In this document: one piece after another, positions 1-64,000 of the stretch | Layout of the letters: every line of letters begins with the position of its first letter | Position numbering within the stretch: position 1 is the stretch's first letter | DNA from: Sulfolobus sp. S-194 | Lineage (GTDB): Archaea > Thermoproteota > Thermoprotei_A > Sulfolobales > Sulfolobaceae | Assembly: GCF_012222305.1 (NCBI RefSeq) | Contig: NZ_CP035730.1 | Location: 992,001-1,056,000 of the forward strand | DNA length: 64,000 bases | Direction: 5' to 3' | Translations under genes and position numbers: made by a program | Notes under the pieces: model-generated | The model's input: only the letters and a program-made list of their open reading frames with translations | Told to the model about the DNA's origin: nothing | Databases searched by the model: none

Positions 1-878
1 AACTTCTCAACAGCAAGCATCGTAATGGGATACATCTCTAGTAATTTGTTCACGAACTTGTAGACGTAATCTAACACACGGTTCCTCTCATGACGAGAAT
101 ACTTCCTCATTAACTCCTTCCCCTTCCTACCGTGCTTTGAAGCAAAGGACTGTATTCTACCCCTCTTCAACTGCATACCGTACTTCAAACTGTACAACTC
201 TTTAATCGAGAACGTGATGAACTTCTCTCCATCATAAGCGTCTAGTGTGTACAAGTTACTATCAATTGCTAGGTAATCTAGTGGAGTAAACCAGGGTAAC
301 TTATAACGAAATGGCAAATACACTTTCTCCTCCTTAATTATGGGCTCACCTAACTCAAGTCCCTTAACCCTTCGTGAAAACCAAGTGTGAGACCAAGAGA
401 AGGTAATATACTCGTAAGGTCTTACAGTAATCCTAACACTCTCACCATCAACCTTCCTTAACGTCGACTTTACCCTTACATAAACCTTCTTTAATCTAGG
501 TTTCCTTAATGATGTTTGTCCCTTCTCAGCCCTTCTTCTCCAACTCTTCAGTATTGAGTAAGCGTCGTTTATTGCCCTGTCAACGTAATGGGAAGCTAGA
601 ACGTTAATCCTCTCAAGCTCGTCTCTTAACGTCTTGTAAACCTCCTTTTTCTTAGGCAAGGTTATTTTAACCTTTGTGAAAATTTTTTTACCTTTCTTCA
701 CTTGTTTTCTCTCTACCTTAGTCCTATCCCATAACCAGTCTAATGCTTTGTGTAGTAGGTTTTTGTAGTTTTCTAGTAATACTTTACTCTCCTCCTTCTT
801 ATCGTTCTTCAAGGAGTATGTTAGGTAGATGTACTCCTCCTTTGGTCTGAATGATTTAAGCTTTAAGTTCTTCAGCAC
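1..878 (-). CDS. tnpB: IS607-type TnpB, RNA-guided nuclease family (partial, C-terminus outside window)
   Basis: This frame runs from a GTG at 878 off the left edge, giving about 292 residues. It begins VLKNLKLKSFRPKEEY and has a basic N-terminal half rich in Lys and Arg. The segment LAIDSNLYTLDAYDG looks like the RuvC-I aspartate region, and MLAVEK at the window edge looks like the RuvC-II glutamate. The zinc ribbon and RuvC-III aspartate would lie beyond base 1. Its start overlaps the end of the serine recombinase by 23 bases, the usual arrangement in IS607 elements. TnpB proteins are guide-RNA-directed DNA nucleases (established for the family). Activity of this copy cannot be judged because the C-terminus is missing. 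The GTG start is inferred; an upstream ATG in another frame hits a stop at once. Confidence 0.9.
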   Translation of the reverse strand, partial: MLKNLKLKSFRPKEEYIYLTYSLKNDKKEESKVLLENYKNLLHKALDWLWDRTKVERKQVKKGKKIFTKVKITLPKKKEVYKTLRDELERINVLASHYVDRAINDAYSILKSWRRRAEKGQTSLRKPRLKKVYVRVKSTLRKVDGESVRITVRPYEYITFSWSHTWFSRRVKGLELGEPIIKEEKVYLPFRYKLPWFTPLDYLAIDSNLYTLDAYDGEKFITFSIKELYSLKYGMQLKRGRIQSFASKHGRKGKELMRKYSRHERNRVLDYVYKFVNKLLEMYPITMLAVEK

Positions 879-1443
879 ATTTCTTCACCTTTTCGTATTT
901 ATGACTTCTCATTCCGTATAGTTTCCCACTGAATGAGACTAGTATTGAGACTAAGTCTTCGACCAATTCTTGTTCTGGTGTTTTGTCCTCTTGGTTTAGT
1001 ACTACTATTTCACAGTTGTGTGCTTTGCACACTTCCTCTAGGATTTCGAAACCGAATCTAACAAGTCTGTCTGGGTAAGCTATTATTACGCGTGATACTT
1101 CGTTGTTTAGTATCATTCTCAACAACTTCAAGAACCCCTTTCTCTTCATGTTTAACCCGGAACCTATGTCTGTGATTACTTGGTCGTACTCCTTGACTTG
1201 TTCCTCTAGGTATTTTACTTGGTTTACTAGATCGTCTTTTTGTGTGTTTGATGATACTCTAGCGTATAATATTACTTTTCTTTTTCTAATAATTCCCATT
1301 AGCCTCTCTACGTCCTCTTCTCTGAACCTCCATTTTCCGCTCTGTAGTATAACTGGTTTTATGTATCCTTTCTTAACGTAGTTCTGTAGTGTGCGATACG
1401 AAATTCCTAAGCGTTGGCATACTTCCTTAGGTTTTAGCATCAT
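856..1443 (-). CDS. tnpA: IS607-family serine recombinase (TnpA/resolvase)
   Basis: This 195-residue transposase of the IS607 type catalyses strand exchange through a serine nucleophile. The N-terminus is a MerR-like helix-turn-helix (LKPKEVCQRLGISYRTLQNYVKKG, with the recognition helix around SYRTLQNYV). It is followed by the resolvase catalytic core, starting ILYARVSSNTQKDDL, where YARVSS carries the active-site serine. IVVLNQEDKTPEQELVEDLVSILVSFSGKLYG is the typical C-terminal part of short serine recombinases. An upstream TTG at 1461 is in frame, but a TATA-like box at 1464-1472 places the transcript start near 1443, so I prefer the ATG at 1443 (leaderless). The gene is intact and overlaps tnpB, so the element may be autonomous. 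Confidence 0.92.
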   Translation of the reverse strand: MMLKPKEVCQRLGISYRTLQNYVKKGYIKPVILQSGKWRFREEDVERLMGIIRKRKVILYARVSSNTQKDDLVNQVKYLEEQVKEYDQVITDIGSGLNMKRKGFLKLLRMILNNEVSRVIIAYPDRLVRFGFEILEEVCKAHNCEIVVLNQEDKTPEQELVEDLVSILVSFSGKLYGMRSHKYEKVKKCAEELKA

Positions 1444-1509
1444 AATTAAACTTACATACAAAGTATATAAATTTCACGACTTATCAGAAACTGTTGGCAA
1501 TGGCTTTAA

Positions 1510-1677
1510 ATGAATATGAAAATTGCTAAGGTATTACTTGATTTAGAAGGTAAGAGGATTGAAACTTACGTCCTTACTCCTAGAGATTTTGAAGGAAGAA
1601 ATCTGGTTGGACTTAAGGTTTTGAGTAAATTATCAATTGTAATAGATAAGAGTTCTGAAACTTGTATAGTTTCTTAG
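1510..1677 (+). CDS. Possible small protein, 55 residues, unknown
   Basis: A short frame begins MNMKIAKVLLDLEGKRIE and ends SSETCIVS just next to the IS607 element. A TTTAAA-like box lies only a few bases before the ATG. The composition is normal for a folded protein, but I recognise no family. It may be a truncated remnant left by the insertion rather than a complete gene. Weak call. Confidence 0.3.
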   Translation: MNMKIAKVLLDLEGKRIETYVLTPRDFEGRNLVGLKVLSKLSIVIDKSSETCIVS

Positions 1678-1680
1678 CAT

Positions 1681-1790
1681 CACACAATATTTCATAAGCC
1701 TTTACATGGTTAATGGGCTCATTGTTCCCATGAATGCTAACTATCTTAAATTCATTAGGATTTGGAAAATAGTTAAGTAAAAAATACTAT
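1681..1790 (-). pseudogene. Possible decayed gene fragment between IS607 and the ThDP enzyme
   Basis: On the minus strand a frame without a start codon reads FPNPNEFKIVSIHGNNEP and then AYEILCDAKKLYKFQN before ending near 1618. The run looks protein-like, but it has no initiation codon or promoter and is not assignable to a family. It is probably the tail of a gene broken by insertion events in this stretch. Confidence 0.25.
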
Positions 1791-1796
1791 AAATAG

Positions 1797-3392
1797 TTAT
1801 CCTTTCGTTATCAATCTAGAAGGTATACTATTAGGGCTAACGTGAACTCTTAGAACTGTTGGACTCTTGAGAGATAATCCAACGGCCTCTTCTACACTTT
1901 TCTTAAGGTCTTTCCTATCCTTAACCTCAATTACGTTAACCCCAATCCCTTCCACAACCTTAGTGTAATCTATTTGAAATACATCAGTTGTAAAAGTATT
2001 TCCATATCTCATTTTCTGATTTAACCTTAGGAAGTGCTGTACACCATCCTCTACTAAAACTGTTAAGAAGTTGATCTTATACTGTGCTGCAGTAATTAGT
2101 TCATTAAAACATCCTTGAAATCCTAGATCTCCTATAATACTCACTATTTGCCTCTCTGGAGATGCAATTTTACCCCCTATGCTAGCTGGAATAGCAGATC
2201 CCATTGCGTTAAAGATAAGCGAATTAAAGTATGAGTTCGGTTTATACACTTTTATATCCATTGCCATAACTTGATTTGTCCCTGCATCAGAGATGATAAC
2301 CCTATCTTCACTTAACGTCTCATCTAAAACTTTAGCTAAGTAATCATGAGTTATTTCACTTGTGTTATCAACTATATCGCTGTTCTTTTCCTCCACTTTA
2401 TAACTCCATTTAGGCAAATTAACCTTCTCAACGATCTCCTCTAGAAAAGCTTCGGCACTTGCTTTTATAGTAACTTCTGCATTTATTGAGGTGTTAAATA
2501 CGTTAACGTCCGGATCCACGTGAAGTATCCTATCCGGCAATTTAATGCTCCATCTACTAGTTTCGAGATCGTTAAATGATGTCCCTAGTGCTATGAGGCA
2601 ATCCCCTGGTATCTCCTTGAGGTTAAATATTGTTCCAGCATATAAGGGATGATTCTCCGGAATACTCCCTTTTCCTCTAATAGTAGTTAATACTGGAATT
2701 CCCAATCTCTCAATATAGCTTATAATGTTTGATCTGGATGCTCCGTAACCTAACAACAGAATTGGTTTAGAACACTCACTCAAGAAATTTAACGCTTCCC
2801 TTACTTCCTCTTTCGTAGGATGAACCAAAATCCTATTAATCTTCTTAATCTTATAATTCTCAAAATCACCTTTCTCTTCCAATACATCGACCGGAACCTC
2901 AATGTAAACCGGTCCCATCTTATCTTCGAGAGCTATTTTAAAAGCCCTTTCCATTATAATTGGCACATCTTCTGGAGAGTAAATTCTAAATGATGCCTTA
3001 GTTGCTTGTCTGGCCATTTCTAACTGTAAGTCGTAATAGCCAGAATCGTGAAGTTGTCTCCTATGTCTATATTTAAATTCCTTATTGAGGGAGATAAGGA
3101 CAAGAGGAGAACCTTCAGAATAAGCGCCGACCAGAGCAGTTAAAGAATTAGTAAAGCCAGGACCATTTACTGATAAGAAAACTCCCACATTTCCCTTTAA
3201 TCTAGCATAATAGTCTGCCATTATTGCCCCTCCGTATTCTAATCTAGGCATATAGTATCTAATTTCCCCTCTACTTACCCTTTTTCTGAGCTCCTCGTAT
3301 AATGATAAACCATGGGTTCCAGGTATCCCGAATACGTCGGTAACTTGAGAAGAAATCGTATCAATTAGAAGCTCGGACGTAGTTTTGCCCAT
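1797..3392 (-). CDS. Thiamine-diphosphate-dependent enzyme, acetolactate-synthase-like, with altered metal motif
   Basis: This 531-residue protein has the three-domain layout of the acetolactate synthase / benzoylformate decarboxylase family. The PYR domain is residues 1-170, with FGIPGTHGLSLYEEL and the cofactor-activating Glu52 in RLEYGGAIMADYYAR. A central domain covers about 185-330, and the ThDP-binding PP domain about 350-531. The PP domain has FNAMGSAIPASIGGK. Its metal motif reads GDL (421-423), and the usual Asn-Asn about 26 residues later is Glu448-Asp449. Substrate is unknown; 2-oxo acid decarboxylation or acetolactate formation are both possible. No regulatory subunit gene is adjacent. 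A TATA box at about 3413-3419 lies 25 bases before the ATG, so a leaderless monocistronic transcript is likely. Confidence 0.85.
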   Translation of the reverse strand: MGKTTSELLIDTISSQVTDVFGIPGTHGLSLYEELRKRVSRGEIRYYMPRLEYGGAIMADYYARLKGNVGVFLSVNGPGFTNSLTALVGAYSEGSPLVLISLNKEFKYRHRRQLHDSGYYDLQLEMARQATKASFRIYSPEDVPIIMERAFKIALEDKMGPVYIEVPVDVLEEKGDFENYKIKKINRILVHPTKEEVREALNFLSECSKPILLLGYGASRSNIISYIERLGIPVLTTIRGKGSIPENHPLYAGTIFNLKEIPGDCLIALGTSFNDLETSRWSIKLPDRILHVDPDVNVFNTSINAEVTIKASAEAFLEEIVEKVNLPKWSYKVEEKNSDIVDNTSEITHDYLAKVLDETLSEDRVIISDAGTNQVMAMDIKVYKPNSYFNSLIFNAMGSAIPASIGGKIASPERQIVSIIGDLGFQGCFNELITAAQYKINFLTVLVEDGVQHFLRLNQKMRYGNTFTTDVFQIDYTKVVEGIGVNVIEVKDRKDLKKSVEEAVGLSLKSPTVLRVHVSPNSIPSRLITKG

Positions 3393-3430
3393 AAATTATT
3401 TTTATAATCCCTATAAATTAATTTGACGTT

Positions 3431-3639
3431 TTACGAAGTAAGCAATTGTAATATTTCTCTGAGCTCTTGTTTCAATCTTAAAGAGTTTGAGAACTATTTT
3501 CGTACTTCTTAATTTTCTCTTTATTTCGTTTTATGTTCCTTGTCCTCTCAATGTTCCTGTATTCTGTCATATAATCATTTACGCTATTCCTCATGATTTC
3601 TGGTAAAGATCCCTTATCATATGCAACTATTAAGTTCAA
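3431..3639 (-). pseudogene. Frameshifted small gene remnant
   Basis: From a TTG at 3639 the minus strand reads LNLIVAYDKGSLPEIMRNSV and on through KYENSSQTL to a stop. The next frame continues LKQELREILQLLTS. The two pieces together resemble one short helical protein interrupted by a single frameshift. The family is not recognised; a small DNA-binding or antitoxin-like protein is possible but unproven. Confidence 0.35.
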
Positions 3640-3698
3640 TCATTAATTTAAACTGTGACAATAAAGAAGAATAATAAACCTAGCCCCTTTTAGGAAGA

Positions 3699-3887
3699 GT
3701 GTGTCCAACTATATTGTTAGTTTAATATTTATCATATAAATTAAAGAAAATCCTTTCAATTTAACGTAGGATTTTATAAAAAATTTTGTATTAATAAATA
3801 ATTTTTTGTTAGAAAAGACACTAACAAGATGAGACTATCTAGATTTTTTAACTAAATCTGAAACAAATGAAATTGTTGGACACACAG
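3699..3887. mobile_element. MITE-like non-autonomous element, about 189 bp
   Basis: Perfect 11-bp terminal inverted repeats are present: GTGTGTCCAAC at 3699-3709 and GTTGGACACAC at 3875-3885. The element is flanked by a 10-bp direct repeat TTTAGGAAGA (3689-3698 and 3888-3897), as expected for a target-site duplication. A second inverted pair, TTGTTAGT (3714-3721) and ACTAACAA (3820-3827), lies inside. There is no coding capacity. The right end has two extra bases (AG) before the direct repeat. The parent transposase is not in the window. Confidence 0.75.
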
Positions 3888-4157
3888 TTTAGGAAGATCC
3901 AAACTCTGATTATCAAAAATAATTTTTATCTATTAGTGATTTATGAGTTTTTATACAATTAGACAACTCAGTTTATAATAATTTTTAGATCTTCTCATAT
4001 CTTAATTAGATCTTTAAAGGAGTTATAATATTAGAAAATAAAAGTGATATATAGAATAAAACACAGTTTTATTCATATTAATTATTCAATATATTATTCT
4101 TAAATAATGAGTAAAATAAATTCTTTTAGCTATATGGGGAAAAAGTTAAGTAAATAT

Positions 4158-4285
4158 GATAGTGTCATCATTTGTATATAAATTCATTAGTGGAGTTAAT
4201 CTCTAGGAAGAGAAGATACTAAGATAAAGTTATTGTATACCTTATTTTAATATAGAAATATAAATAGCTTAGTGACGACACTATG
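4158..4285. mobile_element. MITE-like non-autonomous element, about 128 bp
   Basis: The ends GATAGTGTCATCA (4158-4170) and TGACGACACTATG (4273-4285) are inverted repeats matching at 11 of 13 positions. They are flanked by a 9-bp direct repeat AGTAAATAT (4149-4157 and 4286-4294). The interior is AT-rich without an ORF. Sequence resembling its right end recurs at 4924-4956. The repeats differ from those of the 189-bp element, so this is a second family. Confidence 0.75.
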
Positions 4286-4363
4286 AGTAAATATTTATAA
4301 TAATGATTTTGGGTTTAGTAGCTTAAGGCTTAGATGGGTCAGCTTTTTGTTAAATAAATATTT

Positions 4364-4813
4364 TTAGGTTAATGCTACACATTTTATATCTCTTAACTTT
4401 CCTTCTTTTACTAGTTTATAAGCTACCCTACTTAATCTATCAGCTTCCTCATTTTCCTCTCTAGGTACCCAGATTAGAGTGGCATTTAGCTTTTTCTTTA
4501 ATTCGATTGCTTTTTCATAAAGTGGGATTATTCTCTTAGCTTTAACCCTATACTCACCATTCATCTGTTTGATTACTAACTGTGAATCTCCCTTAATTAT
4601 TGGGGATGAAATTCCAAGTTTTAACATTGTTTCCATTAAACATATTAATCCAGAGTATTCGGCTACATTATTTGTTGAGTTAATACTGAAAGGTTTCTCC
4701 GCTAAACCATAACCTTCTATTTTTCTGTTATCTAGATAAATTACAAAGCCGAAAGTAGCAATTCCTCCAGGATTTTTAGGCTCACATAGACCGTCAAAAT
4801 AACCCACTATCAT
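4364..4813 (-). CDS. rnhA: Ribonuclease HI
   Basis: This 149-residue type 1 RNase H degrades RNA in RNA-DNA hybrids, and archaeal forms can also cut double-stranded RNA. The four acidic active-site residues are visible at Asp7 (GYFDGLCEP), Glu52 (NVAEYSGL), Asp76 (IKGDSQLV) and Asp125 (EEADRLS). The basic protrusion found in E. coli RNase HI is missing, as in other archaeal enzymes. Cys58 and Cys145 are both present; from memory these form the stabilising disulfide in the S. tokodaii enzyme, which also has 149 residues. The short C-terminal tail (DIKCVALT) corresponds to the tail reported to matter for stability there. The gene is monocistronic, with MITE-like sequence downstream of it (4158-4285) and upstream (4924-4956). 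Confidence 0.95.
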
Positions 4814-4923
4814 AGGCTAATAATGTTAAGGGTTAAAAATTAGTTTATCTTAAAGCTTTCATTCTTGCAGAATATCTATCATAAAAACTTAACTTTTAAG
4901 GTTTTAAATGATTTCTCCTTAAC

Positions 4924-4956
4924 TATAGAAATATAAGTAGCTCATTACACCACTAT
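4924..4956. repeat. Degenerate copy of the 128-bp element's right end
   Basis: Bases 4924-4956 (beginning TATAGAAATATAAGTAGCTC, ending CCACTAT) align with 4252-4284 (beginning ATATAGAAATATAAATAGCT, ending ACACTAT). No matching left end is visible nearby, so this is a fragment or an old copy. The rest of 4814-5288 holds no gene that I can see, apart from a TATA-like box near 5260-5271 serving the next gene. Confidence 0.45.
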
Positions 4957-5288
4957 CTTCAAATAAACATTTTTTTCTCTTTTAAGTTTTAAAAGACACC
5001 TTAAAATATATGTTGCGTTTTTATCCTTAAATAATAAATAAGGATTGATGGCGTTATTTATATATAAAAATCTGGATACTTTATTTGATCCTTTAATTTT
5101 CTTATATGTTAAGATCATTAATTTTTCTTAAATTTGATTTTAAGAGTTGATTTATTTAGTGTTTTGCCCCATTTTAATTATGGTTTTTAATGCGGTAAGG
5201 GAGTTCTGATTCAGTCTATAATAAAATTGCTATTATACTCTAAATCTATTTGGAATAAATTTTTATATAACTTCAGTAAAGATAGTTT

Positions 5289-5684
5289 ATGGGAGTTTTC
5301 AAAAAAGAGAAAATGTATCCTACTATTTCAAACCTACAAGCTGTTATACAGAATTTTATTCAATATTTAAACAGTGATGGATGGAAAACTCAGTATAAGG
5401 TTGAGGGAAACAAAGCAATTGTACAAGCTCAAAAAGGAGGGATATTAAGGGATATTATAGCAGCGGATAGGGCGTTAACATTTACTTTTGAACAGCTTCC
5501 TAATGGTGTAAAAGTTACAGCTGGAATAGGTAAGTGGATACAGAACTTAGCGGTAACAGCAGTAGAAGCTCTTCTCCTTTCTGAACTCTTCTTGGTTGTC
5601 GATGTACCAGAAATGTTATGGACAGAACACATAGAGTCTAATTTGATGAAAAAATTAGACGAAATAGTCCAAACAACAGCTTAA
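5289..5684 (+). CDS. Conserved hypothetical protein, 131 residues
   Basis: I do not recognise a named family with certainty. The protein has an alternating beta pattern ([18 protein letters not shown], then [22 protein letters not shown]) and a C-terminal hydrophobic stretch ([18 protein letters not shown]). It ends in a short helix with MKKLDEIV. Bacterial proteins with a similar strand-GxGKW-hydrophobic-helix order exist, but their function is unknown. A TATA-like box (TTTTTATATAAC, about 5260-5271) lies roughly 25 bases before the ATG. The stop codon overlaps the convergent ABC permease gene by 4 bases. Confidence 0.75.
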
Positions 5685-6499
5685 TATTCACTTAAGGTAC
5701 CTTTTTTCCTAGCTCTCTTAAATGCATATTTGTAGAATCCTATTCCTAAAGGTAGTAATATTGCATTAAACGCGATAAGTGCTAAGATAATATTAAGTAA
5801 CTGTAAGATACTTTTCCCAGAAAGCATTGATAATCTTAATCCATTTAAAGCCCAGGTTAGTGGTAACGCAAGACTTAAGAGCTTTACTGGTAAAGGTAAG
5901 ACAGTTATTGGAAATACTGTACCACTCATTAATGTTGTGAATGTGGAAAAGAAGAATGCTATTGGGTTACCTTGCTTTACGATCATTGTAAAGCCGGCAG
6001 AAACCATAGAAAAACCAATTGTTGAAAGTAATAGGAGGAATATTATGACAAGAGTAGATAATACGTTAACGTGGTATTTTACGCCTAATGCAAAACCGAT
6101 TGATAGTATAACTGCAGCATTTACAGTATTTATAACGAATCCCCAGATTGCTGAATAAAACAGAAAAGATATTACACCACCAGAGGATAAAACATAATAT
6201 TCGATAGTGCCATAAAGTTGTTCATTTCTAAGCCTCTGACTTATAGTTGTAATAATTGATGAAACGTAACCTTGAAAAGCTAAACCAATAACGAAAAATG
6301 CAGTATAGTTACTAACTCCTATTTTCTCAACTAAACTATTGCCAAGAGAAGTACCAACAAAATAATATGTAAATACTGGTAAAACCCACGATAAGATGTT
6401 TAAAACCATTTGAGTTCTATAACTACTCCATATTTTAAACCCTCTCAAGTAAATATAGGCGTAAAGTTTATCTATTACTCCCCCCATCTTCTCCACCAC
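5681..6499 (-). CDS. ABC-2 type transporter permease
   Basis: This 272-residue integral membrane protein has about six hydrophobic segments, for example [52 protein letters not shown] and [19 protein letters not shown]. This is the size and spacing expected of ABC-2 exporters. It overlaps the ATPase gene by 25 bases, and a PadR regulator precedes that, so the three genes form one unit. The likely job is export of a drug, lipid or other hydrophobic compound; the substrate cannot be read from sequence. The start ([20 protein letters not shown]) may be the second Met. Confidence 0.88.
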
Positions 6500-7395
6500 C
6501 CCCCTCTTCTATTTCTGTTTCTCGTACTATCTATCTCTTCACCCATTAGATATACAAAAACATCCTCTAAAGTAGGTTTTTCTTCCCTTAAAACTTCTCC
6601 CTCAACATTTTCATCTTGCGGGACTCTTAAAATAAAAGTACCGTTATTATATCCAATAACGTACTTATCCAAACCTCTTGGAACATTTCTAGTTATAACA
6701 ACTTTAACTTTTCCTAACCTTGATAAAATTTCTTCCTTGCTACCTTGAGCTATTACATTGCCTTTCTTAAGAACAATTATTTTGTCAGCTAAATCCTCAA
6801 CTTCCTTCATATTATGAGATGTTAAAAGTATAGTCTTCTCTTTACTAATGATTTTAATTAGACTTCTGAAATCCCTTGAACTTACTACATCCATTCCTAA
6901 AGTGGGTTCATCAAGTAAAATTACTGGTGGATCTAAAATTAAGGCTCTGGCCAAAGCAAGTTTCCTTTGCATTCCGGTACTATATTTCATATACTGAACG
7001 TTCTTCCACTCAGAGAGTCCAACTAATTCAAGGAGTTCTTCAGCTCTTCTTTTAGCTTCGCTCCTCGAAAGTCCTTGAATAATTCCGAAAAAGACTAAAT
7101 TATCTAAACCGGAAAGACGAAAATAGAAGGCTCTCTCACTTACCATCATAGTACCTATATTTCTTCTCACCTCTTTTTCTTGACTTATAACACTATAACC
7201 GTTAACGAAAGCGTCCCCAGAATCTGGAATAATAAGCGTAGAGAGAATCTTAATAAGTGTAGTTTTTCCGGCACCGTTATGTCCAACTAAAGCTCCTATC
7301 TTTCCTTTTTCTAGTTCAAATGAGACGTCATTTAAGGCTCTAATCTCTTTTTTCCCAGTTTTAAAAACCTTAGAAACATTAATTACTTTTATCAA
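6475..7395 (-). CDS. ABC transporter ATP-binding protein
   Basis: This 306-residue ABC ATPase of the drug-export (DrrA-like) type powers the adjacent permease. Walker A is GHNGAGKTT, the signature is [15 protein letters not shown], Walker B is [14 protein letters not shown], and the H-loop is [15 protein letters not shown]. After residue 215 there is a C-terminal accessory region seen in the DrrA group, ending in a basic tail ([15 protein letters not shown]). The gene overlaps the PadR gene by 17 bases and the permease by 25, which indicates translational coupling. Confidence 0.95.
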
Positions 7396-7789
7396 ATTCT
7401 TGAAACCCTCTCTTCAATATTTCCTTGACCTTTTCCTTTTGTTCTTGGCTTAGTGATGATTTATTTTCTATTAAATATCTCAAATTTGCATCTAACTCAT
7501 CAATTACTACTTCATATTGGTGCTCTGGGCTAATTAGTCTTTTCCCTTTTTCGGTTATCTCATAGTATTTTTTTCCTTCTTCTTCTTTTACAACTCTCAC
7601 ATATCCTTCATCTTGAAGTTTATTTAAAGCAGGGTATATTGCTCCGGGAGAAGGTTTCCAAAACCCTTGAGTAATTTTCTCTATTTCCCTCATTATATCT
7701 GCTCCAGTCATTTCTCCCTTTGAAGATAGTATTGTGAGAATGAGATAAGCTAATCCTCTTCTCTTATGATGATGAAAGTGCCTCCACAT
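7379..7789 (-). CDS. PadR-family transcriptional regulator
   Basis: This 136-residue protein begins with a His-rich MWRHFHHHKRRG, followed by the PadR winged helix (LAYLILTILSSKGEMTGADIMREI, then WKPSPGAIYPALNKLQDEGYV and KKYYEITEKGKRL). A C-terminal helix for dimerisation covers about 95-136. PadR proteins are usually ligand-relieved repressors of adjacent exporter genes. It is the first gene of the PadR-ATPase-permease unit. A perfect palindrome sits directly before its start codon, so autorepression is likely. Confidence 0.92.
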   Translation of the reverse strand: MWRHFHHHKRRGLAYLILTILSSKGEMTGADIMREIEKITQGFWKPSPGAIYPALNKLQDEGYVRVVKEEEGKKYYEITEKGKRLISPEHQYEVVIDELDANLRYLIENKSSLSQEQKEKVKEILKRGFQEFDKSN

Positions 7790-7811
7790 ATGATATCAAT
7801 TCTGATATCAT
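7790..7811. promoter_or_regulatory. Palindromic operator before the PadR-ABC operon
   Basis: ATGATATCA, four bases, then TGATATCAT form a perfect 9-bp inverted repeat that touches the PadR ATG at 7789. A TATA-like box on the minus strand (about 7813-7822) lies just beyond it. The palindrome therefore covers the presumed transcription start, a position suited to repression. That PadR binds it is inferred from position. Confidence 0.75.
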
Positions 7812-7895
7812 ACTAAAAAGTTTTTCACAAAGTTTTAAACTAGAAAGTAGGTTTCCAAAGTAAACTATAAATATCCTCTCCGAATATAAAAACTC

Positions 7896-8216
7896 ATGGA
7901 AAAACAAAACATATGCCCTATTGTCGAGACTATAAAAGTAATAGGAAGTGAAGCCAAACTCTTAGTATTAAGATACCTTTTTGATGGTAGTAAGGGTTTT
8001 AATGAACTCCAAAGAGTTACTAAATTAAGTTCAAAGACGTTATCAAACACATTAAAAGACCTTGAAGAAGCAGGAATAGTGAAAAGAGTAATTATAAGTG
8101 ATAGACCTTTTCGCGTAAAATATGAACTTACAGAGAAAGGGAAAGAACTAAGAACACTATTTACTGAAATGGAAAAATGGGGAACAAAACATCTTTTATC
8201 TGTAGATAAAAAATAA
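7896..8216 (+). CDS. HxlR-family winged-helix regulator
   Basis: This 106-residue protein has the HxlR layout: a Cys-Pro near the N-terminus (NICPIVETIKVIGSEAK), a winged helix with KGFNELQRVTKLSSKTLSNTLKDLEEAGIVKR, a wing (PFRVKYELTEKG) and a C-terminal dimer helix. The conserved cysteine near residue 7 acts as a redox or electrophile sensor in several family members. A TATA box (TAAACTATAAATA) at about 7861-7873 lies about 28 bases before the ATG. The gene is divergent from the PadR unit and converges on the symporter gene; its target is unknown. Confidence 0.9.
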   Translation: MEKQNICPIVETIKVIGSEAKLLVLRYLFDGSKGFNELQRVTKLSSKTLSNTLKDLEEAGIVKRVIISDRPFRVKYELTEKGKELRTLFTEMEKWGTKHLLSVDKK

Positions 8217-8240
8217 TAAAAAATAACTTAAATATATATA

Positions 8241-9773
8241 CTATTTCTCTTCAATTGTTCTGACTAATTCCTCGGTTTTTATAACTTCTTTTGGTTTCCA
8301 TCCCATAGCCATCGCAATAGCTGTACCTATTCCAGAAATCACTAGGTTAATTGCTAAAGCTATTAATGCAATATATATTCCTCCTATAGGTGTTGGATAA
8401 CTTGTAGTTGTAATTACTCCAAAATGATTAACATATGCAGTCAATACTACACCGCTAACTACACCGCCTATTAAACCCGCTAATAATGATCTTCCCTCAA
8501 GCTTATTTGTAAATAACCCTAGGAAGACTGGTGGTAACGTTTGTAAAATTATAATACCTCCAAGTAATTGTAATCCAATAGCATAACTTAGTGGTACTAC
8601 AAAGATGAAAGCTAAAGCAAGGAACTTAAAAGCGGTTGAAATCCATTTGGCTAAAGTAGCCTCTCCTCTAGGTGTTAAATTGTAAAATTCCTTAACTACA
8701 TTTCTAACTAAAAGATTTGCAGAACCAATAGCCATTATAGCTGCAGGGACTAGTCCTCCGATAAATATACCTAGGAACGCTATACCATTAAACCATGAGG
8801 GCATAGAATAAGCTAACAAAGCTGGCACACTTGTTATTCCCCCATATTTAGCTGATAATGTATAGGCTGGCTTAATAGCGAAGACGAGAATACCGAATAA
8901 TGCTAGTAGTGCTAAACCAATACCATAAATCGGTAGTAATGATGTACCGTATTTTAGCTTCTTTTTATCTTCCGCACTTAATGAACCATTAATTGCATGA
9001 GGATAAAGATATAATGCTAACGCACTTCCTACTGCTAACGTCCAAAAGGCTGAAAGAGCTGAAGGAGGTAAGTAAGAATAGGGTATAGGTTTAACTGTAT
9101 GAAATGCAGTTGAAAATCCTCCAATACTGAGAGGGACAGCAATTATTGTTGCTAAAACTGTTATCCATATTAATATATCTTTAAATACACCAGTTAATGC
9201 AGCCCCTCTCAATCCACTAGTAATTGTAAAAGCGGCTAGGACAATAAATGCTATTAAAAGCGATAGATCAAGAGTTAATCTTGTTGGCGGAAAACCTAAA
9301 CCAATTAACATCACTATTAATACGGCTTGCATACCGAAGATTTGCAAAGCAATATAAGGTATTTCGGCAACTGCACCTACTAGAGCTACAGCGATTGCTA
9401 AAGATCTGCTGTTAAATCTATCTTTAACAAAATCAGCTGCTGTAACATAACCCCTATTTCTCGATACAGTCCATAATCTAGGCATGGTTAAAAGAGCAAT
9501 TGGGAAAGTTAGACCCACATAGAATACAGCAAAGTATGCTAATGCACCACTCTTAAAAGCTAACTCTGGTACTGCTATGAAAGTATATGCTGTATAAAGG
9601 TCTGCCCCCATTAAGAACCAGACTAGTAATATTCCTAATCTCCTTCCTCCAAGTCCCCATTCATCAAGTCTGCTTAAGTCTCCTCTTCTCCATCTAGCTC
9701 CATAAAATCCTAAAAAGGCAAATATAGCAAATAATACTATAAATATTGTTAAGGTTGAGATATCTACGTTCAT
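8241..9773 (-). CDS. Sodium:solute symporter (SSS) family transporter
   Basis: This 510-residue protein has about 13 transmembrane helices and the SSS pattern, including [20 protein letters not shown], the glycine-rich [17 protein letters not shown] and the helix with [20 protein letters not shown]. It starts 4 bases inside the end of a small DUF3311-like gene. That pairing is typical of monocarboxylate or acetate permeases of the MctP/ActP group, so an organic acid is the most likely substrate (inferred). Confidence 0.88.
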
Positions 9774-9973
9774 CTTTCACCCTCCTCCTTTACAAAATGA
9801 ACTACTATGGCACTGAGAACTGTAGTTACAGCGAGTAGAAGTATTTGATACCAATAAAATATTGGTAAACCACCTAAAGTTGGATTTATCTTATTGTATA
9901 TGGGGAATAGAGAGTACAATAGTGTTACTATTATAGCCACCACTAACATTGCCACATAATATGCAGAATTCAC
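9770..9973 (-). CDS. DUF3311-like small membrane partner of the symporter
   Basis: This 67-residue protein has two hydrophobic helices ([21 protein letters not shown] and [23 protein letters not shown]) with the N-P-L-G-G-L-P-x-F-x-W-Y motif between them, as in DUF3311 proteins. These are encoded beside SSS permeases and may assist assembly. It begins with a GTG. A TATA-like run at about 9992-10003 is 25 bases upstream, so the transcript is probably leaderless and covers both genes. Confidence 0.8.
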
Positions 9974-10272
9974 AAATATTTATAAAATAAAGAGATATAT
10001 ATATTTTTATTTATATCCATGAAAAATGTTTTTAAAAAAACACCCTAAGGTTAATATTGTATAAACATTAAATTAAATAGTGAATATAAATTAATAAGCA
10101 ATAAGAGGAAAAACTTGATAGAATCTAATTCAATAAAAGAAATACAAATGAAATATATAAACTACTCATTATTGCAACAGAATATAATATGCGAGATCTC
10201 ATTTAGAAATATAAAGAGCAAGAAGAAAACTAAAGAATGAAGGAATATCACAATAAAGTTATCTACTGAATG

Positions 10273-10303
10273 GTCCTTAAACAGCTTAAACTCTGTTAAG
10301 GAC
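10273..10303. terminator. Hairpin at the 3' end of the SmAP1 gene
   Basis: GTCCTTAAACAG (10273-10284) and CTGTTAAGGAC (10293-10303) pair with one bulged base around an 8-base loop, and the stem includes the SmAP1 stop codon (10296-10298). It may be a 3' end processing or termination signal. The region 9974-10272 is otherwise AT-rich with promoter elements for the symporter unit and no gene that I can support. Confidence 0.5.
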
Positions 10304-10535
10304 TCATTGGTGACACTAATATTACGTTATCTCCTCTTATAATTATTGTACCTACTTTCCTAGTACTACCATCACTCATTACTTCCTCAGAATTCTCTAA
10401 TACTAAATTCATATGCATATCGTAGCTCTTTAGAGTGCCTCTGACAATTTTATCTCCTTTTAATTTTACTAATACAGTGGAACCCAAAGATTCTGCGAGA
10501 ACCTTATGTGCTGTTTCAGCCAAACTAACACCCAT
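10296..10535 (-). CDS. Sm-like archaeal protein SmAP1 (LSm)
   Basis: This 79-residue RNA chaperone forms heptameric rings that bind U-rich RNA. Both Sm motifs are present: Sm1 ([28 protein letters not shown]) and Sm2 ([14 protein letters not shown], with the RGDNV uridine-binding loop). The N-terminal helix ([13 protein letters not shown]) is that of the SmAP1 group. A TATA box at about 10553-10560 lies about 23 bases upstream, which indicates a leaderless transcript. The stop codon lies within a hairpin. Confidence 0.95.
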
Positions 10536-10691
10536 ATTGTGTATAAGATATTCGGTATAAATATTTTATCTTCGTGGTAACGTAGAAGATTCTCATCGTA
10601 AGAAGAGCATGATTTTCTTCCTATAATCATTTATCGTTATTTATTAAAAATTGAGGAAAATCCTTAAAGTCTTTTATGTATAGTTAAGACA

Positions 10692-11337
10692 CTATGTCAT
10701 CATTCTGATATTCTTGGTCCTAACAAATAACAATGCATAAACAATTACGTAAATAATCCCTATATATCTTAAAACATCTAGTTCTTCGATTACTGCGGCT
10801 AATTCCGAAACTATCATTAAAGCAACCGAATATACTAGTGAAAATACAAATTCCATAATCGGTATTATAGTCCTTATTTTCTCTTTTTCAATGGCAGTTA
10901 TTAAGAATGAGTTTACGTATATAAATGAAGAATTTTCTAATACTAACATTACAAATACTCCTATCATAAACGCAGGAAATAGGTAGACTGTAAAGGATAA
11001 TAACGTAATTAGTAGAGCTATTGAAAACTTACATACTAAGACATAATTGCCAAGAGTCCTTATATTAATGACGTTAGAAACGTAAGTTTCAAAAACCATT
11101 GATACAGAAAGAAAAACTATAACATTTACACGTAACTTTTAAATATTTTTATTTACTTCTAATTACTGTGGAGAGATATTTAACGCCTAGTGAAGTTGCT
11201 GAGATCTTTGGAATGAGTAGGAGCAGTGTCATTATTATATTGAACATGTACGTGACTCCCAATAAATAGAAAATTCCTGGATATACCGCAGTGATAATTG
11301 GATAAAGTATATAGTCGCTTATAAGGAGAAGTTTCAT
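10692..11337 (-). pseudogene. Broken membrane transporter gene (MFS-like)
   Basis: Two hydrophobic minus-strand frames sit in tandem. One covers 11149-11337 (62 residues, MKLLLISDYILYPIITAVYP and on). The other covers 10692-11099 (135 residues, with three or four helices such as VLVCKFSIALLITLLSFTVYL and VYSVALMIVSELAAVIEEL). Neither is long enough for a working transporter. Their order and character suggest the C-terminal part of an MFS permease broken by mutation. The second half of the 62-residue frame may be a shadow of a plus-strand HTH remnant. Confidence 0.45.
11168..11269 (+). pseudogene. Short helix-turn-helix remnant, IS607 TnpA-like
   Basis: From a GTG the plus strand encodes 33 residues beginning VERYLTPSEVAEIFGMSRSS and ending in a stop. 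The segment LTPSEVAEIFGMSRSSV matches the pattern of the MerR-like HTH at the start of IS607 recombinases (compare LKPKEVCQRLGISYRTL in this window). No catalytic domain follows. It may be the stub of an old IS607 insertion. Confidence 0.35.
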
Positions 11338-11956
11338 GTTATAACTCGTCTTTCATAAAGATTTAAACTGAGTAATAAATGATGTTATAAGAGGAGATTT
11401 TTCAGCTATAGGATAATATAACTTCAGCTTAAGGATAAAAGTAATAATCATGAATATTAGTAGTATTCCAAATCCTATGTCAAAAACTATTAATCTGTAT
11501 ATCTCTTTCAATAGAATTACTATTATATCCTGATTTATCTGACGCAGAGAGCCTATTCATATTTCTGTAATTTTTCGATACAGAATAATTTAATATTCGT
11601 GCTTATAAAAGAGAAAAGATCGTTTAATAACTTCATAGACTAATAATGACAATGTCCCTGCACTCTACGTCTAAATAGCACTAAAAATAGATGAGGAAAC
11701 GCTTAGAGAAGTCAGAAAAATAGTATAGGAAAAACTCGTTTAAATAAGACTAAAGAGTTTGAAGTACTAACTTTTTACAGCCAATTTATAAATAAACTAG
11801 AATTTTAGTGTAATCTTATATTCTATTCTTTATAATACCTATAGAAAAATTTGACATAATTTTAGCCTTGAAAAATACTCATGTGAGAAAAACTCGAGGA
11901 AATACCAAACACTTGACGAAAGTTGTCTTAAGGATAAAGAGTAAATTGTAAAACAA
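11338..11956. other. Non-coding stretch with a possible RHH antitoxin scrap
   Basis: No complete gene is visible. At 11675-11728 the plus strand reads IALKIDEETLREVRKIV and then a stop, resembling the strand-helix start of ribbon-helix-helix antitoxins such as VapB, without an initiation codon. The rest is AT-rich. No convincing TATA box directly precedes the HerA-like gene at 11957; AT-rich boxes near 11785 and 11820 are the best promoter candidates. Confidence 0.35.
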
Positions 11957-13540
11957 ATGGAAAGTATTGGTATAGTGCTTCAAAGAGGTGAAAATAACAG
12001 CATTTATGCTCTTCTTAGACCAAACATTGATATAATAAACGGACAGCTTTTTCTCATTGACGATGAAGGTAAAAAAACTGTAGTTAGGTTAGATGATTAC
12101 TTTTATATAAATGAATTCTTCGACGAGAAAGCACCTTTCTCCAAGACGTTATTAAATGATAAAATTGACGTTGAATTATTGAATATGAATACAGTTGTTA
12201 AGGCAGAATTATCAATAGTTAAGAAGTATAATCACTCCACAATACCAAAACCTGGGTCTATAGTGAAGTTTCTCCCAGAGATAGCAGATGACAAGGACTT
12301 ACTTTCTTTTTACCAGATTTCTTCATCTCAAGGTTACATTAAGTATGGAAGACTAGCTGGTTCAAAAATTCCATTACTTCTTGATCTTAACGCGATAACT
12401 ATGCATGTTGGAATATTTGGAGAAACTGGGAGTGGAAAGAGTTATAATATGAGATACTTAATCACACTTCTTTCAAATATTGAAATTGAGGGTAAAACCA
12501 CTTCAATTCCTCTAATCATATTTGATGCTAATGGTGACTATTCGGATTTTACATCTTTCAATATAGATCTAGTCAGTAAAGGAAGAGGATGGATAAAGAA
12601 ATATGTTATGAGAGACTCATTGAGTGATTACGAGATAAAATTATCAATTGATCTTTCCCTATTCACAGCTAAAGATTTAGCTGACTTTATAATTTCTCTG
12701 AAATATGGTGACATTGCCCCTAATTCATTGCAAGCCAATATATTGGAGCAAGTCTTGTCTCAGCATGATCCGCAAGAATATAATTGGTTATTAAGTACTA
12801 GGGAAGGTGTTGAAAGTATAAAAGTAGAATTACAAGAGCTTAAAAACACAGGTTTCAGTCCAAGCAGTATTAGAGCAGTAATTAGTTCTTTAGAAATTTT
12901 CTTAAATAAAATAAGAAAGTACAATTTCGTATCTTCATCTTCTTCATTTAATGAACAAACCCTTGATGTTATTTGGAATACTAAAGGCTTGGCTATAATT
13001 GACTTTTCATCTGATGGTTCGCCAGGAGTTGATATCTCAACTAAACAGTTAATTGTAAGCTATGTCTCTCGTCTAGTCTTAGATTATCTTACTAAGGCTA
13101 AATATTCTGGGAAGCAAAAACTTATAGGAGTGATAATTGAGGAGGCACAGAACTATATCCCTTCAAATGATTATCCGGTAAACGCTAGGATTACGAAAGA
13201 GGTTTTAGTCACTCTAGCTACACAAGGAAGGAAATTTGGTGCCTCACTCTTTTTAGTTTCACAAAGACCAGCATTTGTCGACAAATATGTACTTTCAATG
13301 CTAAACACTTTCTTCTTTCACAGAATTTATCACGAAGACGTAAAATACGTAATGTCGGCTACTGGTGGACTTCCAGAACATCTAGCCAAGAGTTTGCCCT
13401 CTCTTGAAACTGGATATGTTATAGTTTCCGGTTTAATGTCAGCGTTAAAATCACCAGCTTTAGTTAAGATACCATGGGATGACAGAATAGGTTCTTACAC
13501 AGGCTACGTCATGAGTATTGAAAACATATTGGTGAGTTAA
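11957..13540 (+). CDS. HerA-like hexameric ATPase / DNA translocase
   Basis: This 527-residue protein belongs to the FtsK-HerA superfamily. The N-terminal 150 residues are beta-rich and fit a HAS-barrel. Walker A is GETGSGKS (155-162), Walker B is VIIEEA (392-397), and the segment TLATQGRKFGASLFLVSQRP carries the conserved Q/R residues of HerA. The C-terminus follows HerA order: FFHRIYHEDVKYVMSATGGLPEHLAKSLPSLETGYVIV. HerA works with the NurA nuclease to resect DNA ends, and a NurA-like protein is the fourth gene of this unit. However, the canonical mre11 and rad50 neighbours are missing, and a large P-loop ATPase and a coiled-coil protein take their place. One base separates it from the next gene, so co-transcription is very likely. 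Confidence 0.92.
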   Translation: MESIGIVLQRGENNSIYALLRPNIDIINGQLFLIDDEGKKTVVRLDDYFYINEFFDEKAPFSKTLLNDKIDVELLNMNTVVKAELSIVKKYNHSTIPKPGSIVKFLPEIADDKDLLSFYQISSSQGYIKYGRLAGSKIPLLLDLNAITMHVGIFGETGSGKSYNMRYLITLLSNIEIEGKTTSIPLIIFDANGDYSDFTSFNIDLVSKGRGWIKKYVMRDSLSDYEIKLSIDLSLFTAKDLADFIISLKYGDIAPNSLQANILEQVLSQHDPQEYNWLLSTREGVESIKVELQELKNTGFSPSSIRAVISSLEIFLNKIRKYNFVSSSSSFNEQTLDVIWNTKGLAIIDFSSDGSPGVDISTKQLIVSYVSRLVLDYLTKAKYSGKQKLIGVIIEEAQNYIPSNDYPVNARITKEVLVTLATQGRKFGASLFLVSQRPAFVDKYVLSMLNTFFFHRIYHEDVKYVMSATGGLPEHLAKSLPSLETGYVIVSGLMSALKSPALVKIPWDDRIGSYTGYVMSIENILVS

Positions 13541-13541
13541 G

Positions 13542-16424
13542 ATGTGTGAGTTTAGATTAAGTGAAACATCAGCTTCATCAGAAAGCATTTATAAGCTCTA
13601 TGAATGCGTTATAAACAAGACTGAGATAGTAAACAAGCTTAAGTTCTTTAAACAAATAGGGGAGGAAATACAAAGGCTTAGAAGTGTTAGGGAATCACCA
13701 GAGATTATAGCTTTAATAGCTGACTGGGGACAAGGTAAAACAACATTACTTAGTATTTTAGAGGAAATTAAGCATGTAGAAAAGTTAAATTTTGTCGATA
13801 TCTTAAAGGGAGACATTGATTTTAGCCAAAACGAAGTAGTTTTAATTGATGAAGTAGAAACTAGTATAGAACTTTTACCAGAATATAGAGACAAGATTAG
13901 GGACTTTTGGATAAAGATAAAGGAGTTGGCTAATTCTAATAAGAACATTGTGGTTTATTTATCAATGACCCCAAGTGCTTATTCGAAAATATTTGGCGAA
14001 GTTCTGAGGGACTTGTTTCCAGAAACTTATGAGGCGATAGAACAAAGAGTGAAAAGAATACATTTGATGCCACCATCTAAGCTGGAATTTTTAGCTGTCA
14101 TGGATTGTTTGTTAGAATTCAATAAGCTTAATAAGGATTTGCTTGAATACATGGATTTACCCTATTGGACAATAGGACAGGAAAGAAGAAAGTTTGCAAG
14201 ATTCTTTAATGATGTAGTATGTAAGGCTGGCGAAAGTAAAAATCCAGTAGATATGATGTTCAAGCTTCTAGTTGATAATCAGAATTTAAATGAAGAAGGA
14301 GAAACGATTAGGATTAATGAATTTGTTAAATTTGAGAAAAATTTAGATAAAAACGAAGTAGAGGAGTTTCATAAAATTCTCATGAGTAGAATATTTACGA
14401 GTAAACCCATTGAGGTGTTAAAAGACTACGTAGTAGAAGGCTATTTAGTTGACTATTATTCGTGGGCTGAGGTTGTAAAAGATGGCGATATTATTGAAGA
14501 TTTTCTATTAGTTTATTTAAATGAGAAGGATTCATTAGACAAGAACCTTTATGTTTTCCTCTCAGATAGTATAGATAAGGTAATTTATGAGAATGTGAAT
14601 AAGGGTAATTTAGAAGAGATAATAAGAAAATTGAAAGTTCGAAGTAAGAAGAAAGCCTATGCCCTATCGTGGAGTTTATTCGAAACTCTAGTAAACACTA
14701 ATGTGGGAGGATTAATTGTTGAATTTGAAAGTAGAGAATTAAAAGAAAAGGCAATAAAATTTGTAAATGAGAAACTACTAGATGAAGAGAAAGAGGTTGA
14801 ATCGTTTATTTCGTTTTTGAAGTATGGTATGGGGCTTGAATTCGAAGAAAAGAAAATTAATCCTCATACAACTCTACTGTTGTTCAAGAAATTTAACGTA
14901 TTAGTAACTAATAAGCCAGAAAAGACCTTACCAGATTCACTTATACATGGAATAATTATACTCTCTGATGAGAGTTCATTAGATAACTATTATGATGAAC
15001 TTTCAATCAAAGTACTTCACTTACCCTTAAGTACGCCAATTAAAAGACAGTTATTATACATTAACTTTTACGAGCTCTTAAATGAGAAAGGAGTAAGGCT
15101 AAGAAAAGAAATTTTAGGCCTAAAGTTAGGTGACTTAATAGATTTAGTTAACAGATTTATTTCTTCTGTAGATAAAGAATTAACATTGCCTAGTTTACCC
15201 CTAACGAAAGGAAATAAAAGACCTATACAATCATTTAATTGGATTATTTATGCTCCAGAAATTTATCCTGCAAAAGCTTCCGAAGTATTTATAAAAGTTG
15301 ATGATATCGTAAATAAAAAGTTTAGGATATTTGGTGCCAAGCAGTTCCATCTAGAGGATATAGAAACAGCCGAAACTTTTGTCAACGATGTTGTACATTA
15401 TTTTGCTGAAAATGATGTAATAAACGTAAATGTTGATATAATAGATTTTTCTAATCTAGCTGGTAAGAGAGTAAAAGAATTTACTAAGATTACAGTAGGC
15501 TTACTAAGACAAATTTTGAAGGATAAATTAGAAGGAGAAATATTAAAGTATATTCAAAATGAAGAAAAGAGTGATTTACTAAATATATTGCAGAAAATAT
15601 ATGGTGTAAAGAGAAATAGTGTATTGGAATTTTTAGTTTATTCATCTATAGCTACTGGAGAAATAGCTAATTATGTTAAAATTAGGAATTTGGTTTCTCT
15701 TACTGAAATAGAGGAGAAGCTAGATAAGATAAGTGTATCAAACTCCTATTTTATTACAGCAAAAAAGAGAGAGGCTGGAATTAGGGATATTAACAAAATG
15801 GTAAATACAATTAAAATGTATATAGACTTGGCAAAGAAAAGCGACGACAGAAACTTCTTGAGATTCTTAATAGTTATTCAAACCCTATATAAACAATTAA
15901 ATAAATTTCTCGAAGAAATATCATTTGCAGAAGAAAATATCGTAAAAATAAAGGTCGATATAAATAAAAAACTGGAGCTATTAAAAAGAGCTAAAAGTCT
16001 GGTAAATGTAAAAGAAATTGAAGAAGAGAAATTACTGCTCAGTTTACCCGATATAGTTACAAAAATAAGAGAGCAAATAATAAGCGTGATAAATGAAGAG
16101 AACCCAGAAGAGTTGATGAATTTTATAGATGCCATAAAGAAAATTAGTGGTAATGATTCTAATAACTTGAATTTACTAGTATGGGAGGCTGTGAAGATTA
16201 TTATGGACGGTGCTACATTACCTTTTACACAAAATCTGAAGGAAATATTTTCACCTATTTTTCCATTATCTGGAATAAATAATTATTTTGTTAAACTTGA
16301 GAGTGAAATTAGTGAAATTGAAAAAATAAGTCCGGAAATCGTCAAGTTGCAAGTCCAGTTAGAGGAAAAAAGAAAGGAAACTAAGAAACTAATTCAGCAA
16401 ATCAAGAATGAGTTGAGTGAGTAA
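13542..16424 (+). CDS. Large P-loop ATPase (960 residues) of the HerA/NurA-like island
   Basis: An N-terminal P-loop domain has Walker A ADWGQGKTT (60-68) and Walker B VVLIDEVE (99-106). YLSMTPSAYSKIFGEVL follows in a sensor-like position, with RVKRIHLMPPSK after it. This resembles AAA+/KAP-like NTPases that act as switches in conflict systems, but I cannot name the family. The remaining 750 residues are largely alpha-helical and charged. They have coiled-coil tendency near 820-880 and at the C-terminus (ESEISEIEKISPEIVKLQVQ onward), with no recognisable nuclease motif. It sits 1 base after the HerA-like gene and overlaps the next gene. It may be the partner that replaces Rad50. Confidence 0.75.
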   Translation: MCEFRLSETSASSESIYKLYECVINKTEIVNKLKFFKQIGEEIQRLRSVRESPEIIALIADWGQGKTTLLSILEEIKHVEKLNFVDILKGDIDFSQNEVVLIDEVETSIELLPEYRDKIRDFWIKIKELANSNKNIVVYLSMTPSAYSKIFGEVLRDLFPETYEAIEQRVKRIHLMPPSKLEFLAVMDCLLEFNKLNKDLLEYMDLPYWTIGQERRKFARFFNDVVCKAGESKNPVDMMFKLLVDNQNLNEEGETIRINEFVKFEKNLDKNEVEEFHKILMSRIFTSKPIEVLKDYVVEGYLVDYYSWAEVVKDGDIIEDFLLVYLNEKDSLDKNLYVFLSDSIDKVIYENVNKGNLEEIIRKLKVRSKKKAYALSWSLFETLVNTNVGGLIVEFESRELKEKAIKFVNEKLLDEEKEVESFISFLKYGMGLEFEEKKINPHTTLLLFKKFNVLVTNKPEKTLPDSLIHGIIILSDESSLDNYYDELSIKVLHLPLSTPIKRQLLYINFYELLNEKGVRLRKEILGLKLGDLIDLVNRFISSVDKELTLPSLPLTKGNKRPIQSFNWIIYAPEIYPAKASEVFIKVDDIVNKKFRIFGAKQFHLEDIETAETFVNDVVHYFAENDVINVNVDIIDFSNLAGKRVKEFTKITVGLLRQILKDKLEGEILKYIQNEEKSDLLNILQKIYGVKRNSVLEFLVYSSIATGEIANYVKIRNLVSLTEIEEKLDKISVSNSYFITAKKREAGIRDINKMVNTIKMYIDLAKKSDDRNFLRFLIVIQTLYKQLNKFLEEISFAEENIVKIKVDINKKLELLKRAKSLVNVKEIEEEKLLLSLPDIVTKIREQIISVINEENPEELMNFIDAIKKISGNDSNNLNLLVWEAVKIIMDGATLPFTQNLKEIFSPIFPLSGINNYFVKLESEISEIEKISPEIVKLQVQLEEKRKETKKLIQQIKNELSE

Positions 16425-17052
16425 CATGAATGTGATTGAGTTAGTGGAGTTAGTTCATAATAAGAGAAATGAGATGAATAAAGAAAAGCTAGAAGAAGAA
16501 ATAAGGAGAACACTAAATCAGTTGAGCGAACTCAGAGACTCGATAGAGAAGTTAAAAGAGATAAAAACAAAAATGATTTTGTGTAGTGAAGAGATTAATG
16601 ACGATAAAAAGTTGGTATTGCAATCTAATGATCCAGATTATATATCTAATATGGTAAACCTAATATATCAAAAGGTAAATAATTGCTATAAAAAGATTGA
16701 AGAAGAAAGAAGAATTAAAATCGAAGAACAAAAAAGGAGAATAAGGGAAATCAATGAGAAACTACTGGTCTACAAAAAAATTTTTAAAAATATATTTAAC
16801 GAAAATATTGATGTTTATATCCTTTCAGACAAACTTGAGGACTTAGACAGTGAGATAAAGAAAGGAGAAGATGAAATAGAAAGATTAAATAGCATATTAA
16901 AATCTATGGTCGGAGATAACTTAGAATTATTAGTTAAACTTATAGAGAATAATGAGATAGAAATAGATCAAGAAAACTTCGATGAAGTAATAGAATTAAT
17001 TAGATTTTTAGTGAATAAAGGCCTTATATTGTCATTAAGGTTTTCAAAATGA
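16417..17052 (+). CDS. Coiled-coil protein of the HerA/NurA-like island
   Basis: The 211 residues are almost entirely heptad-patterned helix rich in Glu, Lys and Ile, with two long coiled-coil stretches (about 10-60 and 85-150) separated by a loop. No catalytic motif is visible. It has a Rad50/SMC-like coil character but no ATPase heads. It overlaps the ATPase gene by 8 bases (GTG start at 16417; ATG at 16426 is the alternative) and the NurA-like gene by 4 (ATGA). It probably bridges or anchors the other proteins of the complex; this is inference. Confidence 0.7.
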   Translation: MSNMNVIELVELVHNKRNEMNKEKLEEEIRRTLNQLSELRDSIEKLKEIKTKMILCSEEINDDKKLVLQSNDPDYISNMVNLIYQKVNNCYKKIEEERRIKIEEQKRRIREINEKLLVYKKIFKNIFNENIDVYILSDKLEDLDSEIKKGEDEIERLNSILKSMVGDNLELLVKLIENNEIEIDQENFDEVIELIRFLVNKGLILSLRFSK

Positions 17053-18035
17053 GTGATGTGATAGATAAAATAAAAAAACTAGCAATTGACGAAAGAGAAA
17101 AAGCGAATAAATTAAAAGCTGACATTTTACTTCTCTCTGAAGAAATTAGAAGAGGAAAAATTAATTTAACATTTAAAGAAGTTAAAGGAACTGTAGGGGA
17201 GCATATAGCTTGTGCAATAGATGGTGGTAAATTTGAAGTAGATTTAGGTGATTCTTATCTTATTATTGCAAAAGCAGTATCTGTAATAGGAAAATACGGG
17301 GAAACTAAGGAAATACCTCCCACTATAGTTAGAGATTTTAAGATAGTTAGTGATTATTATGGAGAGGATGAAGTTAAGAAACGGTCTATAATCCTTATGC
17401 TTACATTGGAGACCAATTTACTCAGTAAAGCTAATTGTGATAAAATCTTCATTGACGGACCTTTAATTGATCCACCAGTATATGATGAGGAGTTGGAAGA
17501 ATATTTTCTAGTTAGGAGTAGTGTAATTAAAAGGAAAGAACCAATAGGAATTGTGAAAAGGTTCAGTCATAGACTTTTAATAAACTATTTAAACGATATG
17601 GGTTACAATTTTTCAAACGTTAGAGAAAGCTATCTAGTAACTATACTTTTCTCAGAATTAAGGAGAAACTTAAAGAGCAAAGAGGCAGTTGCACTTGGAT
17701 GGATTGATTGGGATGAAATATTTAAGAAAAAAAGTAACATATTCAAAGACCTTGAAGGGTTGAGTAAGGCGTATTTAAAATTAGGCCTAAAGATCTATTC
17801 GTCTTATTTCCAATTAAGTCCGATTTCTCCAGTAGTAAGGATAGATACGTTGTTACCGAGCGGATTAGACTTCATAAAGATATGGGGTATTGAAGGAGAA
17901 AAAGAGGTTACAATATTAAATAAAATTGCAGATAACCTTGCTAAGGTAAAGAGTGAAGAGGCCAATAGTTATGTTTCATTATTTCGAATGCTAAGGGGAA
18001 ATGAAGATTTCTTTTCGTATTTATCTAAGTTTTAA
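17049..18035 (+). CDS. NurA-like nuclease
   Basis: This 328-residue protein has the NurA core pattern. IACAIDGGKFEVDLGDSYL places an acidic residue at Asp58, LMLTLETNLL gives Glu121, and KIFIDGPLIDPP gives Asp136. These fit the spacing of the metal ligands I recall for S. solfataricus NurA (D56, E114, D131). GIVKRFSHRLL is the conserved middle strand and helix. The usual C-terminal Tyr/His pair is less clear, since SPISPVVRIDTLLP takes that place, so this is a divergent paralogue. A helical N-terminal extension (residues 1-45) resembles the NurA dimerisation arm. NurA degrades DNA with HerA as motor. Its stop overlaps the convergent Sso10a-like gene by 11 bases. Confidence 0.85.
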   Translation: MSDVIDKIKKLAIDEREKANKLKADILLLSEEIRRGKINLTFKEVKGTVGEHIACAIDGGKFEVDLGDSYLIIAKAVSVIGKYGETKEIPPTIVRDFKIVSDYYGEDEVKKRSIILMLTLETNLLSKANCDKIFIDGPLIDPPVYDEELEEYFLVRSSVIKRKEPIGIVKRFSHRLLINYLNDMGYNFSNVRESYLVTILFSELRRNLKSKEAVALGWIDWDEIFKKKSNIFKDLEGLSKAYLKLGLKIYSSYFQLSPISPVVRIDTLLPSGLDFIKIWGIEGEKEVTILNKIADNLAKVKSEEANSYVSLFRMLRGNEDFFSYLSKF

Positions 18036-18354
18036 CTTCTTTTTTTCTTTTAACAATCTTTATTAGATCAGCTACATCCTTCTTAGCTTCTTCTAATTCC
18101 TTCAATATTTTTATATATTTTTCTAATCTTTCTAATGCGTCTCTTCCTTTTTCTGTTAACGAATATGTTACTCTTTTCCCGCTTTGAACTTTCCTTATAT
18201 ATCCTTCTTTTTCAAGTAGTTCTAGGTATTTAGTTAATTCAATAAGATTAATACCAGCATTATACATAATTCTTGTTTTAGTGGAATTATTATTACATGC
18301 ACTTAAAATTGAGTACATTATTTCGAGAGAAGTTCTCTTTAGTCTTTTGCTCAT
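18025..18354 (-). CDS. Sso10a-like winged-helix DNA-binding protein
   Basis: This 109-residue protein has a basic N-terminus (MSKRLKRTSLEIMYSILSAC) and a winged helix (TKTRIMYNAGINLIELTKYLELLEKEGYI, then KRVTYSLTEKG). A long C-terminal helix with heptads (LEKYIKILKELEEAKKDVAD) matches the antiparallel coiled-coil dimer of the Sso10a family (HTH_45). Such proteins are small chromatin-like factors or regulators. A TATA box at about 18373-18385 lies 25 bases before the ATG. Its position directly opposite the end of the nuclease gene suggests it belongs to the island and might control it. Confidence 0.85.
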   Translation of the reverse strand: MSKRLKRTSLEIMYSILSACNNNSTKTRIMYNAGINLIELTKYLELLEKEGYIRKVQSGKRVTYSLTEKGRDALERLEKYIKILKELEEAKKDVADLIKIVKRKKEVKT

Positions 18355-18445
18355 TATAATATTTCTATTCCTTAAAATATTTAAATGTTACGTGGTAAAA
18401 ATAGTTACAGCTAACTCTTAGTTTCTTAAAAAAATTCAAAACAAT

Positions 18446-18778
18446 ATGCTCTATGACTTAAGAAAGATTGATCACAAATTCGTTGAATTGTTGTTAGAAG
18501 AATATTTCTCAGATAATAACAACGTTGTAAATGACTTTTATATTGTGAAAATAGCCGAAGATAATGAAAGAAAAATATATAGATTTAAAGTTTGGTTATT
18601 TAGACCAACCGATATTAGAGTAGATGGATTTACTGGTTATATTTATTTTTATAGAAATAAAGTTGTGATAAAATTACCTATCGTTAAGGAGATTAAATTA
18701 GAAAATGAATTCTTAGAGAGAATAATTAATCTTTTCGAACAGATTTATCTAAGACTTGGTAGACAAGAAATTCTTTAA
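18446..18778 (+). CDS. Hypothetical protein, 110 residues
   Basis: Unrecognised. It has an alpha start (RKIDHKFVELLLEEYFSDN) and then a beta-rich middle (FYIVKIAEDNERKIYRFKVWLF, FTGYIYFYRNKVVIKLPIVK), ending in a helix. It reads like a small alpha+beta protein. It overlaps the convergent 173-residue gene by 30 bases at their 3' ends. The strand pattern around GYIYFYRNKVVIKLP resembles GRIIFYEDRTVIDFE in that neighbour, so the two may be related domains. Confidence 0.65.
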   Translation: MLYDLRKIDHKFVELLLEEYFSDNNNVVNDFYIVKIAEDNERKIYRFKVWLFRPTDIRVDGFTGYIYFYRNKVVIKLPIVKEIKLENEFLERIINLFEQIYLRLGRQEIL

Positions 18779-19270
18779 CCATTGAAGTATTTTATCATCA
18801 TTATTATCTTCCATGAATTTCATGAAATTTGCAATAAAATCATTAAGATAAGAGTATTTATTTAAATACTCCTTTAACGCTCTCATAGCTGTAGCTTTAT
18901 TAATCTTATATTCCTTTTTCTCTCTTTCAAAATCTATAACTGTCCTATCCTCGTAAAATATAATTCTACCTATTAAACTATCATCATTTAATATATCATA
19001 TTCAACTCCATATATAGTCTCTACAACGTAAGTACCATCGTCGAATACCTTTATAGGTTTCTCTTTAAAGTAACTTCCTTTAATAACACTTATTCCTAAT
19101 ACTCTTAGATATCTTCTAGTTAATTCGAGTATTTCATTCTCACTACATTTACTATCTTTTTTGTGCGATATTAAGTGTTTAATATCATCTTCAAAGACTT
19201 TTCTTCCACGTATTAATCCGCTGTTAAATAATATATCAAGAATTTCCAATACGTCTTTTTCACATTCCAT
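18749..19270 (-). CDS. Hypothetical protein, 173 residues, next to ParA-like gene
   Basis: Unrecognised. An acidic helical N-terminus (MECEKDVLEILDILFNSGLI) is followed by a short Lys/Cys-rich stretch and a beta section (TYVVETIYGVEYDILNDDSLIGRIIFYEDRTVIDF). Two helices at the C-terminus end IANFMKFMEDNND and then WLKNFLSTKS. It lies 24 bases downstream of the ParA-like gene on the same strand and is probably co-transcribed. In plasmid partition loci a DNA-binding partner often follows ParA, but no HTH or RHH motif is evident here. Confidence 0.65.
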   Translation of the reverse strand: MECEKDVLEILDILFNSGLIRGRKVFEDDIKHLISHKKDSKCSENEILELTRRYLRVLGISVIKGSYFKEKPIKVFDDGTYVVETIYGVEYDILNDDSLIGRIIFYEDRTVIDFEREKKEYKINKATAMRALKEYLNKYSYLNDFIANFMKFMEDNNDDKILQWLKNFLSTKS

Positions 19271-19294
19271 AACGAATTCTTTGATGGGAAGTTT

Positions 19295-20068
19295 TTAAAG
19301 TATTATCTCCTCTTTCATGTCGTTATTGAGAATCCTTTCTGCTAATGTCTTTATCTCTGGAACTATAGGTAAATCTTCTATTTTACCATGAAATTGAAAA
19401 ACTGAATCATAAAATTTTACTATAACTCCTTTAGGAAAACCTAACTCTTTCATAAGCTTTTTTATACTTTCAATATATCTTTCTTTCTCTTCTATAGCCA
19501 TATTTATTATTCCAGCTAATAGTTTCCAATCTAGAGGTGCTTCAGCACTAATTCTTCTCAGATAAATTATAGAATCATTTATGGAGAACGGTAAAATATC
19601 GGAAATAAGTACAACGTATGCTTTCTCATTAGGAAAAACTTGTTTAAAAGCCATAGTTTCGTATTTTATAGGATTAGAATCCCATGTTAGAAATACTGGA
19701 TTATCTAAAATCATATAATCAAAGTCTTCCCTCCTTAAAAAATTCTCATAAAAATTATAAAATTCTTGAGTTTTTGTGAATTCTGTAAAAGCTTTATAAA
19801 AGTTGACACCACTAGAAAAGATCTTTACAATCTTTAAACTTCCATCTTTAATTTTAATTTCTTTATAAAAATTTTTTGGTTCTTTCCCAAAAGCTATTTG
19901 AACTAATAAGCCATCCTCATCAATTTTGGCTAATTGTGAGGACCAATTCATCATATCTCTATCAATAAAAAGTACTTTCTTTCCTTTTTCGGCTAAAGCC
20001 TTAGCCAACATTAAAGACAACGTTGACTTTCCAACGCCACCTTTATATGCATGAAAAGCAATTCTCAT
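19295..20068 (-). CDS. ParA/MinD-like ATPase
   Basis: This 257-residue SIMIBI-class ATPase has a deviant Walker A KGGVGKST (9-16) including the signature lysine. It also has KKVLFIDRDMMNW at Walker A', DYMILDNPVFLTWDSN at Walker B, and switch-like sequences after that. Family members segregate plasmids or position complexes by nucleoid-dependent dynamics. The gene heads a two-gene minus-strand unit with the 173-residue protein. A TATA box (GATATAAATAC, about 20095-20105) precedes it. Its presence at the edge of the HerA/NurA-like island suggests an integrated plasmid origin or a spatial-control role; neither is proven. Confidence 0.88.
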   Translation of the reverse strand: MRIAFHAYKGGVGKSTLSLMLAKALAEKGKKVLFIDRDMMNWSSQLAKIDEDGLLVQIAFGKEPKNFYKEIKIKDGSLKIVKIFSSGVNFYKAFTEFTKTQEFYNFYENFLRREDFDYMILDNPVFLTWDSNPIKYETMAFKQVFPNEKAYVVLISDILPFSINDSIIYLRRISAEAPLDWKLLAGIINMAIEEKERYIESIKKLMKELGFPKGVIVKFYDSVFQFHGKIEDLPIVPEIKTLAERILNNDMKEEIIL

Positions 20069-20236
20069 TGATTACACATAAGAATATATTAGTAGTATTT
20101 ATATCTTTTATCTTACTAGTTAATCTTTTTTTCTTGCTATTGTTTTGGTTAATAAAATAATTAATTCTACATTAAAAAATAAAAAAGGCAAAAGGAAAAT
20201 CAAAAAGCTTTTCTTTTCATAGTCAATATTATATAT

Positions 20237-21001
20237 ATGAAAGCAAAAGTCTCAGATTTTATGAATACAGCTGTTGTAACTGTATCCCTAAATTCTACAA
20301 TGGATGAGATATTAAGCATATTATCTAGAGAGAGTAGCGGAAGGGTCATAGTGCTTGACAATGAAAAACCTATTAGTATAATTACTACTAGAAGTATTAT
20401 TGCAGCTTTTTCTGAATATAGTTTGGATCTATTTAGTTTAAAAGCAAAGGATCTAATGTCAGAGGACTTAATAAGCGTGACACCAGATACTCCAGTTATT
20501 GATGCTATTAAAATTATGATAAATAACAATATTGGTGGGCTACCAGTAGTGGAGAATCAAGTAATTAGAGGATTGTTTACAGAAAGAGAAGTGATAAACG
20601 TAATAGCTAATCTTAAATTTTCTGGTATAGTAGACTCAATAATGAGTACCAAGATAGAAACTATTCCACAAAATTCTACAATTTTAGACGCAGCAAAAAT
20701 TATGACCATGAGAGGTATTAGAAGATTACCAATAGTAAACGAATATAGAATGGTTGGGATAATAACTGCTGCAGATATAGTAAAGTATCTTGAGAAACAT
20801 AAGAATATAGGTAATGTACTAGACGCAGGAACAAAAAATCCTTGGACAATTAATAGATATACAAGTATAATTGACGCAGCTAAAATTATGAAAGAAAAAA
20901 AGATAGGTACTTTACCAGTTATTGATAATTCCAAGCTAGTTGGTATTGTGACCGAGAGGGATTTAATGTACTCATTATTAACTGTAGAACTCAACAGCTA
21001 A
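20237..21001 (+). CDS. Four-CBS-domain protein
   Basis: The 254 residues contain two Bateman modules. The four CBS repeats begin near 1, 68, 125 and 187. Each has the xxM or TxD pattern, for example KVSDFMNTAVVTVSLNSTMDEI, KDLMSEDLISVTPDTPVIDAI, VDSIMSTKIETIPQNSTILDAA and WTINRYTSIIDAAKIMKEKK, with GIxTxxDxx ends (LFTEREVINVI, GIITAADIVKYL, GIVTERDLMYSLL). CBS pairs bind adenine nucleotides and act as energy sensors. No effector domain is attached. It overlaps the convergent LigB-type gene by 24 bases, and an AT-rich TATA box lies immediately upstream. Confidence 0.92.
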   Translation: MKAKVSDFMNTAVVTVSLNSTMDEILSILSRESSGRVIVLDNEKPISIITTRSIIAAFSEYSLDLFSLKAKDLMSEDLISVTPDTPVIDAIKIMINNNIGGLPVVENQVIRGLFTEREVINVIANLKFSGIVDSIMSTKIETIPQNSTILDAAKIMTMRGIRRLPIVNEYRMVGIITAADIVKYLEKHKNIGNVLDAGTKNPWTINRYTSIIDAAKIMKEKKIGTLPVIDNSKLVGIVTERDLMYSLLTVELNS

Positions 21002-21733
21002 CATACTTACACCACCATAAGGTACTTCATAACCTATAACTTCAGCCTTTTTTGGTTTAACTGCCCCTAATACTACAAATAGGGGTCTAAGCATTCCTTC
21101 TGGCGAAGCTACTTCCCATTCTTTTGTTCCTTCCAATTTAAAGAGTGAAGTAAAATCACCATCTTTTAATTTCTGAATTAGTATTTGATCAAATTTAGTC
21201 TGTTTAGGTTTTGCATTTAAATACATTAGTTCAAGTCTATGAGTAGGAGATCCTGTACCCATAATTAATACGTTTCTATCTCCTACTACTCTCCCAATTA
21301 CTTCCCCAAGTTTATAATGAATTTCTGTGGGTAAATCAGTTATCGAAATTGTAACAACTTTTACACCTTCTGGATACATATACATTAACGGTATCCATGC
21401 TCCATGATCTAATCCCCATTTATTATCTTGTTTTATTGGTAATCCTTCTTTTTGTCCTTCCTCTAAAATTCTATTAGCTAAATCGACATCATTATCAGCT
21501 GAATAGCAGAATTTATATAACTCATCTGGAAAACCGTAATAGTCTTGAATGCACTCAAGTCTTGGCTGAGTCTCTACTAGAAATACTCCAGACCAGCTGA
21601 AGAAGTGCGGGCTAATTACTATTATACTATCAAATTTTCCAAGTCTCTTCCCCCACTCTCTAAGTAGGTCTTTCCAAGGGTCTTTTTCCACCAGAATCAT
21701 TGGAGAGCCATGAGATACAAATATTCCTTTCAT
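20978..21733 (-). CDS. LigB/DODA-type extradiol dioxygenase-like protein
   Basis: This protein of about 251 residues belongs to the class III extradiol dioxygenase family (4,5-DOPA dioxygenase group). Metal-site histidines are visible in MKGIFVSHGSPMIL, IIVISPHFFSWSG and KWGLDHGAWIPL. The last motif, VPYGGVSMLAVEFYS, is typical for the C-terminus. Such enzymes open catecholic rings using Fe(II) or Zn; the natural substrate in this archaeon is unknown. An in-frame ATG 27 bases earlier (21760) exists, but the TATA box at 21762-21770 would leave it untranscribed. I therefore place the start at 21733, where family homology begins. Confidence 0.85.
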   Translation of the reverse strand: MKGIFVSHGSPMILVEKDPWKDLLREWGKRLGKFDSIIVISPHFFSWSGVFLVETQPRLECIQDYYGFPDELYKFCYSADNDVDLANRILEEGQKEGLPIKQDNKWGLDHGAWIPLMYMYPEGVKVVTISITDLPTEIHYKLGEVIGRVVGDRNVLIMGTGSPTHRLELMYLNAKPKQTKFDQILIQKLKDGDFTSLFKLEGTKEWEVASPEGMLRPLFVVLGAVKPKKAEVIGYEVPYGGVSMLAVEFYS

Positions 21734-21934
21734 TAAGCTATATTCTACATTTTCTTCCATTTATAAATTAAGTTTCCAGCAGGAAATTTATTATTAGGAG
21801 TCAGCTTCTATTTCAAGTCCATCTTTACAAAAAAATAAAAAAATTAATTTTTTTATTTATTAAATTTTTAAAAAAGTGTTAAGAGTATTTATTAACGTAA
21901 AATTATAAAAATCTCTGATTTCAATTTACTAGTG

Positions 21935-22279
21935 ATGAAAGGAGAAAAGATGATTATACTTAGAGGGCTAATTCCAGTTTTTATAGCTTATATAATTTAT
22001 AAAAGAGGAAAAAAAGCCTATGCTAATGAAATTAAAGTTGATATAGAGAAATTATTAAAGAAACCTGTACCACGGAGCCTAATTTATGGTACATTACAGA
22101 GAATGGAAAGATATGGCATAATTGATAAATGTGAGGAAGAAAAGAGAAAAGCTTATAAGTTAAATGATAAAGGAGTCGTTTTTTTGATAAAGCATGTAGA
22201 AATTCTCAGATATTTGTCACCAGTTATAACTACAATTATAGAAGATATGGACAAAGAGTTATTAGACAAAGGAAGTTAA
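21935..22279 (+). CDS. PadR-like winged-helix regulator
   Basis: This protein of about 114 residues has a PadR-type winged helix. A helical start (LRGLIPVFIAYIIYKRGKKAYANEI) is followed by PRSLIYGTLQRMERYGIIDKCEEEKRKAYKLNDKG and a C-terminal helix. A GTG just before the ATG is the alternative start. The TATA-like AAATTATAAAAA at about 21899-21910 is 25-30 bases upstream. It overlaps the convergent GH1 gene by 18 bases at the 3' end. The regulated gene is unknown. Confidence 0.8.
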   Translation: MKGEKMIILRGLIPVFIAYIIYKRGKKAYANEIKVDIEKLLKKPVPRSLIYGTLQRMERYGIIDKCEEEKRKAYKLNDKGVVFLIKHVEILRYLSPVITTIIEDMDKELLDKGS

Positions 22280-23416
22280 TTCTTTGAAGATATAAGCACT
22301 AGGTCTTGCTTTTAAGTCGAGTGTGTAAATCCCGAACTTCATTTGATAGCCGAAGTTCCATTCAAAATTATCAATTAAACTCCAGTATAGATAAGCTTCA
22401 ACATTAACTTTACTTTCCTTTATAGCTTTCATGTGGGATATTAAGAAAGCTGGTCTAAGGAAATCTTTGGAATCAGCAATACCATTCTCAGTTACTATAA
22501 TTGGTTTATCGAATTTATTCACGTCTTGTAAGACATATTTTAGCCCCTCTGGGTAAACTTCCCAACCATAATCGGAACAAGGATTATTATCAAATGAAAA
22601 AGAATTTGGTTTACAAAACATACCGTAACCATCTATTGGTTGTCCTTTCTCATTAACAACTAACCTTGTATAATAATTGACACCAATCCAATCGAAGTTT
22701 ATGTCTTTCAAAATTGTGAAAAGTTCTTCTTTCACTTTCTCGTTACCCTGAATATAGGGAAAATTGAAAATGATTCCTACTTTCTCTCTATGGAATAAGT
22801 TATAAACCTCTTCATGTGCAGTTAAGACATTTCTCAAAGCTTTTTGATATGCTCTTTTACTCGTTATTCCAGGTGGAAAAATTCCCGATAAGTAACCAAA
22901 AAGTATCATAATATTAGGCTCATTAAATGTGCACCATAGATCTACGTATTCGGAAAAATTATCTTTCACAAATGACGAAAAATGTAAGAAGTGATTAATC
23001 GTGTCTTCTGAATACCAACCTAAAGGTCCTTCAGTTAAGAGAGAATCTCTAGCGACAATTGGATCATGAACCCACTTAGGAAGATCGAAGTGATTAAGAC
23101 ATAATATAACCTTAAACCCTCTATCTTTCAAGTCCTTTAGTAGTTTTTTGTATGTACTAACAGCTTCTTCTGATCTTTTATCTTTTTGTTTAAATATTCT
23201 TCCCCAACTTAAATTCAGTCTCCAGAACGATGCATTAAGCTTTGAAGCTATTTCGTGGACCTGAGAAAACTTGGAGAGATAGAAATTGTTAACTGGTAAT
23301 TCTCCGATTACTCGTTTATTAGCAATGTTAATCTCATCTGTTAACCACAAATACCAATCCGAATTCTCATTTAATTCTTCATACTGGAATGCTGAAATCG
23401 AGAAACCTAATTTCAT
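22262..23416 (-). CDS. GH1 family beta-glycosidase
   Basis: This 384-residue retaining glycosidase has a (beta/alpha)8 barrel. The acid/base is Glu166 in TFNEPN and the nucleophile is Glu310 in IIVTENG. WSLIDNFEWNFGYQMKFGIY supplies the sugar-binding Trp/Glu region. It begins MKLGFSISAFQYEE, the normal GH1 start. It is about 100 residues shorter than Sulfolobus LacS because several loops are missing, so it is a second, compact member with unknown specificity. The gene overlaps the downstream PadR-like gene and starts 4 bases inside the SRPBCC gene's end, so it is the last gene of a minus-strand run. Confidence 0.93.
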   Translation of the reverse strand: MKLGFSISAFQYEELNENSDWYLWLTDEINIANKRVIGELPVNNFYLSKFSQVHEIASKLNASFWRLNLSWGRIFKQKDKRSEEAVSTYKKLLKDLKDRGFKVILCLNHFDLPKWVHDPIVARDSLLTEGPLGWYSEDTINHFLHFSSFVKDNFSEYVDLWCTFNEPNIMILFGYLSGIFPPGITSKRAYQKALRNVLTAHEEVYNLFHREKVGIIFNFPYIQGNEKVKEELFTILKDINFDWIGVNYYTRLVVNEKGQPIDGYGMFCKPNSFSFDNNPCSDYGWEVYPEGLKYVLQDVNKFDKPIIVTENGIADSKDFLRPAFLISHMKAIKESKVNVEAYLYWSLIDNFEWNFGYQMKFGIYTLDLKARPSAYIFKELTSFV

Positions 23417-23808
23417 TTTTCATTCACTATCCTTTCTAAAGCATGAATAGTACCGCTCCTAAAATGTTCTTCAGTCCATTTTTCTCTAAATCTAAATAGT
23501 AAAGAAAGTTCTACATTCCAATTAGAACAGATTTTTTTATCCTTTATTTTGATTTCATGACTTCCTTTCACCGGACCAGATAAGTAACTTATTGTTATTT
23601 TTCTTGAATTATCATCAACTTCAATTCTAACTTTTCCTTTTGCTGGAAAAGCAAATCTTATTTCTCCTTCATAAACATTCTTACTAACTTCTCTTATGTT
23701 CAATTCTCTTGTTCCTTTCCAGTAGTTAGGAATCTTATGCGGATCTTTAACAATTTCCCAGATCTTATCTTCATCTTCAACATCTTTACATATAGTAAAT
23801 CTAATCAT
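23413..23808 (-). CDS. SRPBCC-fold protein (polyketide cyclase/START-like)
   Basis: The 131 residues have the helix-grip pattern: N-terminal strand (MIRFTICKDVEDEDKIWEIV), DPHKIPNYWKGTRELNI, alternating strands (YEGEIRFAFPAKGKVRIEVD and RKITISYLSGPVKGSHEIKI), and a long C-terminal helix (RSGTIHALERIVNEK). These proteins bind hydrophobic ligands. The 4-base overlap with GH1 and 8-base overlap with the methyltransferase gene suggest coupled translation. No catalytic residues can be assigned. Confidence 0.75.
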   Translation of the reverse strand: MIRFTICKDVEDEDKIWEIVKDPHKIPNYWKGTRELNIREVSKNVYEGEIRFAFPAKGKVRIEVDDNSRKITISYLSGPVKGSHEIKIKDKKICSNWNVELSLLFRFREKWTEEHFRSGTIHALERIVNEK

Positions 23809-24325
23809 TTTTTATAAACACCAAACCATATTGATATTCACTAGGTTTAAACTTATTTACAAGCTTAAAACCCTTAAAATATTCTATGTATTCCTCCTCA
23901 CTCATCCTTACCCATTCTGGAGGACCAAAAGAGGTTCTCTTTTTCTCCCAATCGATAATTATTACCTTTCCACCTTTTTTCAATATTCTTTTTACCTCAT
24001 TAACTACCTCTATCTTGTTATCCATATCATGAAAAGAATTTGCAAACAAAACTACATCTACACTGTGAGAAGGTATTGAAGTTCTTGAAGCATTTTCACA
24101 TAAAAATATTGCTGAGGGTGCTCTCTTTTTAGCTTCCTGTAATGCTGGACAAAAAGCATCTACACAATAAAGTTTTGATGCATAATCCTTAAGGTATTTA
24201 CAGTAGAAACCAGTACCGCAACCTAGTTCAGCAATTACTTCTCCTCCTTTTAACAAAGAATTTAAAAATGTTTCTGGATTTTCAAAGTTTTTTCTAAAAT
24301 CATCCGTGAATCCATGGCCATGCAT
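23801..24325 (-). CDS. Class I SAM-dependent methyltransferase
   Basis: This 174-residue Rossmann methyltransferase has motif I VIAELGCGTGFYCKYL, a post-I acidic residue in KLYCVDAFCPALQ, motif II SVDVVLFANSFHDM and motif III ILKKGGKVIIIDWEK. The substrate is unknown; the UbiE/COQ5 type is the closest general style. A TATA-like region upstream (AAAGATATATTATG on the plus strand near 24340) leads to an ATG in a repeated ATGCATGGCCATGG context. It is the first gene of a run continuing through the SRPBCC and GH1 genes. Confidence 0.88.
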   Translation of the reverse strand: MHGHGFTDDFRKNFENPETFLNSLLKGGEVIAELGCGTGFYCKYLKDYASKLYCVDAFCPALQEAKKRAPSAIFLCENASRTSIPSHSVDVVLFANSFHDMDNKIEVVNEVKRILKKGGKVIIIDWEKKRTSFGPPEWVRMSEEEYIEYFKGFKLVNKFKPSEYQYGLVFIKND

Positions 24326-24352
24326 GTATATACTATTACTTAGAAAGATATA

Positions 24353-25021
24353 TTATGCACTGTTTATCTTTTCTTCCAAAATCTTTTTCATTAGTCTTGC
24401 ATTTTCAAGCATCCAGTGATCATTATTAAAGAAGACGTAAATTTCCTTAGGTTTTAAACTTATTATTCTATCAGACAATTCCTCAAGTTCTTTTTCCGAA
24501 TATTCATACATATACCATTCTTCTCTACCATGAAGTCTTAAATACACCACACCAGAGTTGTTTACGATATAAGTTCCTATCGGAGAATCTATAGAAACTA
24601 TAGTAGCTTTTGTTAGATTGGGTAGATTTTCATACCACTTCGTATCTCTAAACTCTACTGCCATTTTATCTCCAACAATTTTTTCAAACTCTATTACTCT
24701 CTTTAAATTCTCTTCATTATACTTAAACGTTGGAGGCATTTGAAATAAGTAAAAACGAGGGGAAATTTTATCCATAAGTTTCCTAAATTTTTCCCAGCTT
24801 TCAATATCCTTTAATCTTTTCACATGTGTGATGTATCTATTTACCTTTATACTCCAAACTATTTTGTACTTACTCCATCCTTTAACTTGATTTTCAAATG
24901 GAAAACGATAAAAACTCATATTAAGTTCTATTGCATTCAAACCAGAATATTTTACATACCACTCTAAGTTTCCACCTTCATTCCAATCATACATCCATCC
25001 GGAAGTACCTACGAAAATCAT
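24353..25021 (-). CDS. DUF72 family protein
   Basis: The 222 residues follow the DUF72 TIM-barrel-like pattern: MIFVGTSGWMYDWNEG at the start, GLNAIELNMSFYRFP, KVNRYITHVKRLKD, FYLFQMPPTFKYNEEN, MAVEFRDTKWYEN, GVVYLRLHGREEWYMYEYSE and EIYVFFNNDHWMLENA. This order is conserved from bacteria to archaea, but the biochemical role is unsettled. It overlaps the PaREP1 gene by 4 bases, so translation is probably coupled. Confidence 0.9.
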   Translation of the reverse strand: MIFVGTSGWMYDWNEGGNLEWYVKYSGLNAIELNMSFYRFPFENQVKGWSKYKIVWSIKVNRYITHVKRLKDIESWEKFRKLMDKISPRFYLFQMPPTFKYNEENLKRVIEFEKIVGDKMAVEFRDTKWYENLPNLTKATIVSIDSPIGTYIVNNSGVVYLRLHGREEWYMYEYSEKELEELSDRIISLKPKEIYVFFNNDHWMLENARLMKKILEEKINSA

Positions 25022-25494
25022 TTTAAGATCTCTCTAAGTTTCTTTACAAGTCTTTTTAACTGTTCTTCCCTATACTCAAATTCTTTTTCACCTTGAGGTC
25101 TTGGGTGGAATTCTCCATGTAATCTTTCTGCATTAGTAAACATTATAACTACTTCCCCATCATTATATTTGAATGCTAGATAATCAACTAGTGAGAAATA
25201 ATCTTGATAATTCTGTATATCGAACCCTAATCTTAATGCTACTGCCTTCATTAAGTAAGATAATCCTCTCCAATACATTTCTCCAGCATTAACAAAATCC
25301 CCCTTATTTTTTAAATCATCACCAACCTCTAAGTACTCTTCAGATATCTTAGCCATGTAATTAATTCTCTCCTTTATATCCATATTATTGAGAATAAGTT
25401 CTACTACAATATCGGAGGGAGTAAGCCTTCTAGTAATTCCTTGATTTTCCAAATACTCATAAAGTTTATCGGGAATTACTATTTCTTTCATCAT
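25018..25494 (-). CDS. PaREP1-family (HEPN-like) protein
   Basis: This 158-residue helical protein of a family expanded in thermophilic crenarchaea has an N-terminal segment (MMKEIVIPDKLYEYLENQGI) followed by the PaREP1 core (AKISEEYLEVGDDLKNKGDFVNAGEMYWRGLSYLMKAVALRLG) and FHPRPQGEKEFEYREEQL. PaREP1 proteins share the HEPN fold. An N-x-x-R-L-H segment (FTNAERLHGEFH) lies where HEPN RNases have R-x4-6-H, but nuclease activity is not established. It overlaps the membrane kinase gene by 29 bases and DUF72 by 4, so it is embedded in that operon. Confidence 0.8.
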   Translation of the reverse strand: MMKEIVIPDKLYEYLENQGITRRLTPSDIVVELILNNMDIKERINYMAKISEEYLEVGDDLKNKGDFVNAGEMYWRGLSYLMKAVALRLGFDIQNYQDYFSLVDYLAFKYNDGEVVIMFTNAERLHGEFHPRPQGEKEFEYREEQLKRLVKKLREILK

Positions 25495-27571
25495 TATTTA
25501 ATATCTCTTTAAGTTTATTATATACTTCACTAGCTGTGGGTCTATTTTCAGGGTTTACAAGATCTTTAATTAAATCTTTTACCCGTTGATCTACATCTTG
25601 AATTTCGAGCTTCATATAGTACTCCTTATATACTTCTTTTGCCTTCTGCAATATGGGTTTAGGATCTCCACCATTTGAATAAATTATAGAAGCTTCATTA
25701 AACAATTTAATCAGTTCTGGTGGATTAAAATCCTTCCTTGTTAGCATTTTATATATAGTGGCTCCTAACGAGTAAATATCCATTGATGGATCAGCTCCTT
25801 TTCCTTCAATTATTGCCTCTACTTGATCCACCGAACAATATTCTGGTGTATATTGAGACAATTTTTCGCCTATTTTTCTCGCAGATCCTAAATCACTAAC
25901 TTTTATTTTAATTTTTTTCTGTGTTAAATTATCTAAGACTTCTTTACCTGTTTTTCCCGGCAAAAATGAGAAGAGTATATTTGACGGCTTAATATCTAAA
26001 TGAACAAACCCAGCCTTATGAATATCTTCTAAGGCTTTCGCTACTTCTGAAGCCGTTAGTAAAACAATTTTCTCCCACTCATCAGAGTAGTATACGTTGT
26101 CATTTTGTATTAATTCCTTTACGCTCTTCCCTTCCATAAATTCCATGACCAAAATCGGTGGTTCATTTAAATAAGCTAAAACATCCCCGTCTTTAATTCT
26201 CTTTATTGCAGAAACATCAATAATAGCATCAATGAATCTCACAATGTTATCAGAATTTAATGAAAGTTCTCTCAGCTGTGAGTACTCGTTTATAAAATCA
26301 TAGTAACTCTCCACTACATTAGATGGCGGTATTAATATGGGAATTTTTATAGCATACTTCTTGTTATCCTTTTCACCAACAAGAACGTATGCAGAACCTC
26401 CTTTACCCAGATAATCTATAATTCTATAACCATGAATTTCCCTATCAAGCCAAATTTTTGGATCCCAATTATATTTTAATGATTCCATTCTGAGAACTTC
26501 TATTTCTTCCATCAATTTCATTAGTTTAGGTGATGGGGAAACACTTAGTGCTAGTCTTCCAATTCTTTCAGCTAATTCAATATCTTTCTCCTTTGCTATA
26601 CTAAGAAATGATATTATATCTCTTGAAGGTATTTTTTTAAGCTTCTCATAACAATCGGCAATCTTACGTAAATCACAAAGGGAGTAATTAATCTTATATG
26701 GTATAATTTCCGAGATTTTAACAAGGGCGTCGCAATTTCCTTTATCCACTATTTTTTGACAAAATGAATTTATATCTCCCCTATAGAAAGATAATAAGTT
26801 CCTTATTTGTTTTTCATCGACTTGATTCTCTAAAATAAATTTTTCTATCTCACTATCTGATAATAAAGATGAAGACACGATTGCTGATGAGGAGGAGTAC
26901 ATCAACGAAAAAGGCGGATTAAAATATAGAAAGAGAACTGAAATACAGAGAGATATCACAATTACTAGCGTGGTTATTATGCTGTATAAAGATTCTCTTT
27001 TCAAGTAAGAAAGCAATATAACAATAATATCGGCTGGGAGCATAAATTTAGACATACTTGCCATTTCATTAAGTACGGAGAATGAAACATCTACTTTTAT
27101 TAGAGAAATTGAGTACAAGAAAAAGATTTGAACTAAGAAGAAAGGTATTGCAATGGTGAATATTAAACTAGGGACGATCTTCTTTTTAATTATAAGTAAA
27201 ATAGAACCCAAAACTACAAATGAGAAAAAGTATAATGAAAAGGAATGAAGTAAAAAATAGAAAATTAAGGAAAATGGAAATGGAACAAATCTTAGAAAAT
27301 CAATTTTAATTGAGAGAATAGAAAGTAAAGTTATCACTAAAGCGAAAACTAAGAGTTGTATACTTATCTCTTTCATAAAGAATAATGGCAATATCACACT
27401 TCCTACAATTAGTGATAAACCTAGAATAAATGGAGAAGAAGAAATAGAAGTTGTGACTGCAAAAGATAATAAGGGAAGAAATTGTGATTCTATCCCGTTT
27501 TCTAGTATGAAATACGATATTACAGCTAAATTGCCTAAGGACAATAATCTGTTAAGCTTATAGTAATCCAC
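25466..27571 (-). CDS. Membrane-anchored Ser/Thr protein kinase
   Basis: In this 701-residue protein, residues 10-220 contain about seven hydrophobic helices. A helical linker spans 235-375, and a Hanks-type kinase domain lies at 382-690. Kinase motifs are GKGGSAYVL (389-397), the ATP Lys409 (YAIKI), Glu in the C-helix region (NEYSQLREL), HLDIKPSN (524-531) replacing HRD, and DLG (560-562) replacing DFG. EYCSVDQVEAIIEGK and MDIYSLGATIYKML follow. The altered HLD/DLG forms recur in the TPR kinase at 52926-54911 and are common in archaeal kinases. The linker may sense membrane or cell state. It is the first gene of a unit with PaREP1 and DUF72. Confidence 0.92.
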   Translation of the reverse strand: MDYYKLNRLLSLGNLAVISYFILENGIESQFLPLLSFAVTTSISSSPFILGLSLIVGSVILPLFFMKEISIQLLVFALVITLLSILSIKIDFLRFVPFPFSLIFYFLLHSFSLYFFSFVVLGSILLIIKKKIVPSLIFTIAIPFFLVQIFFLYSISLIKVDVSFSVLNEMASMSKFMLPADIIVILLSYLKRESLYSIITTLVIVISLCISVLFLYFNPPFSLMYSSSSAIVSSSLLSDSEIEKFILENQVDEKQIRNLLSFYRGDINSFCQKIVDKGNCDALVKISEIIPYKINYSLCDLRKIADCYEKLKKIPSRDIISFLSIAKEKDIELAERIGRLALSVSPSPKLMKLMEEIEVLRMESLKYNWDPKIWLDREIHGYRIIDYLGKGGSAYVLVGEKDNKKYAIKIPILIPPSNVVESYYDFINEYSQLRELSLNSDNIVRFIDAIIDVSAIKRIKDGDVLAYLNEPPILVMEFMEGKSVKELIQNDNVYYSDEWEKIVLLTASEVAKALEDIHKAGFVHLDIKPSNILFSFLPGKTGKEVLDNLTQKKIKIKVSDLGSARKIGEKLSQYTPEYCSVDQVEAIIEGKGADPSMDIYSLGATIYKMLTRKDFNPPELIKLFNEASIIYSNGGDPKPILQKAKEVYKEYYMKLEIQDVDQRVKDLIKDLVNPENRPTASEVYNKLKEILNNDERNSNSR

Positions 27572-27606
27572 ATATAAAATAAATTTGATTTTTTATTTAA
27601 AGCTTA

Positions 27607-29358
27607 TCAAGTCTTCAGATACTTATCAAACCACTCTAATTTTCTCTTTAACCTATCTATCATATTCTTAGGCTTCCCTCTTCTAGCGTGTTCATGACTA
27701 TCACCTTGGTATCTAACAAGCTCGGTAGGAACATTATTCATTTTTAGCGCAATAAAGAACTGTTCAGCTTGCTCAATAGGACATCTATAATCAATTTCTC
27801 CATGAATTAACATTGTAGGAGTTTTTACATTTTTTACATAATATATGGGTGACATCCTCATCAATTTCTCTATTCCATCTTTACTCCATGGGTCCTCAAT
27901 ACCTGCTTCAATCGCATTAAACCAAAAACCTATATCACTAGTACCACACATACTAACTAGATTCGATATACTCCTTTCGCTAATTGCTGCTGAGAAAATA
28001 TCCGTCTGAGTAACTATCCAGTTAGTCATATAACCGCCGTATGAACCTCCAGTAACACCAAATTTGTCGGTTAAATTAAATCTCTTTTTAACCTCATTGA
28101 CGAAGTTTAATAATTCTTTCATATCCCTTCCGCCCCAATCGCCAACACAGGCCTTAGCAAATTCTTCTCCATATCCTTGACTACCGCTGGGGTTAGCGTA
28201 AATTACATTGTAACCATTACTGGCAAAGAATTGAAACTCTATAAAATATGCATAACCATAAGCCATATGAGGACCTCCGTGAATAAAAAGAATTGTAGGG
28301 TTAGATGGATTTGTAATTATTGTCCAACCTTCAATATCTCCCTTTACTTCAATAGGTGAAAACCCCTTCACATTTGGATTAGGATCATAAATCTCACCGT
28401 TATAAGATAAAATTACGGGCTTTTCTGGTGTTGAATAGAAATAAGCCAGTTTACCTTCTTTAAAGTCAAAGCCTCTAACAGCCATTTTCCCTTCTGTTAG
28501 TTTTATAACCTTATCGGAGACAGAGTAAATCTGACTTTCTCCACCTACTTGGCCTAATGTTATTACCTGATCATCTTCATATACAATTCTCTCTCTAACA
28601 CCGTCGAATAGATCACTTAACACGTTACTCCCACATGTATTTCCACATAAGAAACTTTTCCCTTCTTCTGGGAAAATTATTTCTCTAACGGCCCAAGGAG
28701 TTTTTCCCTTTCTATGACCTAAATAAGCTATCTTTCCATCTTTGTTCATGGCTATAGCAGTAGCATTACCTTCTCCTTGTGTAATCCGCGTTAGCTCTCC
28801 AGTATTAATGTCAACTTCATAAATATCAGCTAAACCGTAATCGTCATTCTCTCTTGTTGCTGAAATAATAACCCTATTACCGTTTGTTGCAATATCAGTA
28901 ATATCAAAGTTTCCAGAAACAATTTTTCTCAACTCTTTGTTATACAAGAAGAGGGATTGCCTAGTCCAGAATAAACCTTTACCATCGAATCTATACTTTA
29001 ACTTATCGCTCACGAAATAGGTACTAGGTTTTACTTTCTCCTCTCCAATAATCAAAATTCCATTCTTATGAAATAGGTATTTGTGAATTTTACCTAAAGA
29101 GAGTATTTCTTCTGGTTCTCCGTAAGGTCTTTGTCTTATTAATTTAGCTTCTCTTCTACTTCCCTTTACATAATACAAAAAACCGTCATAATAAGAGGGT
29201 GAAGATTCATTACCGCCGAAAGTTATTCTCTGTTTATTTAAGTAAATGGCCGATTTGTATTTCTCGTTCTCAATCCACGTCTCTACATGAAGTAAGCCAA
29301 TTTCGTTCAATTTAACATCTGATATTAACCTTATTGAGTATGCCTCTTCTGGCGTCAT
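27607..29358 (-). CDS. S9 family serine peptidase (acylaminoacyl-peptidase-like)
   Basis: This 583-residue protein has an N-terminal beta-propeller-like region (residues 1-340) and an alpha/beta hydrolase domain (345-583). The nucleophile is the Ser in [14 protein letters not shown], the Asp lies near [19 protein letters not shown], and the His is in [29 protein letters not shown] is the oxyanion region. It cleaves peptides or acylated amino acids in the cytoplasm; no signal peptide is visible. It is divergent from the MFS gene with only 30 bases between the start codons. Confidence 0.93.
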
Positions 29359-29388
29359 GCTTTTATATAGTTTTTCGTTTTTTTAAAT
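29359..29388. promoter_or_regulatory. Compact divergent promoter for the S9 peptidase and MFS transporter
   Basis: A TATA box TTTTATATAG (29361-29370) is 24 bases before the MFS ATG. A minus-strand TATA (TATTTAAAA, 29381-29389) is about 26 bases before the peptidase ATG and overlaps the first base of the MFS start codon. Both transcripts would be leaderless, and the two initiation complexes would share the same 30 bases. Confidence 0.7.
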
Positions 29389-30507
29389 ATGACTATTAAA
29401 AGGAGAGGCGAAGTATTAAAAATTTCATTTTCAGCTTTCTTCGCAGATTTAGGTTATCAAGCGGCTGTAGCATCTTTTCCTATAATCTTCGTCTTCTACT
29501 TCCACGCTCCAATTTTTCTATACGGTATTGCAGAAGCCTTAAACTACGGCGGGGGAAGTTTAATGTCTATCCTTGGAGGTTATTTAGCTGACAAATATGG
29601 AAGGAAACTAATAGCAGTAATTGGTAATGCGTTAATTATTATTCTGTCTTTTACTGGTCTTGCAGTAAATTACATAGAAGCCTTATTTTTATTTATGTTT
29701 GGTTGGTGGTTTAGGAATTTTAGAACTCCAGCTAGGAGGGCTATGCTTTCCGAAGTTACAGAAGAGAGTGAAAGAAAGGAGGCTTATGGTATCCTACACG
29801 CTTTAGATATTGCTGGTGCGACATTAGCTGTTGCATACTTAAGTATTGCATTATACTTTGGGATAAAAGCTACAGAGATTTTGATCTTTACCTCTATCCC
29901 GCTAATAATTTCTACTTTATTTTTAGTGTTTGTAAGAGCTGGCGGAAAAGGTATTCCGAGAAAGCCAAGTAAAGTTGCTTTAACTATTGTAATTTCTACT
30001 ATGTTCTTTGCTTTTACCCAATATAGTTTTGGATTCCCAATAATTACAACAGAAGAATTTACTAGAAAGTTCTACCTCGCAACATTAACGTATGGAGTAT
30101 TCCTAGCTTCATCTTCTTTATTTGGATATATATTTGGAAAAATAAAACTTGAAGAATTTAAAGGTTTAGCGTTCTTGGGATACCTTTTGGCCGGATTTAC
30201 TTCATTCGGATTTGCTTTTCTCTCCCCTCTAGGTATTATATCAATATATCCCTTATCTATAATAATGGGTATTGCTGTAGCATCTACAGAAACCTTTGAA
30301 CCAACAATAATTTCGAAACTATCGAGAGGCGAAACTGGTACAGCTATGGGTGCTTTATCTTTTGGAAGAAGTATTGGAGTTCTAATAGGGAATAGTATAA
30401 TGGGATTCCTTTATCAATACAGTTACTTTTACTCTTACATTTTTGCTGGGACAATGGGTATTATAGCATTCCTAATAGTCTTTACAGTCCTACTCAATAA
30501 AGGGTAG
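29389..30507 (+). CDS. MFS transporter
   Basis: This 372-residue major facilitator protein has about 11-12 helices. The loop 2-3 signature is visible as GGYLADKYGRKLIAVIG, with FRNFRTPARRAMLSEVTEESERKEAYG in the following loop, a pattern of archaeal MFS exporters. A second-half repeat carries FGRSIGVLIGNSIMGFLY. The substrate is unknown. It may share regulation with the divergent peptidase, for example exporting or importing peptides, but that is only suggested by location. Confidence 0.88.
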   Translation: MTIKRRGEVLKISFSAFFADLGYQAAVASFPIIFVFYFHAPIFLYGIAEALNYGGGSLMSILGGYLADKYGRKLIAVIGNALIIILSFTGLAVNYIEALFLFMFGWWFRNFRTPARRAMLSEVTEESERKEAYGILHALDIAGATLAVAYLSIALYFGIKATEILIFTSIPLIISTLFLVFVRAGGKGIPRKPSKVALTIVISTMFFAFTQYSFGFPIITTEEFTRKFYLATLTYGVFLASSSLFGYIFGKIKLEEFKGLAFLGYLLAGFTSFGFAFLSPLGIISIYPLSIIMGIAVASTETFEPTIISKLSRGETGTAMGALSFGRSIGVLIGNSIMGFLYQYSYFYSYIFAGTMGIIAFLIVFTVLLNKG

Positions 30508-30673
30508 AATCGATGATGATTACTTCTCCATGGAGTGTGAAGAATTAATGAATTAATAGTCCATGTGAAATAACAGTTGAAACAAATCTTAGGTATGCGA
30601 TATTTGTAATCTCTTAATAAGAAAAAAAGATAAAAAGTAAAGATTTTATAGTTTGTTACAAAGTGATAGTGTG

Positions 30674-30923
30674 ATGTCTGAAACTATTAGAGTATCAAAA
30701 GAGGTAAAAAAGAATTGTTAAAGATAATGGGAGAGCTCCAAATAGAAAGGGGAGAAAGAGTAGACTTTGATGATGTTATAGAATATTTGCTTTTGTTATA
30801 TAAAGGAAAAATCCTGAAATTTTAAGGAAAATAGTTGGTTTAGTACCTAACATATCACCTGAAGACGTAAAGGAAGAGAGGAGAAAAGAACTTGAGCATG
30901 AAAAAGAGAAGTATGGTATTTGA
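30674..30923 (+). pseudogene. vapB: VapB-type antitoxin gene with two single-base frameshifts
   Basis: In three frames joined in order the sequence reads SETIRVSKEVKK, then ELLKIMGELQIERGERVDFD and DVIEYLLLLYKGK, then NPEILRKIVGLVPNISPEDV and KEERRKELEHEKEKYGI. That is a normal VapB with an N-terminal ribbon-helix-helix and a C-terminal toxin-binding tail. The shifts fall in A runs (six As at 30706-30711 and five at 30807-30811), each one base short. The ATG at 30674 follows a TATA box (TTTTATA, 30645-30651) at the right distance. The end overlaps the vapC start. Confidence 0.75.
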
Positions 30924-31320
30924 TTCTGGAGTAGTTATAGATATTCTTTTAGGAAATAACGAAGGAAAGAAAATAGAAAGATTTATAGAAGAAAACTTAG
31001 ATGAAATTATTATAAACGAATTAAACCTAGAGGAAATTAAATATATAGTATGCAGAAAGAATAACATAGAGAAAGCTGAAGAAGTCGAAGTATTTTTAAA
31101 ATCAAGTGGATATTTTAATATATTTCCTCTTGCTAAGATAAGAGGAGAAATATATAGATTAAAATGTAAATATACAATATCTTTAGCAGATGCAAGTAGT
31201 ATTGCCACTGCTAAAATTCTAGGAATATCAGTATTATTTAGGAGATTATTTAGGAGAGAAAAGGAAATAGAGCCATTTAAAAAAGAGCTCAATGTGATCT
31301 TCACAGATGAACTAGTTTAG
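30898..31320 (+). CDS. vapC: VapC-like PIN-domain toxin
   Basis: This PIN ribonuclease of about 140 residues begins MKKRSMVFDSGVVIDILLGN. The first acidic residue is in VFDSG, Glu residues are in NELNLEEIKYIV, and the third acidic position is in YTISLADASSIATAK, with a final Asp at VIFTDEL. A TTG at 30892 is an alternative start. VapC toxins cut tRNA or rRNA and are held in check by VapB. Here the antitoxin gene just upstream is frameshifted while the toxin appears intact. The DSG in place of DTN/DAS at the first motif is unusual. Confidence 0.85.
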   Translation: MKKRSMVFDSGVVIDILLGNNEGKKIERFIEENLDEIIINELNLEEIKYIVCRKNNIEKAEEVEVFLKSSGYFNIFPLAKIRGEIYRLKCKYTISLADASSIATAKILGISVLFRRLFRREKEIEPFKKELNVIFTDELV

Positions 31321-31517
31321 AAGAGCAAGATTTTTCATTAAAAAGAGCATCTATAATTCTAGGTTAAGCTTCGTCGATTACTAAAAAGAAATGAAGTGAG
31401 AGATAAAAATCCAATCATATGCTACATATTGAATTAATATAAAAGCTATATCATTTATTATTAAGTTATAAATTCTGAGAAATATAACAAATAAGGAAAA
31501 TAAAGAAATTTATAAGA

Positions 31518-33497
31518 TTATTGACTTAATGATTTCTTAAATTCTTCTACTGCTTTCTTAATCTCATCCATTGATGCCTCATCTTCAAGAGTGGTTATAT
31601 CACCAGCACTTTGTCCCATCATAACAGCTTTTATTACTCTTCTCATTACTTTACCAGACCTAGTTTTAGGTAATTTATCTACGAAATGTACTTCTGGAGT
31701 TACTATTGCTCCCATATATTTCCTTACATGCTCTTGTATTTCTTTAGCTAATTGAGGTGAGGGCTGATAGCCTACCTTTAGTACAACGAATAGATGAACA
31801 GCTTCTCCTTTAACAGGATCTGGAATTCCTACAGCTGCAGCTTCAGCTACGGCTGGATGAGATGTTACTATTGATTCTACTTCTCCAGCACCAATTCTAT
31901 GAGCAGCAACTTTAATTGTCTCATCAGCTCTACCCATTACCCATATGTAACCATCTTCATCAATCATCGCATAATCTCCAGGATAATAGATTCCAGGGAA
32001 TTTACTGAAGTATGTTTTCTTTAACCTCTCATTACCTGGGTCATTCCACATACCTATCATCATCATTGGTGGGAACGGGGGTAACATAACTAAATAACCT
32101 CTTTCTCTAGGCTTAGTTTCTTTTCCTTCCTCATTAACTACAGTTACTTTATTACCGGGTAATGCAAAACCTACAGCTGGTCCAGACTTCATCGGTAAGT
32201 AAACCACTCCAGGAATATAACCAATATTAGGACCTCCGGTCTCAGTTTGCCACCACTGATGTGACATAAATACTTTTCCTCCTCCAACTACTTCTAATCC
32301 CCACTTCCATGGAGCATAATTCAATGGTTCACCGTTAGTTACAATTATTCTTAATGATGATAGATCATGCTGTTTTACGTAATCTTCACCGTATTTCATT
32401 AATGTTCTTATTGCAGTAGCCGAAGTACCAAATGTCGTCGCTCTATATTTCTCTACCATTTCTGCCCACTTATCTGGATAAGGATAATCTGGAGCACTCT
32501 CATAGATTACAATGCTCCTACCCATTACTAATGGTGAATATGTTATGTATGAGTGTCCTACAATCCAGCCAATGTCTGAAGTATTGAATAATACATCATT
32601 TTCTTGGCTTAATCCATAACTCCACAATAACATAACTGCTGTTCCTACTAGGTACCCGCCTGTACTGTGAACTATTCCCTTAGGTTTACCCGTTGTTCCA
32701 GAAGTATACAGAATGAATAGTGGTTCTGTAGCCTCAACAGGAACCGGTTCTATGTATTTATATTTTCCAACTTCGTCAAAGTACACATCTCTTCCTTCTT
32801 TGAAGGGGATTTCAGTACCCGTTCTCTTGTAAACTAAAACTTTTTGTACAGGATTTTTATCACCAAGAATGCTTAATGCTTCATCAACGGTTTTCTTTAA
32901 TTCTACAAGCTTTCCTCTTCTATAGTATGCATCAGCAGTAATTACAACTTTAGCCCCAGCATCCGAAATTCTGTCAGCTAATGCCTGTGCACCGAATCCA
33001 GCAAATACAACTGTGTGTATTGCACCTAATCTTGCAACAGCTAGCTTAGCAATTACTCCTTCTGGGGTTAAAGGCATGTAAATTGTTACTCTATCGCCCT
33101 TCTTTACTCCAAGTTCCCTTAACGCATTAGCCCATCTATTAACTTCGTAAAATAAGTCTTGATACGTAACTACTTTCTTTTCTCCTCTTTCACTTTCCCA
33201 AAATATTGCAGCTTTATATTTCCTAGGGGAATTTAAATGCCTGTCTATAGCATTGAAAGAAGCATTAAGTTTTCCCCCAACAAACCATTTTGTAAGTAAA
33301 CCCTCTTCTTGGACAAAAGCTTGTTTCCATGGTTCATACCATGTAATTAACTCTTCTGCTAGCTCTCCCCAGAATTTATCAGGCTCTTCAACGCTCTTTT
33401 TATATAAATATTTGTAGTATCTCATATTATAATCTGCTTTCTCCTCTAAGTTTTGTTCACCCAATTGTTGTAATTGTTCTGAGAGTTTTTCAGTCAT
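31518..33497 (-). CDS. acs: Acetyl-CoA synthetase (AMP-forming)
   Basis: This enzyme of about 660 residues converts acetate, ATP and CoA to acetyl-CoA. ATP-binding motif A3 is FILYTSGTTGKPKGIVHSTGG; SDIGWIVGHSYITYSPL, HQWWQTETGGPNIG and PGDYAMIDEDGYIWVMGRADE also match. The C-terminal PKTRSGKVMRR holds the catalytic lysine that is acetylated in many homologues. The first in-frame ATG is at 33524, but a TATA-like TTTAAATTA at 33513-33521 places transcription after it. I therefore start at MTEKLSEQ (33497). The gene is divergent from an MFS transporter. Confidence 0.95.
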   Translation of the reverse strand: MTEKLSEQLQQLGEQNLEEKADYNMRYYKYLYKKSVEEPDKFWGELAEELITWYEPWKQAFVQEEGLLTKWFVGGKLNASFNAIDRHLNSPRKYKAAIFWESERGEKKVVTYQDLFYEVNRWANALRELGVKKGDRVTIYMPLTPEGVIAKLAVARLGAIHTVVFAGFGAQALADRISDAGAKVVITADAYYRRGKLVELKKTVDEALSILGDKNPVQKVLVYKRTGTEIPFKEGRDVYFDEVGKYKYIEPVPVEATEPLFILYTSGTTGKPKGIVHSTGGYLVGTAVMLLWSYGLSQENDVLFNTSDIGWIVGHSYITYSPLVMGRSIVIYESAPDYPYPDKWAEMVEKYRATTFGTSATAIRTLMKYGEDYVKQHDLSSLRIIVTNGEPLNYAPWKWGLEVVGGGKVFMSHQWWQTETGGPNIGYIPGVVYLPMKSGPAVGFALPGNKVTVVNEEGKETKPRERGYLVMLPPFPPMMMIGMWNDPGNERLKKTYFSKFPGIYYPGDYAMIDEDGYIWVMGRADETIKVAAHRIGAGEVESIVTSHPAVAEAAAVGIPDPVKGEAVHLFVVLKVGYQPSPQLAKEIQEHVRKYMGAIVTPEVHFVDKLPKTRSGKVMRRVIKAVMMGQSAGDITTLEDEASMDEIKKAVEEFKKSLSQ

Positions 33498-33614
33498 ATC
33501 TATCAGTATAAGTAATTTAAACAAGCATAAAAATCTTTTACCCTAACTGTTAAGGTTATTATAAATAGAAAAAAATAAAAATAATCTTAAAAGGAAAGAA
33601 AAAATTTTTCATGC

Positions 33615-34622
33615 ATGAACAGTGAAGCTAGGTTAGCAAGCAGTTGGTTTATTTGGGGACTATCATACTATCTCTATTATCCTTTTGTCTCACTATTTGC
33701 TGTAAAATTTGTACAAGACGTCACTATCCTCTATTTAATATCTACAGCATTTGCAATTCCTATGCCACTTATTGGAAGTAAGTTGGCCAGAAAAATTGGT
33801 CTTGTAAAAACAATGATGTTAGGGGGTATACTCTCCGGAATAGGTCTCGTTCTTTTCTCTTTTTCAACATCTCTATCCTTTCTGATTATATCTTATGTAA
33901 TTGCCTCAACGTTCTTCATATCTTTACCCAGTTACTATTCCTACATGAATAACTTAGGTAAGGGAACTATTTCAAAGATCTGGGCAATCTCTATTATACC
34001 TTCTCTTTTTACTCCTTTTATAGGCGGAATAATTGCCTCAGTTCTTGGATTAAGGGCTGTTTTCCTTATAGGCGGAATCCTTATGACTTTGACTGCACTT
34101 CCTCTAATAAGCCTTAAAGAAATTCAAATTATAAAAGACTCTCTAGTCTTTGATGTAAAACTATTAATTCCTATAGTGGTTATTTTACCTATCGCATTAG
34201 CTTTTCCATTCATATACTTAGTCCTTAAACAAAATTATTCGATGAGTTATGAAAATATTGGTCTTATAGCTACTTTAGCTGAAATGATAGGCGCATTCTT
34301 TACTTTTTTATATTCTAAGTTTGCAAGGAGATTCTTTCTATCCCTTTACCTAGTTCTTTTCTCTCTGATATATCTCATTTACTTTAATCCAATGTTTGCA
34401 CTCTTTTTCGGACTTTGGGAAGCTATCATTCCGAGTGCTTTAGAGGAGAGCAAAGAGATAAGTCCAGAAGCATTTGGGATAATAAACTCATTTCAACAAG
34501 TAGGTTGGTTTATGGGTTATCTTTTTAGTTACCTTGAGTTTTCTATTAGAACTTCAATTTTAATTTCCTCATTAATTTCAGTTATTTTAGGTTTTATATT
34601 TCTCGTAATAAATAAACGTTAA
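33615..34622 (+). CDS. MFS-like transporter
   Basis: The 335 residues form about 10-11 helices with an MFS-type loop (GSKLARKIGLVKTMMLGG) after helix 2 and a similar repeat in the second half (YSKFARRFFLSLYLV). It is slightly short for the family. The substrate is unknown. It starts 117 bases from the acetyl-CoA synthetase start on the other strand, so joint control is possible. The 90 bases before the gene are AT-rich. Confidence 0.82.
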   Translation: MNSEARLASSWFIWGLSYYLYYPFVSLFAVKFVQDVTILYLISTAFAIPMPLIGSKLARKIGLVKTMMLGGILSGIGLVLFSFSTSLSFLIISYVIASTFFISLPSYYSYMNNLGKGTISKIWAISIIPSLFTPFIGGIIASVLGLRAVFLIGGILMTLTALPLISLKEIQIIKDSLVFDVKLLIPIVVILPIALAFPFIYLVLKQNYSMSYENIGLIATLAEMIGAFFTFLYSKFARRFFLSLYLVLFSLIYLIYFNPMFALFFGLWEAIIPSALEESKEISPEAFGIINSFQQVGWFMGYLFSYLEFSIRTSILISSLISVILGFIFLVINKR

Positions 34623-35303
34623 CATTTGGTTATCATTTAAATAAACTTTATACAATTAATGAATAAGTTTTTTCATGACGTTCATCTTATACTTCCGTGT
34701 TAATAAAACCTAACAAGATTAAAGAATAATAAATAAGAATTCAAATCTGTCTTTAAAAATTCATCTATATTAATTTAAAGTGTGAGGATAACTGAAGTAC
34801 TAGACAAGCTAAAGGGTAGAACTATCATTGAGGCTTCATGAATTTATATTCAACCTCTCGTCCTCATTCTCCCTTATCTGGCTCCCCACGCCTAGGTTAG
34901 GAAGGATACTTTTCCTGATTTATAATAATGTTTCTCTTTTTTGATCTCAGATTTCTAACAAATATGGATATTTGGTCTATATTTAAACAAGTATTCAGTA
35001 GCATTTACAATTAATATTGCTATACTTTTCTACAGTATATAGCTCCATGAACTGATTTACATCTTCAAATTCCACTTCCTTATGAGGATTATCGATTAGA
35101 ATTTCTAGCACATTTTAATTATCTTCAAGAGATATTAAACCTCTAGTTTAGCCTCCTTTTCCATAGACTTTTCAAACTCCATTAAATATAATGCAAAATA
35201 TCAATATTTAAAGATATTTACGAATTTACTTAAAGAAAATTGAATTCTAGTAAAAAATCATATATTTATAAAATAGAGAGTTTAGTTCTATTCTATATTA
35301 GTA
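34623..35303. other. Non-coding stretch with a GC-richer patch
   Basis: No complete gene is seen. A short frame at 34782-34841 starts VRITEVLDKLKGRTIIEAS and then stops, probably a gene stub. At about 34855-34916 the base composition becomes clearly richer in C and G (CTCCCTTATCTGGCTCCCCA) and ends with a small hairpin (AGGAA 34899-34903 with TTCCT 34912-34916). The patch may be the end of a lost insertion sequence. Confidence 0.4.
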
Positions 35304-35837
35304 TTACTTTGTTTTAACATTTTTAATTAGAGTATAGACATAAATTTTTTTATCTATATTAGGAGGATTTATTATGTAGCAAAGAAGTCCTCCAAAGAAG
35401 GATCTAATCCTAATGAGGTTCTCGGCATCTTCTGAATTAAAAATCTTTAAACTTATTTTCCTTACTACTGAATCGCATAATTCTCTGATGTTTTCACTTA
35501 ATTCCTTATAAAGGTTCATTGCAGATAAAGTATGTAAGAAAAGCTTTCTCATTGTAGGATTATCATATTTTTCTAAGTACTTAGTTCCTATACATTCTAA
35601 AATTTCTCCTCCATTTGCAATGCAATCTTCAACTATATCCAATGGAATGCTCTTTTTTGCTACCTCTAAAATTAGCTGATCCTTAGTTTTGAAGTGCCAG
35701 AAAATTATACCTTTTGATACACCGGCTTTTTTACTTATTTCATCAACTGAAGCTTTAAAGAAATCCTCTTCTGCAAACACTTCAATAGCAGCTTGCAATA
35801 TTTTTTCTCTTGTTGCTTCTTCATTTCTTTGTCTCAT
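35304..35837 (-). CDS. TetR-family regulator
   Basis: This 177-residue protein has the TetR DNA-binding domain at residues 8-55 (TREKILQAAIEVFAEEDFFKASVDEISKKAGVSKGIIFWHFKTKDQLIL) and a divergent helical ligand domain. It lies 31 bases after the TauE gene on the same strand and is probably the third gene of the FmdE-TauE-TetR unit. A palindrome matching TetR-type sites lies upstream of the first gene, so autorepression of the whole unit is likely. Confidence 0.9.
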   Translation of the reverse strand: MRQRNEEATREKILQAAIEVFAEEDFFKASVDEISKKAGVSKGIIFWHFKTKDQLILEVAKKSIPLDIVEDCIANGGEILECIGTKYLEKYDNPTMRKLFLHTLSAMNLYKELSENIRELCDSVVRKISLKIFNSEDAENLIRIRSFFGGLLCYIINPPNIDKKIYVYTLIKNVKTK

Positions 35838-35868
35838 ATTTTATTACTCGTATATCGGCTTTAAAGGC

Positions 35869-36633
35869 TTAGATTAATCCCACTAGTACTTTTACTAGTA
35901 CAAACACTATTATCGTCATTATTGTATATTTTACTAGTGTAGTCCTCATCTTATTCATTAAATAAGATCCAGTGAACCCTCCCAGAATTCCACCAAATAA
36001 TATCACTATCCATAAGTCATAACTGATCCCTCTCAAGAGGAATAAATAGCTAGTAAAACCACTTGCAGAACTGAATAGTGCAATATAACCCGCTGTAGCA
36101 GATACCTTTTTATAATCTGTCTCAATAAGTGCTAAAACTGGTAAAATTATCATTCCACCTCCTACTCCAAGCAAGCCACCAAGAAATCCAGCTATAGCTC
36201 CGACTAGTATACCAAATAAATATCCCTTGATATTTCCAGAGAACTTACCAGCTTCTTCTTTTGTCTTTCCTTTTATTAAACTATATAATGTATATCCCAA
36301 GAACGCTACAAAAATCCATAACAATATCTTTCTTGGCGTATTAATACCGATATAAGCACCAATAGGTGCCATAATGACGGCTGGAATAAGAAAGATCGTA
36401 CCCAATTTCCATAGAACTCTTCCTCTCTTTCCATTATTCACTGTGGCAGTTGATAATGAGAATACATTTAATAGAAGTCCTGCTGCCGCAGCTATTGAGA
36501 AAGGTATACCTAAGGAGTAATAAATAGGAATAAGCGTATTAGCTGCTCCCACTCCAGCTATTGCAAACAACGCAGATATTATCCAGGTTAAAATAAATAT
36601 TAATGTTAAAAAAACTGTATTCATATTTTTCAC
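35869..36633 (-). CDS. TauE/SafE-family anion exporter
   Basis: This 254-residue membrane protein has about eight helices and the duplicated TauE/SafE glycine motif (GVGAANTLIPIYYSLGIPFSIAAAAG in the first half, FLGGLLGVGGGMIILPVLALIETDYKKVSATAG in the second). The family exports sulfite, sulfoacetate or related organosulfur anions. Its start overlaps the end of the FmdE-like gene by 4 bases, so the two are translationally coupled. A role in sulfur compound handling fits a sulfur-metabolising host but is inferred. Confidence 0.9.
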   Translation of the reverse strand: MKNMNTVFLTLIFILTWIISALFAIAGVGAANTLIPIYYSLGIPFSIAAAAGLLLNVFSLSTATVNNGKRGRVLWKLGTIFLIPAVIMAPIGAYIGINTPRKILLWIFVAFLGYTLYSLIKGKTKEEAGKFSGNIKGYLFGILVGAIAGFLGGLLGVGGGMIILPVLALIETDYKKVSATAGYIALFSSASGFTSYLFLLRGISYDLWIVILFGGILGGFTGSYLMNKMRTTLVKYTIMTIIVFVLVKVLVGLI

Positions 36634-37244
36634 CTCTTATTTCTTTCAATTTCATAACAACGTGGACAGAGTTTCTTACCATTAAATATTTTGATGTAAT
36701 TCTCGTATGTTGGCTCTCCGCAATTATCGCATACTATTCTTGTCATCGTTTTCTTAGAAGGGTTATAAGTAAAGTCCTTGAGAAATTCGTAATAGAATAA
36801 TTCATCAAAATCCTTAGAAAGAACATAATTTATGACCTCATCTGCAACATCTCTGGGGACTTGGGATGCTGGTACTCCGGACTTTCTATACTTAAAAAAT
36901 TCAAATTTACTGCACGCATCAAGAATTTCAGGCTTAGGTCTTATTCTTACCGCGCCTTTGCCTGGTTTATAAACAACTATAGCCATTTTACCGTATTCGA
37001 GTCTCTTATAATTTCCCTTGCCGTATGTGCAACCTGTGGCTATTTGGACTCCGTCGTCAAAACAGCCTTGATGGTGTTCATCTCCAGTTTCAGAAAAAAT
37101 ATAAGTTCCAGTATCTTTCTCTTTATCGATTCCTAATAACTTTAGAGCGTATTTGCCTGCCAGATATCCTAGTGGCATTGCAGGACATCTGTGTCCGTGA
37201 AATTCGAATGCCCATTCAGGGATTTCGTGTCTTGTGCTTTGCAT
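36630..37244 (-). CDS. FmdE-family protein with C-terminal zinc ribbon
   Basis: This 204-residue protein has the FmdE pattern: FHGHRCPAMPLGYLAGKYAL at the N-terminus, DEHHQGCFDDGVQIATGCTYGKGN in the middle, and VVYKPGKGAVRIRPKP. A C-terminal treble-clef-like zinc ribbon has CDNC and CPRC. FmdE was named from formylmethanofuran dehydrogenase operons, but most members occur in non-methanogens with unknown role. It is the first gene of a unit with TauE/SafE and TetR. A TATA-like TTTAAATT at about 37280-37287 and a TetR-type operator precede it. Confidence 0.9.
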   Translation of the reverse strand: MQSTRHEIPEWAFEFHGHRCPAMPLGYLAGKYALKLLGIDKEKDTGTYIFSETGDEHHQGCFDDGVQIATGCTYGKGNYKRLEYGKMAIVVYKPGKGAVRIRPKPEILDACSKFEFFKYRKSGVPASQVPRDVADEVINYVLSKDFDELFYYEFLKDFTYNPSKKTMTRIVCDNCGEPTYENYIKIFNGKKLCPRCYEIERNKR

Positions 37245-37261
37245 TTTATTTCATCTATTAA

Positions 37262-37277
37262 TTGACTAGTCAGTCAA
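37262..37277. promoter_or_regulatory. TetR-type operator before the FmdE-TauE-TetR unit
   Basis: TTGACTAGTCAGTCAA contains inverted arms TTGAC and GTCAA around TAGTCA. It closely resembles the TGACT/AGTCA repeats bound by TetR proteins. It lies between the presumed TATA box (37280-37287, minus strand) and the start codon at 37244, where a bound repressor would block initiation. Confidence 0.7.
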
Positions 37278-37507
37278 TAATTTAAAGTTATCCATTTATA
37301 TGTTTAAATACATTAAAACCAAGATTCATTAGGTATGGTAAAAATATTCTCAGTTATTATTACTACATATATTAGGAAAATAATCCATCTTCCATGTGGC
37401 CTTGTGTATCGTTGTAATCCGGATATTATGCATCCAAAACATTCATAATGCAGTCCTTATGATAATATATCATACTTTTCTAATAGCCTCTTCCGTTGGC
37501 ATCAGTA

Positions 37508-37925
37508 TTATTTATTTTTCTCTAAAATTTCGTGTAATTTGGAATATATTGCTTCAGAGTCAAGAATAGAAACTGCTCCGATCAAGAATTTTATTTTAGA
37601 TTCTAGAATTCGAGCTTATTATAGTACCCTTTGAGTGATTAAGGTAATTCATCATAACTACTAGCCTTAATTTTAGACTTAGTATAGATATTATAATTTG
37701 ATATGTCTATGTCTACTAGAAGCCAGTCTGACTTAGAAAGTGATAAAACTTTTTCGAAATAGTTGAATCTAAGTTTTAGCATCAACTGTGGTTCTTTTTA
37801 GTTTAGAAAGTTCAGTAACAGAATCTTTTGATAAGCCGTAAAGTGAATTCTCTCTAATAATTGAGCTTTATGCCGTATTCATCTATCATGAAATTTTTAC
37901 TTTCTATGTCTTTAATACTATGATA
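37508..37925 (-). pseudogene. Decayed protein gene with several frameshifts
   Basis: Minus-strand frames in order read KDIESKNFMIDEYGIKLN, ENSLYGLSKDSVTELSKLKR, NYFEKVLSLSKSDWLLVDID, KIKASSYDELP and KFLIGAVSILDSEAIYSKLH, ending EILEKNK at a stop at 37508. They lie in the right order and orientation but are split by stops and shifts, so this is one dead gene. The family is not recognised. The remaining sequence between 37261 and 38087 is AT-rich without features. Confidence 0.6.
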
Positions 37926-38087
37926 CATATAAACATAAGCCTAAACAAACTATTAATATAATTTTTTTAGAAATATTTTTATATAAAATTAAATACAAAG
38001 GTAATAATAATGTATTAATAATACATATAGAGTCTAAACTAGCCAAATAGTGAAAAGGTTATTGTGACATAGAAAGATTTATTAATT

Positions 38088-38109
38088 TCGATATCGAATT
38101 ATATATCGA
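38088..38109. promoter_or_regulatory. Palindromic operator before the His-tailed regulator
   Basis: TCGATAT (38088-38094) and ATATCGA (38103-38109) form a perfect 7-bp inverted repeat ending 7 bases before the ATG at 38116. A TATA-like TTTATTAA lies at about 38078-38085. The palindrome overlaps the expected transcription start, consistent with autoregulation by the winged-helix protein. Confidence 0.65.
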
Positions 38110-38115
38110 TAAAAA

Positions 38116-38409
38116 ATGTTTGGCAGATTAATGAGATTAGGTGGATACCAAGTACTTGAATCTCTAAAAAGTGGTCCAATAAAGGTATCTCAATTAAGGA
38201 ACTCAGTTTCGCTATATGGTAGTGCCTTCGATTTTGTACTAAGTCAATTAGTGCTAGCAGGATTAGTTAGAAAGTTTGAAAAGGACGACGAAGAATATGT
38301 AGAACTTACTGACCTAGGTAAAAGCTTTCCGTACTACTGGGGTTACGGACCATATCCAAGACATGGATCATTCCATGGGCCTCATCATGGACACCACGGT
38401 TGGTGGTAA
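38116..38409 (+). CDS. Winged-helix regulator with His-rich tail
   Basis: The 97 residues contain a compact winged helix (GGYQVLESLKSGPIKVSQLRNSV, then GSAFDFVLSQLVLAGLVRKFEK and EEYVELTDLGKSF) followed by an unusual tail, YYWGYGPYPRHGSFHGPHHG and then HHGWW, with six His in the last 16 residues. The tail could bind nickel, copper, zinc or another metal and link DNA binding to metal level; this is inference. A perfect palindrome directly precedes the gene. No metal transporter is adjacent, so the regulon is unknown. Confidence 0.82.
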   Translation: MFGRLMRLGGYQVLESLKSGPIKVSQLRNSVSLYGSAFDFVLSQLVLAGLVRKFEKDDEEYVELTDLGKSFPYYWGYGPYPRHGSFHGPHHGHHGWW

Positions 38410-38466
38410 AAGTTTTTTTAGCAGTTTACGTCTTTTTTTTCTTTTTAAACAGCTCCCTAAATCCCA

Positions 38467-38610
38467 GACGTAGGAGTAATTGCTGATCCTGGATTAACTG
38501 CAGTAGTAGATATTGTAAATTATATTCTCTTTAATAGTTATACATTGGTAGAAAATTATTTTACCGATGTCAATTATAAATTAGCTTTTCAAACTACACC
38601 ACAGAATTAG
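38467..38610 (+). pseudogene. Gene fragment, about 47 residues
   Basis: The plus strand reads DVGVIADPGLTAVVDIVNYI and continues to AFQTTPQN and a stop, with no start codon upstream. It looks like the C-terminus of a lost protein. The family is not recognised. Confidence 0.35.
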
Positions 38611-38670
38611 GTGCACCTTTAGATTGATCCATGCTTAATTATTCAGATTATTATATAGATTAGAAGGCTG

Positions 38671-38886
38671 CTAAGATATTATTCTTAATCGCATATAATT
38701 ATTTCTAGTTTTTAATATTTCCATCCTTTCCTCGTAAATAACTCCTTGCATAATCTTCGTATATTCCTCAGTATATTTTGCCAAACTCTCTCCTAACTTT
38801 AAAGCTTTTTTAACATCTTCTTCAGAGAACAATTGTGGAAGTATCTTCCAGAAATATATGAAAATTCTATGATTATGGAAAATACT
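38671..38886 (-). pseudogene. PaREP1/HEPN-like remnant
   Basis: Minus-strand frame lacking a start: FWKILPQLFSEEDVKKALKL, then GESLAKYTEEYTKIMQGVIY and RLRIIS before the stop. The amphipathic helices and the EEYTKI pattern fit the second half of a PaREP1-type protein. It is part of the decayed toxin-antitoxin region. The rest of 38611-39281 is AT-rich with nothing I can support. Confidence 0.45.
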
Positions 38887-39281
38887 TGTTGTTTTAATAA
38901 AAAGTTATTTAAGTTACAAGGATCATTTAACGTTTTTATAATTTAGGAAATTTTATGAATTTTAAAGATCTCAAGTTAACGGAAATATCAAAATTCCACT
39001 TAAGTTGAATATTCTGCTCAATATTAAATAATACTAGATTATAAAACATTTTTGCATAGAAAAATTTATTTGTTATAGAAACTGCTTAGCATTAGTCATA
39101 GAATAGTTTACTATATATTACGACATATCCAACCTTTATTTTAAAATTCTGAAGAACGTGATTAGTTAAGTTCCTATGAAAAGCCAGTTAGTACATGTTT
39201 TAACGAGTATTCTATCTGTTGTCTGAGGAACAAAAAAGTTATCGTAAAATCTGAGTGTAAGTCCTATCAATTAAAGATTTA

Positions 39282-39674
39282 ATGCTACGAGTGGAGACTT
39301 ATTTAATGGAGTTTTTAAAACGTAACGCCTTAGATTTCCTAAATTACGCTAAGCTTCTATTGCATGACAACAAATATAACTTAGCGTTATTCTCTTTAGA
39401 GCAAGCGTTACAACTCGGATTAAAATATTACATTTCAATGTTAACCGGTTCTTTCCCAAAAACGCATGACGTAGTAGATTTGCTGAAAAAGATTATAGAA
39501 CTTACTAGAAATAAAAAGCTAAAAGAAATCTTAGATTCAGAAATCTCGACATTAGATTTGTTAAAACAAGCTTATATTGCTTCTATGTATTTGCCCACTA
39601 CTTATGATAAAGAAGCCGTGGAAAAAACTTTAAATGTAGTAGAGGCGATATTGAATGAACTGGGAATATCTTAA
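39282..39674 (+). CDS. HEPN-domain protein (toxin of HEPN-MNT pair)
   Basis: This 130-residue all-helical HEPN protein reads FLKRNALDFLNYAKLLLHDNKYNLALFSLEQALQLGLKYYISML, then THDVVDLLKKIIEL, with helices following. The H in KTHDVVDL corresponds to the conserved histidine in many HEPN proteins. It overlaps the MNT nucleotidyltransferase gene by 20 bases, the standard gene order for this pair. HEPN toxins cut RNA and are neutralised by the partner, which AMPylates them (known for HepT/MntA). A complete R-x4-6-H catalytic motif is not obvious, so activity is uncertain. Confidence 0.85.
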   Translation: MLRVETYLMEFLKRNALDFLNYAKLLLHDNKYNLALFSLEQALQLGLKYYISMLTGSFPKTHDVVDLLKKIIELTRNKKLKEILDSEISTLDLLKQAYIASMYLPTTYDKEAVEKTLNVVEAILNELGIS

Positions 39675-39999
39675 GAGAAAGTGGGAAGAGAGGAAAGAAA
39701 TACTTAAAAACGCCAGACAATACGTGAAATTAATCAAAGAGATCTGTGTTAAAAAGATAGACCCGGAATGTAGGGTAATATTGTTTGGCTCTATAGCACG
39801 AGGAAATTATAGAATTGACAGTGACATAGATGTACTGATAATAACTGATAAGGCTAAAAGTGTATGGGATAAAGCTAATATTGAGGTAATTATCGAAAGG
39901 GAGTTAAATATAGGAGATCCTTTCGAGTTTCATATAATAAATAAAAATGAATATGAGAATTGGTACAAGAAATTCATTGACGTTTATGAGGAATTTTAG
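39655..39999 (+). CDS. MNT-type minimal nucleotidyltransferase (antitoxin)
   Basis: This 114-residue nucleotidyltransferase has CRVILFGSIARGNYRIDSDIDVLIITD. It carries the GS-x-ARG motif and two catalytic aspartates in SDIDVLI; a third acidic residue is in GDPFEFHII. It is the partner of the preceding HEPN protein, and MNT enzymes inactivate HEPN toxins by adding nucleotides. It appears intact, unlike several neighbours in this region. Confidence 0.9.
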   Translation: MNWEYLKRKWEERKEILKNARQYVKLIKEICVKKIDPECRVILFGSIARGNYRIDSDIDVLIITDKAKSVWDKANIEVIIERELNIGDPFEFHIINKNEYENWYKKFIDVYEEF

Positions 40000-40306
40000 C
40001 TAGAAATCTTATGTATAAATAAAGCGACTCAGACGATATATTCTTAGTACCGTCAATAAACTACTTAAGATGTTAAGTTAAATAATAAGTAACGATAAAG
40101 TATCTATATTGCTAAATAGCCTATTAGGAGATACCTTTATCTCTCTACAAGTCTTCATTGTCTAGAGAATTAAACTGCTCTTAAGTTACACCAAAATAAG
40201 TAAGAGTAATAGAAATACTCCACAAAATACAAAACGTCTATAAAGAAAAATGTATATATTACGAGAAAAAGATAAAAAATAATGATATAGTCTAGGTTGA
40301 ACAGAA

Positions 40307-40453
40307 CCTAAGAAGTTAACTGAGATCGCTATGGAGCTTGAGAAGAAATTAGGGAGGAAAGTTTCTTATTATTATGTGATAAATTATCTAATAGAAAATG
40401 GAGAGAAACGAAAAACATGTAGATGGACTATTCGGAATAGCAAGAATACGTGA
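40307..40453 (+). pseudogene. Possible RHH/VapB-like antitoxin remnant
   Basis: The plus strand reads PKKLTEIAMELEKKLGRKVS, then YYYVINYLIENGEKRKTCRW to a stop, with no promoter or proper start. The helix pair around KVSYYYVINYLIE resembles the second half of a ribbon-helix-helix domain. The surrounding 40000-40690 region has no other gene that I can support. Confidence 0.4.
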
Positions 40454-40690
40454 CTTATTGATGAGTTAATAAAAGTTCATAGGGAAGATTAAAAGAATGT
40501 TCTTGATAGTAATATAATTTTATCTTTTTTTGAAATAAAAATTCTATGAAAATATTACGATGAAATACGTTAGTGCAATAAACCTCATTGACATATAGTC
40601 TTTTTTATGATACTTGCATATTCTGGAAAATATTACTTCCTCTCTTGTCTCTTATAAAAACTATTTTTCCTTTCGCTTCTAATTATAGTT

Positions 40691-41117
40691 GTGAGTGGAA
40701 ATAGGGTTAGATTACTTAAAAAGAGAGCGTTACGCTTTTTAGATGAAGCAAAAAGAGATCTTAACGAAGGGTATTATGATATAGGTGCCTTTCATGTGGA
40801 GCAAGCATTACAATTATATGTTAAAGCTAGTGATCTTTGAACTTTTCGGAAAGGAGTATGAAGGACATGGAATAAGAGAATTGATAAGCTATTTATCAAA
40901 GCTACTTAAGGAAAGCGAATATGAAGATTTAGCCAAAAAGATTAACGAATTAATTGGAGAATATAGGCAACAGTTGATAGCTATTGAGGATGCTTATATA
41001 GATTCTGGGTATGAGAATATCGAATATGAAAGTGAGGATTTAAAACACTTAATTGAAGTCACAGAAATTATAGTAAAATTCTTGGAGAAGGTGATAAAGA
41101 TTGTCAAGTTGGGTTAA
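40691..41117 (+). pseudogene. HEPN-domain gene with a single frameshift
   Basis: From a GTG at 40691 the frame reads VSGNRVRLLKKRALRFLDEA, then KRDLNEGYYDIGAFHVEQAL and QLYVK. The overlapping frame then continues LVIFELFGKEYEGHGIRELI and on to VKLG at 41117. Joined, they make a normal HEPN protein of about 140 residues. One extra base near 40826 (AAAGCTAG) breaks it. The first frame stops at 40840. The partner MNT gene downstream overlaps by 17 bases and is intact. Programmed or transcriptional frameshifting cannot be excluded, though no slippery homopolymer is present. Confidence 0.75.
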
Positions 41118-41445
41118 GTTTAGGTTTTCTCACTTAAGGAGATGGAGAGAATACGCCGAAAAAATAGCAAAAGCCACTGCAGATTTAGAACCAGACTCAG
41201 AAGTTTATGTAATAGGTGGTGTTGCAGAAGATAGAATAACGGTTTTAAGCGATATTGATATACTAATACTAATAAAAAGAAAATTAAACAATAAGGAAAG
41301 AAAGGCGTTAAGAGAAGAAATATTGTTAAGAGCTATGGATGCATACGAACTACCTTTTGATGCACCAGTTGAAATTCATATAGAAGATGAAGAGGGAGCT
41401 AAAAGATTTTTTGAGTTATCAAAGAAAGTGATAAAAATATTGTAA
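41101..41445 (+). CDS. MNT-type nucleotidyltransferase, partner of the frameshifted HEPN gene
   Basis: The 114 residues contain VYVIGGVAEDRITVLSDIDILILIKRK. The GG-x-AE-x in place of GS-x-AR is a variation, but the paired aspartates (SDIDILI) and a third acidic position (DAPVEIHIEDE) are kept. It starts at a TTG inside the end of the HEPN gene. Its toxin partner carries a frameshift, so it may persist as an orphan antitoxin. Confidence 0.82.
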   Translation: MSSWVKFRFSHLRRWREYAEKIAKATADLEPDSEVYVIGGVAEDRITVLSDIDILILIKRKLNNKERKALREEILLRAMDAYELPFDAPVEIHIEDEEGAKRFFELSKKVIKIL

Positions 41446-41732
41446 TTATGGCAATGTAATACAATTTAAATACAGAACGATAATAAATGGGAATAGTTTC
41501 GTGATTTTTCCCATAAGTTAATTATAATCTCTGTCATATTAGAATCTATGAAATCTATAATAAGAGTAAGAAAAAGAGTTATTAAATTAAAACATGAAAT
41601 ATAAATACTTGAGATAAATGCAATGTAACCTTATTGCGCTTTTTCAGATTTTAAAGGACGAGATATTTCCTTTTAGGTCTTTTTATTATAAATATAAAAA
41701 TAAATTAAAAAGAATTAAGATATAAAATTCTA

Positions 41733-43310
41733 CTAATCTTTTGCACTCCTCTCTCCTTCTTCTGCCCATAAGTTTACTTTCTTACCAGCTTGCGTCAGTA
41801 CATGGGGTTTATAAATCTTCAAATATATCGCATAGCCTGTCGCAAATGCTAGGAATATTATAGATATTATTCCTGCTGGAGTTTCTGGGAATACTGGAGG
41901 CCATATAGATGCATATAAAGCATATCCTAAAATCCCAGTAGCCACTGCAGGGGCAACGTAATGTTGTAATATGTGCAATATTGCGTGCGAAAGATCCTTA
42001 TGCTTTTCCTTCAATCTAAAGAATAAAGTTATTAAAGACGTGTTTAAAAGGAAGTGAGTCAATACCATTCCGAATAAAGCCATCGTAGTTAAGAATTCAA
42101 AAGTATCCGCTAGGGCTTGAAGTACATTCGCGTTAGCAGTAGTCGTTGTTAATGCTTGAATAGGATTAAGCCCGTTAATTGTAAACATTGTGAAAGCCGT
42201 TAAGATAGCCGATATAGATGAGGCTATTCCTATAAAAGCTAATGCTCTATAGGGAGTGTGGTATTTTGGATGGATCTTTGAGAACCACTTTGGAATTACA
42301 TTATCCCTAGCCATAGAGAAGTAAACTCTTCCAGCATTACTTTGCATCGCTACCGCATCAGAAAACGCTGAGTTCATTGCAACAAGGAACAATCCCAAAG
42401 ATCCTATTATACCCAAATATAATCCCATCACTATTATACCAGGTATTGTCTGAACATCGGGATTTGGATTTTGAGTTAACGCTGTTAAGTTATTTACTCC
42501 CCAACCTGTAACTATAGCATATGCCATTTCGGTCAATATTGCACCTACTATAAATACGCCTAAGCTCAAAGCCCTCAGTATTTGCTTAGGGTGTTCAACT
42601 TCTTCACCTAGAGGTGCAGATCCTCCATAGCCTATAAAGCTTGTAATTGAGAAGACCATTGCTAACCCTAAAGCTCCCGCAGGTCCTCCGTACGGTGCAA
42701 AATCCTTTGCATATTGGGGCCAGGCAAAGGGATTAAACACAGCTAATGTGTTGTCTGGTGCTTTGGCAATCACTATTGCTCCTATTACTGCTAAAAATGC
42801 TACTTCGAATAGTGAAGCGAATTTTAAAGTAGTAATCTGTGGTCTTATTCCTAATATTGCCAATGTTATTGGAACTATTACGAATACCAGAATTAACGGT
42901 AACCATAGCCAGGATGGTAACACTATATGGTAATAGTAATCTAAGAATGCAGGAATAATAGCACCACCGATGTAAGTAGGAATTGCTGCGGTGCTTGTTA
43001 CCTGATATAAGACGTAAAGTAATCCGGATATAGTAGCTGGTACGGGGCCAAAGGCGTTAGCAATATATCCATAATATCCTCCTGCACTTGCATGCCTTTT
43101 AGCAAGGTGATATAGCGTATTCACTTCCAAATACATAGCTAAGGTAGCCAATAGGAATGCTAAAGGTGTTAATGCGAAGGCGTATGCAATTGCAGAAGTT
43201 ATAAAGGCTACTACATCACATGCTGGAGCCATTGCTGCTATTTCTTCAACTAAAGCACCTAACGTGCTAACTTGACCTTTCTTCAGACGGGGAACTTCTT
43301 CTTGACTCAT
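41733..43310 (-). CDS. Amino-acid permease (APC superfamily)
   Basis: This 525-residue protein has about 12-14 helices. The early helix-1 unwound motif is present as LGALVEEIAAMAPACDVVAFI. SAGGYYGYIANAFGPVPATISG and FSITSFIGYGGSAPLGEEVEHPKQILRAL are characteristic APC segments. It imports or exchanges amino acids at the membrane. Two identical palindromes flank its presumed TATA box, implying tight control by a DNA-binding regulator, for example of Lrp type. The neighbouring gene upstream on the same strand (43391-43771) is separated by this control region. The 41446-41732 stretch is AT-rich without genes. Confidence 0.92.
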   Translation of the reverse strand: MSQEEVPRLKKGQVSTLGALVEEIAAMAPACDVVAFITSAIAYAFALTPLAFLLATLAMYLEVNTLYHLAKRHASAGGYYGYIANAFGPVPATISGLLYVLYQVTSTAAIPTYIGGAIIPAFLDYYYHIVLPSWLWLPLILVFVIVPITLAILGIRPQITTLKFASLFEVAFLAVIGAIVIAKAPDNTLAVFNPFAWPQYAKDFAPYGGPAGALGLAMVFSITSFIGYGGSAPLGEEVEHPKQILRALSLGVFIVGAILTEMAYAIVTGWGVNNLTALTQNPNPDVQTIPGIIVMGLYLGIIGSLGLFLVAMNSAFSDAVAMQSNAGRVYFSMARDNVIPKWFSKIHPKYHTPYRALAFIGIASSISAILTAFTMFTINGLNPIQALTTTTANANVLQALADTFEFLTTMALFGMVLTHFLLNTSLITLFFRLKEKHKDLSHAILHILQHYVAPAVATGILGYALYASIWPPVFPETPAGIISIIFLAFATGYAIYLKIYKPHVLTQAGKKVNLWAEEGERSAKD

Positions 43311-43322
43311 CGCTATTATTAA

Positions 43323-43357
43323 GGGTAACCCTAATATTTAAGACTTTTGGGTAACCC
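43323..43357. promoter_or_regulatory. Twin GGGTAACCC palindromes around the amino-acid permease promoter
   Basis: GGGTAACCC occurs at 43323-43331 and again at 43349-43357. The first is part of TTAAGGGTAACCCTAA and the second of TTTTGGGTAACCCAAAA. Between them, on the minus strand, is a TATA-like TTAAATATT (about 43333-43341), 27 bases before the ATG at 43310. The palindromes are 26 bp apart, roughly two and a half helical turns, and bracket the TATA box. Confidence 0.75.
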
Positions 43358-43390
43358 AAAAATTATTTTTAAATAAAAAATGAATGAAAA

Positions 43391-43771
43391 TTAGTCATTA
43401 ATTATGTAAAAGTCCCTTATAGGTATTGCTCCTTCTTTAGAAAGTGAAAGGATTTGAACTAAAGTCATGTACTCCAATGCATCAATATTATATTCAAGAA
43501 GTTCTATGGCAGCACTATCGGAAAGATCTACCTTTATCTTAATTTTCCCATAATCGATTATATACGAGTTTGTGCATAAAAGAATATTATGGTCATTTTC
43601 ATGCTTAATATTTCTACATGGAGATAAGTCAAGAGGAGTATTTGTAATATGCTTTTCAAATTCTCTTTCATAAGATTCAAGAGTAAATCTCTTGTTGACT
43701 ATACATCTTTCAACTCTCTCCAAATCTTTCTTCTTCAATTTATTCTTAAAAAAATTGATAATTTCATTCAA
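43391..43771 (-). CDS. Hypothetical protein, 126 residues
   Basis: Unrecognised. The basic helical N-terminus (MNEIINFFKNKLKKKDLERVERCIV) is followed by a segment with Cys residues (LDLSPCRNIKHENDHNILLC) and an acidic beta-alpha end (KIKIKVDLSDSAAIELLEYNIDALEYMTLVQIL). It has no transmembrane helices. An AT-rich box (TATATTTTATATTTTTAG around 43800) lies upstream. Confidence 0.6.
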   Translation of the reverse strand: MNEIINFFKNKLKKKDLERVERCIVNKRFTLESYEREFEKHITNTPLDLSPCRNIKHENDHNILLCTNSYIIDYGKIKIKVDLSDSAAIELLEYNIDALEYMTLVQILSLSKEGAIPIRDFYIIND

Positions 43772-44387
43772 TTTTCCACCTTCAAAATTTAACTTTCATT
43801 ATATTTTATATTTTTAGCTTACATTCTTATAAACAAAAATGATCGGAATTTTCCTTTAATGTTTGTTGTAGATTGAGATAGGTTCTATAATTCTCACTAG
43901 CGATTGCTTAAATTTAGTTCCTAGAATTAGTGTGAAATACTATACGAATTATGTTTCATGGTAAATTACCAAAATATTATGGTTGAAATTTCTAACTGAA
44001 ACTTATAATGCATACTCAATAGTTACGACTTCAGATTGTTCTACGAACAGTATAATAATCTTCCTTAAGTCAATTCCCTTTTTAATTTTGATCTCCTCGT
44101 CGTATTTTTATGACTTAGCAATAATGGAAAAAGAACTGTTTGTCGATAATTGTTTGACTTGATGAAATTTCTATGTTAACTATTTTTACTATAGAATTAC
44201 TAGGAGTTTTTTAGTTATTTTTAGTTGTTACATATTTTTATTCACTTAAGCATGTAAAAGAGATAACCTTACGTTAATCATATAAACCTTGATTTTATGA
44301 TTTACAAACTTTGGATTTGGTTTATATAATCTAACATCATAAAATTTATATAGTTTAACAGTATAAAAATAGTTGGCAAAGGTACAA
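43772..44387. other. Non-coding stretch with one short minus-strand gene scrap
   Basis: No complete gene. The minus strand near 44008-44110 reads KYDEEIKIKKGIDLRKIIIL, then FVEQSEVVTIEYAL to a stop, resembling the end of a lost small protein. A TATA-like ATTTATATAG at about 44344-44353 serves the next gene. Confidence 0.35.
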
Positions 44388-45194
44388 ATGACAATTATTA
44401 AGCTAATATTAATATTATTAATAACTGTGTTAGTTCTCTCAATAGTCTTTGCATTTTTCATGTTAAACATAAACACTTACACTACAACTATGGAAATTAG
44501 TGCAAGCCATCTGCAAAGCTTATCAGTTAACGTGAAAAATGGGGTAGTAAAAATTTTTCAATGGAATGGGAGCTATATTCTAGTAAAAGTCTTAGAGAAG
44601 TATTCAATAATCAAACCGCGAGTCATAGAATACACATCAAACTCAATGCTTATAATAAAAGCTTTTGGGATTATGCCCTTAAACTCGCAAGTATATTTAA
44701 CAATTTATATCCCTAAATCTCTCCACCTCCAATACGTTATATCTCTCATTAACGGGCAAGTTGGGCTTAATATCATGAACTTTACATCAGTTTCAGTATC
44801 GATTGCTAACGGAAAGGTTTACGGTGAACTAGAGCAAGGTAGAGGTTTAACAGCGTCTATGGGTAATGGTGAGACAAGTTTAGACATAGCTAATATTTCC
44901 TCTTTTAGCATTCATATAGGTAACGGTGAAGTAAATATTGACGACTTGTCGCCAATTACGAGTGGCATTTATTCGGTCTTTGTGGGTAACGGAAACGTAA
45001 ACATTAACCTAAACCCAGAGTCATCAATCTTCCTTAATGCGACTGCAGGGAATGGTATTGTTAACGTTAAAGGGTTAAGTTTTAAATCCATTACTTCTTC
45101 GTCACAACATCAGTTTTCTGGGATTTTAGGTAGTGGTGAGGCTAGCATGTCTATCACTGTAGGAAATGGTGATGTTAGTATTTCACAGTCTTAA
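44388..45194 (+). CDS. Surface or membrane-anchored beta-repeat protein (DUF4097-like)
   Basis: This protein of about 268 residues has one N-terminal hydrophobic helix (IIKLILILLITVLVLSIVFAFFML) acting as signal or anchor. It is followed by a beta-repeat domain with at least seven turns marked by GNG or NG (SIANGKVYGEL, SMGNGETSLDI, HIGNGEVNIDD, FVGNGNVNINL, TAGNGIVNVKG, ILGSGEASMSI, TVGNGDVSISQ). The pattern matches DUF4097-type putative adhesins and suggests an extracellular beta-helix. The ATG at 44388 has AAAGGT five bases before it; an in-frame TTG at 44373 is the alternative. Base composition is less AT-rich than its surroundings. Confidence 0.78.
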   Translation: MTIIKLILILLITVLVLSIVFAFFMLNINTYTTTMEISASHLQSLSVNVKNGVVKIFQWNGSYILVKVLEKYSIIKPRVIEYTSNSMLIIKAFGIMPLNSQVYLTIYIPKSLHLQYVISLINGQVGLNIMNFTSVSVSIANGKVYGELEQGRGLTASMGNGETSLDIANISSFSIHIGNGEVNIDDLSPITSGIYSVFVGNGNVNINLNPESSIFLNATAGNGIVNVKGLSFKSITSSSQHQFSGILGSGEASMSITVGNGDVSISQS

Positions 45195-45277
45195 CATGGC
45201 TAGCTAAAAACCCTCAACCACTGGAATCTCTTACGATCTGAAAAACTAAGGTTATAGAGTAAGCCAGATTATAAAAT

Positions 45278-45421
45278 CTGCTTTATTACTTCACTCAATT
45301 TTCGTATAACGGATTCGACCCGAATTTAGTGAATCATAAGTATGGGGATGAAGTTGAAAAGGATATAATGAGTGTGATAAAGTTCATCGTTGATAATGTT
45401 AGAAACTACTTTGAGGATTAA
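45278..45421 (+). pseudogene. HEPN/PaREP1-like remnant
   Basis: The plus strand reads LLYYFTQFSYNGFDPNLVNH, then KYGDEVEKDIMSVIKFIVDN and VRNYFED to a stop, and a further ELEYEFEVLKKIYVS follows. No start codon is present. The H-K-Y plus helical pattern fits the last helices of a HEPN-type protein. Confidence 0.4.
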
Positions 45422-45507
45422 GAGTTGGAATATGAGTTCGAAGTGCTGAAGAAGATTTACGTAAGTTAAAAGTTCAATCAAAAACTAATCTTTAAAATTA
45501 TTTCACA

Positions 45508-45810
45508 TCAAGATTCCTTTATATTTGATAACCTTCTCCTAGGCATAGTTGCAATTATCCAATCAACCCTTTCCACAACCTTCTTAGCCGATATCGTCCT
45601 TTTCCCTGGATAGTATTGCAAAAGCAAATCTCTGTAATTAATAGCTAATCCTACAACGTAAGCTTTTAACGCTTGATAAGCCTTTTCGGCTGAATTCTTT
45701 AAAAGACTGTCCTCGAGAAATCTCTCAGCGAGTTCAGCTTCGTATAATGCCTCTTTGAACCTATCAGCTTGATATTTCTTTGTGTGAACCCATGGCTTCA
45801 TTACTTCCAT
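45508..45810 (-). CDS. PaREP1-like protein, C-terminally shortened
   Basis: The 100 residues match the first part of PaREP1/HEPN proteins: QADRFKEALYEAELAERFLEDSLLKNSAEKAYQALKAYVVGLAINYRDLLLQYYPGK, then KKVVERVDWIIATMPRRR. Typical members are about 150-170 residues, so the C-terminal helices are missing here, possibly lost by a nonsense or frameshift event. It could still fold as a short form. It lies in the decayed toxin-antitoxin stretch. Confidence 0.6.
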   Translation of the reverse strand: MEVMKPWVHTKKYQADRFKEALYEAELAERFLEDSLLKNSAEKAYQALKAYVVGLAINYRDLLLQYYPGKRTISAKKVVERVDWIIATMPRRRLSNIKES

Positions 45811-46728
45811 GATATAAAAGTAAGGCTAAAGTTAATTTAACCTTTTTTCTCTCAGCGTTAAAGACCGAAAAGTAAGTTAATGGAAAAAGTTGATTCATTA
45901 GCCGTAAGATCTTCCTCACTATAATGAAAGGAAGTATAGGGATCGGAGACTAAAAGTAAAATCTGGTGATGATACCAAGAGAAAAGATATTTTCCTATTA
46001 TGAATACAAGTAACTCGATGCTTGTTGTGGAAATAATTAAAAGAGATTAAGGTTTAAATGGTCGCGGTAAAACTATGTCTTTAGAGGTAAGGTTCTATGA
46101 GGGGAATTAAAGACTTCTTGAAGTTCACACCAAAACTAAAAATCTGAGAACCTTAGTAGCTTTAGTAACCTAAAACTGCTCATGTGTCAAGATGCTTATT
46201 CATTACACTCTACTTGTGGATTGTGTGAATAGCAATTTTACTGCTGCATGTAATTTATATAAAGTTAATTCAGTTTCAATTTATTATAAGATACATCGAT
46301 CAGAGGAATGAAGTTACTGTAATTCTAATCTCTTTCAATATCTTACTATTAATAAGAGAATTTTAATGAGATAATATTAAAGAATTTTAACTAATAAATA
46401 AAATTACTATCACGTAGTAAAACTCATTAATATGTTCTATATAAGAGGAAATCTTATTACTCTGAAGAGTTTTAATCAATTCTCTAAGACTAAAACTCTG
46501 GATTCTGAGTATATGTTAACTTTAATTTATGTTAGATTAAAATTATCTAATTTTAGTAAGTTTGTAAAGTTATGTACTATACAATATATAATCAATTGTG
46601 TATAATACAGATATGTTGTTTATTCTCTATCTTTAGAACATCTCTTTAAATAGAATAAATATCAAGAGAAAAAGGAAGAACTACGCTTTAGGTTAAAATA
46701 GCAATTAAAATGAGATTTTTATACCACG
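45811..46728. other. Long AT-rich non-coding stretch
   Basis: No gene that I can support. A short plus-strand frame near 46075 (MSLEVRFYEGN, then RLLEVHTKTKNLRTLVAL across a stop) may be a gene scrap. The rest is mostly AT-rich with scattered TATA-like words. No clear repeat or RNA gene was found. Confidence 0.4.
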
Positions 46729-46745
46729 CAAGTAGATTATACTTG
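46729..46745. promoter_or_regulatory. Inverted repeat at the start of the 93-residue wHTH gene
   Basis: CAAGTA (46729-46734) and TACTTG (46740-46745) are perfect inverted arms ending on the first base of the GTG start. The TATA-like TTTTTATA at about 46716-46723 is 25 bases upstream. The position suggests autorepression. Confidence 0.55.
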
Positions 46746-47026
46746 TGAATGTGCTACAATTAGCAATACTAACAATCCTATCTGAAGACGAGAGGAGTGT
46801 AAATGAGTTAAGAGAGTATTTAGGTATTGATAAAAAGAGAATTATAAAGAGTATAAGATCATTAGAGAAGAAGGGACTAGTAGAAAGAAAGACTTATCTT
46901 GGAGAAGGAGATGTTATATTTGGAATTACAGAAGAGGGAATTCAAGAACTTTATAAGTATTATATGTTTTTAAGGGATTTGGTAAAGGAGATGGAAATCT
47001 CCGTATGCACTAGGTTTGACTGCTGA
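46745..47026 (+). CDS. Winged-helix regulator, 93 residues
   Basis: This small MarR/ArsR-like winged helix has LQLAILTILSEDERSVNELREYLGIDKKRIIKSIRSLEKKGLVERK, then VIFGITEEGIQELYKYY, and a C-terminal stretch ending VCTRFDC. Two cysteines in the last 7 residues could act as a metal or redox site (inference). It begins with a GTG and is leaderless. It converges on the nucleoside hydrolase gene, with 13 bases between. Confidence 0.82.
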   Translation: MNVLQLAILTILSEDERSVNELREYLGIDKKRIIKSIRSLEKKGLVERKTYLGEGDVIFGITEEGIQELYKYYMFLRDLVKEMEISVCTRFDC

Positions 47027-47039
47027 TGTGTGCACTCTA

Positions 47040-47966
47040 CTAGAACCAATTGAGTAAGTCAATTAACATTGAATAGAACTCTTTCTTGTTTATTTCATAA
47101 ATTATTTCAGCATTTGGTTCTTTGCCCCAAATTCCTAGGTAGTCAATAACTGTCATTCCTCTGGTTAGACACTCGCAGTTCTCAATATCTACATATTGCC
47201 TTTCCGATTTCATTACTACATTTCTATTGAGAGCTACGGAAGTTGTTATTAAGTCAGGATGCGGAGTTCCTTTTATTTTCTCTTTTTCCATTGAATATTT
47301 TCTATAATGAGTATAGATCTTAACGTAAAATTGTGCCATTTTGGTATTCATATTCTTTATTTGTTTCCATTCTTCATCAGTAATTGGATAATTTACAATA
47401 ACATCCCACGGTACCATTGTAATATCAAAACCAGCGTTGAAAACAATTTTCGCTGAATCTGGATCTACCCAAATATTATATTCAGCAACTGGGGTTATGT
47501 TCCCTCTTCCCCACACTGTTCCTCCCATTATCCAAACCTTTTTTATCTTTTCAGTTATTGATTTATCTTTCAAGTAAGCTAAGGCTAGATTTGTTAGCGG
47601 AGATATTGCTAAGAACTCTAACTCACTTGCATATCTATCAGCAATATCGACAATAGCATCTACAGCCTTCTTATTTTGTGGTTTAAGTTTATTGGGTTTT
47701 ACTATCTCATCTCCAATTCCTCCCCTACCATGAACTTCTGGGACACTTCTAAATTGTTTAACTAATGGTCTATCACTTCCAGGATAAACTGGTATATCTT
47801 TTCCTATAAATTCTAAGCTCCATAATGCGTTATTTATTTCTTGTTCGTAAGATATGTTTCCTTCAACAATAGTAATTCCTTGAACATTTATGTTATTTTT
47901 GAGTAGCATAAAAAGGCTCATTATATCGTCTTCGGCTGTGTCGCAATCTATTATAAAATGTCTCAT
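47040..47966 (-). CDS. Inosine/uridine-preferring nucleoside hydrolase
   Basis: The 308 residues begin [21 protein letters not shown]. This is the family's calcium-binding DxDxxxDD motif, with Ala-Glu in place of the usual residues between. [76 protein letters not shown] and the final Asp region match the family. The enzyme splits ribonucleosides for purine/pyrimidine salvage. It overlaps the FAD-binding protein gene by 4 bases. Confidence 0.92.
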
Positions 47967-48835
47967 ACAAATATATTCTTAAAATCAAGTAATCTCTTAA
48001 GCTTTAAGTATACTTCTTTGGGATTGTCTCTTGTATAAAACTTTACTCCAGCCTTACTTAATTCCTCTGTATCTGCATCGTATAACTTAAATATACCACT
48101 TTTATAAACCCAATATGCATAGACTGGTTTACCTATATTTACGACTTTCACGAATTCAGAGAAAGAATCACCTTCTATAATTATCTCCCTACTTTCGTCT
48201 ATGATTTCAACAACCGGAACTCCTTCATCTTTTAAATAACCTGATCCTACGTTTTTCTCTTCCTCGAATGAAACATGGATATTGAATTTCTCTTTATCAT
48301 AATCAACTAATAAGACTAATGGTGATAGTTCAACTAATTTGGAAATCTCGTTATCTTCTACACTCTTTTTTTCATATGTTATTACTTTTGTTGGTTTAGG
48401 AAATAGTTTCATTTCAGCCCTAGATATAGCACCCAAAATACCTCTAGAACCTATTAGGAAATTCCATCTTATCCCACCATAAGGTGTTAATACTGTTACC
48501 CATGAAGTGAAATCCCTTGGTCTCCCATACGTTGTTGATAACGGTGAAGGTTCATTAGTTGCTAATAAACCACCAATAGTACCATCATAGAGTGTTGGTA
48601 AAAGTAAATTATTCTCACTAGCTTCTTTTCTAATTTTAACAACATCTGCACCAGCTAGTGCTTGGACCATATCTCCTTTAATTTCAAACCAGTCCATTTT
48701 TCTAGTATAAATAAACTCCTCAGCGTCTCCTTTTTTAGCATGTTTTCCTTTACCTAATATTTGGATCTTTTTTGAATTCTTATATGCATCTCTTATAATC
48801 TTGTATAATTCTTCTTCAGAATAAACGTCCATCAA
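47963..48835 (-). CDS. FAD-binding (PCMH-type) oxidoreductase-like protein
   Basis: The 290 residues have a PCMH-type FAD domain: [74 protein letters not shown], and [42 protein letters not shown]. It resembles GlcE-like subunits of glycolate oxidase, which are about this length and lack the cap-domain end. No glcD or glcF partner is adjacent. It is translationally coupled to a nucleoside hydrolase, an unusual pairing. Confidence 0.85.
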
Positions 48836-48859
48836 CTAAACTCTTATAATCTAAAATGT

Positions 48860-49441
48860 TTAAATACCATTTGGCTTAAGCTCATATAATTCAACGTAAC
48901 ACAGATCCTTACAAAGTTTCTTCACATCTTCGCCTACTAATTCAATCCCGTTAACAATTTCTACTACATATTGTTTATTGATTATTAAGAAATAGTAAGA
49001 GGAACTATCGAATGTAAGTTTACTTAATAGCTCTTCCATCCCTTTATAATTTGTCCATAGTTTAACACTCAATTTTTTCTTTAATGATATTGACTTCTTA
49101 AATTCAATATTTATTATAAAATCTAGAAATAAATCTTGTATAGTAGATTTTAAAGTTCTTCCAATAATCCCCCAATTACGAATTTCCAATCTAATTCTAG
49201 ATGAGTATTCGTCGACATTAACTATGGCAATATTTACTTTTGCACCACCTAGTTTTGAGTTAAATAAATATACAGCAAAGTTTGTTTCAATTCTCTTTGA
49301 AAAAGTACCTTCAATACTGAATCCTAAGAATCTTAAGATAAATTTGTTATCAATAATTTTAAGTTTATTATTAGAAAACAGCTCTTCTTTCGCTAATGCC
49401 AATAATAGTTCCTCTGGGTATCGAAGAATTGTAATCTCCAT
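48860..49441 (-). CDS. Hypothetical protein, 193 residues
   Basis: No family recognised. It begins MEITILRYPEELLLALAKEE and has strand-rich central segments (FILRFLGFSIEGTFSKRIET, AKVNIAIVNVDEYSSRIRLEIRNWG). This could be a lipid-binding-like beta fold. A helical section and a Cys pair (KLCKDLCYVELYE) lie near the end. It lies 24 bases upstream of the FAD-protein gene and may be the first gene of that unit. Confidence 0.65.
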   Translation of the reverse strand: MEITILRYPEELLLALAKEELFSNNKLKIIDNKFILRFLGFSIEGTFSKRIETNFAVYLFNSKLGGAKVNIAIVNVDEYSSRIRLEIRNWGIIGRTLKSTIQDLFLDFIINIEFKKSISLKKKLSVKLWTNYKGMEELLSKLTFDSSSYYFLIINKQYVVEIVNGIELVGEDVKKLCKDLCYVELYELKPNGI

Positions 49442-49742
49442 AAACCATAATATCTTTGAATGTCTATTTTAATCTTTCGTTTGTAATACTTCACGAATTA
49501 TGTACTGTTTTTCAACTAGCTACAATTTTCTATTTCTAATGTACCGTGAATTATTCATTTTTATCATATGTTAAGCTTATCAATGTCTTAAATTTAAAAA
49601 AAATGTTTTAAAAAGTAAGTTCTACATTCTTTAACAAAAAAGGAACAACATTCCATAAAGCAAAGTCAGATGAAAAGTTTGTAATCCTTTCTTAAAATAA
49701 TATAACTATACTTTTTATATTTTCCTTATATCTTATTCTCAT

Positions 49743-50216
49743 ATGCCTAAAGTAGCTGTTATTATGGGTAGTAAGTCAGACTGGGAATATATGAGAGAAG
49801 CTGTAGAACTTTTAAAACAATTTGGTGTTGAGGTAGAGGCTAGAGTGGTTTCAGCTCATAGAACACCAGAATTTATGATGGAATTTGCTAAAAGTGCGTC
49901 ACAAAAGGGAATAGAAGTTATTATAGCTGCTGCAGGCGGTGCAGCTCATTTGCCCGGTATGACAGCATCATTAACTCATTTACCAGTAATTGGTGTTCCA
50001 ATTCCTTCAAAGAATTTGAATGGTTTAGATTCTCTTCTCTCTATTGTTCAAATGCCTTATGGTGTACCCGTTGCAACAGTTGCTATTGGTGGAGCTAAAA
50101 ATGCTGCTCTTTTGGCATTAAGAATTTTAGGAGTAAAATACCCAGACATAGCTGAAAAAGTTAAAAAGTTTATGGAGGATGTGAAAAATGAAGTCCTTAA
50201 TACAAAACTCGATTAA
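49743..50216 (+). CDS. purE: N5-carboxyaminoimidazole ribonucleotide mutase PurE
   Basis: This 157-residue class I PurE converts N5-CAIR to CAIR in purine synthesis. It has [14 protein letters not shown], the catalytic histidine region [11 protein letters not shown], and [25 protein letters not shown]. The PurK partner gene overlaps by 29 bases. A TATA box (CTTTTTATATT, about 49711-49721) 26 bases upstream gives a leaderless mRNA. The 49442-49742 interval contains no gene. Confidence 0.96.
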
Positions 50217-51282
50217 AATTGGAATATTAGGAGGAGGACAGCTCGGCTGGATGATGATTTTAGAAGGAAGAAAGTATCCTTTTACATTTTACGTAATGGA
50301 CGAACCCAACGCTCCTGCATGTAGAATTGTGGATAAGTGTTTTACACTAGATGAGTACAAGAAAATGATAGATGAAGCTGACATCGTAACTTTCGAGTTT
50401 GAACATGTCAAAGAAGAGGCATTACAGTATGCTGAAGATCAAGGGAAGCTTTTGCCCAAATTAAATACTGTCGAATTGAAAAGGGAGAGATGGAAGGAAA
50501 AAACCTATTACAGGGAACATAATTTACCAACTCCTAGATTCTATGTTGCTAATGACGGAGAGGAAGCGTTAAGGATTCTTAAGGATCAGTTTAATAATGT
50601 TGGTGTTCTAAAACAGAGTAGGGGAGGGTATGACGGTAAAGGACAGTATTTTATAAAGGGTGATGTCGAAAAATATGAATTCATTAAAGATATGAAGTGT
50701 AAATTCGTTGTTGAAGAGTTTGTTAATTTTAATTATGAAGCTTCTATAATTGCTGTTAGAGACCAGAAGGGAAATTTTAAGGCATATCCACCAACATTTA
50801 ACTACAACGAAAAAGGAATACTAGTATATAACTATGGTCCCCTTAATGATAACAGATTTGCTGAGATTGCAAAAAGATTAATGAATTCCTTAGATTATGT
50901 AGGAACAATTGGTATTGAGTTTTTTGTAAGGGATGGAGAAATTTTGATTAACGAATTTGCCCCAAGAGTTCACAATACTGGGCACTATACTCTAGATGCT
51001 GCATTTGTCTCTCAATTTGAACAACATTTAAGAGCAATATCCGGATTGGAATTAGGTTCCACAGAATTACTTTCATATGGTGGTATGGTGAATATTTTAG
51101 GTACAGATAATGTTCCTCTTGAAGTTCTTAAATATGGTAAAGTGTATTGGTATGGGAAGAAAGAAGTTAGAAAGAGAAGAAAATTGGGACATGTCAATGT
51201 CGTTGGGAGTAACTTAGAAGATGTTAAGCAAAAAGTTGATATTATTATGAAACTAATTTATCCTCAAGGTTTAGATTTATGA
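50188..51282 (+). CDS. purK: N5-carboxyaminoimidazole ribonucleotide synthase PurK
   Basis: The 364-residue ATP-grasp enzyme carboxylates AIR using ATP and bicarbonate. The N-terminal [18 protein letters not shown], the middle [17 protein letters not shown], and [44 protein letters not shown] match PurK. It overlaps purE by 29 bases and the ModE-like gene by 4, so all three are one transcript. Confidence 0.96.
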
Positions 51283-51617
51283 AGTTTAAGTTTAAAATAT
51301 GGTTAGAAACTGATGAGGGAAAACCGGTTATCGGAAAAGGAGGAATTTCTTTAATGAAGAACATCATAGAAACTGGATCAATCTCTACTGCAGCAAAAAA
51401 GATGCATGTTTCCTATAAATTTGCTTGGGAGTATGTTAGAAAAGTTAATGATATTTTAGGAGGAATACAAATGCATAAAGGAGGAAAAGGTGCTGGAGGG
51501 ACAATTGTGTCAGAAAAAGTAACTGAATTGATAAAGATTTATGAAGAGGCTGAGAAGGAGATAAATGAGGTTCTTGAGAAGTATAACAAAAAAATCGAGG
51601 AGATTTTAAAGAAATAA
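51279..51617 (+). CDS. ModE-like LysR-type HTH regulator
   Basis: The 112 residues match the N-terminal DNA-binding domain of Mod[59 protein letters not shown], then [14 protein letters not shown], and a coiled C-terminal helix. The molybdate-binding MOP domains are absent, as in stand-alone archaeal versions. It is translationally coupled to purK; whether it regulates molybdate uptake or purine genes is unknown. Confidence 0.88.
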
Positions 51618-51663
51618 TGAAAGATAGTATTACCTTATAAGTTTTTAATCTCACATATTTTTT

Positions 51664-52869
51664 GTGTTAGAAAAGTTAAAAGAAGTTGAGGGAATAGATA
51701 GCTCAGGAACTAACATACCAGAAGAAGTAGAGAAACTAAAGGAAGAGTTTGTTGAAAATGTAATAGGAAGTAAAATTAAAGAAGCTTATAATTGGATTAG
51801 TAACCTATACGTAGCCCTAGAGGAACTGAAAGAAAAACTTAACATTAAGGGTTGGCTGTTTAGCAAAGAGATGAAGAGTTTTGTTGAAAATCCTAAAAAG
51901 CATTTAGTAAAGAAACTCTTCTTGTACTTCCATGATTTAGTTAGGGGAAGAATAACAGCAGAGGAGTTTTTTACTAAGGGTAGGCAAGCGATTAATAGTT
52001 CTTTTGGTTCTAACATGAGAAGTATTTACCAAATATGGGGATTTTCTTCCATCCTTCTCGGTTTAGCAGAAAAAGATTTCAAACTTTCTTATCCAGAACA
52101 TGGATATCTTAGTTTTGATAGAACTGGTAAACAGAAAAGCGGCACAATTCCTCCTAATGCAGTTGTAAGTGATATTTTTGGAAGGAGTTACAGCTTCTTT
52201 ATTGAAGCCCCACGTCCTATTGCTTGGGAAGATGGTAATGATTTGCAAAAAGTTTGGAAATTATATTCTACTCTGAGGCCAGATATGTTAATTTATAAGG
52301 GTTTTTATATGGATATTGTTGATTTATCGGGAAATATTCCTATAAAGAGACCAAATTACATTATTGAGTTTAAGGAGTTGGATGATTGGTGGAAGAGATG
52401 GAGGTATCTAAAAGGATATAAACCTTTATCTGGAAATGAATGGAGAGCTAGATGGATTAAAGGGTTATATGAGGGACTAGCAGAAGTATTAGGAGCAACA
52501 CTTAAGGATAATATGCCGGACTTTGTTCAAGATAAAGGTAAAAGGATAAAAGAGTACCAGATAATTGATCTTTATAAGTCTATCTATAATCCAGATAGAG
52601 GTGTTGTTATAAGTAGGACTAAGATAGACGATCAAGTTGTTAGTGAATTAAGTAGTGAGAATATTTTAGTAATTGACGATACTGGCTTTTCATCGGAAAA
52701 ACTATCTCCTATAGTTGATGAACTTCTTTCTGGAGCCGTAGCTAATGTAAACTATAAAGACCTAGCCTTTGAGTTTGCTATGGAGAGAAGAGAAGAGTTC
52801 ATTGAGTGGATTATTAATAAGTTTAAAAAGCTTGGGATTAATAATATCGACATCACTTTACCTAAGTAG
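51664..52869 (+). CDS. Possible PD-(D/E)XK nuclease-like protein, 401 residues
   Basis: It is not assignable by family, but a PD-(D/E)XK-like layout is visible: LRPDMLIY with Asp207, and after a strand-turn-strand PNYIIEFKELDDWW with Glu235 and Lys237. A possible upstream acidic residue is Glu181 (FFIEAPRP). The first 140 residues are helical. The final part contains ILVIDDTGFSS. The gene begins with a GTG, with a TATA box (CCTTATAAG, about 51633-51641) 26 bases upstream, so it is leaderless and separate from pur. A DNA-repair or defence role is possible. Confidence 0.6.
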   Translation: MLEKLKEVEGIDSSGTNIPEEVEKLKEEFVENVIGSKIKEAYNWISNLYVALEELKEKLNIKGWLFSKEMKSFVENPKKHLVKKLFLYFHDLVRGRITAEEFFTKGRQAINSSFGSNMRSIYQIWGFSSILLGLAEKDFKLSYPEHGYLSFDRTGKQKSGTIPPNAVVSDIFGRSYSFFIEAPRPIAWEDGNDLQKVWKLYSTLRPDMLIYKGFYMDIVDLSGNIPIKRPNYIIEFKELDDWWKRWRYLKGYKPLSGNEWRARWIKGLYEGLAEVLGATLKDNMPDFVQDKGKRIKEYQIIDLYKSIYNPDRGVVISRTKIDDQVVSELSSENILVIDDTGFSSEKLSPIVDELLSGAVANVNYKDLAFEFAMERREEFIEWIINKFKKLGINNIDITLPK

Positions 52870-52925
52870 TTTAAATAGTATTATTGACTGAATGATTAAA
52901 TAAGGTAATACATAAGCATTTAATT

Positions 52926-54911
52926 ATGTACTTTGTGTTCACAAAAGATGATAAGACTTACCTATATCTTGACGGTATAGTTAAAGAGGTTGAAATGAAG
53001 CTTAAACTCAAGGATAATATCGGTTATGTAGTAAAGTATGATAATGGAAAAATAAAAACAACGTCTACTCTGGTTTATGATAGCAAAAAACTATCTGGTT
53101 TAAAGGATGCTGTGCTAATAGGTAAAGTATTAGATGGATATCTCTTTGATGCAAGAGACTTTCTCGTTATACACTTTGATAAAATAAATAAAGAGATTGT
53201 TAATGGAGAGTATTTACTCGTTCAAGGAATCCCGGTTTTAAAGAACGATATTAGGTCTTTGATGGATTTAATGGATATAAGTTATGACTTAATTCAATAT
53301 ATGTTAAAGAATTATCATAATAATGAGGAAGTAAAGAGAAGGGCAATTATAAGTCTTGCAAGGCTGGGTAAATGTGAAGAAGCAATTAGCTACTACAAAC
53401 AGTTAGACCAAAGATATCCCGAAGAATCTTTAGCTGTAGCTGAATGTTTCGAAAAAATTGGTGAAGAACTTGAGGCACTAAAAATTTATTCATTCTTTTC
53501 TGAGATAAAATACAGAGAATTAGAGAAAAAATTAAGGGATAAGGCCAACAAACTGATTGATGAATTCGAAATTCAAGGGAATGTAAAATTATTGTTTGAA
53601 GCCTTATCAGTTCTCCCGACATATGATGCGCCAGCACTAAAACTTGGCTGGTACTTCTTAGGTAAAAAGAACTATAAGGAGGCTGTAAAGTATTTTGAAG
53701 AGGCATTAAAGAGAAGAAGAGATTTTAGCAATATGTTAACACTAGCAAATGCTTATATTTTAGCCAGTGAGTATAAGAAAGCACTTGACCTAATTGAAGA
53801 AGCTGAAAAAATAAGAAGAAATGCTCAGAGTGCGTATCTTAAGGGTTTAGCTTTAGAGAAACTAAACGCACCATCGAATGCACAAAAAGAGTTTTTGTTT
53901 GCATGTAGGGAGGGAGTAGTTGAGGCATGCAATAAAGTTAAACCTTATGAATTGTATACACCAACTGAGGATTTTGATCCAAATTCATGGGTCGGTTATG
54001 TACTTTATGGATATAAGGTGGAAAAAGTTATAGGAACAGGTGGAATGGGGTTCGTATTGCTAGTAGAGAAGAACATGAAGAAATTCGCTATGAAAGTTAT
54101 TAAAAAAGAGTTTAGATATGATGAATTACTTTATGAAATAGCAAAAATGCAAGAGATTTCTAAGGGATCAAAATACTTAGTTAAGATTATGGCTAGTTTC
54201 GTCGATGAAAACTTCTCTGATTATTACTCTTCACCTCCTGCAGTAGTAATGGAGTATATGGAGGGTGGTGATTTAAGAGAGATTCTTGTTAATCAAGAAT
54301 ATTCAACCTTACGTCACTCAAGTAAATGGCCTCAAATTGTGTCAGTGATATATAGTAAACTTGCTGATGCAATAATTCATGTTCATAAAAACGGTTATGT
54401 ACACTGTGACATTAAACCGTCTAATATATTGTTCAACAAAAAGTTACCTAAGTATGGGGAAGAAGCATTAGAAGCTTTACTTAATGAAGAAGTAGTTCCA
54501 AAACTTTCTGATTTAGGATCAGCTGTTAAAGTTGGTGTTCCGGTTATTCATTATACTCCTTACTATGCACATCCTTTGCAAAGATTTGGAGGGAAAGCGG
54601 AATACAACTTCGACGTTTACTCTTTCACAGTGTCACTTTATGTATCGCTAACAAATAATTTTCCCTTCTCGGAATGGTTAGAGAGAGAATTAGAAGAGGC
54701 AGTTACTGATCCTTCTAAAAGGGAAATAGCATTAAAAGACTTCTATTTAGCGGAACCTAGGCTTGAGCAAATACCGGAGGAGTTTAGAGATCTTATAGAG
54801 AGAGGACTTAGGGGAGAAATAACTCTAGAGGAGTTAAGTAGGGAACTGAGAATGATAAACAAATACAATTATAACTTACCTATTTCTGATAAAGAGGAGA
54901 TAAAAATATAA
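52926..54911 (+). CDS. Ser/Thr protein kinase with TPR-like repeats
   Basis: In this 661-residue protein, residues 1-110 are a beta-rich start. Residues 130-340 carry TPR-like helix pairs (AIISLARLGKCEEAISYYKQL, YFLGKKNYKEAVKYFEEALKR, ANAYILASEYKKALDLIEEAEK). The kinase domain at 362-655 has GTGGMGFVL (370-378), Lys390, HCDIKPSN (493-500) and DLG (529-531). It is cytoplasmic, with no membrane helices. It shares the H-x-D-IKPSN and DLGSA signatures with the membrane kinase in the window. A TATA box near 52894-52903 suggests its own promoter. Confidence 0.93.
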   Translation: MYFVFTKDDKTYLYLDGIVKEVEMKLKLKDNIGYVVKYDNGKIKTTSTLVYDSKKLSGLKDAVLIGKVLDGYLFDARDFLVIHFDKINKEIVNGEYLLVQGIPVLKNDIRSLMDLMDISYDLIQYMLKNYHNNEEVKRRAIISLARLGKCEEAISYYKQLDQRYPEESLAVAECFEKIGEELEALKIYSFFSEIKYRELEKKLRDKANKLIDEFEIQGNVKLLFEALSVLPTYDAPALKLGWYFLGKKNYKEAVKYFEEALKRRRDFSNMLTLANAYILASEYKKALDLIEEAEKIRRNAQSAYLKGLALEKLNAPSNAQKEFLFACREGVVEACNKVKPYELYTPTEDFDPNSWVGYVLYGYKVEKVIGTGGMGFVLLVEKNMKKFAMKVIKKEFRYDELLYEIAKMQEISKGSKYLVKIMASFVDENFSDYYSSPPAVVMEYMEGGDLREILVNQEYSTLRHSSKWPQIVSVIYSKLADAIIHVHKNGYVHCDIKPSNILFNKKLPKYGEEALEALLNEEVVPKLSDLGSAVKVGVPVIHYTPYYAHPLQRFGGKAEYNFDVYSFTVSLYVSLTNNFPFSEWLERELEEAVTDPSKREIALKDFYLAEPRLEQIPEEFRDLIERGLRGEITLEELSRELRMINKYNYNLPISDKEEIKI

Positions 54912-54978
54912 GGGAAAAGTTTATAAGAGCAGATCTTCTATTTTATTAAATAAATAACAGAGAGTAAGGGTGAAAAAT

Positions 54979-55167
54979 ATGGCAGAGATACAGCAATTTA
55001 GAATAAGTTTTGATGGGGCGTTTTACAAAATAGTTGAAGACGAAGATGCGGCAATTTTACTATTTGAAGGAATGCCAATTTCAGCAGCTTGCGTTGAACA
55101 TGGTAGTCATAAAGATCCGCATGAATGCCCCCATACAGAAAAGCTATTGAAAAAGATTTTTTCTTAA
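54979..55167 (+). CDS. Small Cys/His-containing protein, 62 residues
   Basis: The protein begins [20 protein letters not shown] and ends with [29 protein letters not shown]. Two Cys and four His lie within 15 residues of each other, which suggests a metal site. I chose ATG 54979 because GGGTGA sits 6-10 bases before it; the GTG at 54970 is in frame. The function is unknown. It overlaps the convergent ridA gene by 4 bases. Confidence 0.75.
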
Positions 55168-55541
55168 CTCTTCTGAGCTATAACAGTTATTTCTATTAAT
55201 ACGTCTCTTGGTAATCTTGAAACTTCTACAGTAACTCTTGCTGGAGGCTTATCTTTAAAATAATCAGCATAAACAGAATTAAAATCATTAAACATATTCA
55301 TATCTTTCAAAAATACAAAAACCATAACTACGTCCATTAATGAGAATCCAGCAGCATTAACAATTTCTTTAATATTTTCAAGTACTTGTCTTGTCTGTAC
55401 TTTTATATCTCCTTTTACAACTTCGTTAGTTTTAGGATCTAGAGGTATTTGACCAGAGACATAAAGTGTGTTTCCTATTTTAATAGCTTGAGAATAGGGT
55501 CCAACAGGTTTTGGGGCTTTCTCTGTAAATACAGTCTCCAT
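55164..55541 (-). CDS. ridA: RidA family (YjgF/UK114) enamine/imine deaminase
   Basis: The 125 residues match Rid[62 protein letters not shown], then [24 protein letters not shown], with the substrate Arg in PARVTVEV. RidA removes reactive 2-aminoacrylate made by PLP enzymes. From memory, a homologue from this locus in S. tokodaii has a known structure. Confidence 0.95.
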
Positions 55542-55559
55542 ATGAGAAAGTAGTAAAAA

Positions 55560-55970
55560 CTAAATTTTACGTTTAATCCTCTCTAATCTGATAACTTCAT
55601 CTATATTCTCAGCTAATCTGTCTAAGTTTGATGAAACATAACGCTTTCCTAAAAATGCTGTAAGATTATTATCGTGTTCTAAAATTATCTGTAATGTATT
55701 GTTATCTTTCTTTCTTATATAGAGAATACCATTCCCCTTATCACTATCGTAAATTATTCTAGTCTCATCAACACCCTTATAAACTCTTCCTTTTACCTTA
55801 TATGAAAATGCTAGGAATTTTCCCTCTGCTTCAAAAATTTCTGGCTCACTACATTTAACTGAAGAAACACCAGGAAATACTTGCGGAATAGTAAAAGCTG
55901 GATCAGAAAATATAGTCATGACAACGTCTATATCTTGATTTGTCTTAATTTCTTTTTCTACTCTCATCAT
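55560..55970 (-). CDS. DUF3211 protein (SRPBCC-like, Sulfolobales)
   Basis: The 136 residues start MMRVEKEIKTNQDIDVVMTIFSDPAFTIPQVFPGVSSVKC and end with a long helix (YVSSNLDRLAENIDEVIRLE). The helix-grip pattern fits DUF3211, a Sulfolobales family for which, from memory, an S. tokodaii structure exists. Function is unknown; ligand binding is likely by fold. The gene lies 18 bases upstream of ridA on the same strand, so the two are probably co-transcribed. Confidence 0.82.
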   Translation of the reverse strand: MMRVEKEIKTNQDIDVVMTIFSDPAFTIPQVFPGVSSVKCSEPEIFEAEGKFLAFSYKVKGRVYKGVDETRIIYDSDKGNGILYIRKKDNNTLQIILEHDNNLTAFLGKRYVSSNLDRLAENIDEVIRLERIKRKI

Positions 55971-56000
55971 TTATAATTTTAAATATGATAGAATATATAG

Positions 56001-56825
56001 TTAACTTGTTTTTAAATGAAGCTGATAATGTAAGGCAATAATTAAATCTCTCTCAGTAATAATTCCAAGTGGTCTGTTTTTTGAATCTAGAATTAATAAT
56101 GAGCCAATCTTTTTCATAAGCATTGTAGCTGCTGCTTCGTTAATAGATTTCTCTGGATCAATACTATATATCTCATTTGTAGCTACTTCTTTAACTTTTT
56201 TATTAAAGAACATTTCGGGTTCATTCTTCAATATCGTTTTTGTCAATAGTTTTAACGAATCTGCAGCAGTTATTATTCCAACGACTTCGCCACTTTCGTT
56301 AATTACTGGTAATCTTCTAAATCCTCTTTTAATCATTAACTTAGTTGCATCGAATACGGGAACATCCTCATATACACTAGTTACTCTTTTAGTCATAAAT
56401 TTCTTTACCGAAAAAAGTTGATCTAAATCCTGGAAAATTAAAAGCATTTCCCTTTCTGTAACTATTCCAGTTACCTTCTTCATATCATTTACGACAGGCA
56501 AAGATCCAAAATTCCTTGCAACCATAATTGTTAGAGCATCTAGTACATCATCGTTCTCATAAACATATACTGGATTAGGTGTCATAACATATTTAACATC
56601 CTTATCAACTAAAGCAAAAATATCTCCCCTATCACATCCTTTTTCGCATCTTTCTACTACATAATTTAGTAAATCTCTAGTTGAAATTATGCCCTTAATT
56701 TCATTGTCCTCAACGATAACTCTTCCTATTCCTTTTTCGTTAACCTTCTTAAATGCTTCCAATAATTTACTACTAACAGAAACTGTAGGGGGATTTGTAA
56801 TCATGAGGGTTTTTACTAACATCAT
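56001..56825 (-). CDS. Four-CBS-domain protein
   Basis: The 274 residues have four CBS units starting near 1, 73, 137 and 208. These include VKTLMITNPPTVSVSSKLLEAF, VKYVMTPNPVYVYENDDVLDAL, VKKFMTKRVTSVYEDVPVFDAT and VKEVATNEIYSIDPEKSINEAA, each with a GIISTRD, GIVTERE, GIITAAD or GIITERD end. An insertion with Cys (CEKGCDRGD) sits in unit 1. Pairs probably bind AMP, ATP or SAM. A TATA (TTTATATTG, about 56846-56854) precedes an ATG pair. It is the second such protein in the window. Confidence 0.92.
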   Translation of the reverse strand: MMLVKTLMITNPPTVSVSSKLLEAFKKVNEKGIGRVIVEDNEIKGIISTRDLLNYVVERCEKGCDRGDIFALVDKDVKYVMTPNPVYVYENDDVLDALTIMVARNFGSLPVVNDMKKVTGIVTEREMLLIFQDLDQLFSVKKFMTKRVTSVYEDVPVFDATKLMIKRGFRRLPVINESGEVVGIITAADSLKLLTKTILKNEPEMFFNKKVKEVATNEIYSIDPEKSINEAAATMLMKKIGSLLILDSKNRPLGIITERDLIIALHYQLHLKTS

Positions 56826-56873
56826 TTCTAAAGTGTAGTTTAAACAATATAAATCTTTAGAAATGCTTATTCT

Positions 56874-58700
56874 TCAAAGGGAGAGAAGCTTATTTATTGC
56901 TCTATATACTTCAGCAACACTCCATGCCTGAGCTATACAGCCAGCTGGCAAATATGGAGGAACATCTTCATATAATTCTGGAATGAATCCTCTATTCTTT
57001 TTTGCATATTCCAATAAAGGTTTAACTACATCTAAAATGAGCTTATTCTTAATTACATCACTTTCAATTTTTAATTTAGCATCCACATATGCACCGATTA
57101 ACCACGGCCATATTGGACCATTATGATAAGCCTCATCCCGGCTCTTCCTATCCCCTCTATATGTTGGCTTATATTTTGGATCTCTTCTAGATAAGGTACT
57201 TAACCCAAAAGGTCTCAATAACTCATTCTCTATTGTTGTTAACATAATTTTCCCTATGTCCTCGCTCATTATATTAAATGGTAAAGATAATGCAAATAAC
57301 TGGTTTGGTCTTATAGATTTGTCTGGAATTAAATAGGGATCTAAATAATCATAAGCACCCCAACTAGAGACGAATTTTTCATTAAAACTAGCCTTTGTCT
57401 TCTCAGCTAGTTCTTTATACATACTATTCTTATCCTCTACAATGTTAGTGAAGAAATCCATAATCATTAAGGCATTATACCATAAAGCATTTATCTCAAC
57501 AGCTGCTCCTTCTCTTGGAGTGACAACATGACTATCATAAGATGCGTCCATCCAGGTCCTTGGTGCTCCACGATGAAACAGTAAACCCTCTTTTATGTAT
57601 ACTACTCCATTCCCTTTTGCATAATTTTCAACAATATCTTGTAATTTAGGATATATTTTTCTAATAAATTCTTTATCCTTACTATATAGATAATATGAAT
57701 AAATGGAATTTATAGCCCATAAGCTTACATCAACACCAACATAAATAGGTTCTCCGTTAGCTGTAATATGATTAGGTAAAAGTCCCTTATTTTCATAATC
57801 TAAATAACGTAAAATAATGTCTTTAGCTTGATCAAAGAATCTGTTAAGTAAAAGTAAACCTTCCATTGAAATGAAAGTGTCCCTACCCCATTCATCAAAC
57901 CAATGATAGCCAGCAATTATACTCCAACCTGTCTTTCCTTTTACTACAAAGTCTCTTGATGACATCGATAAAAGCCTTAGTAAATCACTAGGAGAATTTT
58001 CGGCATTTACATTAGTAGATTTATCATAATATACAGTAATTGTTGCTTCATTACTTGTATAAATACAGAAAGGATTAAATAAATCTTCCTTATAGTTGGA
58101 ACCTCTTTCATAATCAAGCCTATAAAAGAAATTATAATACCAATACCCTGTTAGCTCTATTCTAGTCTTTGTTGATTCTATGTAAAAATGTAATATTGGC
58201 ATGTTATCCTTTAATATCTCTATTTTATTTCCTTCTATGACTGAATCAAAATACGTTCCTTTTTCTGTAACTAAATGATGACTTCTAAATGTTATTAATG
58301 GGCAAATCTTTAATTCTCCTTTATCAGCTTTATAGCTTATTGTAACAGCGTTTTCATACTCATGAGCTATTAGAACCTTTTCAAGAGTAACTTTACCGTA
58401 TTCGTAAACCCATTTAACATAATTCTTCTCCCACTTGAAGTTTTCCAAATATTTATATCCTTCTGGGTAATATACGTCAAAATATCTATTAGTATTTATC
58501 GGATATTCCTCGTTATCGATCATCATAAAATCCTCAAATTTTGAAAGAACTAAATACCTCTTATGAGGCTGATTCAATGGAACTATTAAAAATCCATGAT
58601 AAGTCCTACTATTTATCCCACAAATTGTAGATGATGCATACCCTCCAGTTTTAAAAGGCAATATCCATTCGTGGTATTCGCATTCCTCGGGATCAATCAT
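56874..58700 (-). CDS. Archaeal glycogen-debranching enzyme (amylo-alpha-1,6-glucosidase)
   Basis: This 608-residue enzyme hydrolyses alpha-1,6 branches. N-terminal domain: [39 protein letters not shown]. The C-terminal (alpha/alpha)6 catalytic domain has [50 protein letters not shown] and [19 protein letters not shown]. It is separated by 17 bases from the GH15 gene in the same direction, so the glycogen genes form one minus-strand operon. Confidence 0.94.
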
Positions 58701-58717
58701 TAGGTATTCATTTCTAC

Positions 58718-60565
58718 TTATCTGGATATTAACTTATCTATTGCAATTATAAATTCTGCATGAGACCACACTAGAGGAACAACAGAAGTAGATGTAAAAT
58801 TTTCAGGATCTACTTGCTCTGGTAATAATCCGCTAGGCAAAGCTTTACTCATAGCCCAATTAATGTACTCTAATGCCTTTTCTCTTTGTCCTAGATCTAA
58901 ATAGTATTCAGCTAACCATAATGTAGTGATTATCCAAGGATTAGGCTGGTTCTTTACCCTTTTATACATATCATTCTCGTACCTTGCAATACCACCATTT
59001 ACCTTTATTGAATTTTCAATAGCTCTTATTGTATTGATCATGATAGGATCTCTTACATCAACCATTCCGAAAAAGTAAGGAGAATACATACTGGCGTCTA
59101 TAACAAGATCTTTGTTTCCATTCTCATCAATTCTTCTTATAAATCTACCATTATGCACCATTCTTCTTAACGCTTCTTCCTTCATATATTCAGCAACATC
59201 TAGCATATCAGATGCTAATACTTCATCTCCAATATCTCTTACTAATTCAGAAGCCGAGACTAAAGCTCCGTAAACAGTTGAGACTGTATAAATATGAATT
59301 CCGTATCTTTCTTCCCATAAATCAAAACTTGGCTTCGGTAAACCATCTTCTACATATCTCATGAGGAACCTAATAGCCGGTCTTAAAAAATTTCTAAAAA
59401 TATCTATGAGCTCATCAATATCTTTATATATTTGATAGTGATTAGCAATAGCCCAAACTTGTAATGCAGTCTCATCTTCTTGAATCGGATAAATTTGTTT
59501 ACCTCTAAAAATCCATGGGTGCCATGAGCTAGCTAACGTCTTATCTGGATTGTACTTATGATATAAAAAACCCTCTTCTGTGACGACTTCGGAAATAAAT
59601 TGATAATGCTTCATTGCAATATCCCCGTAACCAGAAATGTCTAATGCATGAGCTGAAATTGCACTATCTCTAGGCCAACAATAGTTGTAGGAATCACCAT
59701 ATAGTCCAACAAAACTATAGTCAGAAGAAGCTATGATTGAACCATTAACATCCATATGATTTTTTATAACGAGTAGACTTATTTTATATAATTTTTCTAC
59801 GTTCTTCTCATTGATCTGCTTAGCTCTCCTTATCCAATTTTGCCAAAACATATAATTGCTCGTAAAAGTAGTCTCAACAGATGTAGGAGAAATCCTTGAA
59901 AGAAGTTTTCTTAAATCAGATAATTTCCTTTCAAAGGCCAAGACGAAGTAAGCTTTATCTGTACCTTTTGGAAGCAAATCTAAATCTACTGCCATTGCAA
60001 ATTGTACATTTCCATTATCAATTGGTTTCATACTAAGTCTTCCATCTTGCACATCGTAATAAACTTCGTCTTTTCCTATCGTGTACTCAGTTAGTTCCTT
60101 CATTATTCCAAAAAGCTTAGCCCCTACATATCTTTTAGATTTATAATGTATTATTGAGGAAGTTTGAGGATCAAAAAATGCAGTATCACCAAACGAACTT
60201 GAATATAAATCTAGATCTATAAGAAATATAAGTTTTCCCTTTATTTCTTCATTACCTTTATTCAAAATCTTAATGATTCTGTAATAAAGTGGATCATGAA
60301 GATCTGTAAAATCATAAAACACTAAAGAAACAGTGTCATTTATATCAGCTCTTATCTCTGCTATGTTTATGTCTTGCATATAATTTACAGTAACTTTCCA
60401 CTTACTATCCTCATATATGTTTTTTCCGTCAAAGAAATAATATCTAATTGGTTTACCAGCACTTTGATTTTCCATTCCAACATATGGAAAATAAAGATCT
60501 GTTAATCTGCCAAACTCATCAATATTGATTAATATTCTGCCATTTCCTATATTGAGATATCTCAT
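58718..60565 (-). CDS. GH15 glucoamylase-type glucan hydrolase
   Basis: This 615-residue inverting hydrolase releases glucose from alpha-glucans. An N-terminal beta-sandwich (1-240) precedes the (alpha/alpha)6 barrel with [22 protein letters not shown]. The acid is in [25 protein letters not shown] and the base region is [30 protein letters not shown]. No signal peptide is present, so it is likely intracellular, acting on glycogen. It overlaps the nucleotidyltransferase gene by 4 bases. Confidence 0.94.
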
Positions 60566-61821
60566 GTTAATATCGTATCGTATATCTTACTCTCAGAATT
60601 TATAAGTTTATGAGGGTAGATTTTTGAATTAGTAATTTCACTGCCCTCTCCTATTACAGTATCATCGGCAATGACACTATTAATTATCCTAGTAGGCTTT
60701 GAAGAAGTAGATCTTATCTCAACATGTCTACCAATTATAGATTTTTCAATTATCGCATTATCCCCTATATATACTCTATCCATTATAGAACTTCTTACAA
60801 TTTTAACACCTTTCCCTATTATTGTAAAGTTATCTATGGCAGATTCCTCAATGTAAGTCCCACTACCAATTTGACAATGTCTTCCAATAAGTATATCTCC
60901 CTCTAGTTTTAAATCCCCTTTTCTGTACATTCTCTTTATAATTATCCTTCTCTTTCTTGAGTCTGGACTAGTTCCTTGAACGAAAATCCTCCTATTAGTA
61001 TCAATCCTCATCCCTTGCATATCATCATCAGAGAGAGTTTTTAGTAATGTCAACATTGCTTCCAGGTATCTATCTGGTGTACCCACATCAAACCATAAAT
61101 TCTCTGTGATATATCCATAAACTGGATAACCCTTCTTAATAAGGTAAGGTATTATATCTTTGCCGAAATCCATCTTACCTAATTTCAACATTTCCTCTAC
61201 TTCTTCATTCTTGAATACGTCACGTATCTCCGGGCTAATCACATAAATTCCCGTATTTGCCAAATCTGATGGTGCGTCCTCTCTTCTTTTTGGCTTCTCA
61301 ACAAACCTCTTTATTCTCATATCGTTATTTAACTCCGCTACACCAAACTCTTCAACATTCTCGACTTTCTTTAAAACTATAGTCATAAACGCTTTCTTTT
61401 CTTCGTGGTACTCAAGAACTTTATTAACATCAAGTTTAAAGAGATTATCCCCTTGAACTACAAAAAATGGTTCTTTTACATCGTAATATTCTACAGCGAT
61501 TTTAACAGCATGTGCATTTCCAACAGTCTCGGCTCTCGGAATATATTTAAAGTGAACTCTTGGCTTTATATGATACCTTGCTGAAAATCCTATCCCTTCT
61601 TTATATAGATCAAACAAAGACCTATAATTTACATACCCTTTTACACCAAAGATAAACTCCTTTATTCCTTGCCTCGCTAATTCTAAAATTGTGTATTCTA
61701 TTAACGGTCTATTCAGAAGTCTTACCGCAGCTTTTGATGTTTCCACGGTTAACGGTCTTAATCTTGTTGCTTCACCGCCTATAGGGATTATAACTTTTAT
61801 ATCTTCTAGTTTCCATGCCAT
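60562..61821 (-). CDS. Glucose-1-phosphate-type sugar nucleotidyltransferase
   Basis: This 419-residue enzyme has a Rossmann-like transferase domain ([85 protein letters not shown]). A C-terminal left-handed beta-helix follows ([55 protein letters not shown]). It probably makes ADP- or UDP-glucose for the glycogen synthase encoded at the window edge. It heads the minus-strand run with GH15 and debranching enzyme, and it is divergent from the GH57 gene. Confidence 0.93.
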
Positions 61822-61861
61822 TATGTAAATTTAATAATTCATTACTTATAAAGAATATAGT
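61822..61861. promoter_or_regulatory. Divergent promoter of the glycogen cluster
   Basis: Forty bases separate the two ATGs. The plus-strand TATA (AATTTAATAA, 61828-61837) is about 29 bases before the GH57 ATG. The minus-strand TATA (CTTATAAG, 61845-61853 on the plus strand) is about 28 bases before the transferase ATG. The two promoters interlock, so synthesis and breakdown genes may be jointly controlled. Confidence 0.7.
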
Positions 61862-63193
61862 ATGAGAAGAGTGATTATAGGATTTGAAGTTCATCAACCA
61901 TTTAGGATTAGAAGAAACTACTTTTGGGATCCGGTTATTAGAGGAGGCCCATTAACAAAATATTTTGATGATAATCTAAATAGGGAGATTTTCGAAAGAG
62001 TTAAGAACAAGTGTTATATTCCGGCAACTAGGATTCTTCTTGAAGAGATTGAGAATGGAGAAAGTGAAGGTTATGATTTCAAATTCTTCTTTTCCCTATC
62101 TGGAACTTTCATAGAACAAGCTGAAAAGTGGGGTAAAGATGTCTTAGAGTTATTTCAACAATTATCTTACACGCATAAAGTTGAATTCTTATCTCAAACG
62201 TATTATCATTCTGTTACGTCTCTTTGGGAAGATCTAACTGAATGGAAAGAACAAGTTCAAATGCATAAAAGCCTAATTAGGGACTATTTTGGGCAAGAAC
62301 CTGTTACCTTTGAAAACACAGAATTACTTTTAACACCTAGGATAATAAAGGAAATTGAAAAGTTAGGGTTTAAAGCTGTAATAACTGAAGGTAAAGAAAG
62401 CTTATTAAAGGGAAAAAGTCCCAATAGAGTATATAGAATAAGAGATACAAAACTTTCTATATTTTTGAGGAATTATACGTTAAGTGATGATATAGCCTTC
62501 AGATTTTCTAATCCAAATTGGGATCAATATCCGTTAACAGCTTCAAAATTCGCCGATTGGGTATCATGGTCTGAAGGAGAAATAGGATTGATCTTTGTGG
62601 ATTATGAAACTTTTGGTGAACATCATTGGCCGGAAAGTGGTATCCTTGATTTCTTAAGATGGTTACCAAGAGAACTTCATAGAAGAGGGATTGAATTTAA
62701 ACTGCCAAGAGAAGTTTATAAAGAATATTATGATGAGATCATTATTGATTCTACAGTTTCTTGGGCTGACATTAACAAGGATGAAAGCAGTTGGTTGGGA
62801 AATATAATGCAATGGGCTTACGATGAAATGGTAAGAAGAACTGAAATGCTAGCAAAAGAAGCTGGCGGAGAATATCTTAAAGCATGGAGATATTTTACAA
62901 CTAGTGATCATTATTATTATATGTTTTTAGGAAGTGGTGGTCCGGCTGAAGTTCACTCTTACTTCAGTTCTTTTAACTCTCCCATAGATGCATTCATTAA
63001 TGAGTTTTACGCAATTACAATGTTTCAAGACGAACTCCTTAAACTTTTAAACATTAATAACGAACCGTTCATATTTTATAAAAATGGGAAAAGAAGTAGT
63101 GAAGCATGGAATGAAAATCAGTTTAAGGAAATTATAAATAGGGCTCAAGAGTTTAAAGGTTATGAAAAATATTTAAAAGAGTGGCTGAAATGA
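61862..63193 (+). CDS. GH57 family alpha-amylase / glucan-modifying enzyme
   Basis: The 443 residues contain GH57 motifs: IGFEVHQPFRIRRN (motif 1), FFFSLSGTFIEQAEKWG (motif 2), EPVTFENTELLLTPRIIKEIEKLG with the nucleophile Glu (motif 3), and LIFVDYETFGEHHWPESGILDFLRWLP with the Asp acid/base (motif 4). Motif 5 corresponds to the helix containing YFTTSDHYYYMFLGSGG. It hydrolyses or rearranges alpha-glucans in the cytoplasm. Its stop overlaps the glycogen synthase start (ATGA), so the two are coupled. Confidence 0.93.
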   Translation: MRRVIIGFEVHQPFRIRRNYFWDPVIRGGPLTKYFDDNLNREIFERVKNKCYIPATRILLEEIENGESEGYDFKFFFSLSGTFIEQAEKWGKDVLELFQQLSYTHKVEFLSQTYYHSVTSLWEDLTEWKEQVQMHKSLIRDYFGQEPVTFENTELLLTPRIIKEIEKLGFKAVITEGKESLLKGKSPNRVYRIRDTKLSIFLRNYTLSDDIAFRFSNPNWDQYPLTASKFADWVSWSEGEIGLIFVDYETFGEHHWPESGILDFLRWLPRELHRRGIEFKLPREVYKEYYDEIIIDSTVSWADINKDESSWLGNIMQWAYDEMVRRTEMLAKEAGGEYLKAWRYFTTSDHYYYMFLGSGGPAEVHSYFSSFNSPIDAFINEFYAITMFQDELLKLLNINNEPFIFYKNGKRSSEAWNENQFKEIINRAQEFKGYEKYLKEWLK

Positions 63194-64000
63194 AAAGAAT
63201 AGAAGCAATTTGGTTTCCAGAAGAAATAAAAAGTGTTTGGATGATAACAGTAGAATTATCAAATGTTGCTAGTGTTGGCGGATTAGGAAATGCAGTTTAT
63301 AATATGGCTAAAGGACTAGCAGAACAAGGGATAAACGTAACTGTAATAATGCCTAGCCATGGTCGTCACTTAAATGACCAATATAGATCAGCGTTAAAGC
63401 TAAGGGAGCTTTCTTTAACAGCTTATGGAGATAGAATTGGAATGGATGGAAAGCGATATCCTTACGCCTTAGGTTTTGAAGAAGGGAGATTAGACGGATT
63501 TAATGTGATTTTAGTTAAAGGACTTGATTATAATACTGGAGTATTAATTGATAACTGGAACGTTTATAATAATATCATGGAAAAATCAGCATTATTAGCT
63601 AGAGGAGTTCAAACGTATTCTGTCTTTTCTATACCGGGTAATATACCTTCGGTAATTCACGCTCATGACTGGCATACTGTACTAGCAGGAGTAATGGCAA
63701 AACAAACTTTTGAGACTAGGAAAATTGTAGTTCCATTAGTGTTTACAATACACTTACTCAACAAAGTTGGAGCTCCTTGGCATTATGCTTCAGAAGATTG
63801 GGCTGGATTAAGTAATTGTCCTCATTACATATGGCAAGTTGTTTCTCATAAATTATATACTACAAGACAAGTATGGGATGAATTGTCACAAGGGTTAATA
63901 GAGAAATTTGGAGCTTGGGAAGCTGATGTAGTAACTACAGTAAGTAAAAGTTATCTTACATACGATGTTTATAATTTTATAGGAAACTGGATAGAGAACA
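63190..64000 (+). CDS. glgA: Glycogen synthase, GT5 family (partial)
   Basis: The first 270 residues are in the window. It begins MKRIEAIWFPEEIKSVWMITVELSNVASVGGLGNAVYNMAKGLAEQGINVTVIMPSHG. SVGGLG corresponds to the KTGGL nucleotide-sugar loop of GT5 enzymes. SVIHAHDWHTVLAGVMAK and PLVFTIHLLNKVGAPWH are also typical. VVTTVSKSYLTYDVYNFIG follows near the window edge. It elongates alpha-1,4-glucan from ADP- or UDP-glucose. Lys in KTGGL is replaced by Ser-Val, as in other archaeal members I recall. The C-terminal domain is outside. Confidence 0.93.
   Translation, partial: MKRIEAIWFPEEIKSVWMITVELSNVASVGGLGNAVYNMAKGLAEQGINVTVIMPSHGRHLNDQYRSALKLRELSLTAYGDRIGMDGKRYPYALGFEEGRLDGFNVILVKGLDYNTGVLIDNWNVYNNIMEKSALLARGVQTYSVFSIPGNIPSVIHAHDWHTVLAGVMAKQTFETRKIVVPLVFTIHLLNKVGAPWHYASEDWAGLSNCPHYIWQVVSHKLYTTRQVWDELSQGLIEKFGAWEADVVTTVSKSYLTYDVYNFIGNWIEN

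Follow-up and report, generated by a model that had tools for sequence, protein, structure and literature searches.

A 191-bp IS6-type MITE in Sulfolobus sp. S-194, its likely partner insertion sequences and the occurrence of IS1-type elements on IS6-type ends

The window analysed here, a 64-kb stretch of Sulfolobus sp. S-194 DNA (positions 992001-1056000 of a genome of 2,789,526 bp in one contig, which was searched for further copies), contains a 191-bp miniature inverted-repeat transposable element (MITE) at 3697-3887. We consider it very probable that an archaeal IS6-type DDE transposase of the ISC774/ISSte1 group, TCCAAC subtype, inserted this MITE in trans into TTTAGGAA. Such a transposase would recognise the tips GAGTGTGTCCAAC / CTGTGTGTCCAAC, its insertion into TTTAGGAA would duplicate the target, and the MITE itself may derive from an insertion sequence (IS) of this kind by retaining little beyond its ends. 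The term IS6-type serves as a label only, because the archaeal IS6-type ISs have been argued to deserve a family of their own (PMC6807381). The element and its target site duplications (TSDs) are arranged as follows.

3689-3696, no strand: left copy of the 8-bp TSD, TTTAGGAA, identical to 3888-3895 at 8/8 positions with zero offset
3697-3887, plus strand: IS6-type MITE, 191 bp, GAGTGTGTCCAAC...GTTGGACACACAG, with the same boundaries in copies elsewhere in the genome
3697-3709, plus strand: left tip GAGTGTGTCCAAC, including the perfect 11-bp terminal inverted repeat (TIR) at 3699-3709
3875-3887, minus strand: right tip GTTGGACACACAG, including the perfect 11-bp TIR at 3875-3885
3888-3895, no strand: right copy of the 8-bp TSD, TTTAGGAA

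Read directly, the sequence runs from TTTAGGAAGA (3689-3698) and GTGTGTCCAAC (3699-3709) to GTTGGACACAC (3875-3885), AG (3886-3887) and a second TTTAGGAAGA (3888-3897). An earlier note on this DNA had described a MITE-like element of 189 bp with perfect 11-bp terminal repeats and 10-bp direct repeats; the terminal repeats are indeed present, as are the MITE and the 10-bp TTTAGGAAGA on both of its sides, while the size had to be corrected to 191 bp and the duplication to 8 bp. A 10-bp duplication was ruled out by multi-copy alignment: the extra GA of the left repeat is part of the MITE, and that of the right repeat is flanking DNA matching by chance. Since the well-preserved copies start with GAGTGTGTCCAAC and end with GTTGGACACACAG or a near variant, the MITE spans 3697-3887. 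Its 33-nt terminal arms are complementary at the level of 79%, and in agreement with the lack of coding capacity claimed earlier all overlapping open reading frames are short chance frames of at most 31 amino acids. That the element is not a product of chance follows from the count of GTGTGTCCAAC in the genome (15, against 0 for the reversed control) and from the recurrence of the whole element at dispersed sites. Thus, a short sequence devoid of a transposase gene, TIRs with a TSD, and multiple dispersed copies were all found, as expected of a MITE.

The search for further copies proposed in the earlier note yielded about 13 dispersed copies in the genome. Six of these, the window copy included, lie at mutually unrelated flanks and are 94-100% identical to the window copy; by alignment, identity was 100% for L002, 99.5% for L003, 97.4% for L004, 96.9% for L005 and 93.7% for L006, and L007-L009 showed 80-86%. 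Duplications matching at 8/8 positions with zero offset were seen for the window copy (TTTAGGAA), L004 (GTTTCAGT), L005 (GTAAAGCT) and L068 (TAATAAGG), the last being a copy from a genome of another genus (G014). The flanks of L003, TTGTAGTA/TTGTAGTG, matched at 7/8 positions, likewise with zero offset. For L002 and L006 no duplication was found, and an IS1-type MITE is inserted at one tip of each.

The 64-kb window contains no IS6-type transposase, in line with the earlier proposal of mobilisation by a transposase encoded outside it, and ISs with GTGTGTCCAAC ends, which that proposal called for, exist in the same genome. Three places, namely L122, L048/L123 and L046, join MITE-like ends with IS6-type transposase sequence assigned to the ISC774 model. 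L122 (1910937-1911660), whose ends are of the GTGTGTGTCCAAC type, carries the duplicated 8-mer AATATTCC at its flanks. Against NF033588, the ISC774 model of the IS6 transposase family (cut-off 200), its transposase scored 275 bits and the L048 fragment 166 bits. The transposase of a same-ended IS in NF033588, together with the 8-bp TSD, points to a relation of the MITE with the ISC774/ISSte1 group. ISSte1 of plasmid pTC1 has the inverted repeat GTGTGTGTCCAACAAT and 8-bp direct repeats (PMC4390865), so that the group shares with the MITE the terminal GTGTGTCCAAC, the length of the TSD and a host among the Sulfolobaceae (PMC4390865); unlike these ISs, the MITE measures 191 bp, lacks a transposase gene and has the ends alone in common with them. 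All 22 bp of positions 3865-3886 are shared without mismatch with the right end of the IS remnant L046, where the BLAST match extends over 22-25 bp. Beyond the outermost 13 bp on the left and about 22 bp on the right, the MITE showed no significant similarity to any IS, and a comparison of its interior with IS interiors stayed below significance. We infer that a TCCAAC-type transposase moved the MITE and that the MITE arose from an IS of that type.

The partner transposases with matching ends in this genome all appear damaged. L122, the sole full-length TCCAAC-type IS in the genome, was dropped as an intact transposase source after alignment with the copy on plasmid pARN4, relative to which 10 bp are missing in the start region, putting the ATG out of frame; the transposase genes of L048 and L046 have deletions or stops or are truncated. 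Current mobility of the MITE is therefore unproven, and there is close to an even chance that the MITE is a fossil in this strain, with no able transposase left and with near-identical copies that predate the decay of the partner. The damage to three of three TCCAAC-type IS copies speaks for this, whereas the 100% and 99.5% identity of two other copies to the window copy implies that amplification was recent. Moreover, an alternative start codon might serve the 205-aa open frame that L122 keeps, and trans action by the second IS6-type subtype described below is conceivable. A fossil state is compatible with movement and origin by way of a TCCAAC-type IS, as proposed here. Open frames of 231 amino acids between TCCAAC ends are present in G023, and both IS6-type subtypes occur among family-level relatives, TCCAAC ends being found in G001, G023 and G042. 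The pARN4 element itself (NC_006424.1, 14089-14819) is an unannotated TCCAAC-type IS6 element with 78% identity to L122 and a frame broken late in the gene.

The second subtype in the genome has GAGTGTGGACAAC ends and is represented by L124 and L126, and it is an improbable mover of the MITE. L124 combines a 240-aa open frame with perfect 13-bp tips that agree with those of the MITE at 11/13 positions, and related MITE ends in G003 and G045 bear a GGACAAC tip; these points favour the second subtype. All well-preserved copies in the genome, however, carry TCC and not GGA at the diagnostic positions, and for this reason the MITE tips are matched to the TCCAAC subtype.

Relatives of the MITE occur in other genera, in G014 (85% and 70% BLAST identity) and G019, with fragments elsewhere; no match was obtained in the plasmid and phage collections or among viral contigs. 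The genes flanking the insertion encode a TPP-enzyme and a Thermoprotei-type ribonuclease HI, and in G002, of the same genus, their orthologs (88% and 93% amino acid identity) are adjacent and the element is absent, the spacing being 206 bp as compared to 971 bp here. The comparison with an empty site suggested in the earlier note could thus be made for the gene pair but not for the 8-mer, as the intergenic region of G002 is mostly too diverged to align and the exact empty TTTAGGAA is not recoverable there. At the threshold used, the DNA flanking the MITE, the second repeat excepted, had no alignment in same-genus genomes. The absence from G002 and the dispersed copies, each with its own TSD, also bear on the reading of the region as conserved, non-transposing DNA with a regulatory role or encoding a structured RNA, which, despite a strong predicted fold (z = -5.4) that the TIRs alone could yield, is already contradicted by the target duplications, found no match in Rfam and is extremely improbable.

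With regard to known elements, the MITE resembles SM1-SM4 and SMN1 of Sulfolobus, which are likewise short, non-autonomous and moved in trans in Sulfolobales. SMN1 depends on ISC1733 and SM3A on ISC1058 (PMC3718332); hence those with a named partner use other ISs than the window MITE, a distinction drawn from published descriptions. MITEBth2 and MITEHarch3 are filed under IS6 in ISfinder (PMC6807381) and are non-autonomous IS6 elements like the one described here, but belong to other organisms, judging by their names. The window element is a real IS6-type MITE, ordinary in kind and, as far as could be checked, undescribed, and it adds to the known mobile elements of Sulfolobales an IS6-type MITE family with defined boundaries and a likely partner.

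A second repeat lies downstream of the first MITE.

4158-4285: repeat, about 127 bp, bounded by inverted (G)ATAGTGTCGTC-type ends, 270 bp downstream of the first MITE

At least 35 further copies of this repeat are present in the genome, and it creates duplications of 8-9 bp, that of the window copy being the 9-bp AGTAAATAT. Its full-length relatives of 793-794 bp carry an open frame of 247-259 amino acids that scored 110.8 bits against the IS1 family model NF033558 (cut-off 100), and the repeat is a MITE belonging to an IS1-family IS. At L115 the 9 bp GACACACTC, the tip of the IS6-type MITE itself, are duplicated on both sides of the IS1-type MITE, and therefore the latter inserted into the former; insertion of the IS6-type MITE beside the 127-bp repeat was ruled out by this duplication, which identifies the 127-bp element as the newcomer. 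In 18 of the 37 copies examined, at least one flank reads GAGTGTG (at most one mismatch) in an almost fixed register, and the match was found at 25/70 flanks as compared to 0.5% of random positions. The pattern GAGTGTGKMNATAGTGTCGTC (at most two mismatches) was detected in 15 of 31 family genomes with 138 occurrences, against 2 for the reversed control. These data suggest that IS1-type elements target IS6-type ends, about half of the 37 copies sitting on the terminal 9 bp in an almost fixed register.

Inverted IS6-type tips, GAGTGTGKM, bound IS1-type elements on both sides at L096 and L103 in the same genome and, at full IS length, at L193 (G044) and L184 (G011), with TATTATTA on both flanks of L193. 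This suggests possible hybrid mobile units, which may have arisen by recombination between two insertions or by movement as a unit. More generally, it seems somewhat likely that IS1-family elements and their MITEs in Sulfolobaceae have a target preference for exactly the outermost 9 bp of an IS6-type element or of a MITE like that in the window, leaving one IS6-type end complete and an orphan 9-bp tip opposite. Repeated insertions would then have given rise to hybrid units in which inverted IS6-type tips enclose an IS1-type core, units that are perhaps movable by IS6-type transposases. The literature searched, which covered few subscription papers, contained no report of IS1-type targeting of IS6-type ends. 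IS4321/IS5075 and IS231A, whose targets are the ends of Tn3-family transposons, are comparable in kind in their use of the termini of another transposon family. Register-specific use of IS6-type ends by the IS1 family offers a testable case of such cross-family terminus targeting. Several 127-bp copies in the genome (L092, L100, L106, L108 and L121) are flanked by a common CCTATATAGGAG-like motif, perhaps another preferred target. Elsewhere in the window, an IS607 family transposase gene is located at 856-1461 on the minus strand (NF033518, 229 bits, cut-off 110).
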